Both the position numbers and the translations under genes were made by a program. The notes beneath the pieces were generated by a model. That model saw only the letters and a list, made by a program, of their open reading frames with translations. It ran no database searches and was not told the origin of the DNA. Shown in pieces: positions 1-30,743 of a DNA stretch of 30,743 bases (position 1 is its first letter; each line of letters starts with the position of its first letter). The stretch is taken from IMG/VR virus record IMGVR_UViG_3300011115_000892, positions 1 to 30,743 of that record; one strand, written 5' to 3'. This DNA is from a virus.

Positions 1-12
1 TGGGCCACGCAC
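1..12. repeat. Left copy of the 12-bp terminal repeat (possible cos overhang)
   Basis: TGGGCCACGCAC is identical to the last 12 bases of the window. It is either the overlap left when a circular genome was linearised or a filled-in 12-nt cohesive end. Twelve nucleotides is the length of the lambda overhang, and this phage has a lambda GpA-type terminase. Confidence 0.85.
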
Positions 13-138
13 CACGGGGAAAAAACGCAAATCGCTGTTCAGAAACCGTCAGGAAGGCTACCTGCTGCCGATCCAGGCGCGCGCATCACGGTTAAACCTA
101 TGCTTAAAACTATTGTTAACGGAAGGTTCCAATTATGA
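1..138 (+). CDS. C-terminal end of the HTH protein that spans the record ends (partial)
   Basis: This frame is open from base 1 and stops at TGA 136-138. It is the continuation of the gene starting at 30135. After the shared 12 bases the codons continue in phase at base 13 and add 41 residues (starting HGEKTQIAV) to the 203 in the right part, giving a 244-aa protein. The TGA overlaps the TerS start codon as ATGA, the same coupling used elsewhere here (1957, 9633, 19371). The tail is basic and has no recognisable domain. It would be missed by any linear gene call that ignores the circular junction. Confidence 0.85.
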   Translation, partial: WATHHGEKTQIAVQKPSGRLPAADPGARITVKPMLKTIVNGRFQL

Positions 139-707
139 CCGATCAGCCGACCAGGGTAACGCAGAAGGAATTAGCGAAGGCGCTTAAACTATCGAAAGGC
201 TATGTCGCGAAGTTGGCGCAGGAAGGAATGCCGAACACCAGCGTTGAAGCGGCGAAGGCCTGGCGCGCAGAACGGGAAGCAGGCCGAACGAAGCCAGCGC
301 CGATCCCTGCCGCGCGGCCTGCCAATATCGAAGGCCTGACCGATAACAGCCTGGGCGGCGCGCTTGAGCAGCATAGGCGGCTTGTTCAGCGGGCGCGCGA
401 TGTTTACCTGGCCGCTATCGAGGAAGGGAATAACAACCAGGCGCGGCTGCAGACGGCCTATAACCAATCGCTTAAGACCCTGATCGCCCTGGAAGCCGAA
501 GAAGTTAGGCGCGCCCTGGAAGCGCGAACCTATATCAAACTTTCCGAAGCCGAAGCCGTTATCAACGATTGGACGGCGAAGGTTGTTTCACGCCTGGACA
601 AGTTGCCGCTTGATTGCGCCGAAGCCTGCAACGGGGACAGGCCAGAAACCGCGATCAAGGTTCTGGAGAAATGGGCGCGCGAAATCAGGGAGGAACTTGG
701 CCGATAA
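135..707 (+). CDS. terS: Terminase small subunit
   Basis: 190 aa. Residues about 9-32 (TQKELAKALKLSKGYVAKL) form a helix-turn-helix of the Nu1 type, which in lambda recognises the cos region and brings the large subunit to it. The rest is charged and helical, as expected for an oligomeric terminase subunit. The assignment rests on this HTH, on its place as first gene of the packaging block and on the GpA-type large subunit downstream. The ATG overlaps the upstream stop (ATGA), so it is translationally coupled to the junction gene. Nu1 itself is 181 aa, close to this length. Sequence similarity to Nu1 cannot be measured here. Confidence 0.8.
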   Translation: MTDQPTRVTQKELAKALKLSKGYVAKLAQEGMPNTSVEAAKAWRAEREAGRTKPAPIPAARPANIEGLTDNSLGGALEQHRRLVQRARDVYLAAIEEGNNNQARLQTAYNQSLKTLIALEAEEVRRALEARTYIKLSEAEAVINDWTAKVVSRLDKLPLDCAEACNGDRPETAIKVLEKWAREIREELGR

Positions 708-710
708 TTT

Positions 711-1478
711 ATGAGCGCTAAACTAATCAAGTTCGTTGCCTGCGGCGATAATCACGGGGATCACGGGGACGCGGAAAGCATCGCTGCGCTGCTGGCCTAC
801 TGCCAGGATTTCAAACCTGACCAGCGAATCCATTTGGGAGATGCCTTCGATCTGCGCGCGCTGCGCCAGGGCATCGGTTCGGGCGATGCGGAAAGCGGCG
901 AAAGCCTGGCTGACGATCTGGCCCAGGGCATTGATTTCCTGCGGGCATATAAGCCTGATATTTATTTGTGGGGTAATCACGAACATCGCCTTGATCGCCT
1001 GATTACCTCAAGTTCAAGCGCGCTGATCCGCGACTACTGCCAGGATATCAAAGACAGAATCAACCGCGAAGCCCGCCAGGCAGGCGCGAAGAAAATCCTG
1101 CCATATCATTACGCGCGCGGCGTTCATCGCCTGGGGCCGATCGCGTTCGTTCACGGCTACGCACACGGGCTTAACGCGGTCAGCCTGCAGGGCCAGCATT
1201 ACGCGCAGGCTGGCGGCGCTTTGGTTTGCGGGCATATTCATCGCCTGGAATCCGTAGCGCTGCAGCGCGACAAAGGCGGGCAGGCCTTCAGCGCTGGCTG
1301 CCTATGCGATAAATCCCCAGGCTACGCAAGCGCCAGGCTGGGAACAAGCCGCTGGGGTAGCGGCTGGGTTGCGGGCTATGTCCAGGGGAATGATTGGAAG
1401 ATTTGGCTATGCCATAAGGTTGGCGATCGCTGGTTTTTCCAAACGGATTTCAAACTATGGCAACCGAAGCGCAAATGA
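711..1478 (+). CDS. Calcineurin-like metallophosphoesterase
   Basis: 255 aa with all the metal-ligand motifs of the family in order: D13-x-H15 (CGDNHGD), GD 43-44 with D47 (LGDAFD), GNHE 88-91, H148 (FVHGYAHG) and GHIH 174-177. These enzymes use two metal ions to hydrolyse phosphomonoesters or phosphodiesters, and several phage members act on nucleic acids or nucleotides. The substrate cannot be told from sequence. It starts 3 bp after TerS in a TTTATG context. Its position between the terminase subunits suggests a role at packaging, or a passenger gene that entered the late operon. The fold and catalytic class are well supported, the job is not. Confidence 0.88.
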   Translation: MSAKLIKFVACGDNHGDHGDAESIAALLAYCQDFKPDQRIHLGDAFDLRALRQGIGSGDAESGESLADDLAQGIDFLRAYKPDIYLWGNHEHRLDRLITSSSSALIRDYCQDIKDRINREARQAGAKKILPYHYARGVHRLGPIAFVHGYAHGLNAVSLQGQHYAQAGGALVCGHIHRLESVALQRDKGGQAFSAGCLCDKSPGYASARLGTSRWGSGWVAGYVQGNDWKIWLCHKVGDRWFFQTDFKLWQPKRK

Positions 1479-1960
1479 AGAAAGGCCTGACTATCCTGCT
1501 GGCTGCGCTGACGGGCAAAGACCAGAAGCCGAAAGGCTGGTTCGATCTGCACGAACTGCGGCGAATCTTTAGGCTGCTTACGCTGAACGCTACCAGCAAT
1601 CTTGCGAAGCAGTTATTCGATCGCGGTTATATGGAACGGCAGGTTATCCATACGCTGCACGAAAACGGCAAACACGGGCTGGCCTATATCTACCGACCAG
1701 CGCGGCGCTTTACCGATCCATTGGCTTCGCGCCAGGCGATGCAGTCCGAAGGCATCGACCGAATCCCAGCGGGCTGGGTTTCGATGCGCGACTATGCCAA
1801 CGGCGCAGGCCTTACCGTCCAGGCCGTTCACAATATGGTTACGCGCCGCAAGTTGAAGCCGCGCCTGTTCCGCATCGCGGCTAACATCGGATGCACGAAG
1901 CCAGCCCAGCATTTCCGCAAGGCAGACCTGGATAGGCTGCACAAGCCGCGCCGCCGATGA
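1457..1960 (+). CDS. DNA-binding protein with two helix-turn-helix regions
   Basis: 167 aa, basic. An N-terminal winged-helix-like segment (about 20-75, ending in GLAYIYRPARRF) is followed by a second HTH (about 105-130, SMRDYANGAGLTVQAVHNMVTRRKL) of the excisionase/MerR style. I chose the ATG at 1457 because AAACTATGG is the usual start context in this genome; the ATG at 1475 would give an ATGA overlap with the phosphoesterase and is a good alternative. The end overlaps the TerL start (ATGA at 1957). It could assist terminase at the packaging site or regulate late genes. No named family is recognised. Confidence 0.75.
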   Translation: MATEAQMKKGLTILLAALTGKDQKPKGWFDLHELRRIFRLLTLNATSNLAKQLFDRGYMERQVIHTLHENGKHGLAYIYRPARRFTDPLASRQAMQSEGIDRIPAGWVSMRDYANGAGLTVQAVHNMVTRRKLKPRLFRIAANIGCTKPAQHFRKADLDRLHKPRRR

Positions 1961-3801
1961 ACGATCAGCAGGCCGCTATCTTGGCTGCGGGCCAGGCCGT
2001 CATTCGCCCGAACTATTCAGGCGATCCCGTTGATTGGGCCGAAGCCAATATTCTGGAAGTTCCAGATTCGCCCGTTCGCGGTCGGCTTTCCCTGTCGCGA
2101 ACTCCCTGGCTGGCCGAAGCGCTGCGCCTGCTTTGCGATCCTGAAACGAAGGTTGCCGTTATCCTGGCTGCTACGCAATCAGGCAAATCTTTGCTGCAGC
2201 GCGTTTATATGGCCTGGCAGATCGTCAACGCGCCAGGCCCGCTGATGACCCTGCAGGCAAACGATCCAGAAGCGAAAGATTTTTTCCTTCGATATGTTCG
2301 CCCGCTATGGAAGAACTGCCCGCCCGTCCAGGCGCTGCTATCTGACGGGGACAACGATAAATCAACGACCGCCGATTTTAAGAACGGCGTAACGGTTTAC
2401 TGTCGCGGAATCTGGAACGAAAACAATCTGCAGCGCCTATCGCTGCGAACCGTTATAGTCGATGAAGCCTGGCTGGCCCCGCGCGGGCATTTGGCCGAAG
2501 CAGCCGCGCGCCTGCAGGCGTTCAGTTGGTTAGGCCGCGCGATCTATATGGGCCAGGGCGGCAGGACTAACGATGAGTTCAGCGCGCTTTATAACGGATC
2601 GGACAAACGCGAATGGCATTTCGCCTGCCCTTCCTGCAATCATTTACAACCCTGGCGCTGGGAGTTCGTTCGGTTCCCAGAAGAAGCGAAGGCTAACGGA
2701 ATCTGGGATTTCCAGAAGGTAGAAGCAGGCACAACTTACGAATGCTGCAACTGCCGCGTTCGGCTTAAGGACAGCCCAGGCGTTCGGGCTGTCGCGAACG
2801 ATCCTGCGCGCGGCGCTGGTTTCAAGGCTACCGCGAAGGCTGCAAATTGGGGAACTGTCGGGCTGCATTGGAACTGCCTCATCAATTCCCATTGGGGAAA
2901 GGAGGGAGTTCGGGCGCTAAAAGCAAAGGAATCCTGGGAGACATATGGCGATGATTCTTTGCGGATGGTCTGGAAGCAGAAGCGCCTTGCGCAGCCCTGG
3001 GCAGAAGAAGGCGGCACGATGACCGCGCTTGTCGAAGCGGGCGATTACGGCCTGGCTGATACCTGGAATAACGAAGCCTGGATCACGCCAACCGCGAAGA
3101 TCACGGATAGCACGATCGGCATTCCCGAACATTCCGTTCCGTTCCGAACCTTGGCAATCGATTGCCAGCGCGGTTTCTTCTGGGCTGAAGTTCGCAGTTG
3201 GGCCAGGAACGGAAGCAGCCGCCTGCGCTGGTTCGGCAAGGTTGATACCTGGAACGGCCTGGACGATCTGGCAAAAGCGCATCAGGTTTCGCGCGCCCTG
3301 GTCGGCGCTGATAGCGGGGACAATACGCAGGAAGTTTACGCGCAAACGGCTAAACGCGGCTGGAAGGCGCTACGCGGTTCAGGCCAGGGAGATTTCGCGG
3401 TAAGCGATGGGCAGGGCAAAACTACGCGGCGGTTCTATTCCGATAAGCAAAGGATTATTGTTCCAGGCCTGAAGGAGCGCGCGGAACTGATCGTATTTTC
3501 CAACCTGGCTGCAAAGGATTTCCTTACGGGCCTGCGCAATCGCCGCCTGCATACATACGCGCGCGATGTTTCGGAAGAATATGTAAAACAGTTAACTGCC
3601 GAAGTTCGCATTACCGACAGCCGCAGCGGTAAGCCGATCTGGATTCTACCCGATGCCAACCGCCAGGTTGGTAATCACGCCTTCGACTGCGCGCTGATGG
3701 GCCTGATCCTGGCGGTTCGCTGGGGAGTAATCGGAAGGGAAGCGACCGAAACCGCCGAAGCGATCGCGGATAGTTCCCCTGTTGACAATGCGAACGGTTG
3801 A
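1957..3801 (+). CDS. terL: Terminase large subunit, lambda GpA type
   Basis: 614 aa, the usual size for GpA proteins (lambda A is 641). Walker A is AATQSGKS (71-78) and Walker B is TVIVDEA (165-171). A zinc-knuckle pair follows: CPSC (224-227) with CxxC at 263-266. The C-terminal RNase-H-like nuclease shows acidic residues in AIDCQ, GADSGDN and HAFDC. The ATPase pumps DNA into the procapsid and the nuclease cuts at the packaging site. GpA-family phages normally cut at cos, which fits the 12-bp terminal repeat. The start overlaps the previous stop (ATGA). Confidence 0.95.
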   Translation: MNDQQAAILAAGQAVIRPNYSGDPVDWAEANILEVPDSPVRGRLSLSRTPWLAEALRLLCDPETKVAVILAATQSGKSLLQRVYMAWQIVNAPGPLMTLQANDPEAKDFFLRYVRPLWKNCPPVQALLSDGDNDKSTTADFKNGVTVYCRGIWNENNLQRLSLRTVIVDEAWLAPRGHLAEAAARLQAFSWLGRAIYMGQGGRTNDEFSALYNGSDKREWHFACPSCNHLQPWRWEFVRFPEEAKANGIWDFQKVEAGTTYECCNCRVRLKDSPGVRAVANDPARGAGFKATAKAANWGTVGLHWNCLINSHWGKEGVRALKAKESWETYGDDSLRMVWKQKRLAQPWAEEGGTMTALVEAGDYGLADTWNNEAWITPTAKITDSTIGIPEHSVPFRTLAIDCQRGFFWAEVRSWARNGSSRLRWFGKVDTWNGLDDLAKAHQVSRALVGADSGDNTQEVYAQTAKRGWKALRGSGQGDFAVSDGQGKTTRRFYSDKQRIIVPGLKERAELIVFSNLAAKDFLTGLRNRRLHTYARDVSEEYVKQLTAEVRITDSRSGKPIWILPDANRQVGNHAFDCALMGLILAVRWGVIGREATETAEAIADSSPVDNANG

Positions 3802-3912
3802 CGCAGAACGCATATTTAACGGCTGCTGGTTTAGTTTCTGGGCGCTGGTCGATCGCCTGGGTTGTGGGCTGGGCCAGCAGCCGCCCAATTATTTGACCTG
3901 GTTCGCAACGAT

Positions 3913-4173
3913 ATGGCAATCAGCGGCGTTTTCATCGGGCTTTCCGAAGCGGAACTTCTGGCAATCAAGGCGAAGGCTTTGGCTGAAGTTACGGGCGGCG
4001 CGGTCATTACAAACTATTCTGACAGCGGAACTTCTGTCGGGAAGCAGATCGTTATGCCCGCGAAGGAACGCCTTGCCGAAGCGATGTATGCGCTGCAACT
4101 TCTCAATCCTGATGTTCACGGGCAGCCGCAATCGCGCGTTATCCGAACCGATTGGAGCAACTACCAGGACTGA
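3913..4173 (+). CDS. Head-tail joining protein, gpW-like
   Basis: 86 aa starting at ATG 3913; the frame is open further upstream only from TTG codons. In lambda the small gene between terminase (A) and portal (B) is W, which closes the filled head before the tail is added. This protein has the same position and nearly the same size (gpW is 68 aa) and a compatible layout: an N-terminal helix, a short beta segment (VITNYSDSGTSVGKQIVM) and a C-terminal helix (AKERLAEAMYALQLL). The assignment is by synteny and layout more than by clear sequence identity. The 111 bp before it are unusually long for this operon and hold no convincing gene. Confidence 0.7.
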   Translation: MAISGVFIGLSEAELLAIKAKALAEVTGGAVITNYSDSGTSVGKQIVMPAKERLAEAMYALQLLNPDVHGQPQSRVIRTDWSNYQD

Positions 4174-4181
4174 AAAACTTT

Positions 4182-5669
4182 ATGCCGAAGAAAACCGCAG
4201 CCGATAAACTTAAGCCGACCGCAGCCGTTAAGCCTTTGAAGGCCCAGGCTGCTGGCAGCCAATCCTTTGGATCGGTCGCGTTCAGTTCCAACCGCGCTGC
4301 TATCTACGGCCAGGCTGCGGATTTCTCCGTTGATTACCAGCCAGCCGACCGCCTGGAAATGATTAAGCGGATTCGCTACGGCGAACGGAATTACGGCCTG
4401 GTTCGCCAGGTGTTTAACGACTATGTTCTTTACTGCGTAGGCGATGGCATCACGCCGCAAAGCGGCGCAGCCGAAGCCGATATCGGCGCGGCTTATGAAG
4501 CCTGGTTCAAGGCCTGGGCTGCCGATGCTTCTACCTGCGGGCGCTTTTCCTTCTACGATATCCAGCGCATCGTTCTTCGCGGCGCGCTGCGCGATGGGGA
4601 TTCCTTCGTTATCCTAACAATCGATGAAGGCAGGCCGCGCCTGCAGGTTATCGAAGCGCACCGCGTTGGCAACCCTGTCGGCAAGCCGATCCCTGCTGGG
4701 ATGGTTGACGGCGTTCAGTTCGATGGCAAAGGCCGCCTGGTCGGATACAATATTATTCAGGGCGATAACAGCAGCCGCCTGTTTCCCGCTGACTCCGTTT
4801 GCCATATCGCCGAACTTGATTGGGCCAGCGGTTCGCGCGGGCTTCCGATCCTGCAGCATTCCTGGGGCGATATCCAAACGGAAGATGAACTGCTACGCCT
4901 GGAAATGCTGGCCGTTCGCAACGATGCCGATGTTACGCGCGTCCTGAATAAAACGGGCGGATTCATTCCCCAGGATATGAAGGCCGAACTTGAGGGCAGC
5001 GGCGGCAGCAATCTTGAATCTGTCGCGTCCAAAATGGGCGGCAAACTTCTGGCTTTGGAGCCTGGCGAAAGCCTAACTTCGCTGGCATCAAATCGCCCTT
5101 CGCCCGTTTTTGCTGGGTTCCTAAAATCGATCCAGGCAGATATTCTGCGCGGAACTTTGCCTTATGAGTTTGTCGGCGATCCTTCTTCTATTTCGGGCAG
5201 CGGGGTGCGCCTGATCACAGCGAAGGCCGACCGCGTATTCAGCCGCTGGCAATCGGTAGCGATCGATAAACTATGCCAAAAAGTTTGGGGATTCTGTATC
5301 GGATGGGCCGTTGCCAACGGCGAACTGCCCGAAGGCGATTGGGCTAATGTTTCCTGGACTACCCCGAAGCGCCTGACCGTTGACGCAGGCCGCGAAGCCG
5401 CGAACGATCGCGCCGATGTAGAACTCGGCCTGCTATCGATGAGCGAACTATATGCGGCCAGGGGTCTTGATTTTCGCCACGAAGCCACGAAGCGCGCGAA
5501 GGATTTTAAGTTCTTGTTTGAATTGGCGAAGCAGGAAGGAATCCCTACCTGGACGCTATACAAGCCTGGCTTTAATTGGCTTCAGGAAGGCGAAGGCAAA
5601 CCGACCGCCGCCGAAGTTGCGATGCAGGGCATCGATCCTGCGCAGCCGACCGATCAGCCCGCTGCCTAA
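4182..5669 (+). CDS. Portal protein, lambda gpB type
   Basis: 495 aa (lambda B is 533). The order terminase, joiner, portal, S49 protease is that of lambda A-W-B-C. The middle carries segments typical of portals (YGLVRQVFNDYVLYCVGDGI, YEFVGDPSSISGSGVRLI, a C-terminal LYAARGLDF). Twelve copies would form the ring at the capsid vertex that is the DNA channel and the docking site for TerL. I start at ATG 4182 (AACTTTATG); the frame also has an upstream TTG at 4152, but the context favours 4182. The C-terminus is short and rich in Ala, Pro and Gln. Confidence 0.9.
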   Translation: MPKKTAADKLKPTAAVKPLKAQAAGSQSFGSVAFSSNRAAIYGQAADFSVDYQPADRLEMIKRIRYGERNYGLVRQVFNDYVLYCVGDGITPQSGAAEADIGAAYEAWFKAWAADASTCGRFSFYDIQRIVLRGALRDGDSFVILTIDEGRPRLQVIEAHRVGNPVGKPIPAGMVDGVQFDGKGRLVGYNIIQGDNSSRLFPADSVCHIAELDWASGSRGLPILQHSWGDIQTEDELLRLEMLAVRNDADVTRVLNKTGGFIPQDMKAELEGSGGSNLESVASKMGGKLLALEPGESLTSLASNRPSPVFAGFLKSIQADILRGTLPYEFVGDPSSISGSGVRLITAKADRVFSRWQSVAIDKLCQKVWGFCIGWAVANGELPEGDWANVSWTTPKRLTVDAGREAANDRADVELGLLSMSELYAARGLDFRHEATKRAKDFKFLFELAKQEGIPTWTLYKPGFNWLQEGEGKPTAAEVAMQGIDPAQPTDQPAA

Positions 5670-5674
5670 TTTTT

Positions 5675-6841
5675 ATGCGTTCCCTTATCAAAGCCATTTC
5701 TGCGAACCGCCCGTTCCTGGTTGATTACTCAATCGCGGAAGCGCATATCGAAGCCGTAAAGAAACACGGCTTTACCGATCTGCTGGCGCAGTTCTTCGGC
5801 CCAGCGCCGAAGCCTTACGCGGTTGGTTCTACTTTCGTTATTCCCATTTATGGGATGATCGGCAAAGGCCTCTCTCCTATCGATGCCCTTGGCGCTGCCG
5901 ATGTTGAAACCGTCAGCGATTGGATTGACCAGGCCGTTGCCGCGAAGCCTGCGCGCATCGTGTTCGATATCAATTCTGACGGCGGCACGACCGAAGGGGT
6001 TGAAGAATTGGCTGATAAGATTCGCGGCCTTGGCATCGAAACGATTGCCTATTCTTCTGGTTCGATGAATAGCGCGGCCTATTGGATCGGCGCGGCCAGC
6101 GATCGCGTCCTGGTATCGGGCAGCGCTTCGGTCGGTTCGATCGGCGTGTATATGTGTTTTATGGATCAAAGCGCCGCCGCTGCGGCTGCTGGGATCAAGC
6201 CCGTTGTGATCAGCAGCGGCCCGCTGAAGGCTATGGGAATCCCAGGAACTTCGTTGACCGAAACCCAGGCCGCTTATCTGCAGGCCGAAGTTAACGCGAT
6301 CGCCGAAGATTTCAAAGCCGCTATCAAACTCAAGCGCAGCCTGGTTAAAGAAGAAGATATGCAGGGCCAATCGATGCAGGGCAAGGTTGCCGCCGCGAAG
6401 AACATTGTAACGGGCCTGGCTCCCAGCCTTAAGGATTTGCTGGCTTCCCTGGAAGGCGGCCCGATCAAGGCTGCCGAAGGCACGACCGCCCGCAGCGCGA
6501 AGAAGCCGAAGGCCCAGGCCGCGCGCTTGACCAGCAAAGCCGCCGCCCAGGAAGCCGAACCGATGCAGCCCGAAGCCGAAGCCGATGACGGACTGACGGC
6601 CCGCCAGCGTTACCTTGCCGATGAGTTGGAAGGCATCGCGGAAACCTTCGGCGATTTCGATAAGACCAGCGGGCCTGACGGCGCGCATTATGTCGAAGCC
6701 AGCCCGTTCGTTGAACAGGGCCTGATTTGCCAGAACTGCGTTTTCTATCGCGGCCCGCGCGGCTGCAGCCTGGTCGAAGGGGATATCGACCCTAACGCGA
6801 TCTGCAAACTTTGGGTTATCCCTGGCGCGCTTATCAAGTAA
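5675..6841 (+). CDS. S49-family prohead protease with a four-cysteine C-terminal module
   Basis: 388 aa from ATG 5675 (TTTTTATG). The SppA/ClpP-crotonase protease domain occupies about residues 45-225. The likely catalytic Ser is S133 (SMNSAAYW) and the general-base Lys K185 (SGPLKAMG). The 52-residue spacing matches that of Bacillus SppA, and GSIGVYM lies between. Lambda gpC is the equivalent and matures the procapsid. After a low-complexity Ala/Lys/Glu linker (about 260-305) comes an extra module with Cys 352, 355, 364 and 377 in the pattern CxxC-x8-C-x12-C, ending CKLWVIPG. It could bind zinc or an iron-sulphur cluster. It is not part of SppA or gpC proper, but I recall similar cysteine modules at the ends of other phage head proteins. 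Confidence 0.9.
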   Translation: MRSLIKAISANRPFLVDYSIAEAHIEAVKKHGFTDLLAQFFGPAPKPYAVGSTFVIPIYGMIGKGLSPIDALGAADVETVSDWIDQAVAAKPARIVFDINSDGGTTEGVEELADKIRGLGIETIAYSSGSMNSAAYWIGAASDRVLVSGSASVGSIGVYMCFMDQSAAAAAAGIKPVVISSGPLKAMGIPGTSLTETQAAYLQAEVNAIAEDFKAAIKLKRSLVKEEDMQGQSMQGKVAAAKNIVTGLAPSLKDLLASLEGGPIKAAEGTTARSAKKPKAQAARLTSKAAAQEAEPMQPEAEADDGLTARQRYLADELEGIAETFGDFDKTSGPDGAHYVEASPFVEQGLICQNCVFYRGPRGCSLVEGDIDPNAICKLWVIPGALIK

Positions 6842-6843
6842 CT

Positions 6844-7656
6844 ATGCCCATCGATGTTCCAGGCTGGCTGAAGGATAACGCGCAGCGCGGCCTGGACTAT
6901 AACCGCGAAGGCAAAGGCGGGGACGGCCTGACCGATAAGACCCTGGAAGAAGCCAGGGAGTTCGCGCGCGGATACACGACCGAAAGCAAAGTTCGCAGAA
7001 TGCCTGCCTGGTTCGCCAGGCATAAGCCAGACCTGGACGCGCCGAAGAACAAACCAGGCAACGAAGATTTCCCAGGCGCGGGCGCGGTTGCCTGGCTTAT
7101 CTGGGGAGGTTCCGTTTCTGGAGATGTTATGAACGCCGCCGATTGGGCGCAGCGCCAGGTTGAAAAGTTGGATCGCGAAGCCCAGGCGTTTGACCGTAGC
7201 CGCAAAGTTATGGCTTCAATCGAAGAACAATTTACCCAGGCCAAGGTTGCCCTTGCCGCCGCTATCGCTGAACGCTCCGATCTGCAGGCAAACTTTGAAA
7301 AGTTGGTTGCCGATAATGATTCTGCCCTGGCTGCCGTGAAGGCCGAAGCCGAAGCCAACGCTGCGGCTGCTGCCGAAGCCAAGGCTGCGCTTGCCGCCCT
7401 GGAAACCGAAAAGGCCGAACTGCTTAAGCAGATCGAAGCCGCGATGCAGGGCCAGATCAGCGCCAGCAAAGAAGCCGCGAAGATCGCCGCATCGGTCGGC
7501 TGCAAGCCTGCCGCCATTTCGCCCGCTGACGAAGCCAAGGCCCAGCCTGAAGCCAGCGCCGAAGATATCCGCAAGGCCTTCCTGGCTATGAAGCCTGGCG
7601 CTGAAAAGGCCGCCTTCTTCCAGGCCAACCGCGCGGTTCTTACCGCCGTCCGCTAA
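6844..7656 (+). CDS. Scaffold-like head protein with an N-terminal conserved phage domain
   Basis: 270 aa from ATG 6844. Residues 1-90 form a compact region (GLDYNREGKGGDGLT, AREFARG, RRMPAWFARH, AVAWLIWGGS) of a type I know from other phage head proteins but cannot name. Residues about 100-220 are a long Ala/Glu/Lys coiled coil and the C-terminus has a short helical tail (EDIRKAFLAMKPGAEKAAF). A helical protein directly before the major capsid gene is the usual scaffold position (lambda Nu3). Here it is a separate gene, not nested in the protease gene. It probably guides shell assembly and is removed by the S49 protease. Confidence 0.75.
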   Translation: MPIDVPGWLKDNAQRGLDYNREGKGGDGLTDKTLEEAREFARGYTTESKVRRMPAWFARHKPDLDAPKNKPGNEDFPGAGAVAWLIWGGSVSGDVMNAADWAQRQVEKLDREAQAFDRSRKVMASIEEQFTQAKVALAAAIAERSDLQANFEKLVADNDSALAAVKAEAEANAAAAAEAKAALAALETEKAELLKQIEAAMQGQISASKEAAKIAASVGCKPAAISPADEAKAQPEASAEDIRKAFLAMKPGAEKAAFFQANRAVLTAVR

Positions 7657-7687
7657 ACTTTTTCCCAATCCCTAATTATTAACTAAT
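7657..7687 (+). promoter_or_regulatory. AT-rich leader of the major capsid gene
   Basis: A 31-bp gap beginning CTTTTTCCCA and continuing CTAATTATTAACTAATATG. It contains ATTAACTAAT, an A/T dyad, and no SD sequence. It is the most AT-rich leader in the late region and may keep the capsid start codon unstructured for high translation. No clear -35/-10 pair is visible. Confidence 0.45.
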
Positions 7688-8563
7688 ATGTCGAACACGA
7701 TTGCCGCGGCTCCCGCCGTTCTTTCCGAGCAGGTTCTGGCTGGCCTTAAGGGCCGCCTGGGCGTGATCTCTGGTTTCTCCACTAACCTCACCCCGACCGC
7801 GGTCGGCCGCACGATGCAGGTCAGCCTGATCGGTGGCGGCGCTGCCAAGGAGTTCGATAAGTCCGCTGGCGGCTATCACGAATCTTCTGCCGCCCAGATC
7901 ACGGCCAAGACCGTTACCCTTAAGCACCTGCATTCCACGAAGGATTTTAGCCCTGACGAATTGGCCGAATATGGTGAAGCCTATATGGTCAACGCCTTCG
8001 TTCCCCAGGCCATCAACGAACTTGTCGCGAAGGTTCACGCTGATATCGGCGCGCTCTTTACCCAGGCTAACTTCGCTGCCCAGGCTGGTATCGCCTTCAA
8101 TTCGTTTTCTTATAACGATGTTGTCGATCTGAACACCGACCTGAATGTTGCCAAGGCTGGCGATGTTCGCGGCCTGATCGTCAATTCGCAGTATGCTGGC
8201 GCGCTTCGCAAGGCCGCTATTCTTACCGCCCCGTTCTCTGGCGCTGGCGTTCCGAATGCCCTGGTTACTACGGGCGCAATCGGCCAGGTTGGCGGCTTTA
8301 ATGTTTTTGAGTTCACCGATCTTCCTGATCTGGGCGCTGGCCTGGGCGGCGTGGCGCTTGGCAGCGATGCCGTTTGCGTTGCGATGGCCCTGCCGAATGC
8401 CTCGATGTTCCCTGGTGAAGTTTCCCAGGCTGTCGATGCTTCTGGCCTTTCTGTCCAGGTGCTGAAGGCGCAGGGAACCGATGGCATCGTTCGCCTTACC
8501 GCCAGCATCCGCTTCGGCGTTGGCGTTGGCCGTTCGACCGCTGCTATTCGTATCTACGACTAA
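7688..8563 (+). CDS. Major capsid protein
   Basis: 291 aa, within the size range of HK97-fold shell proteins. The assignment is by position (after portal, protease and scaffold, with a strong terminator immediately downstream) and by composition: Ala/Gly/Val-rich, few cysteines, alternating helix and strand, and an N-terminal half containing the hallmark-like ITAKTVTLKHLHSTKDF. T-ending codons (TCT, GGT, GTT) are more frequent than in neighbours, as is common in very highly expressed phage genes. The leader is AT-rich. I see no cleavage signal that would place a mature N-terminus. Confidence 0.85.
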   Translation: MSNTIAAAPAVLSEQVLAGLKGRLGVISGFSTNLTPTAVGRTMQVSLIGGGAAKEFDKSAGGYHESSAAQITAKTVTLKHLHSTKDFSPDELAEYGEAYMVNAFVPQAINELVAKVHADIGALFTQANFAAQAGIAFNSFSYNDVVDLNTDLNVAKAGDVRGLIVNSQYAGALRKAAILTAPFSGAGVPNALVTTGAIGQVGGFNVFEFTDLPDLGAGLGGVALGSDAVCVAMALPNASMFPGEVSQAVDASGLSVQVLKAQGTDGIVRLTASIRFGVGVGRSTAAIRIYD

Positions 8564-8585
8564 TCGCTGCAAAGCGGTTCGTTTC

Positions 8586-8618
8586 AAAGGCCCGCCATTT
8601 CGGCGGGCCTTTTTGTTT
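8586..8618 (+). terminator. Rho-independent terminator after the capsid gene
   Basis: Perfect 11-bp stem AAAGGCCCGCC / GGCGGGCCTTT with the loop ATTTC, followed by TTGTTT. It lies 23 bp after the capsid stop and would strongly reduce read-through into the next unit. Confidence 0.93.
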
Positions 8619-8639
8619 CCCGCGCTGATCGGCTAAAAT

Positions 8640-8676
8640 AAAATAGTTTGACAACGGCGCAGGCCTGAAGTAGTAT
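8640..8676 (+). promoter_or_regulatory. Promoter of the isolated gene (early-type repeat promoter)
   Basis: -35 TTGACA (8648-8653), 17-bp spacer, -10 TAGTAT (8671-8676). The upstream bases AAATAGTTTGAC match the promoters found at 20541, 21305 and 21985, so it belongs to the same family. The predicted start near 8683 falls exactly at the foot of the first leader hairpin. Confidence 0.85.
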
Positions 8677-8682
8677 GTCAGA

Positions 8683-8700
8683 AGTTAAGGCAACTTAACT
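8683..8700 (+). promoter_or_regulatory. 5'-terminal mRNA hairpin with GCAA tetraloop
   Basis: AGTTAAG-GCAA-CTTAACT, a perfect 7-bp stem with a GNRA loop located at the predicted 5' end of the transcript. Hairpins at the extreme 5' end commonly protect mRNA from decay. Confidence 0.75.
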
Positions 8701-8718
8701 CTGATCTTTGACAACCCC

Positions 8719-8736
8719 TTCCCGCGCAAGCGGGGA
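8719..8736 (+). promoter_or_regulatory. Second leader hairpin with GCAA tetraloop
   Basis: TTCCCGC-GCAA-GCGGGGA, seven pairs including one G.T, again closed by GCAA. It lies 20 bp before the start codon at 8756. The A-rich stretch after it leaves the start codon free. Confidence 0.7.
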
Positions 8737-8755
8737 CTACAAAACCAAAACGCAA

Positions 8756-9124
8756 ATGAAACAACGCAAACCGAAACCGATCCGCTTCGATGTTCACCAT
8801 GACACGAACGGAATCATCGCCGCGACAATGGCCCTTCAGGCTTATTGGCAGGCAATCCGCAACCCGAAGGCTACCGAAGCCGAACAGAACGCAGCCCGCA
8901 AGGCGCTGGCCGATCTGGTCGAACTTCACGCAACCTGGGAACTTTCCACGGCAGGCCGCGCGGTCAGCCTGGGAAAGAACAAGCGCGGCGGCGATATAAC
9001 GGACGGCGGTAAGCCTGTCGGCTTCGCCTGGACTACCGCCCGTAGTCCTGACGATAGCGAACTCGGCAGGCTGTGGGCTGACGGCGATTTCGATACCGAA
9101 GGCCCGCGCTGCTTCCGATCCTAA
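8756..9124 (+). CDS. Orphan 122-aa protein in its own transcription unit (moron candidate)
   Basis: Starts at ATG 8756 (ACGCAAATG); an upstream TTG at 8708 is rejected because it lies inside the structured leader. The protein has a basic N-terminus (MKQRKPKPIRFDVHH), a helical Ala/Glu-rich middle (about 20-65) and a C-terminal part rich in Gly, Asp and Trp (GFAWTTARSPDDSELGRLW). No family is recognised. The gene is bounded by two terminators and has its own early-type promoter, which is the layout of a moron. Its codon and trinucleotide habits match the rest of the genome, so it is not a very recent arrival. A capsid accessory role is possible from its position, but early expression makes a host-directed or anti-defence function more attractive. 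Confidence 0.8.
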   Translation: MKQRKPKPIRFDVHHDTNGIIAATMALQAYWQAIRNPKATEAEQNAARKALADLVELHATWELSTAGRAVSLGKNKRGGDITDGGKPVGFAWTTARSPDDSELGRLWADGDFDTEGPRCFRS

Positions 9125-9128
9125 ACAC

Positions 9129-9162
9129 AAGGCCCGCCCTAACCAGGCGGGCCTTTTTTGTG
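9129..9162 (+). terminator. Rho-independent terminator after the isolated gene
   Basis: AAGGCCCGCC / GGCGGGCCTT stem around the loop CTAACCA, followed by a T6 run. CACAA before the stem and TTGTG after it could extend the pairing. The core stem matches that of the terminator at 8586. Confidence 0.93.
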
Positions 9163-9303
9163 CCTGCCTTCCTGGCGGGCTTGGCTGGTTGGGGTAGGGA
9201 TAGGCATAGGCCAGCCAGGGAACGGGCCGCTACGGGCCAGCCAGGCGGCAAAGCCAGGGCAGCCAGCGGGCGCGCCTGGTCGTTTGTCCCTGGCTGCAAC
9301 TAT
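9163..9303 (+). other. Non-coding G-rich spacer before the head completion gene
   Basis: About 140 bp with repeated GCCAGCCAGG strings (near 9211 and 9236) and a G-rich stretch at 9187-9204 (GG, GGGG, GGG, GG tracts). The frame of the next gene is open through it from a GTG at 9160, but the translation is low-complexity Arg/Gly/Ala/Pro and unlike the genuine protein. I see no promoter matching the early family. The downstream tail genes may need a late promoter here or read-through. Confidence 0.6.
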
Positions 9304-9636
9304 ATGGATAGCGCCCTGTCAGCCGCCTGGCTTGCCGATGCCCAGGCAATCGTTCTGGAGATCGGGCAAACCGTAACGGTCAACGGAACGGACTACCTGG
9401 CAACGGTCGGCGAACCTACCCTTACCCAATCCTTCGCGGCTGGCGGCCTATCCGATGTGGTCAGCGTTACCGTTCGGATTCCAGCAACGCCTGCCGCCCT
9501 GGCTGCGAATACGCATATGCAGATCGGCAAGACCATAACCTTTGACGGGCGCAGCCTGCGGGTTGTCGGCTTCAGCCATAAGCCTGGAACGGCCTGGCTG
9601 CAAATGACTACCCAGGACGCGGATAATTTCCGATGA
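9304..9636 (+). CDS. Head completion / head-tail stopper protein (FII-like position)
   Basis: 110 aa from ATG 9304 (AACTATATGG). The protein is beta-rich (QTVTVNGTDYLATVGEP, VVSVTVRIPATPA, GKTITFDGRSLRVVGFSHK), with a short N-terminal helix. Its size matches lambda gpFII (117 aa) and its place after the capsid gene and before the larger neck gene fits a stopper that closes the portal and contacts the tail. Its final codons overlap the next start (ATGA at 9633). The function is by synteny and secondary-structure impression, not by a signature motif. Confidence 0.62.
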   Translation: MDSALSAAWLADAQAIVLEIGQTVTVNGTDYLATVGEPTLTQSFAAGGLSDVVSVTVRIPATPAALAANTHMQIGKTITFDGRSLRVVGFSHKPGTAWLQMTTQDADNFR

Positions 9637-10619
9637 GCGCGATAAGCCCGCTGGTTACAAGCCGCAGCGGCTTTAGTATCGAACTTGATCGAACCCTACA
9701 GCAAGGCCTGGCTGATTCTTTCGCTGCATACGCAAAGCAAACGGGCCAGGCGCTTGTCGATCTGGTGAAGGAAGAAGCCGCGCTTACCTGCCGCGAAGCG
9801 ATGGTTTATTCGCCGCCGCTTGACGGCAGCGCAGGCGGGCAAGGGGATAAGAAGATCGCGGAAACCTGGGGTAACGCTGCGGTCGATCGCGATGTTCGCG
9901 CGGTCATCGTTCCCGATAGCAAAAGCCTGGCTGCGGCTGTCGCGCCTGGATCGGGCAGCGGCAACAAGTTTGCCAAATGGAAAGCGGGCAAGCGCCCGAA
10001 GGAAGGAATCCTGCAGAAGTTGTATGACGATCAGGATTTCGCCCGCGCCTATGCCAAGGCCCGCAACCTTTTCCTTTATCGCCCAGCCAACCTGGTAGCG
10101 GCTGACGGCATCAAGCAGGCGCACGACCGCGAACGGAACTTCTATCGCGGTCGCATTCGCCGCAACAACGGGCCTTCAACCAAACGCGATCCAGCGAATC
10201 AGAAGATCGCAGCCGAACGCGAAATCAAATCCTACATCAAAACCAGGCAGAAGCGCGTTGGCTTTATGAAGGCTGGCTGGCTTACCGCTATCGCTAAACT
10301 TGGCAGGCCTGTTATCAACGGCGTTCCGAAGAACTTTGGCATTAAGGGATTGCCTGGCTGGATCACGCGCCACGCATCAGGCCACGGTCAGGTCAACATT
10401 GTCGGCGCTGAACTTGCCGCCGCTGGCAGCCTGTCCCCAGGCGATAAGCGCCTGAACATTATTGTTAAGAACGATATCGGCAATATCTTCGGCGCTGCTG
10501 CGCGGGCTGATACCGCTACCAAAGTTCTGCTTGTTCGATCTGGAAAAATGGGCGCGCGCATCGGCCACTTCCAGAAGATCGCAGCCGACCGATTCAACAC
10601 GGGCCAGAAGCAGGCCTAA
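9633..10619 (+). CDS. Neck / minor tail protein (tail completion candidate)
   Basis: 328 aa, basic. The N-terminal part (about 10-85) is an amphipathic helix followed by EAALTCREAMVYSPPLDGSAGGQGDKK, which resembles the start of HK97 gp10 or lambda Z-type proteins, where an early helix precedes a YSPP-like turn. The middle is rich in Lys/Arg (about 150-210), the end is mixed. It sits between the stopper candidate and the tail terminator candidate, as Z does in lambda. It is larger than gpZ (192 aa), so extra domains are present. Coupled to the previous gene by ATGA. Confidence 0.55.
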   Translation: MSAISPLVTSRSGFSIELDRTLQQGLADSFAAYAKQTGQALVDLVKEEAALTCREAMVYSPPLDGSAGGQGDKKIAETWGNAAVDRDVRAVIVPDSKSLAAAVAPGSGSGNKFAKWKAGKRPKEGILQKLYDDQDFARAYAKARNLFLYRPANLVAADGIKQAHDRERNFYRGRIRRNNGPSTKRDPANQKIAAEREIKSYIKTRQKRVGFMKAGWLTAIAKLGRPVINGVPKNFGIKGLPGWITRHASGHGQVNIVGAELAAAGSLSPGDKRLNIIVKNDIGNIFGAAARADTATKVLLVRSGKMGARIGHFQKIAADRFNTGQKQA

Positions 10620-10624
10620 CCTTT

Positions 10625-11062
10625 ATGGGAACTAAATCTATTCTGGATATCATCGAAACCGCCCTGGTCGCGAACCTTCAGGGCGAAGCCGATCTGGCTG
10701 GCTATCAGGTCAGGGCAGCCGCGCAGGCCGATAAGATCGACCAGCCAGATAACATTATCGTTGCCTGCGAATCCGCTGGCCCGCCGCCTGGCCTGGCGCA
10801 AGGCCTGGGCAATTACCTTTGCCGCGTCAGCGTTGGGGTCTTTACGCAGATCGATAGCGGCAGCCTGTCGGCGCATCGAACCGCCTGCCAGAATGTTCAG
10901 GGCCGCCTGGAAAACCAGGCAGGCGTTAAGGCTTCCTTCGCCGCTATCGGCGATGCGTCAGCCTACTACATCGAAACCAGCAGCATCGATGAAGGGCGCG
11001 GCGATCGGGCCTTTATGACTACGCTAAACTTTGAAACCCTGGTTGTCCTGGCCGCCGTTTGA
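10625..11062 (+). CDS. Tail terminator candidate (lambda U position)
   Basis: 145 aa starting at ATG 10625 (AACCTTTATGG). Lambda gpU is 131 aa and caps the tail tube when it reaches its final length. This protein has the expected layout: N-terminal helix (SILDIIETALVANLQGEADL), strands (NIIVACESAG, YLCRVSVGVFT), a central helix (SLSAHRTACQNVQGRL) and a last strand (TTLNFETLVVLAAV). The assignment rests on this layout and on order between the neck protein and the tube candidate. No diagnostic motif is present. Confidence 0.6.
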   Translation: MGTKSILDIIETALVANLQGEADLAGYQVRAAAQADKIDQPDNIIVACESAGPPPGLAQGLGNYLCRVSVGVFTQIDSGSLSAHRTACQNVQGRLENQAGVKASFAAIGDASAYYIETSSIDEGRGDRAFMTTLNFETLVVLAAV

Positions 11063-11092
11063 CCAGGCCCGCAATTATAACAACTAACTTCG

Positions 11093-11437
11093 ATGGCTTC
11101 TGTAACCAAAGGCACCGCGCATATTCACGGCATTAACGGCTCTATTACGGGCTTAACGGTGCAGTCCTATACCGTTAGCAAATCCTTTGCCAATTCGGAT
11201 GAAGTTACCAACTCTGCTGGGGTTGTGATCGGCGTTAAGATGTATGACGAACGCACGACCCTTAATGTCGAAGGCCTGGTTCCGACCGCCTACTCTGGCG
11301 CGCCTGGCGATTCGCTTACCTTCACGGGCAACGGCATCGCCTTTAGCGGATTTATCCAGACCGTAGAAGAACGCGGCGAAGCGAAGGGTTATATGCGCGT
11401 TAGCATTACGGCGATTGATTACGAAGGTATTGCCTAA
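11093..11437 (+). CDS. Candidate tail tube protein
   Basis: 114 aa and almost entirely beta-strand with Gly turns (GTAHIHGINGSITGLTVQSY, GVVIGVKMYDERTTLNVEGLV, GFIQTVEERGEAKGYMRVSITAIDYEG). The position after the tail terminator and before the chaperone and tape measure is that of the major tail tube protein. It is short for a tube protein, which would make it a minimal version of the fold. The 30-bp leader (CAATTATAACAACTAACTTCG) is G-poor and AT-rich, like that of the capsid gene, consistent with high expression. Confidence 0.5.
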   Translation: MASVTKGTAHIHGINGSITGLTVQSYTVSKSFANSDEVTNSAGVVIGVKMYDERTTLNVEGLVPTAYSGAPGDSLTFTGNGIAFSGFIQTVEERGEAKGYMRVSITAIDYEGIA

Positions 11438-11463
11438 CGGAAGCCTGGCTCTACGGTCAGGTT

Positions 11464-12057
11464 ATGGCCGATCGCAGATTTCTTAACGCTCACCTGATAG
11501 CGGCCCGAACCAATGTTCTGGGCCGCGTTCTTTTACCCTTCTGCATCAAGCATAGGATTTGGCTGCAGGCTATCGAATCGCCTTTCCTTGAAGCCGATAA
11601 AGAGATTACGCCTTCTGATCTGATTATCGGGCTGAAGGTTTGCGCGGAAGAACAGTTCGGCGAACCTACCTGGGCCGACCGCTGGCTTATGCTGCGCCTT
11701 ACCCTGAATAGAAAACTATTCGCCGAAGGCTGCCGCGCCTTTGTCGCGCATATCGATACGCATAAGGATTGGCCGAAGTTCTACGAAAAAAAGGATAGCG
11801 CCAGGGGAGGAGAAGGAACGGTTCCCTGGCAGTTGTCGGTCGTTGCCGCGCTATGTAAAAACGGCATCAGTTACGGCGAAGCGATGCAAATGCCCGAAGC
11901 GAAGGCGATCTGGTTGTCGGCGGTTTTCGCGATCCAGGGCGGCGCTAAAATGGATATCCTTTCTACCGATGACGAAGAACTGATCGCCAGCCTTCCGCAG
12001 CCTGGCGCGGTTGACGGTTCGGCAACTGTAGGGGAAAGCCCGAAACCAAATGAGTAA
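11464..12057 (+). CDS. Tail assembly chaperone candidate with internal -1 frameshift signal
   Basis: 197 aa between the tube candidate and the tape measure gene, where lambda has G and GT. Mostly helical and acidic at its end (STDDEELIASLPQ). In phages of this type the chaperone gene often makes two products by ribosomal frameshifting. Here the in-phase slippery heptamer A_AAA_AAG lies at 11787-11793, followed six bases later by a strong stem. A -1 slip leads to Gly and then TAG, giving a 111-aa short form as well as the 197-aa full form. The gene overlaps the tape measure start by 8 bp. The chaperone call is by position and by this signal. Confidence 0.6.
   Translation: MADRRFLNAHLIAARTNVLGRVLLPFCIKHRIWLQAIESPFLEADKEITPSDLIIGLKVCAEEQFGEPTWADRWLMLRLTLNRKLFAEGCRAFVAHIDTHKDWPKFYEKKDSARGGEGTVPWQLSVVAALCKNGISYGEAMQMPEAKAIWLSAVFAIQGGAKMDILSTDDEELIASLPQPGAVDGSATVGESPKPNE
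11787..11830 (+). promoter_or_regulatory. Candidate programmed -1 frameshift element (dnaX-like)
   Basis: Slippery A_AAA_AAG in the zero frame (codons AAA 88-90 and AAG 91-93 of the 11700s), spacer GATAGC (11794-11799), then stem GCCAGGG (11800-11806) with CCCTGGC (11824-11830). A G.T and an A-T pair extend it to nine pairs. After a -1 slip the next codons are GGA and TAG (11796-11798). Confidence 0.65.
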
Positions 12058-13480
12058 CAGCCTGGAGTTTTCAATTAACGCGCGCGACAATACCTCAAAG
12101 GTTGTCGATACCGTCAATAAGAAGATCAATAACTTCGGTAGCGATCTGGCTAAAATGGCGCTGGGCGTGGCTGGCCCTATGGCGCTTGTCCAGGCTGGCA
12201 TCGGCGCGATCGGCAGCGCAATCGAGGAATATAAGCAGAAGATCGCGGAAGCGGTTAAGTTCGGTTCTGAACTTCCCAACCAGGCGAAGGCGCTAAACAT
12301 CAGCGTTGACGAATATCAGCGCCTGGGAAGCGCAGCCGAAAACGCAGGCGTTGGGATTGATGCCGTTGCCCAGGCCTATGTCGATGTTCGCAAGGCTATC
12401 GATGCGGCCAAAGACCCTACCAGCAGCCAGGCAAAGGCGCTGCAGGCGCTGGGATTCGCCGCCGAAGATATCGCGGCGGGCGCTATCAAGCCGATCGAAG
12501 TCATCGAACGCCTGGGCCGCGCTATGTCAACGGGCGCGGACGATGCTACGCAGTTTAAGATCGCGTCAGGCCTGCTGGGCGCTGGCGTTGAAAAGTTGAT
12601 TCCGATCCTTCGCAAAGCCCAGGAAGTTACCCAGGGTTATACCGATGCCAGCGATGTGCTGACCGAAGAAGAAGCCGCTATTCTTCGTCAGTCGGAAATG
12701 GAAAAGAAGAAAACGGAACTTAAGGAAAAGGTTGGCAAGGCCAGGGAACAGGCGCGCGAAAAAATGTTTGAAGGCCCGCAGGGACAGGGACGCAGGGAAG
12801 TTATGAAAGAACTTTTCCCTACCCTTTCCGAAGAAGAAATGCGGAAGCAAAGCGGCGGTTCAATGATCCTTCCAGGTTACGGTCAGCGCATCAATTACGA
12901 AGGCGGCAGGCGCGTTGCAGATACATATGTTAAGGACAAACTAACCGATGAGGAACGCGATCTGATTATTAAGGAATACGCCGCCCGCGAAAAGGCGCGC
13001 CTGGCCGCCGAAGCCGCAGCCAAATCCGCCGCCGATAAGGAAGCCGCTGACAAACTTCAGGCGATCGCGAAGGCCGAAGCCGATAAGAAGGAAGAAGCCA
13101 AGCGCCAGGAAGAAGCCGACCAGATCGAACTTAATACCCTGGACGAAGCCGAAAAGGAAGCCGCCGATCTGGCGAAGGAAAAGAAGAAGAAGGAAGATGA
13201 GAAGGCCAAGGCCGACAAAGACGCGCTTGGCAAAGCATTGGACGCGCAGGCCAAGGCCGTAGCCGAACCCGTCAAGTTCACGGGCAGCAGCCTTCGCGAT
13301 ATCGGCGGCGCGCTGGCAGGCGAAGCGATGACCAGCGGCATCGACTACCAGGCCGCTAACCTGGATATCAGCCAGAAAATCCTGATCGAACTGCAGAAGT
13401 TGAATGTCAAAACCCTTCCTGAAGTTCCCGCTACAAACTTCACGATCAACAACCCTGTTACGGGAACCTATACCGTTTAA
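12050..13480 (+). CDS. Tail tape measure protein
   Basis: 476 aa. The N-terminus (EFSINARDNTSKVVDTVNKKI) is the typical start of a tape measure protein. A hydrophobic stretch (about 35-65, MALGVAGPMALVQAGIGAIG) is followed by helical segments, a long Lys/Glu/Ala coiled coil (about 290-400) and a C-terminal tip contact (NFTINNPVTGTYTV). At roughly 0.15 nm per residue this implies a tail of about 70 nm, short for a siphovirus. No peptidoglycan hydrolase domain is embedded. The start overlaps the chaperone stop by 8 bp. Confidence 0.85.
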   Translation: MSNSLEFSINARDNTSKVVDTVNKKINNFGSDLAKMALGVAGPMALVQAGIGAIGSAIEEYKQKIAEAVKFGSELPNQAKALNISVDEYQRLGSAAENAGVGIDAVAQAYVDVRKAIDAAKDPTSSQAKALQALGFAAEDIAAGAIKPIEVIERLGRAMSTGADDATQFKIASGLLGAGVEKLIPILRKAQEVTQGYTDASDVLTEEEAAILRQSEMEKKKTELKEKVGKAREQAREKMFEGPQGQGRREVMKELFPTLSEEEMRKQSGGSMILPGYGQRINYEGGRRVADTYVKDKLTDEERDLIIKEYAAREKARLAAEAAAKSAADKEAADKLQAIAKAEADKKEEAKRQEEADQIELNTLDEAEKEAADLAKEKKKKEDEKAKADKDALGKALDAQAKAVAEPVKFTGSSLRDIGGALAGEAMTSGIDYQAANLDISQKILIELQKLNVKTLPEVPATNFTINNPVTGTYTV

Positions 13481-13485
13481 ACTTT

Positions 13486-14196
13486 ATGGCGCGTGTTATC
13501 ACAAAGGGCAGCGTAAGCAGCCTGGAACTTCAACCTGATTGGACTATCGAAGGCGATGGTTACGGCCTGCTTACATCGCGGCTAACCTTCCGCTGCCCAG
13601 CCGATAGCGCGGCCAATAAAGCGCCAAAGACGGGCGAAGCCCACCCCAAAGATGGGAGGCTTAAATGCCATCGTTCTACCTATACAATTGTTAAGGGTGA
13701 GTTTGCCCAGATTATTTCCGAATATGTCGGAATCGAAACGGGCGATCGAACGAAGATTCAGGTTAAGGGCGATGTGATCACGGGAACGCAGCCGATCCAG
13801 GCGCATAAGGATTTCGTTAAGGTTCTTAAGCCGAAGGGTTGGGATACCGCTACGCAATCGTTCCCTGAAACCAAAGCCCAGGCCGTTCAGTTCGCGCTGG
13901 TAGGGGTCAAATCATTCCTTTCCGCTGACAGCCAGATTACGGCAACTTTCTATTCATCGAATAAAGCCGAAGTTCAGAACGGCGTTGATATGGTCGGTAA
14001 AACTTTCCAGAAAATGCCAGGCCTGGAGGATGTAGTTATTCCCGCTGGTTATCAGAAGATTAGCAACTACCACGATCGCTTTGCTATGCTTACGGGCTTG
14101 AGTTATGAGAAATACGCGCACCTGTATAAAATCAACTTCACGATCAGGTTAAGCCCAGGCGGCTATCATAACCTGGTTTATACCCGTCAGAACTGA
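13486..14196 (+). CDS. Tail tip protein of unknown family
   Basis: 236 aa from ATG 13486 (AAACTTTATGG), 5 bp after the tape measure gene. Mixed alpha/beta with two cysteines in the N-terminal third (FRCPAD, KCHRS). The N-terminal strand pattern (TKGSVSSLELQPDWTIEGDGYGLLTSRLTFRC) suggests a beta-sandwich. By position it should be a distal tail or baseplate hub component of the tail tip, the region where lambda has M, L, K and I. I recognise no signature that would separate these options. Confidence 0.7.
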   Translation: MARVITKGSVSSLELQPDWTIEGDGYGLLTSRLTFRCPADSAANKAPKTGEAHPKDGRLKCHRSTYTIVKGEFAQIISEYVGIETGDRTKIQVKGDVITGTQPIQAHKDFVKVLKPKGWDTATQSFPETKAQAVQFALVGVKSFLSADSQITATFYSSNKAEVQNGVDMVGKTFQKMPGLEDVVIPAGYQKISNYHDRFAMLTGLSYEKYAHLYKINFTIRLSPGGYHNLVYTRQN

Positions 14197-14207
14197 CGCG
14201 CGAACAT

Positions 14208-14711
14208 ATGCTGCAGCAAGGCGTTGGTTATACCTTCAGTAATGCTTCTGGCGGTTCTTCGCTCACGATCGACACGATCGCGCGCTATAAGGAAACGCTG
14301 CCGTTCTTCGTTTACGAAGATAGCGATGAAAGCGGCAACACGGTTTTCCGAATCAACGCGGGAACTTTCAACAATGTTTTCCCTACCGTCAACGGCGCTA
14401 CGGTCGGCGAAGCAGCCGCCTACCTGGCAGCGCCTACCGCGACAAGCCTGGTTGTCCTGACCGTTCCCGCCACGGGCGGCGCTAACCCTGCCTGGCCTGC
14501 TGGAACTCCAACGATCGCGCTGCTGACAGGCACGACCGTTCCAGGCTTTACCGCTTCCGTTGCGCGGCTGGCCCTGGCGAAGATCACGGTAACGACCGAA
14601 GCGGGCAGCGGCGTTAAGACCTATGCCGTTTCAAACCTGGTCAGCGGCAGCCTATGGGGTGAGCGCTTTGAATGCGGCGATGATCTGGAATATTGGTTCA
14701 GCCGAATCTGA
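14208..14711 (+). CDS. Tail tip protein, beta-rich, unknown family
   Basis: 167 aa, Thr/Ala/Gly-rich, almost all strand and turn (VGYTFSNASGGSSLTIDTIARY, VFRINAGTFNNVFPTVNGATVG, ITVTTEAGSGVKTYAVSNLVSG). The composition resembles fibre-base or tail-tip decoration proteins. The TGA overlaps the next ATG by one base, so the two are co-translated. It may attach the following 389-aa protein or the large fibre to the tail tip. Confidence 0.65.
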   Translation: MLQQGVGYTFSNASGGSSLTIDTIARYKETLPFFVYEDSDESGNTVFRINAGTFNNVFPTVNGATVGEAAAYLAAPTATSLVVLTVPATGGANPAWPAGTPTIALLTGTTVPGFTASVARLALAKITVTTEAGSGVKTYAVSNLVSGSLWGERFECGDDLEYWFSRI

Positions 14712-15880
14712 TGAGCGTTCCCCATCGCATCGCCGCCTGCTTCTGCGTTCTGGGCAAAGAGAACGCGCCGAAGGATGCGCGCGATCCAAAGCATAAGTTC
14801 AGCCCGACAAGCAAAGCCGATGCCGACAAAGGCCAGGCCAACGAAGGCGATGAAACCCCAGCGCGCGAAGGCTACGGCGGCGGCGCTAATTCCTACTTCA
14901 CGGCTTACCCTACCTACCTGATCACGAAGGCCAAGGGAACGAACCTGGGCAGCGCTACCGCCGCGCAACTGCCCGCTATTGAAATCACGCTGCAACCTTA
15001 CCGCAATTTCTGGTCTTGTAATGTAATCGATGCGCGCAGCGAAATCGTTTATTACATCGCAGCCGATCCGTTCAACCTTACCGATCCTACCGATCTTTAT
15101 AGTAACACGGCAGGCGCTGGCAAAGGTGAGTTCGTAACGCAGGATTGGACTGTTTATTTCGACCAGCCGCCGCCCGATCATTGTGACACAACGGAGGAAG
15201 AACTTGCTACAAAACCCAGGACAATCATCAGGCCGCTTGATTCGCTGGAAAGCAGCGCGGTTTATTTCGATGATCTGAAGTTCTACCCGACCGAACAATT
15301 CAAACCCTGGCGCTGGGGTTACTATCCTGGCTGGATCATGCAGGGCGCGATCCTTTGTTCGATGTCGGCCTACAATATCCATTGTGATCTTTTAGGGGTT
15401 AACTCCGTTGCAGCCGATGGTTCTGGTTACGCGCGCCTTATGTGGCAGCCGCAGGCCCAGAACGCTGACGGCATTTTTTACTCAAATACTTCGACCTGGC
15501 AGTTGAAGGTTAAGGCCGATCTATGCTACTGGAACAAAGGCTATAAGATCAAAGGCCGCGTTAAGATCGCGAAGATTCAACTCGATCGGATTAAGCAGGC
15601 TGCGAACATCCCGAACTATCCCTATTATAACACGACCCCAGATAACTTTTATAATTGGGAACAGTTCCAGGGCGATACCTTCCAGGTAGCCGAAGGCGCG
15701 CAGCCCGAACCCTACCAGGATATTCCCTGGCAGGTTGTCATCGATGACACGACCGCGGACGGAACGCTGAAGGTAGCAGCCGACATACAGATTCCGCAGG
15801 AAAACCAGGGGACTATCAGGGAACTTTATTTCATCAACGGCTTCGTTGTCGATGAAGTCGAAGCGCCGCCGCCAGCCTGA
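14711..15880 (+). CDS. Tail tip or receptor-proximal protein, unknown family
   Basis: 389 aa from ATG 14711, overlapping the previous stop as TGATG. Rich in Tyr, Trp and Asn (YRNFWSCNVIDARSEIVYYIAADPF, WRWGYYPGWIMQGAILC, NIPNYPYYNTTPDNFYNWEQF), as is common for proteins that contact sugars or form rigid beta structures. A low-complexity charged stretch (about 20-55) follows the N-terminus and the C-terminus ends in EAPPPA. It could be a tail-tip plate or part of the receptor-binding complex. No family recognised. Confidence 0.68.
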   Translation: MSVPHRIAACFCVLGKENAPKDARDPKHKFSPTSKADADKGQANEGDETPAREGYGGGANSYFTAYPTYLITKAKGTNLGSATAAQLPAIEITLQPYRNFWSCNVIDARSEIVYYIAADPFNLTDPTDLYSNTAGAGKGEFVTQDWTVYFDQPPPDHCDTTEEELATKPRTIIRPLDSLESSAVYFDDLKFYPTEQFKPWRWGYYPGWIMQGAILCSMSAYNIHCDLLGVNSVAADGSGYARLMWQPQAQNADGIFYSNTSTWQLKVKADLCYWNKGYKIKGRVKIAKIQLDRIKQAANIPNYPYYNTTPDNFYNWEQFQGDTFQVAEGAQPEPYQDIPWQVVIDDTTADGTLKVAADIQIPQENQGTIRELYFINGFVVDEVEAPPPA

Positions 15881-15929
15881 TCCTACCAGCGGCATTTGAC
15901 GGCATCGCAACTTTGAAGCCCGAACCTTT

Positions 15930-18404
15930 ATGGCCCTACCTTCCGCAATCAAACTGTTTATCAATCCGCGCAGCGGCCTGGCCTTCGGGAACTTCGCGGG
16001 AACTTCGCAGATCACAAACCCGACATTTACCCTGGGCGATTCGGCGCTGATCGAACTTTACCTTGTCGAAGATACCAGCGTTACCGCCTACCCGCGCCAG
16101 GAACTTGCCTGGCCTGGTTCGCCTGGTATCCGCGTTGCGGTCGGCCCGATCGATGAAAGCCCGCTGGCTGGAACCTGGACGATCTCATTTGAAGGCAACA
16201 CGACCAGCGCGCTTGCGTTCAACGCTACGGCTGCGGTTGTCCAGGCCGCGCTTAATGCCCTGGCTTCGATTACTTCGGCGGGCGGCGTTACCGTCAGCAA
16301 GATCGGCGATAACTATAATATCGTTTTCAACCAGAACGGCGCGCGTTCCGAACTTACCACGAACGGCGCTTCCCTGATTCCGCTTTCTACCGCCACGATC
16401 GCGGCCCTGCAGATCGGCGATAGCCAGCGCCCGAACATTACGCTGATTCACCTGCAGCGGACTGTCGCGGGCCTGGCAACTTCCTTCACGGCTACGGCTG
16501 CCAGCCAGATCGCGGTCGAAAGCCTGGCGGCCTGGGACGGCAGCCGCGCTACCTATCGCGCCAGCATTGCGCCAGACCCGAAGGGCGGTTCGTTCGCCCT
16601 GGCCTTCGATGCCCTGACGGGGGACGATGTTTCAACCGCCGCGCTGCCTGTCGGTTCTTCGGCGCTTGATGTGCAGAATGCCCTTTCGTTCGGCGCGCTG
16701 GCTGACGGCAAGGTTTCCGTTTCCCAGGTTGGCGCTTATGCCTACGATATTACCGTTACGGTTCAGCCTGGAACCAGCGGCCTGACGGCCAACGGTTCTG
16801 GCATCAAATCCTTCAGCGGCTATGTCGGCGAACTTTCGCTTAATACCGCCGAAGCGATCAGCCTTCTGGACGGCGCTAACGAAGTTGCCACTAACCTGGA
16901 AGTTGAGATTACCAGCGATAGCAAAACGCTGACGATCCTGCAGATTCCCTGCGTCCTGCAGAACGCGGTCATCGATGCGGCTGCGGTTGTTCCGCTTGTC
17001 CTTGACTCCTATCTTTCCCAGGCCGTTGCCGATGGCCGTTATACGCGCCAGGTTAACAACCTTTCCGATCTGGATGACGCAGCCACGGCCCGAACCAACC
17101 TGGGAGTTTATTCGACCAGCAGCGTTGATACCGCGCTGGCCCTGAAGTTCAATATTACGGGCGGCGCGATCGCCAACGGCAGCGTGATTACCCTTTCGGA
17201 TTCTACCAGGGATACCGAAATCGGCGGCTGGGGTTTCGGAACGGAACTGACCGCTGACACAACGCAGTTTGCTACGGTTGAATATAGCGGGCTGCATATT
17301 CATAACGCTTCTGGCAGCGTTACGGTAACGGCTGCTGGGATTACTTTCCCTGATGCTACAGTTCAAACTACGGCCTACACGGGCGGAGGCAGCGCTTCCT
17401 GGGGCGGCATCAGCGGGGATATCAACGACCAGGCTGACCTGATCAGCGCGCTTGGAAACAAATACGATGCCAGCAATCCCAGCGGTTTCATTACCAGCGG
17501 CGATGCGGCTGCTACCTATTACCCTGGAACCAACCCCAGCGGCTTCATCACGATCGGCGATGTTACTTCCCTGGGCTATATCACGGGCGGCGATGTTGCC
17601 GCGAATTATTACCCGCTTACGGGCAACCCTGATAACTTCGTTTCAATCAGCGCGAACGGTCAAATCTTCCTGGGATCGGGAAGCAATCCAACCCCAGATT
17701 ATACCGCTGGCAAGTTCTGGCAGCAGTCTGGCAAAATGCGTTATACTGACGGAACAACGATGCAAACGGTTGCATCGGAAGCCTATGTTACGGGCAGCCT
17801 TTCTATCCTGAATAACTATGCCGCCCTGGCTGGCGCTACCTTCAGCGGAAAGGTTAACTTCGCTGCTTCTACTGCCTCGGCTGCTGGGGTTAATCTCGGA
17901 TCAGGCATCGCGCCAACCAGCCCGATCGCGGGAGATATCTGGACGGCTGCGAATACCGACACGCTTCGTTATCGCGCGCCGCTTACTAACCAAACCTTTG
18001 ATATCGCAACGCGCAACGCGACTAATACCTTCAGCAGCCCGCAGATCATCGACACGACCGCAACGACCGCAGCGCTGCGCGTTACGCAGAAGGGAACGGG
18101 CGCTTCGATCCTGGTCGAAGATTCGCTTAATCCCGATGCCAGCGCCTTCGTTGTCGATACCTCTGGTAATGTCGGCATCGGCGTTGACCCTTCGACCTGG
18201 ACGGCAACGCAGAAGTTGGAGATCAACGGCGTTACCAAAACTACCGCGCTGATCTTCAGCGGAACTGCGCAGTTCAAGGTTAACGGCCTGCAGGCCAACC
18301 CGACCGCTGGCAATTTCGATGCGGGTAAATATCCGAATGAAATCCTGATGTCCTATAACGGTTCTACCTATGCCGTTCCTGCGCGCTTCGTTTCTACTCC
18401 CTGA
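15930..18404 (+). CDS. Large tail fibre, probable receptor-binding protein
   Basis: 824 aa, the largest protein here. Residues 1-80 should attach to the tail. Two related beta domains follow (about 81-165, starting GTWTISFEGN, and about 219-300, starting GSFALAFDAL), each with a vqnAL helix and a V-S-x-x-G-x-x-Y-x-I core: an internal duplication. Residues about 377-410 (NLSDLDDAATARTNLGVYS) are the classic fibre trimerisation linker. Next come NPSGFIT repeats (about 510-550) and a C-terminal region with VDTSGNVGIGVDPS typical of fibre ends. No separate chaperone gene follows, so folding help, if needed, is internal. Confidence 0.88.
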   Translation: MALPSAIKLFINPRSGLAFGNFAGTSQITNPTFTLGDSALIELYLVEDTSVTAYPRQELAWPGSPGIRVAVGPIDESPLAGTWTISFEGNTTSALAFNATAAVVQAALNALASITSAGGVTVSKIGDNYNIVFNQNGARSELTTNGASLIPLSTATIAALQIGDSQRPNITLIHLQRTVAGLATSFTATAASQIAVESLAAWDGSRATYRASIAPDPKGGSFALAFDALTGDDVSTAALPVGSSALDVQNALSFGALADGKVSVSQVGAYAYDITVTVQPGTSGLTANGSGIKSFSGYVGELSLNTAEAISLLDGANEVATNLEVEITSDSKTLTILQIPCVLQNAVIDAAAVVPLVLDSYLSQAVADGRYTRQVNNLSDLDDAATARTNLGVYSTSSVDTALALKFNITGGAIANGSVITLSDSTRDTEIGGWGFGTELTADTTQFATVEYSGLHIHNASGSVTVTAAGITFPDATVQTTAYTGGGSASWGGISGDINDQADLISALGNKYDASNPSGFITSGDAAATYYPGTNPSGFITIGDVTSLGYITGGDVAANYYPLTGNPDNFVSISANGQIFLGSGSNPTPDYTAGKFWQQSGKMRYTDGTTMQTVASEAYVTGSLSILNNYAALAGATFSGKVNFAASTASAAGVNLGSGIAPTSPIAGDIWTAANTDTLRYRAPLTNQTFDIATRNATNTFSSPQIIDTTATTAALRVTQKGTGASILVEDSLNPDASAFVVDTSGNVGIGVDPSTWTATQKLEINGVTKTTALIFSGTAQFKVNGLQANPTAGNFDAGKYPNEILMSYNGSTYAVPARFVSTP
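15986..16007 (+). repeat. Tandem 11-bp repeat near the start of the fibre gene
   Basis: CGGGAACTTCG occurs twice in direct tandem, at 15986-15996 and 15997-16007, within codons 19-26 of the fibre. Eleven is not a multiple of three, so loss or gain of one copy would shift the frame. Confidence 0.8.
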
Positions 18405-18407
18405 CCT

Positions 18408-18545
18408 ATGGCATATATCGTTACCTTCCTGATCGGCGCGCTGGCTGGCTTCCTGGCTGGCCTGCTTACCTACCGAAAGAACGCAGCGCGTTTCGCTGAA
18501 GCCGAAGCCAAGGCCCGCGAAGCCGCTGGCCTGCTTAAGAAGTAA
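18408..18545 (+). CDS. Small single-span membrane protein (45 aa)
   Basis: Starts at ATG 18408 (GACCTATGG), three bases after the fibre stop, and ends with TAA 18543-18545. The N-terminal membrane segment is VTFLIGALAGFLAGLLTY (5-22), followed by a charged Ala/Glu/Lys/Arg helix to the end (NAARFAEAEAKAREAAGLL). It lies directly upstream of the spanin candidate and the holin, so a lysis role (accessory holin or inner-membrane spanin-like helix) is plausible. Start context, membrane segment and tight spacing (4 bp to the next gene) support it as real. Confidence 0.7.
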   Translation: MAYIVTFLIGALAGFLAGLLTYRKNAARFAEAEAKAREAAGLLKK

Positions 18546-18549
18546 ACCT

Positions 18550-19374
18550 ATGATCTGCCGCCTGCTGCCGCTGGTTCTTCTGCTGCTGGCAGGCTGCCGT
18601 TCCCAGGCCGACAAGCCGCTGCCAGAACCGCAGGCCCAGCCTGGCGCTGACGCGACCGCTTCGTTCGGGGAAAAGCAGGATCGGGCTGACGCGAAGGTTG
18701 GCGCTGCAGTCCAGGCCGCCCGCGAAGCCAACGCCGCCGCGAAACCTGCCGTAGTCGAATCCGAACTTTCCCTGGCTGCCGCGTTCCTGCCGCCCGTTCC
18801 CGAAGGCGATCTGGCCTTGGCCCGCGCCCGCGCCCAGGCCGCCGACCCTGCCGCCTATGCCAAGGCGATCGCGGAAGGGAAGCGCCTGAACGAAGAACTG
18901 CAAAGCCTATGGGCGAAAATGGAAGCGCAGCAGGCCAAGGCCCGCGCCGATATCGCAACGCTGCAGGCCCAGGTCAACGACCAGAAGGCCAAGGCCGAAG
19001 CCGAACGGAAGGATAAGATCGCGGCGCAGTTGGGCCTGGCAGGCGCTGCTATGCTGGGTGCAGGCGTTCTGCTGCTGGCCTTCGGCGGCTTCATCGGCGT
19101 TAGCAAATTGAGCGCTGCCCTGGTTATGGTCGGCGGCGCTGCGGTCGCCTCCCTTCCCTGGGTTTTCGATAGCGCTTATTTCCCTTGGATCATCGGCGGC
19201 GCGCTGGCCTTGGCTGCCGTTGAATGCTGCCTGGCCTTCGGCTGCAAACTCTGGCGCTGGGCCAGGCCGCCGCAGCCAGCAGCCGACCCTGCCGACTACG
19301 AACTTGAAGATACCCTGGGCGAACCGACCTGCGAACCTGACGAACCCCAGCCGCCTGACGGCCAAGCCAAATGA
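18550..19374 (+). CDS. Lipoprotein with coiled coil and C-terminal membrane spans (unimolecular spanin candidate)
   Basis: 274 aa. The signal peptide ends in the lipobox LLAGC with Cys16 as lipidation site. After a Pro/Ala-rich stretch there is a coiled coil (about 105-155), then three hydrophobic segments (about 160-180, 185-203, 211-231) and a Pro/Asp/Glu tail. A unimolecular spanin is an outer-membrane lipoprotein joined through the periplasm to an inner-membrane span and fuses the membranes at the end of lysis. This protein has both ends, but three spans where T1-type spanins have one. The neighbouring holin supports the assignment. It also implies a diderm host. Confidence 0.65.
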   Translation: MICRLLPLVLLLLAGCRSQADKPLPEPQAQPGADATASFGEKQDRADAKVGAAVQAAREANAAAKPAVVESELSLAAAFLPPVPEGDLALARARAQAADPAAYAKAIAEGKRLNEELQSLWAKMEAQQAKARADIATLQAQVNDQKAKAEAERKDKIAAQLGLAGAAMLGAGVLLLAFGGFIGVSKLSAALVMVGGAAVASLPWVFDSAYFPWIIGGALALAAVECCLAFGCKLWRWARPPQPAADPADYELEDTLGEPTCEPDEPQPPDGQAK

Positions 19375-19778
19375 GCGCCGCAGCCGCATCAACTGACGGG
19401 CTGGAAACCGTAACTTCCGACCAGGCTATCAAGGCTGGGATCATCGCGGCTGCCCTGGGCGGTTCGGCTATGATTGCCCGCCTGCTGCTGCAGAAGGAAC
19501 GGGCCAGCCTTGGCTTTATCCTGCGTAGTTCCGTTGCCGCCTGCGTTACCGCCTACTTCGTGAACCTGGGCGCGCGCGATTACATCACAAGCGAAAGCCT
19601 GCGCGTTTGCGTTTGCGGCATCGCTGGCTTCGCCGCGCCTGAAATCCAGAACTACGGGCTGCAGTTCATCGAAGCAAAGTTTAAAGGGAAGGTTAACGAA
19701 GCCAAGCGCGGCGCTGGCATCAAGCCTACCAGGCAGGCCAGGCCGAAGAAAACAAAGAAGGCCAATGGCAAACGCTGA
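19371..19778 (+). CDS. Holin, lambda S-like (class I)
   Basis: 135 aa, predicted three membrane segments: about 21-40 (KAGIIAAALGGSAMIARLLL), 50-68 (ILRSSVAACVTAYFVNLGA) and 77-97 (LRVCVCGIAGFAAPEIQNYG), then a very basic tail (RQARPKKTKKANGKR). Layout and spacing resemble lambda S, including the glycine-rich third segment before a Lys/Arg end. Holins make timed holes in the inner membrane that let the endolysin out or start collapse. Overlaps the spanin candidate by ATGA and the next gene by 14 bp. Confidence 0.75.
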   Translation: MSAAAASTDGLETVTSDQAIKAGIIAAALGGSAMIARLLLQKERASLGFILRSSVAACVTAYFVNLGARDYITSESLRVCVCGIAGFAAPEIQNYGLQFIEAKFKGKVNEAKRGAGIKPTRQARPKKTKKANGKR

Positions 19779-20103
19779 ACATCAGGCTTATAACCTTCGG
19801 CTGGCCGTGATCGGCTGCGTTGCCGTTTCGATGATCTGCGCGCTGACCGTTTACCTGACCGCCGATTTCATCCTGGCTTCGTTCCGTTCGACCGATGCGA
19901 TGGTTATGCTTATCACCGATGCGGGCCTGCGCAGCGATGACAAGAACCTGGAACGGAACTTGAGCAGCGCGACCCTGGCGCTGGCAACCTGCCGCGATAT
20001 CTGCCTGGCGCTATTCCTGGGCTGCTGCCTGATCGGCTGCGCGCTGGCCGCCAAACTTCTGGGCTGGGCTGACCGCCCAGGCGAAACCAATGGCGAAGAT
20101 TAA
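19765..20103 (+). CDS. Two-span membrane protein, possible lysis accessory
   Basis: 112 aa with hydrophobic segments at about 13-33 (LAVIGCVAVSMICALTVYL) and 78-99 (DICLALFLGCCLIGCALAAKLL), joined by a charged loop with SDDKNLERNLSS. The layout would suit an antiholin or second holin, but no family is recognised. Overlaps by 14 bp both the holin gene before it and the metalloprotease-like gene after it, with similar start contexts (CCAATGGC). Confidence 0.65.
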   Translation: MANAEHQAYNLRLAVIGCVAVSMICALTVYLTADFILASFRSTDAMVMLITDAGLRSDDKNLERNLSSATLALATCRDICLALFLGCCLIGCALAAKLLGWADRPGETNGED

Positions 20104-20350
20104 AAAGCGATTCACGATTCGGGAAACCAACCTGGCTGCCGATCTGGGCCAGGCCGAAGCGCTGGGCGGCAATCGGTTTGAAATCCGAATCGATCGGAAA
20201 CATCGCAGCGAACGATCGCGGATGAACACGCTGGTTCACGAAGCGCTGCATATCGGCGATATGGATTTGAGCGAAGCCAAGGTTCGGCATTTGACGGCGG
20301 TAGTTGTCGAAGCGCTTTGGCGGCAGAACTATCGGCGCGTTCGGGAATAG
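20090..20350 (+). CDS. Small zincin-like protein with HExxH motif
   Basis: 86 aa. HEALH (50-54) is the zinc-binding and catalytic motif of metalloproteases, preceded by RSRMNTLV. The following DLSEAKVRHLTAVVVEALW is typical of short phage HExxH proteins related to ImmA/IrrE or SprT in outline. A third zinc ligand is not obvious; Glu62 in DLSE is a candidate. Possible roles are cleavage of a host or phage protein, or an inactive zinc-binding adaptor. It closes the row of overlapping late genes begun at 18550. Confidence 0.65.
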   Translation: MAKIKKRFTIRETNLAADLGQAEALGGNRFEIRIDRKHRSERSRMNTLVHEALHIGDMDLSEAKVRHLTAVVVEALWRQNYRRVRE

Positions 20351-20390
20351 GCTGGCCTTGCCGCCTGGCTTGGCTTCAGGCTGGAGTTCT

Positions 20391-20546
20391 ATGCCGCGCC
20401 CTATGCTACCCCTTACCCTGGCCCTAAAGGCCGCCAGAAAGGCAGGGCAGCCCGCCCAGGTAGATCGGCTGAAAAGGCTGGTTAGGCTGGTAAAACGGCA
20501 GGAAAAGCGGGCCAAATGGCGGGCTGCCTGGCTGGCTAACAAATAG
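20391..20546 (+). CDS. Small basic protein (51 aa)
   Basis: ATG 20391 (GAGTTCTATG) to TAG 20544-20546. Very basic and helical (AARKAGQPAQVDRLKRLV, KRQEKRAKWRAAW), so probably binds nucleic acid. Its stop codon is the TAG inside the AAATAGTTTGA promoter motif. Since the other early promoters also start at the stop of a gene, this supports it as a real gene. The 40 bp before it (20351-20390) hold nothing I recognise. Confidence 0.5.
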   Translation: MPRPMLPLTLALKAARKAGQPAQVDRLKRLVRLVKRQEKRAKWRAAWLANK

Positions 20547-20589
20547 TTTGATTTGCCTATTGACGGTAGGGCAGGCCGTTCTACTGTCC
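20540..20589 (+). promoter_or_regulatory. Early promoter 1
   Basis: CAAATAGTTTG (20540-20550) followed by a second box TTGACG (20560-20565), 16-bp spacer, and -10 TACTGT (20582-20587). Either TTTG (20547) or TTGACG can be the -35; spacing favours TTGACG. It leads into the conserved leader CTGATATTCCTAACCCGC (20589-20606). Confidence 0.75.
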
Positions 20590-20620
20590 TGATATTCCTA
20601 ACCCGCAAAACCTACCCGAT

Positions 20621-20905
20621 ATGAAAACCAAACTGTTCCCCGTGATCATCCGCGAAATTGCTGGCAAGCCTACCCTGACCGTTGAAATGAACTTCAACGA
20701 AAAGGCCAACCAGCGCGGCGATGCCTGCGTTTGCTGCGGCAAGCGCCTGGTCGAAGGTTCTAACCTGTTCGCTCACTACGCGATCGCTGGCTATTGGATT
20801 CCCTTCGCGGAAAACCAGGACAACTGCGCGGTCAGCCAGGGCTGCTTCCCGATCGGTTCGGAATGCGCAAAGCGCTTCCCGAAGGAGTTTGTCGGCAGCA
20901 TCTAA
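20621..20905 (+). CDS. Early cysteine-rich small protein (94 aa)
   Basis: First gene behind early promoter 1, start in the context CCGATATG. Cysteines 36, 38 and 39 (CVCCGKRL), His52, and Cys 69, 75 and 82 (NCAVSQGCFPIGSEC) suggest a zinc-binding fold in two halves. Strands come first (LFPVIIREI, PTLTVEMNF), a short helix last (ECAKRFPKEF). No family recognised. Small metal-binding proteins at the front of early units often bind host factors, but there is no direct evidence here. Confidence 0.75.
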   Translation: MKTKLFPVIIREIAGKPTLTVEMNFNEKANQRGDACVCCGKRLVEGSNLFAHYAIAGYWIPFAENQDNCAVSQGCFPIGSECAKRFPKEFVGSI

Positions 20906-20912
20906 AAAAGAG

Positions 20913-20942
20913 TTTGACGCAGCCCAACCCCAGGCCTAACTT
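20913..20942 (+). promoter_or_regulatory. Early promoter 2
   Basis: -35 TTGACG (20914-20919), 17-bp spacer, -10 TAACTT (20937-20942), eight bases after the stop of the previous gene. It shares AGTTTGAC with the others but lacks the CAAATAG dyad and the conserved leader. Confidence 0.72.
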
Positions 20943-20963
20943 ATCAGAACTGAAAACCGCAAT

Positions 20964-21302
20964 ATGAATACCGCCCTGCCGATCTTCAACGAAGCCAATC
21001 ACAAAGCGCTTAAGAACTGCTGCTTCCTGGTCAGCGCCTGCGCGCAGATCGCTACGCTGCGCCGCCTGGTTGCCGAAGGCAAAGGCTTCGCCCAGATCAG
21101 CGTTGACGCGAACGGCAACCCGCGCCGCCGCCAGCCAGGCGATTGCTTCCCTGCCAAGGCGCTGCCGCTGGTTACGCATAGCGCCAACCTTTATGCTGGT
21201 TGGATTTGGCGCGATCTGCCCGAAGCGCCGAAGGATAAGGCCGAACTCCTGGCCTTCTGCCAGGCTGTTAAGGCCGCCTGGCCCAGGCATTATCGCGGCT
21301 AA
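20964..21302 (+). CDS. Early protein of unknown function (112 aa)
   Basis: Has its own promoter (20913). The N-terminal half is helical with a CCFLVSACAQ stretch, then GFAQISVDANGNPRRRQPGDCF, a small beta hairpin, and a C-terminal helix rich in Trp (YAGWIWRDLPEAPKD, VKAAWPRHYRG). Four cysteines are not arranged as a known zinc motif. No family recognised. TAA at 21300-21302 runs directly into the promoter for the next gene. Confidence 0.75.
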   Translation: MNTALPIFNEANHKALKNCCFLVSACAQIATLRRLVAEGKGFAQISVDANGNPRRRQPGDCFPAKALPLVTHSANLYAGWIWRDLPEAPKDKAELLAFCQAVKAAWPRHYRG

Positions 21303-21303
21303 A

Positions 21304-21341
21304 CAAATAGTTTGACATAGCACCAGGCTGATCTACTTTCC
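21304..21341 (+). promoter_or_regulatory. Early promoter 3 with dyad CAAATAGTTTG
   Basis: CAAA-TAG-TTTG dyad (21304-21314) overlaps -35 TTGACA (21312-21317). 16-bp spacer and -10 TACTTT (21334-21339). Read the Bacteroidota way it is TTTG-N19-TACTTTCC. The conserved leader CTGATATTCCTAACCCGC follows at 21341-21358. Confidence 0.85.
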
Positions 21342-21374
21342 TGATATTCCTAACCCGCAAAACACAACCCGCAT

Positions 21375-21602
21375 ATGAAACCCGCTAACGAAGTTCTGAT
21401 CGCCCTGCTGCGCCGCGCTGGCGATAACCTGAAGGCTGCCCGCGCTGCTGCCGATGCCGCCTGCGATCTGCACAACGGCCCGCAGGGCCATAGCACCGCC
21501 AGCCGCAAGGCTGCCAAGGCCGCGATCAAAACTTTCGAGGAAGCGCACGCGGCCTTCGTGTTCATCCGCGATAACGCTGCCGATGTTCTGAAGAACGGCT
21601 AA
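21375..21602 (+). CDS. Early protein of unknown function (75 aa)
   Basis: Starts at ATG 21375 (CCGCATATG) behind early promoter 3. Almost entirely helical and Ala-rich (EVLIALLRRAGDNLKAARAAA, ASRKAAKAAIKTFEEAHAAFVF), probably a helical hairpin. No family recognised. Followed 35 bp later by the next small gene with a CCTTTCCCA leader and no separate promoter. Confidence 0.72.
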   Translation: MKPANEVLIALLRRAGDNLKAARAAADAACDLHNGPQGHSTASRKAAKAAIKTFEEAHAAFVFIRDNAADVLKNG

Positions 21603-21637
21603 TCCTTTCCCAACCCTAACCCGCAACCCTACCCGTT

Positions 21638-21982
21638 ATGACTACCCGCAAAGCCAAGCCCGCCGTTCCGACCAGCCTTGACGATCCTGCCGTTAAGGCG
21701 GTTCGCGAATGCCTGCATATGTCCTGGGAACTTTCTGGCCTGGATGCCGAAACCTGCAGCGCCCAGGAACGCGAATGGGAAACCGCCCTGCGCGCCCAGC
21801 CTGCCGATCGCGAAGCGCTTACCGCGTTCAACTATTGGGCCGCCCAGCGCCGCAACGCGCGCGCCTACCAGGCCCGCTGCCGTGGCCTGCTGGTCGGCAT
21901 CAGCCAACTGCGGCCCGATGGATCATTTCCCCTGGTCGGCTGGCAGCGCGCCGCGAAGGAAGCCAAGCGCATCAACGGCTAA
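21638..21982 (+). CDS. Early protein of unknown function (114 aa)
   Basis: ATG 21638 (CCCGTTATG). Basic N-terminus (MTTRKAKPAVPTS), then helices (DPAVKAVRECLHMSWELS, EREWETALRAQPADREALTAF, YWAAQRRNARAYQARCRGLL) and a short C-terminal GSFPLVGWQRAAKEAKR. No family recognised. Shares the promoter of the gene at 21375. Its TAA (21980-21982) abuts early promoter 4. Confidence 0.72.
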   Translation: MTTRKAKPAVPTSLDDPAVKAVRECLHMSWELSGLDAETCSAQEREWETALRAQPADREALTAFNYWAAQRRNARAYQARCRGLLVGISQLRPDGSFPLVGWQRAAKEAKRING

Positions 21983-21983
21983 A

Positions 21984-22023
21984 CAAATAGTTTGACTATC
22001 CGCCCAGGCCTGCCCTACCTTCC
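21984..22023 (+). promoter_or_regulatory. Early promoter 4 with dyad CAAATAGTTTG
   Basis: CAAA-TAG-TTTG dyad (21984-21994), -35 TTGACT (21992-21997), 18-bp spacer, -10 TACCTT (22016-22021), then leader CTGATATTCCTAACCCGC (22023-22040). Nearly a copy of early promoter 3 with two more spacer bases. Confidence 0.82.
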
Positions 22024-22055
22024 TGATATTCCTAACCCGCAAACCCTAACCCGAT

Positions 22056-22334
22056 ATGACTACCGAAGCCGAAATCGATACGCAGTTCTTCCCGATCATC
22101 AACGCGCTGGCTGATAAGAACGAAGCCGCGAAGGCTGCTGCCCTGGACGCTTACGCGGCTTTCTTCCGCGCGAAGCGTAACACGCCTGCGAAGGCTGAAG
22201 CCTGGGCTGCTTATGAGATCGCCCGCGATGCGCGCAAGGCTGCCGAAGCCGAACTGAACGCCGCGTTCGATGCCCGCGCCGATGCGAAGAAGAAACTGAA
22301 GGCCGCCAACCGCAAGGCCTGGTTCAATTCCTAA
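22056..22334 (+). CDS. Early protein of unknown function (92 aa)
   Basis: ATG 22056 (CCGATATG) behind early promoter 4. Helical and Ala-rich with about one quarter charged residues (KNEAAKAAALDAYAAFFRAK, AWAAYEIARDARKAAEAELN, DARADAKKKLKAANRKAWF), a likely coiled coil or helical bundle. Resembles the 75-aa early protein in style but not clearly in sequence. No family recognised. Confidence 0.72.
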   Translation: MTTEAEIDTQFFPIINALADKNEAAKAAALDAYAAFFRAKRNTPAKAEAWAAYEIARDARKAAEAELNAAFDARADAKKKLKAANRKAWFNS

Positions 22335-22371
22335 TCCTTTCCCACAACCCAACCCAACAACCCGAACGCAT

Positions 22372-22629
22372 ATGATTACCGCCGAAGAAATCGAAATGGC
22401 TAACGCTGATCGCCTGATCTGCAAAGCCAACCTGGCAACCTGGCGCAAGCGCCTTAAGAAAGCGGTCGCGCTTTATGCCGATCTGCCCGAACACGGCCAG
22501 GCCGAATGCGCCCAACTGATCGGCGAAGCCTACCTGCAGGTTAAGCATTACGGCGCTGACCTGAAGGCCGCCCAGGAAGTTTATCGCCAGGCTGTCTTTA
22601 TGGCCCGCAACTCCAACCCGAATAACTAA
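22372..22629 (+). CDS. Early protein of unknown function (85 aa)
   Basis: ATG 22372 (CGCATATG), 37 bp after the previous gene with a CCTTTCCCA leader. Helical, with regularly spaced aromatic and aliphatic residues (LICKANLATWRKRLKKAVALYADL, QLIGEAYLQVKHYGADLKAAQ) that look like a three-helix bundle. No family recognised. Transcribed from early promoter 4 with its neighbours. Confidence 0.72.
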   Translation: MITAEEIEMANADRLICKANLATWRKRLKKAVALYADLPEHGQAECAQLIGEAYLQVKHYGADLKAAQEVYRQAVFMARNSNPNN

Positions 22630-22634
22630 CCGCT

Positions 22635-22754
22635 ATGCTTCGCGCTATCCTTATCGCTCTGGCCCTGGCCGCCCTGATCGCCTTCGCGCTTTCGGTTTTC
22701 TTCGGCAACGATTATCCCAGCCTTCTGGAACTCATCGATAACCCGAAGTTCTAA
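22635..22754 (+). CDS. Tiny membrane protein (39 aa)
   Basis: ATG 22635 to TAA 22752-22754. One hydrophobic segment fills residues 4-23 (AILIALALAALIAFALSVFF), followed by a short acidic tail (GNDYPSLLELIDNPKF). The start context TAACCGCTATG is repeated exactly before the next gene (22752-22762), which supports both starts. Too short for family assignment. Tiny membrane proteins in this region might modify the host envelope or affect superinfection. Confidence 0.62.
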   Translation: MLRAILIALALAALIAFALSVFFGNDYPSLLELIDNPKF

Positions 22755-22759
22755 CCGCT

Positions 22760-23056
22760 ATGGATTCCCCTACCGTTCGCGACCGAAGCCTTTACCTGCT
22801 GCATATGCTGGCCTGCCAGGTTGGCTTCATCAACGATCGCGTTATCTGCGGCGATATCAACCAGGCTGCCGCCCGCCGCCAGGCGCAAACCCTGGCTGAC
22901 GAAACCGCCCAGGCGATGCAGGAAGCGGGCGCGCTGGAAGCCTGGGTTACGGCCTATAACGCCGCAGGCGGCGCGGTCGGCATTTCCTGGCAGGTTCTTC
23001 TGCGCGATGATCCTGCGCCGCTTCACGGCAACCTTACCCCTAAAGGCCGCGCCTGA
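22760..23056 (+). CDS. Protein of unknown function before the endolysin (98 aa)
   Basis: Starts at ATG 22760 in the repeated context TAACCGCTATG. Helical for about 70 residues (SLYLLHMLACQVGFINDRVI, ARRQAQTLADETAQAMQEAG), then a beta-like end with DDPAPLHGNLTPKGRA. The TGA overlaps the endolysin ATG by one base (TGATG), so the two are co-translated; a partner role for the endolysin is possible. No family recognised. Confidence 0.68.
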   Translation: MDSPTVRDRSLYLLHMLACQVGFINDRVICGDINQAAARRQAQTLADETAQAMQEAGALEAWVTAYNAAGGAVGISWQVLLRDDPAPLHGNLTPKGRA

Positions 23057-23493
23057 TGCGAACCGCCGCCCTACTGTTCTTCCTATCTGGCTTGCCCGCT
23101 GCCGCCATTTCGGTCGAAGCCTGGCAGGTCGATGCCGTCATTCGCATCGAAAGCGCTGGAAGGCCTGGCGCGGTAGGGGACAACGGGAAGGCGGTCGGCC
23201 TGGCCCAATTTCACCAGGCAGCCTGGCAGGATTGCAGCCAGGTTCGCGCAGCGCGCGGCCTGCCTACCTACCCCTATAGCCAGGCAGCCAACCCGATCGC
23301 GGCCCGCGCCTACCTGGCAACCTGGCTGGCCTACCTGGGCGATCGCTTCGCCCGCGCTACGGGCCGCAGCCCGACAACCGCCGATCTTTACGCGATGCAC
23401 AACCTGGGATTCAGCGGCTACGCTAAAAGGGGTTTTGATATTTCACGCTGCCCAGGCATAACGATACGCAAGACCGCCAGCCTTACCCGCTGA
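23056..23493 (+). CDS. Secreted lytic transglycosylase-like endolysin
   Basis: 145 aa. A hydrophobic N-terminus (residues 1-18, TAALLFFLSGLPAAAIS) looks like a cleavable signal peptide or SAR-type anchor. The SLT-family core follows: catalytic Glu32 in IRIESAG, GAVGDNGKAVGLAQ (38-51), and later LYAMHNLGFSGYAKRGF as the substrate-side segment. It would cleave glycan strands of peptidoglycan. Because it carries its own export signal it need not pass through holin holes. It is encoded 3.3 kb from the holin, inside the early/replication block, which is unusual for a lysis enzyme; an entry-related role is a less likely alternative. Confidence 0.82.
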   Translation: MRTAALLFFLSGLPAAAISVEAWQVDAVIRIESAGRPGAVGDNGKAVGLAQFHQAAWQDCSQVRAARGLPTYPYSQAANPIAARAYLATWLAYLGDRFARATGRSPTTADLYAMHNLGFSGYAKRGFDISRCPGITIRKTASLTR

Positions 23494-23513
23494 CTGCAAC
23501 CCGCCTAACACAA

Positions 23514-23987
23514 ATGCAAACTATCGCTGCTATCGATCCTGGTGCTAAATCAGGCGGCATCGCTATCGCTGACCAGAACGGCATCAGGCTGTTCCCGATG
23601 CCAGCCGATCCTGCCGAACTGCGCGATCTGATTCCCTTTAACGCTACGGTCGTGATTGAGAAGGTTCCGCCCTTTGTCGGTCGGCTTATCCCCAGCAGCG
23701 CCGCGTTCAAGTTAGGCAAATCCGCTGGCTGGCTTGAAGGCTTTACGCAAGGCCGCCAGCAGCGCCTGATCCTGGTAACGCCGCAGGCCTGGCAGGCTGG
23801 CCTTGGCATTCCGCGCGGAGATCGTTCGCAATCCCAATGGAAGGCGGCGCTTAAAGCCGAAGCAGCCCGCCGCTATCCTTCGACCGAAGGCCTTACCCTT
23901 AAAACGGCTGACGCGCTGCTGTTGCTCGATTACGCGCTGCGCCTGCCCGAAACAATCGAATACCGAATCAGCGCTTCGCTGCGGTAA
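23514..23987 (+). CDS. RuvC-like Holliday junction resolvase
   Basis: 157 aa, the usual length for RuvC. Metal-binding acids are visible in the expected order: Asp8 (AAIDPGAKSG), Glu49 (VVIEKVPP), and the C-terminal pair Asp133 and Asp139 (TADALLLLDYA). The first strand-turn DPG and the final TADAL helix are family hallmarks. Such enzymes cut four-way junctions and branched DNA, here probably to clear recombination or replication forks before packaging. Neighbouring ERF, exonuclease and SSB-like genes fit this role. Confidence 0.88.
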   Translation: MQTIAAIDPGAKSGGIAIADQNGIRLFPMPADPAELRDLIPFNATVVIEKVPPFVGRLIPSSAAFKLGKSAGWLEGFTQGRQQRLILVTPQAWQAGLGIPRGDRSQSQWKAALKAEAARRYPSTEGLTLKTADALLLLDYALRLPETIEYRISASLR

Positions 23988-23998
23988 ACTTTCCCACG

Positions 23999-24289
23999 AT
24001 GCCCAAAGATAAAATCAAACCCGACCAGGCCGCCGCGCCCGCGCAGCGCCCTACCCTTATCGCCTATACCGCAGGCGTTCAGCAGATCGGCGCAAGCCCG
24101 TATTATATCCTGCCTGACGGCAGCGTTGCGCGCCGCCTGAAGCCGACCCTGATCAACGGCGTTCCCTACTATAACCTTTGCATCGGCAAGGCTGGCAAGA
24201 CGATGCGAACCAGGCACGATAAACTTCTGGATTTCGCCGCCGCTTACGCGGAACTTGCCGCAGCCAAGGCCGCGCAGCCGAACGCCTGA
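23999..24289 (+). CDS. Small protein with NUMOD-like beta motif, unknown function
   Basis: 96 aa, start 12 bp after the resolvase in the leader ACTTTCCCACG. The segment SPYYILPDGSVARRLKPTL followed by NGVPYYNLCIGKAGKTMRTRHDKLL resembles the N-terminal DNA-recognition strands of NUMOD4/HNH proteins, but no HNH nuclease follows. It may be a free-standing DNA-binding remnant of such a nuclease or an unrelated fold. The N-terminus is Lys/Pro/Gln-rich and disordered, the C-terminus an Ala-rich helix. Confidence 0.6.
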   Translation: MPKDKIKPDQAAAPAQRPTLIAYTAGVQQIGASPYYILPDGSVARRLKPTLINGVPYYNLCIGKAGKTMRTRHDKLLDFAAAYAELAAAKAAQPNA

Positions 24290-24318
24290 TCTGAACTTTC
24301 CCACAACCCAACCAACCA

Positions 24319-25050
24319 ATGAGCCGCCCGAAGAAGATCGAAGAACCGACCGTTCAAATTAACGCTGACTATATCGACAGCCCGAACCGCATCACCGAAA
24401 ACCTTACGCCTACGCAGGCGCTGGTTCGCGCAATCGGGGATTGTTCCAATGTCCAGGCTACCCGCATCAACCCGCATTTCCGCAGCAAATATTTCGGGCT
24501 GGGCGATCTGCTTACCCAGGTTAAGCCTATCCTGGCGCGCTACGATCTGGCGCTGCTGCAGATTCCGAACAGCAACGAAGAACGAATCAGCATCAAAACC
24601 CAAATCCTTCACGGCAGCAGCGGGCATATTTTCGAGTTCGATACCCTTGGCATCAAGGCCGCTGGCATCAACCTGCAGGCCCAGGGCAGCGCGATGACCT
24701 ACCTTAAGCGCTACGCTATCGCGACTATCCTGGGAGTTGCAGGGGACGATGAGCAGGACGATGACGGCAACGCCGCATCGAAGCCGATCCAGGTAGCAGC
24801 GCACAAGCCGCAGCCCGCCCAGGCCGCCGCCGCGCAGCCGAAGCCTGCCGCCTGGTTCATCGCCGCTGGCATCACGACCCCACAGGCCCAGGAAGCCGCC
24901 GCCGAACTGCTGCGCCGCAAGGGTTGGCTGGGCGCTGGGGACGGGCTGCAGGAACTTGACGAAGCCAAGGTTACGGCGCTGCATCAGGGCCGAATGCTGC
25001 AAACCTTCGTTGACGCGATCCGCGCCCAACTTGAAACCCCGAAGGCCTGA
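24319..25050 (+). CDS. erf: ERF-family single-strand annealing protein
   Basis: 243 aa. The ERF core lies in about residues 30-150: NLTPTQALVRAIGDCSNVQ, INPHFRSKYFGLGDLL, then the signature NLQAQGSAMTYLKRYAIATI followed by GVAGDDEQDDDGN. ERF proteins anneal complementary single strands in phage recombination, usually with an exonuclease partner; the RecE-like gene at 26126 fits. The C-terminal part is Ala/Gln/Pro-rich, then has a helical domain (TTPQAQEAAAELLRRKGWLG) of the kind found at the ends of recombination proteins. ACTTTCCCACA leader. Confidence 0.92.
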   Translation: MSRPKKIEEPTVQINADYIDSPNRITENLTPTQALVRAIGDCSNVQATRINPHFRSKYFGLGDLLTQVKPILARYDLALLQIPNSNEERISIKTQILHGSSGHIFEFDTLGIKAAGINLQAQGSAMTYLKRYAIATILGVAGDDEQDDDGNAASKPIQVAAHKPQPAQAAAAQPKPAAWFIAAGITTPQAQEAAAELLRRKGWLGAGDGLQELDEAKVTALHQGRMLQTFVDAIRAQLETPKA

Positions 25051-25055
25051 ACGCT

Positions 25056-25262
25056 ATGGCAAAGCCTAACCCGAAGATCAACCCCTGCCTGCCGATCACG
25101 GTTTACCCTGCGGCTGTTACCGCAGGCCTGCAGCAGCGCCGCCTATCGGCTTCCCTTCTCATCGAAGCAGGCGTTCGCCCGCGTCATATCCGCAAGGCGC
25201 TGATCCTGTCGGGCCGTCAGTTCCGCAAGGCCAGGCGCGAAGCCAAGGCCAGCCTTGCCTAA
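25056..25262 (+). CDS. Small basic protein (68 aa)
   Basis: ATG 25056 (GAACGCTATGG), 5 bp after the ERF gene. Basic C-terminal half (RRLSASLLIEAGVRPRHIRK, SGRQFRKARREAKASLA) with a possible HTH between Leu40 and Arg60. Likely a DNA-binding accessory of the recombination block. No family recognised. Confidence 0.62.
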   Translation: MAKPNPKINPCLPITVYPAAVTAGLQQRRLSASLLIEAGVRPRHIRKALILSGRQFRKARREAKASLA

Positions 25263-25411
25263 CCCTTGAGCAAAGCAAAACAAGCCCGCGCCCGTCCAGG
25301 CCTTAAGCAGCAAACGCCGCACGAACAAACCCGCACAGCCAAAGGCCGCGAATCAGATCGCGCCCGCTGGCAGTTCCTCTTTTCCATTAACAAATATACG
25401 CCGCAACCCGA
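25263..25411 (+). other. 149-bp gap before the two-HTH regulator
   Basis: A 62-codon frame from a TTG at 25266 is open here, but it has no ATG, a composition unlike its neighbours (many Arg, Gln and Thr) and runs into the next gene; I do not accept it. The last 30 bp are AT-rich (CCATTAACAAATATACG) and could hold a -10-like TATACG, without a matching -35. Confidence 0.5.
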
Positions 25412-25813
25412 ATGCCAAACGAACCGAAGAAGCGCCGACCGCGCGCGAAACTGAACGCGCCGAACGGCCAGCCCGTCAGCGTCAGCCTGCATAACAAACT
25501 TATGGCAGTCCGCGATCAACTGATTCGCCTTAACGATATCGAGCGCCTGAACTTCCCAGATATGGCAGCGCGCCTGGGAGTTACCCGCGAAACCGCCGCT
25601 ACCTATGCCGAACTGCTGGGCATCAAGGTTCATAACAGTTACAGCCGCCCGCGCGTTGATAAGAAGAATTGGGCGAAGATTCTGCCGCCGCTGCGCGCAA
25701 CGGGAATGACATACGAACAGATCGGCGCGAAGATCGGCGCGACAAAGATCAGCGTTTGCCGCTGGTTTCTTAACCAGGGCATCGTTACGAACGATCATTA
25801 TCGCAACGCCTGA
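25412..25813 (+). CDS. Transcription regulator with two helix-turn-helix motifs
   Basis: 133 aa. HTH one at about 48-71 (FPDMAARLGVTRETAATYAELLG) and HTH two at about 100-123 (TYEQIGAKIGATKISVCRWFLN), each with the A-x3-G-x5 spacing of a recognition helix. The N-terminus is basic. Two tandem HTHs resemble sigma-region or transposase-type DNA binders. It is a candidate for the switch between the early and late programmes, but the target is unknown. The gap before it would allow it to have its own promoter. Confidence 0.75.
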   Translation: MPNEPKKRRPRAKLNAPNGQPVSVSLHNKLMAVRDQLIRLNDIERLNFPDMAARLGVTRETAATYAELLGIKVHNSYSRPRVDKKNWAKILPPLRATGMTYEQIGAKIGATKISVCRWFLNQGIVTNDHYRNA

Positions 25814-25817
25814 ACCT

Positions 25818-26093
25818 ATGCCCGCGTTCCCCGCTATCCCGAAGGCCGTAACCCGCCAGCATTACGCGCAGCGCAAAGAAGGCGCGGCCAAGTTCGCGCT
25901 ATATGCCCTGATCGATTCGGTCGATGCCAGCCTGGAAGTCAGCGCCCAGGATTTGCCAGCGTTCAAAGCCAACCTGGCTGCCTGGACGAAGAACAATCAT
26001 AAGGCCTTCCGCTATTCGGTCGTTTCCTTCTGGCTGGTTCTTAACTACCACGACTTCAAACCCTACTCCCCGCACAAGCCGCCGCGCTTCTAA
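25818..26093 (+). CDS. Protein of unknown function (91 aa)
   Basis: ATG 25818 (GAACCTATG), four bases after the regulator. An N-terminal helix (YAQRKEGAAKFALYALIDSV) and aromatic-rich C-terminal half (AFRYSVVSFWLVLNYHDFKPYS). No motif or family recognised. Between the regulator and the RecE-like nuclease, so probably part of the DNA-metabolism operon. Confidence 0.68.
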   Translation: MPAFPAIPKAVTRQHYAQRKEGAAKFALYALIDSVDASLEVSAQDLPAFKANLAAWTKNNHKAFRYSVVSFWLVLNYHDFKPYSPHKPPRF

Positions 26094-26125
26094 CCCTTTC
26101 CCAACCCAAACAAACCAGCAAACCT

Positions 26126-27013
26126 ATGCCTATCACAAAAGAACAGATTGCCGCCCTGCCGACCGCAACCTGGACGCGCGAACAATATGATGCCCATCAG
26201 CCCGCGCTTAACCAAAGCGGCTGCAAGGCGATCCTTCATTCCCCTGGTCATTACCTGGCCGAACTTACCAACCCGCGCAAGGATACCGCCGCGCTGCGCA
26301 TCGGTCGGCTTACGCATATGGCCGCCCTGCAGCCCGATGAGTTCGCCGCCCTGGTGATCTGCGAACCCGAAGATGCGCCGAAGCGCCCGACCGAAAAGCA
26401 GGCTACCGCGAAGAAGCCGAAGCCCGAACATATCGAAGCGCTGCAGTTCTGGCAGGCCTTCGACAGCCAGGCCGCTGGGAAGATCGTTGCCGACCGCGAA
26501 GAATACCTGGAAGCCGTGGCCTATGCCCGCGCCCTGGTCGATGAACTGAAGCATTGGGGAGTCCAGCCGATCGCGACCGAACTCTGCCTGACCGCCGACT
26601 ACGGCGCAACGCCGCTTAAATCCCAGATCGATCTGATCGGCGCGGACGGATTTATCTACGATCTCAAAACCTATACGGGCTACGCTACGCCGCAGAATAT
26701 CCTTCGCGAAGTTTATGCGCGCGGCTATCACCTGCAGGCCGCGTTCTATCAGTTGATTTACAAACTCGTTTTCGGGGAACGGCCCGCTGGCTTTCGCCTG
26801 GTCTTTGTCGAAAAGGCCAACCCTTACGCGACCGCTACCTTCGACCTGTCGCGCGAACTGATCGCCGAAGGCGGCGTTCTGCTGCAGCAGGCTATCGAAG
26901 CCTATAACGCGGCCCGCGAAATGAATCATTACCCGCTTTATCCGAAGCAGATCGTCAACCTGCAGCCGCGCGCCAGCCAGGGCAGCGGCCTGGATAGCGT
27001 TACCTTCGCCTAA
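26126..27013 (+). CDS. RecE/Cas4-type exonuclease (PD-(D/E)xK)
   Basis: 295 aa. N-terminal ALNQSGCKAILHSPGHY and LRIGRLTHMAAL (His64) are the opening of the RecE C-terminal nuclease family. The catalytic core follows: Asp169 (KSQIDLI), Asp179-x-Lys181 (YDLKTYTG) and Gln204 (YHLQAAFYQ). It would degrade one strand from DNA ends to expose single-stranded DNA for the ERF protein. I see no C-terminal cysteine cluster of the kind that holds an iron-sulphur centre in Cas4. Leader CCTTTCCCAACCC. Confidence 0.9.
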   Translation: MPITKEQIAALPTATWTREQYDAHQPALNQSGCKAILHSPGHYLAELTNPRKDTAALRIGRLTHMAALQPDEFAALVICEPEDAPKRPTEKQATAKKPKPEHIEALQFWQAFDSQAAGKIVADREEYLEAVAYARALVDELKHWGVQPIATELCLTADYGATPLKSQIDLIGADGFIYDLKTYTGYATPQNILREVYARGYHLQAAFYQLIYKLVFGERPAGFRLVFVEKANPYATATFDLSRELIAEGGVLLQQAIEAYNAAREMNHYPLYPKQIVNLQPRASQGSGLDSVTFA

Positions 27014-27031
27014 CCTTAACCCTGAAACAAT

Positions 27032-27520
27032 ATGACTACCGAAAACAATAAGCCTAAACTGCAGCCGATCGCCCAGCCTGGGCGCTACTCCGTTCGTATC
27101 TGCAAACTGCGCGAAGAAGATATCGGCGTTACCTCCAAAGGCGATGCCAAGGTTCGCGTTCTGCTGGTTACGAATGACAACCAGAAGATCAACGAACTGT
27201 TCTATGCTTCGACCGAAGGCGCTTTGAAGCGCGCAGCCGCCTTCGTCAATACCGCTACGGGCAAGCGCGGCGGCCTGCCGCCGAAAGACCAGGCTGGTTT
27301 CGCCGCCTACATCGGCCAGGCCGAAGGCAAGGTTATCGCGATCGATGTGATCGAGGTTAACGAAACCTGGAAGGACGGCAGCGAACATATCGTTAAGAAG
27401 GTTAGCCGCTTCGCTTCCCTGCAGGAAGGCCCAGCGCCCGCCTGGCAGCCGAAGCCGAAGGCCGCGCCCGCCGCCCAGCCTGAAATCGGTTTCGCTGACG
27501 ATCAGAACCCGCCCTTCTGA
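27032..27520 (+). CDS. Single-stranded DNA-binding-like protein with acidic C-terminal tip
   Basis: 162 aa. The body is an OB-like beta-rich domain (GRYSVRICKLREEDIG, AKVRVLLVTNDNQKI, GKVIAIDVIEVNETW). A Pro/Ala/Lys linker is followed by the tip FADDQNPPF, which matches the protein-docking tip of bacterial SSB (DDDIPF in E. coli). The tip recruits replication and repair partners. The place between the exonuclease and the kinase and helicase supports the call. The OB domain itself is divergent from bacterial SSB. Confidence 0.78.
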   Translation: MTTENNKPKLQPIAQPGRYSVRICKLREEDIGVTSKGDAKVRVLLVTNDNQKINELFYASTEGALKRAAAFVNTATGKRGGLPPKDQAGFAAYIGQAEGKVIAIDVIEVNETWKDGSEHIVKKVSRFASLQEGPAPAWQPKPKAAPAAQPEIGFADDQNPPF

Positions 27521-27522
27521 TC

Positions 27523-28140
27523 GTGAACACCGAACTGCCGAAGAACATCGACCAGATCAGGCCCGCCCTGATCCTGGTCTGCGGCTATGCCCGCGCTGGG
27601 AAAGACACCCTGGCGGCTGGGCTGCAGGCTGGCGCTATCAACGGCGCGGTTAAGGTTTCGTTCGCCGATCCGCTGAAGGTAGCAGCCGATCGGGCTATCC
27701 GCGATATCATCGGGCCTGGCTGGGATATCCCTGGCTTCGCCGATGAAGCCTTTAAGGTTAACAACCGCGCGCTGCTGGTCGAACTTGGCAAGGCCTGCCG
27801 CGCGATCCATCAGGATTGCTTCGTTGAACTTGCGCTTGAGCAGGCCGCCGAACATATCGCCGCAGGCCTGACGGTAATCGTTACCGATGTTCGTTATTCA
27901 AACGAACTTTCGCGCTGCGCTACCTGGGCTGAACTGCGCGGCGTTCCGCTTTATACGCTGCTGATCTATACGGACGGCATCGAAGCCGCGAACGAAGAAG
28001 AACGCACGAACTTCGATCTGCTGCTGGTTCGTTCTGCTACCTCATCGATCGGCTGGACTGACCGAAGCCGCTGGCAGCCTGGCAGCGCCGACCAGATCAA
28101 GCGCCACGGTCGCGGCCTGGCTTCCCTTATGCTTATCTGA
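27523..28140 (+). CDS. Deoxynucleoside monophosphate kinase-like P-loop protein
   Basis: 205 aa, GTG start at 27523, two bases after the previous stop; no ATG gives the P-loop. P-loop GYARAGKDT (21-29) with the Lys-Asp-Thr variant typical of phage dNMP kinases, VSFADPLKVAADRAI next, and VIVTDVRYSNELSRCA as the Walker B/nucleotide-binding region. The family (T4 gene 1 and relatives) phosphorylates dNMPs to supply replication. It could also act on a modified nucleotide, but no modification genes are visible. Confidence 0.82.
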   Translation: MNTELPKNIDQIRPALILVCGYARAGKDTLAAGLQAGAINGAVKVSFADPLKVAADRAIRDIIGPGWDIPGFADEAFKVNNRALLVELGKACRAIHQDCFVELALEQAAEHIAAGLTVIVTDVRYSNELSRCATWAELRGVPLYTLLIYTDGIEAANEEERTNFDLLLVRSATSSIGWTDRSRWQPGSADQIKRHGRGLASLMLI

Positions 28141-28208
28141 TTGCCCGCTACCACTAACCCGAACACAACCCCAGGCTGCCACAACCAGCCGCCCAACCTA
28201 TCGACCCT

Positions 28209-29528
28209 ATGCCAGCCCAACCGCTGACCCTACCCTTTGACTCTGACGCGGAACGCAACCTGATCGCTTCCTGCCTGGTCGATTCCGATGCCAACAAGCC
28301 AAGCCTGAAGGCCTGCGCCGAACTTGGCCTATCACCCGCCTGCTTCTACGAACCGAAGCATCAACTTATCTGGAACGCGATCCAGGCCGTTGCCGCCGAA
28401 GCCAACGCGCTGCCTGACGAAATCACCGTATCGAACTACCTGCGCAACCAGGGAGTCATCGAACAGGCTGGCGGCATCGCCTACATCAACGAACTGACGG
28501 GCGCGCTATTCGCGCCTTCCCCTAACCTGCGCGCATCGGCGGCGATCGTCAGCGAAGCGCATCAGGCCCGCCTGCTTATCGGCATCGCCCAGGGAACGAT
28601 TCAGCGCGCCCAATCTGGCGCGTTCAAACCTAACGAACTTGCCGCGTCATTCGCCGCCCAGGCCAAGGCCGCGCTGCAGGCCTACGCGCCGAAGGAAGGG
28701 GAGCAGAAAATGGAACTGACAGAACTTGAGGCATTCGACCGCGATAACGACCCCAACAACCTGATCGGTCGGCGCTGGCTATGCAAGGGCGGCAGCCTTC
28801 TGTTTTCAGGCCAGGCTGGCTGCGGCAAATCTACCCTGGTTACAACTATGGCGATCCGCTGGGCGCTTGGCTTCGACCTATGGGGAATGAAGCCCGTCAA
28901 GCCGCTGCGTATCCTGATCCTGCAATCCGAAAACGACCTGGGCGATTTGAGCGAACAATGGGTTGACTGCTGCGCCGCGCTTAACCTGTCGGCCAGCGAA
29001 CGCGCGCGCCTATCCGAACAAATCTTTATCTACCGCGAAGCCGTCAAGACAGGCGAAGCCTTCGGGCAAACCCTGGAAGAACTCATTACCAGGCATTCCT
29101 GCGATCTGGCCTTCGTTGATCCCCTTCTGGGATTCGCGGGCGGCGATGTATCAAAGCAGGATTTCTGCAGCCATTTCCTGCGCCATATCCTGCAGCCTTG
29201 CCTGATGCGAACGGGCTGCGCGCTTATCGCGGTTCATCACCAGAACAAGCCGCCGAAGAAGAAGGAAGAACAGGGCAGCATAACTTCGACATACGATTTC
29301 ACGGGCAGCAGCGAACTTGCCAATTGGTTCAGGGCTACGGCGATCCTTCGCCGCGAAGATAACGAACTGCCTCATTTCGTCCTGAAGTTGGGCAAGCGCG
29401 GAACCAGGGCAGGCCTGCAGGATAACCAGGGCCGCTTTACCGACAGCCTGCGAATCAGGCATTCAAAGGTTCGCGGCCAAATCTGCTGGGAACGGAATAC
29501 CGACCCTATCCCTTCCGAAGATGTATAA
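28209..29528 (+). CDS. Replicative helicase-like ATPase: DnaB N-terminal domain fused to a RepA-type core
   Basis: 439 aa. Residues 1-115 match the DnaB N-terminal domain (DAERNLIASCLVDSDANKPS, QLIWNAIQAVAAEA, EQAGGIAYINELTG). The ATPase core has Walker A GQAGCGKST (201-209), a Glu in LILQSEND (236-243), Walker B LAFVDPL (300-306) and the sensor AVHHQNK (341-347). This core is closer to hexameric RepA/AAA_25 ATPases than to DnaB itself. It should unwind DNA at the phage fork and, through its N-terminus, recruit host primase. The leader of 68 bp is C/A-rich and holds no visible promoter. Confidence 0.85.
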   Translation: MPAQPLTLPFDSDAERNLIASCLVDSDANKPSLKACAELGLSPACFYEPKHQLIWNAIQAVAAEANALPDEITVSNYLRNQGVIEQAGGIAYINELTGALFAPSPNLRASAAIVSEAHQARLLIGIAQGTIQRAQSGAFKPNELAASFAAQAKAALQAYAPKEGEQKMELTELEAFDRDNDPNNLIGRRWLCKGGSLLFSGQAGCGKSTLVTTMAIRWALGFDLWGMKPVKPLRILILQSENDLGDLSEQWVDCCAALNLSASERARLSEQIFIYREAVKTGEAFGQTLEELITRHSCDLAFVDPLLGFAGGDVSKQDFCSHFLRHILQPCLMRTGCALIAVHHQNKPPKKKEEQGSITSTYDFTGSSELANWFRATAILRREDNELPHFVLKLGKRGTRAGLQDNQGRFTDSLRIRHSKVRGQICWERNTDPIPSEDV

Positions 29529-29766
29529 CCTGGCAGCCTATCCTGATAGCCTGGCTGGCCCGTGGCAGCCTTTGGATGGGCTGGCCTATACCTTCCCCGC
29601 CCTGCCTACCCTGGCGGGCTTCTGGCAGCCTGCCAATCTGAACATTCCCGAAGCCTGGCACAACCGTAATACCCTAAAGGGTATTGTTAGGGGATTTACC
29701 CCTTTGCTTTACGCTTACGCTACAAAGGGGATTGCACCCCTAACCGCTACCCCGCGCGCCGCCTGA
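29521..29766 (+). CDS. Small protein of unknown function (81 aa) carrying palindromes in its 3' half
   Basis: ATG 29521 overlaps the helicase end by 8 bp. N-terminal part rich in aromatic residues and Pro (PWQPLDGLAYTFPALPTLAGFWQPA). The coding DNA from 29668 to 29741 contains three palindromes, so the C-terminal residues may be shaped by a DNA or RNA signal and the reading frame may be secondary. The overlap with the helicase and normal codon use in the first half support a gene. Confidence 0.55.
   Translation: MYNLAAYPDSLAGPWQPLDGLAYTFPALPTLAGFWQPANLNIPEAWHNRNTLKGIVRGFTPLLYAYATKGIAPLTATPRAA
29668..29741 (+). promoter_or_regulatory. Cluster of three CCC/GGG palindromes
   Basis: AATACCCT-AA-AGGGTATT (29668-29685), AGGGG-ATTTA-CCCCT (29689-29703) and AGGGG-ATTGCA-CCCCT (29726-29741). 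The CCCCTTT of the second can also pair with AAAGGGG of the third, so alternative RNA folds exist. It could be an operator array, an attenuator, or part of an origin. Confidence 0.6.
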
Positions 29767-29768
29767 CT

Positions 29769-30104
29769 ATGGGAACTAAAAGATTCAATAAGCGGGCGGT
29801 AACTAAAGCCGTTAAATGGCGCAAGGCCTGGCGCGATCATAAGCCCGCTATGGCCGCCAACCTGGCGCATATCAATTCGATGCAGCAGGCAGCCAAGGCA
29901 GCGCGCATCGAACGCATCAAGGCAATCCTGGCCTACCTCCCTGATACCTTCAGCCCAGCCGACAAAGGCCTAAAGGCTTACGCGATCCAGGCCGCTGGTT
30001 ACGATCCAACCCCAGCCAGGCTTAAGCGGTTAAGAACCTATGCCGTTCGCTATGGCCTGCTGCGCTTCGATGCCCAGGCAAACCTTTGGATAAAGTCAGT
30101 TTGA
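29769..30104 (+). CDS. Small basic protein, possible winged-helix regulator (111 aa)
   Basis: ATG 29769. N-terminal half very basic (KRFNKRAVTKAVKWRKAWRD) and the C-terminus looks like the recognition helix and wing of a winged-helix (TPARLKRLRTYAVRYGLLRF followed by NLWIKSV). It lies just after the palindrome cluster, so it may bind it. No family recognised. Its stop codon TGA (30102-30104) is embedded in the TTTGA of the next promoter, as for the early promoters. Confidence 0.68.
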   Translation: MGTKRFNKRAVTKAVKWRKAWRDHKPAMAANLAHINSMQQAAKAARIERIKAILAYLPDTFSPADKGLKAYAIQAAGYDPTPARLKRLRTYAVRYGLLRFDAQANLWIKSV

Positions 30105-30129
30105 TATTAACCTTTTCCCGTTGTTAATA
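30100..30129 (+). promoter_or_regulatory. Candidate promoter before the junction HTH gene and packaging operon
   Basis: -35 TTGATA (30101-30106), 17-bp spacer, -10 TTAATA (30124-30129). It overlaps the stop codon of the preceding gene as the early promoters do. The start codon at 30135 is only five bases after the -10, so the transcript would be leaderless or nearly so. Confidence 0.5.
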
Positions 30130-30134
30130 ACCCT

Positions 30135-30743
30135 ATGCCTGACCAGCAACCAACGCCGCCGCCCTTGCGCGAAGGCCGCGCCGAAGAACGGCAGTTTGAT
30201 CGTTGGTTCGCTACCTTGCCGAAGAAGAAGCAGGAAGAATATCGGAAGCGCAACGCTGGGCCTTATCGCGAAATGGGACTGCCCAGGCATTCGTTCCCGA
30301 TCTATGACAACGCGGAACAATGGAACGGCGATGACCCCAGGCGCGCCGAACCTGAAACGCAAAGCGATACCTGGGTTAGCCTGGAACGAATGCAGGAAGT
30401 TATCAGCGATGCCCTGGCTATGCTGGGCGCTTCCGATGACCAGGCGGTTGTTGATCACTTCGATCTTATCAGGATTATCCTGGGCCTTCCCGATGCGCCG
30501 CTGCAAACAGAGTTAGCGAAGCGGATGGGCCTGACGAAGCAGGCCATAAGCATTCGCGCGAAGAAGGTGCTGCTGCGGGCCAGCAGGGTAGCGCCTGGCA
30601 TTCTGTCGCGCGTCAGAATGCAGCCGAAGCCAAGCGATCGGGCGGCAGTTCAGGCGCGGAAAATTATAGAAAAAAATCCTAATCATAAGCGGGTCGGTAA
30701 GGAATCTTTTACCCCACCCCTGCCAAGTTCGTGGGCCACGCAC
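30135..30743 (+). CDS. HTH protein, N-terminal 203 residues (continues across the record ends)
   Basis: ATG 30135 (AACCCTATG) opens a frame with no stop to the end of the window; it continues in phase at base 13 and stops at 138, total 244 aa. Residues about 124-146 (QTELAKRMGLTKQAISIRAKKV) are a clear HTH of the sigma-region-4 or Cro type. The N-terminus is charged and helical (REGRAEERQFDRWFATLPKK). It sits directly before TerS and is coupled to it, so it may regulate the late operon or bind the packaging site. A sigma-like or packaging role cannot be told apart from sequence. The coding DNA near 30657-30690 is unusually AT-rich. Confidence 0.82.
   Translation, partial: MPDQQPTPPPLREGRAEERQFDRWFATLPKKKQEEYRKRNAGPYREMGLPRHSFPIYDNAEQWNGDDPRRAEPETQSDTWVSLERMQEVISDALAMLGASDDQAVVDHFDLIRIILGLPDAPLQTELAKRMGLTKQAISIRAKKVLLRASRVAPGILSRVRMQPKPSDRAAVQARKIIEKNPNHKRVGKESFTPPLPSSWATH
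30657..30743. other. Candidate cos region inside the junction gene
   Basis: AT-rich block (AAAATTATAGAAAAAAATCC near 30659-30678), then a C-rich stretch, then the dyad CGTGG-G-CCACG (30730-30740), which lies across the repeat boundary. CCACG recurs after joining (bases 12-16), and an A-run follows at 20-25. AT-rich flanks and rotational symmetry around a 12-nt interval are also seen at lambda cosN. Suggestive only; it depends on the repeat being a real genome end. Confidence 0.45.
30732..30743. repeat. Right copy of the 12-bp terminal repeat
   Basis: TGGGCCACGCAC, identical to bases 1-12. The overlap is exactly 12: extending it by one base on either side fails to match or cannot be tested. 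Confidence 0.85.

Follow-up and report, generated by a model that had tools for sequence, protein, structure and literature searches.

In a probably lytic phage, the stretch between the capsid gene and the head gene after it holds what we, by a slight leaning, take to be an exchangeable accessory gene, one that host RNA polymerase would transcribe soon after infection through a leader engaging Nus factors. The window (the whole stretch of DNA analysed, 30,743 nt) is the IMG/VR virus record IMGVR_UViG_3300011115_000892. After the capsid gene, whose stop is at 8563, a first-pass annotation of the same DNA had described a terminator, a sigma70-like promoter, a structured leader, an orphan ORF and a second terminator in succession, and all of these are present:

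7688..8563, + strand: gene for the major capsid protein, bordering the slot on its left (match to PHROG 283, major head protein, E 3.7e-9)
8586..8616, + strand: terminator T1 of the capsid gene, 11 bp with 8 GC pairs, of a type also found in empty phages
8636..8676, + strand: promoter, with the upstream block AAATAAAATAG, TTGACA at 8648-8653, 17 nt, and TAGTAT at 8671-8676; conserved in filled relatives
8683..8700, + strand: leader hairpin H1 (AGTTAAG-GCAA-CTTAACT), directly 5' of the boxA-like site
8702..8713, + strand: boxA-like element TGATCTTTGACA, top match of the Opitutales rRNA boxA matrix on both window strands; conserved in 16 leaders
8719..8736, + strand: leader hairpin H2, from folding and from covariation in clades B and C
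8756..9124, + strand: cargo ORF alpha (ATG at 8756), an orphan of 122 aa, pI 8.9
9129..9160, + strand: terminator T2 of the cargo gene, 10 bp with 8 GC pairs
9304..9636, + strand: next head gene, right border of the slot, its start judged from relatives

The downstream head gene had been thought to start at 9160; relatives place its start most likely at 9304. The stretch from T2 to this gene (9161-9303) is rich in GCCAGCC and is similar in filled and empty clade A relatives. A tRNA search found none.

The phage is a freshwater one and probably infects bacteria of the Opitutales (Verrucomicrobiota). Its TerL is 55-56% identical to two Opitutales MAG contigs (GTDB genomes), which indicates the host group to the extent that such contigs, which can be misbinned, are correctly assigned. 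A more distant relative is P8625, a phage of Opitutae. Alignment of the capsid to GTDB genomes gave no match, and the window capsid had none in INPHARED. The next head gene product is 81-89% identical (aa) in clade A and 49-62% in clades B and C. As a side observation, the window TerL, portal and next head gene are 82-92% identical to clade A, and the capsid (7688-8563) is 66-69% identical to clade A phages as against 72-75% to clades B and C; this suggests that the capsid gene was exchanged independently of these other genes.

Related contigs were fetched by their capsid, and each was read from the capsid end to the next head gene. Thirty-three contigs (window included) are readable at the slot, 17 filled and 16 empty. 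Six unrelated small orphan cargo families occupy the filled slots:

alpha: the window, L002, L003, L004, L005, and L006/L029 (cut off)
beta: L010, L012, L014
gamma: L015
delta: L018, L021
epsilon: L019, L020, L114
zeta: L023, L024
empty: L007, L008, L009, L011, L013, L016, L017, L022, L026, L027, L028, L030, L031, L033, L049, L050

Presence, absence and replacement are thus all seen at this locus in relatives, the very comparison that the first-pass annotation had proposed as a check, and its view of a self-contained swappable unit is strongly supported. On a tree of the downstream genes, slot state needs 13 changes, as many as when labels are shuffled (13.3), and slot state differs within the sister pairs L010/L007, L012/L013, L003/L026, and L018/L022. 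When filled and empty loci are aligned, the breaks fall at the terminators or close to them. Empty slots in clade A retain a T2-like loop (CTAACC), those of clades B and C retain T1, and L007 seems to retain a remnant of T2.

The two terminators are the strongest among 26 terminator-like sites in the 20 kb scanned. The total of such sites does not exceed that in shuffled sequence, so the case for the unit rests on strength, order, and conservation. T1 is ancestral and belongs to the capsid gene, since empty phages, among them the distant L064, and P8625 likewise have a T1-type terminator behind their capsid genes. The cassette is the part that comes and goes. Insulation on both sides, as originally described, holds in that T1 and T2 are both real; T1, however, is the capsid gene's own rather than the unit's. 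Phage T7 likewise has a terminator, T-phi, directly after its capsid gene (gene 10); the position is the same here, but an optional gene cassette may follow. Rfam returned nothing at gathering score, and weak Rfam matches at 8515-8619 were set aside as terminator look-alikes. In P8625, gp12 (L123 9311-9559), an 82-aa orphan gene, lies between two terminators after the coat gene, with neither promoter nor boxA.

Moron and other accessory loci of tailed phages share several features with this one: a single gene; its own promoter and terminator; a place among late genes; and a pattern of presence, absence, and replacement. The term moron, used in the earlier description, fits in the sense of a variable locus with its own signals. 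Its strict, prophage-expressed sense probably does not apply, since the phage looks lytic and the proteins scanned include no integrase match. The cassette differs further from moron loci in occupying one fixed slot, where promoter and leader are conserved while the ORF is exchanged, and in the rRNA-like character of its leader.

The cassette promoter (TTGACA-17-TAGTAT) matches the sigma70 type at 10 of 12 positions, and no other site in the scans has a perfect −35. Its −35 block, AAATAGTTTGAC, recurs in the early-type region of the window (at ~20544, there as TTTGAT, ~21308, and ~21988) and in relatives, an argument that one and the same host sigma is used. However, the −10 of these early-region sites is TACTTT/TACCTT and their leaders are unlike that of the cassette, so placing the promoter in the early-region family proved only half right: the −35 block is common, and the −10 and leader differ. 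A candidate second promoter, with its −35 at 8708 (the TTGACA inside the boxA-like site), was rejected, as no −10 lies 16-18 nt downstream. Within 20576-22053, three near-identical 5' leaders (CCTGATATTCCTAACCCGCAAA) stand behind AAACAAATAGTTTGAC-type promoters, before small orphan genes.

The leader is the most informative part of the unit. It is structured, as had been suggested, folding as two hairpins that flank the boxA-like site (z −2.2; relatives, −2.0 to −3.9). H1 has a different sequence in clades B and C and is still a hairpin, though a weak one in clade C (z −0.45). For H2, clades B and C show covariation: four pairs show double changes, and the covariation score was equalled in 0 of 500 shuffles. 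All 16 leaders examined, from three clades and cargo families alpha to zeta, share H1, TGWTCHTTGAMA and H2, together with an A-rich segment ahead of the ATG. The TGWTCHTTGAMA element stands 25-33 nt after the −10, and the distance from boxA to ATG is 42-68 nt. Nine of the 12 boxA positions are invariant across these divergent clades; indeed, 9 of the 22 invariant columns of the leader alignment fall within this 12-base motif.

This element resembles the boxA of host rRNA leaders. A 16S rRNA was found in 15 of 103 Opitutales genomes, yielding 13 readable leaders, all with boxA (consensus GTTCTTTGAAAGTTA); in many of these leaders the boxA follows a promoter and a hairpin. A matrix built from these 13 sites only, with no phage sites, ranks the window site first of ~61,000 positions on both strands. 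The leader site likewise ranks first in 14 of 15 filled loci and third in L003, although the phage leaders are homologous, so that their many matches are not independent tests. The window copy departs from the host consensus at two positions (A instead of T at position 3 and C instead of A at position 11); its score, 10.8, is reached in ~1% of random 192-nt leaders, and the better scores of relatives in 0.03-0.3%. Empty slots have no such boxA leader, and in nine other records, of which all or a large part was read, other high-scoring boxA sites do not stand in a comparable leader. A boxC-like block is present in 12 of 13 host leaders and in none of the 16 phage leaders, which therefore are not full rrn nut sites.

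Among known systems, the rrn leader (boxB-boxA-boxC) is similar in its sigma70 promoter, hairpin, and boxA, arranged here in the order of the Opitutales rRNA leaders. Two elements of an rrn-type leader are thus found, a boxA matching the host (with the window's two departures) and an upstream hairpin, and the boxC-like block is not. The phage cassette differs also in driving a protein gene and in having an extra hairpin, H2, before the ATG. The hairpin-then-boxA order is that of rRNA, the reverse of lambda nut (PMC6614801). The lambda nut/N system also combines a boxA-like element and a hairpin in a phage leader; here, in contrast, H1 precedes boxA, H2 follows but lies near the ATG, the boxA-then-boxB arrangement is not found, and a single gene takes the place of a long early operon. 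Leaders of suhB and of CRISPR arrays provide examples of boxA outside rRNA, where it represses suhB translation (PMC5725501) and prevents Rho termination of CRISPR arrays (as cited in PMC12691694). The phage leaders differ from both in serving cargo genes and in placing a hairpin on each side of boxA.

Could the boxA-like site be a product of chance, or derived from a promoter, leaving an ordinary accessory gene behind a generic leader? The window site does contain TTGACA (at 8708) and scores modestly. But the missing −10, the TTGAAA that most relatives have instead, and a core that is invariant while its flanks diverge over three clades make this explanation fairly unlikely. If the site is a functional boxA, it might act as in suhB: bound Nus factors would repress cargo translation, and the protein would be made only once these factors were titrated or changed in infection. 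The boxA lies at 42-68 nt from the ATG, and for suhB a trial of a wider spacing between boxA and Shine-Dalgarno sequence is on record, with simple steric occlusion excluded (PMC5725501). The phage leaders, however, have no Shine-Dalgarno sequence next to boxA, and a strong promoter with a 5' hairpin suggests high rather than damped expression, so that repression of this kind is improbable. The strong promoter and the lack of a Shine-Dalgarno sequence beside boxA lead us to favour antitermination or high processivity as the role of this element.

The cargo itself bears on two further alternatives. Homologues of alpha in IMG/VR contigs L002-L005 are 90-96% identical (aa), with a cut-off copy in L006, and dN/dS values of 0.06-0.17 (ten pairs) indicate purifying selection. 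The 122-aa protein was said to match no known family, and searches of Pfam, PHROGs, PADLOC, and INPHARED bear this out. The cargos are mostly basic. They have no recognisable fold or family and no family match to a known defence-related protein (PADLOC, Pfam, and PHROGs without significant match; PADLOC models describe defence rather than anti-defence). AlphaFold gave alpha a pLDDT of 43 from five near-identical sequences, with helices at 17-35 and 41-65 at low confidence; at pLDDT 43-45, the alpha and beta models are not usable for fold search. Comparison of cargo with cargo by tblastn gave no match among families; a resemblance between zeta and epsilon, noticed by eye, was dropped for want of a BLASTP alignment.

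A small, dispensable, variable product encoded next to the capsid gene could be a head decoration protein (Soc/Hoc-like), and strong expression from its own promoter would mean high copy number. Against this stand six unrelated sequences, mostly basic and with no match to a structural-protein family, and a rRNA-like leader and own terminator that set the cargo apart from late expression; decoration is unlikely. Even less probable, and in our judgement very doubtful, is that promoter and boxA form an antiterminating start for the head and tail genes beyond T2, the cargo being incidental. Those late genes do lie downstream on the same strand, and in vitro, intrinsic terminators can become less efficient in the presence of rrn complexes (PMC6614801). 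Yet 16 relatives without the cassette keep the same late genes, and the cargo is under purifying selection. A dispensable activity directed at the host or its defences is the most likely job that we infer for the cargo, given that close relatives carry different ones and that purifying selection nevertheless acts on it.

For the exchangeable accessory gene proposed at the outset, events might run as follows. Terminator T1 closes off the capsid gene and presumably sets how much capsid is made, as T-phi does in T7. Behind it, some phages carry the cassette: a host-sigma70-type promoter; a rRNA-like leader; one small exchangeable ORF; and T2. Comparison of relatives shows its gain, loss, and swap, probably through recombination at or near the terminators. 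Soon after infection, host RNA polymerase would initiate at the cassette, and as the leader emerged its boxA-like site would be bound by host NusB/S10 (NusE). The Nus-bound processive complex would guard the transcript from premature termination until T2. Despite its place among late genes, the cargo would be expressed early and at a high level. Promoter and rRNA-like leader together make early expression plausible.

The fuller proposal is an interchangeable cargo slot that imitates the host rRNA leader, its boxA recruiting Nus factors without a phage antitermination protein for strong, early, Rho-resistant expression; this is tentative, with somewhat less than an even chance of being right. 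If true, boxA-dependent regulation would reach phage accessory genes without an N protein. No report of a rRNA-type boxA leader on a phage accessory gene was found in the literature searched, which covered only a minority of subscription papers. The series of capsid terminator, promoter, hairpin, boxA, hairpin, and ORF could serve as a simple marker for accessory genes with fast turnover in phages that infect a little-studied group of bacteria; anti-defence genes may gather there.

Pattern searches extended the comparison beyond the capsid relatives. A whole-record pattern (TTGAMA...CAAATG) was dropped as too loose. Promoter and leader patterns run across IMG/VR added one new slot of this phage family (L114); outside the family's slots, the matches listed are chance ones, mostly within coding sequence. 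In 132 genomes of the host order, the promoter-plus-boxA pattern has a single match, G068:C7:15792-15856 (L122).
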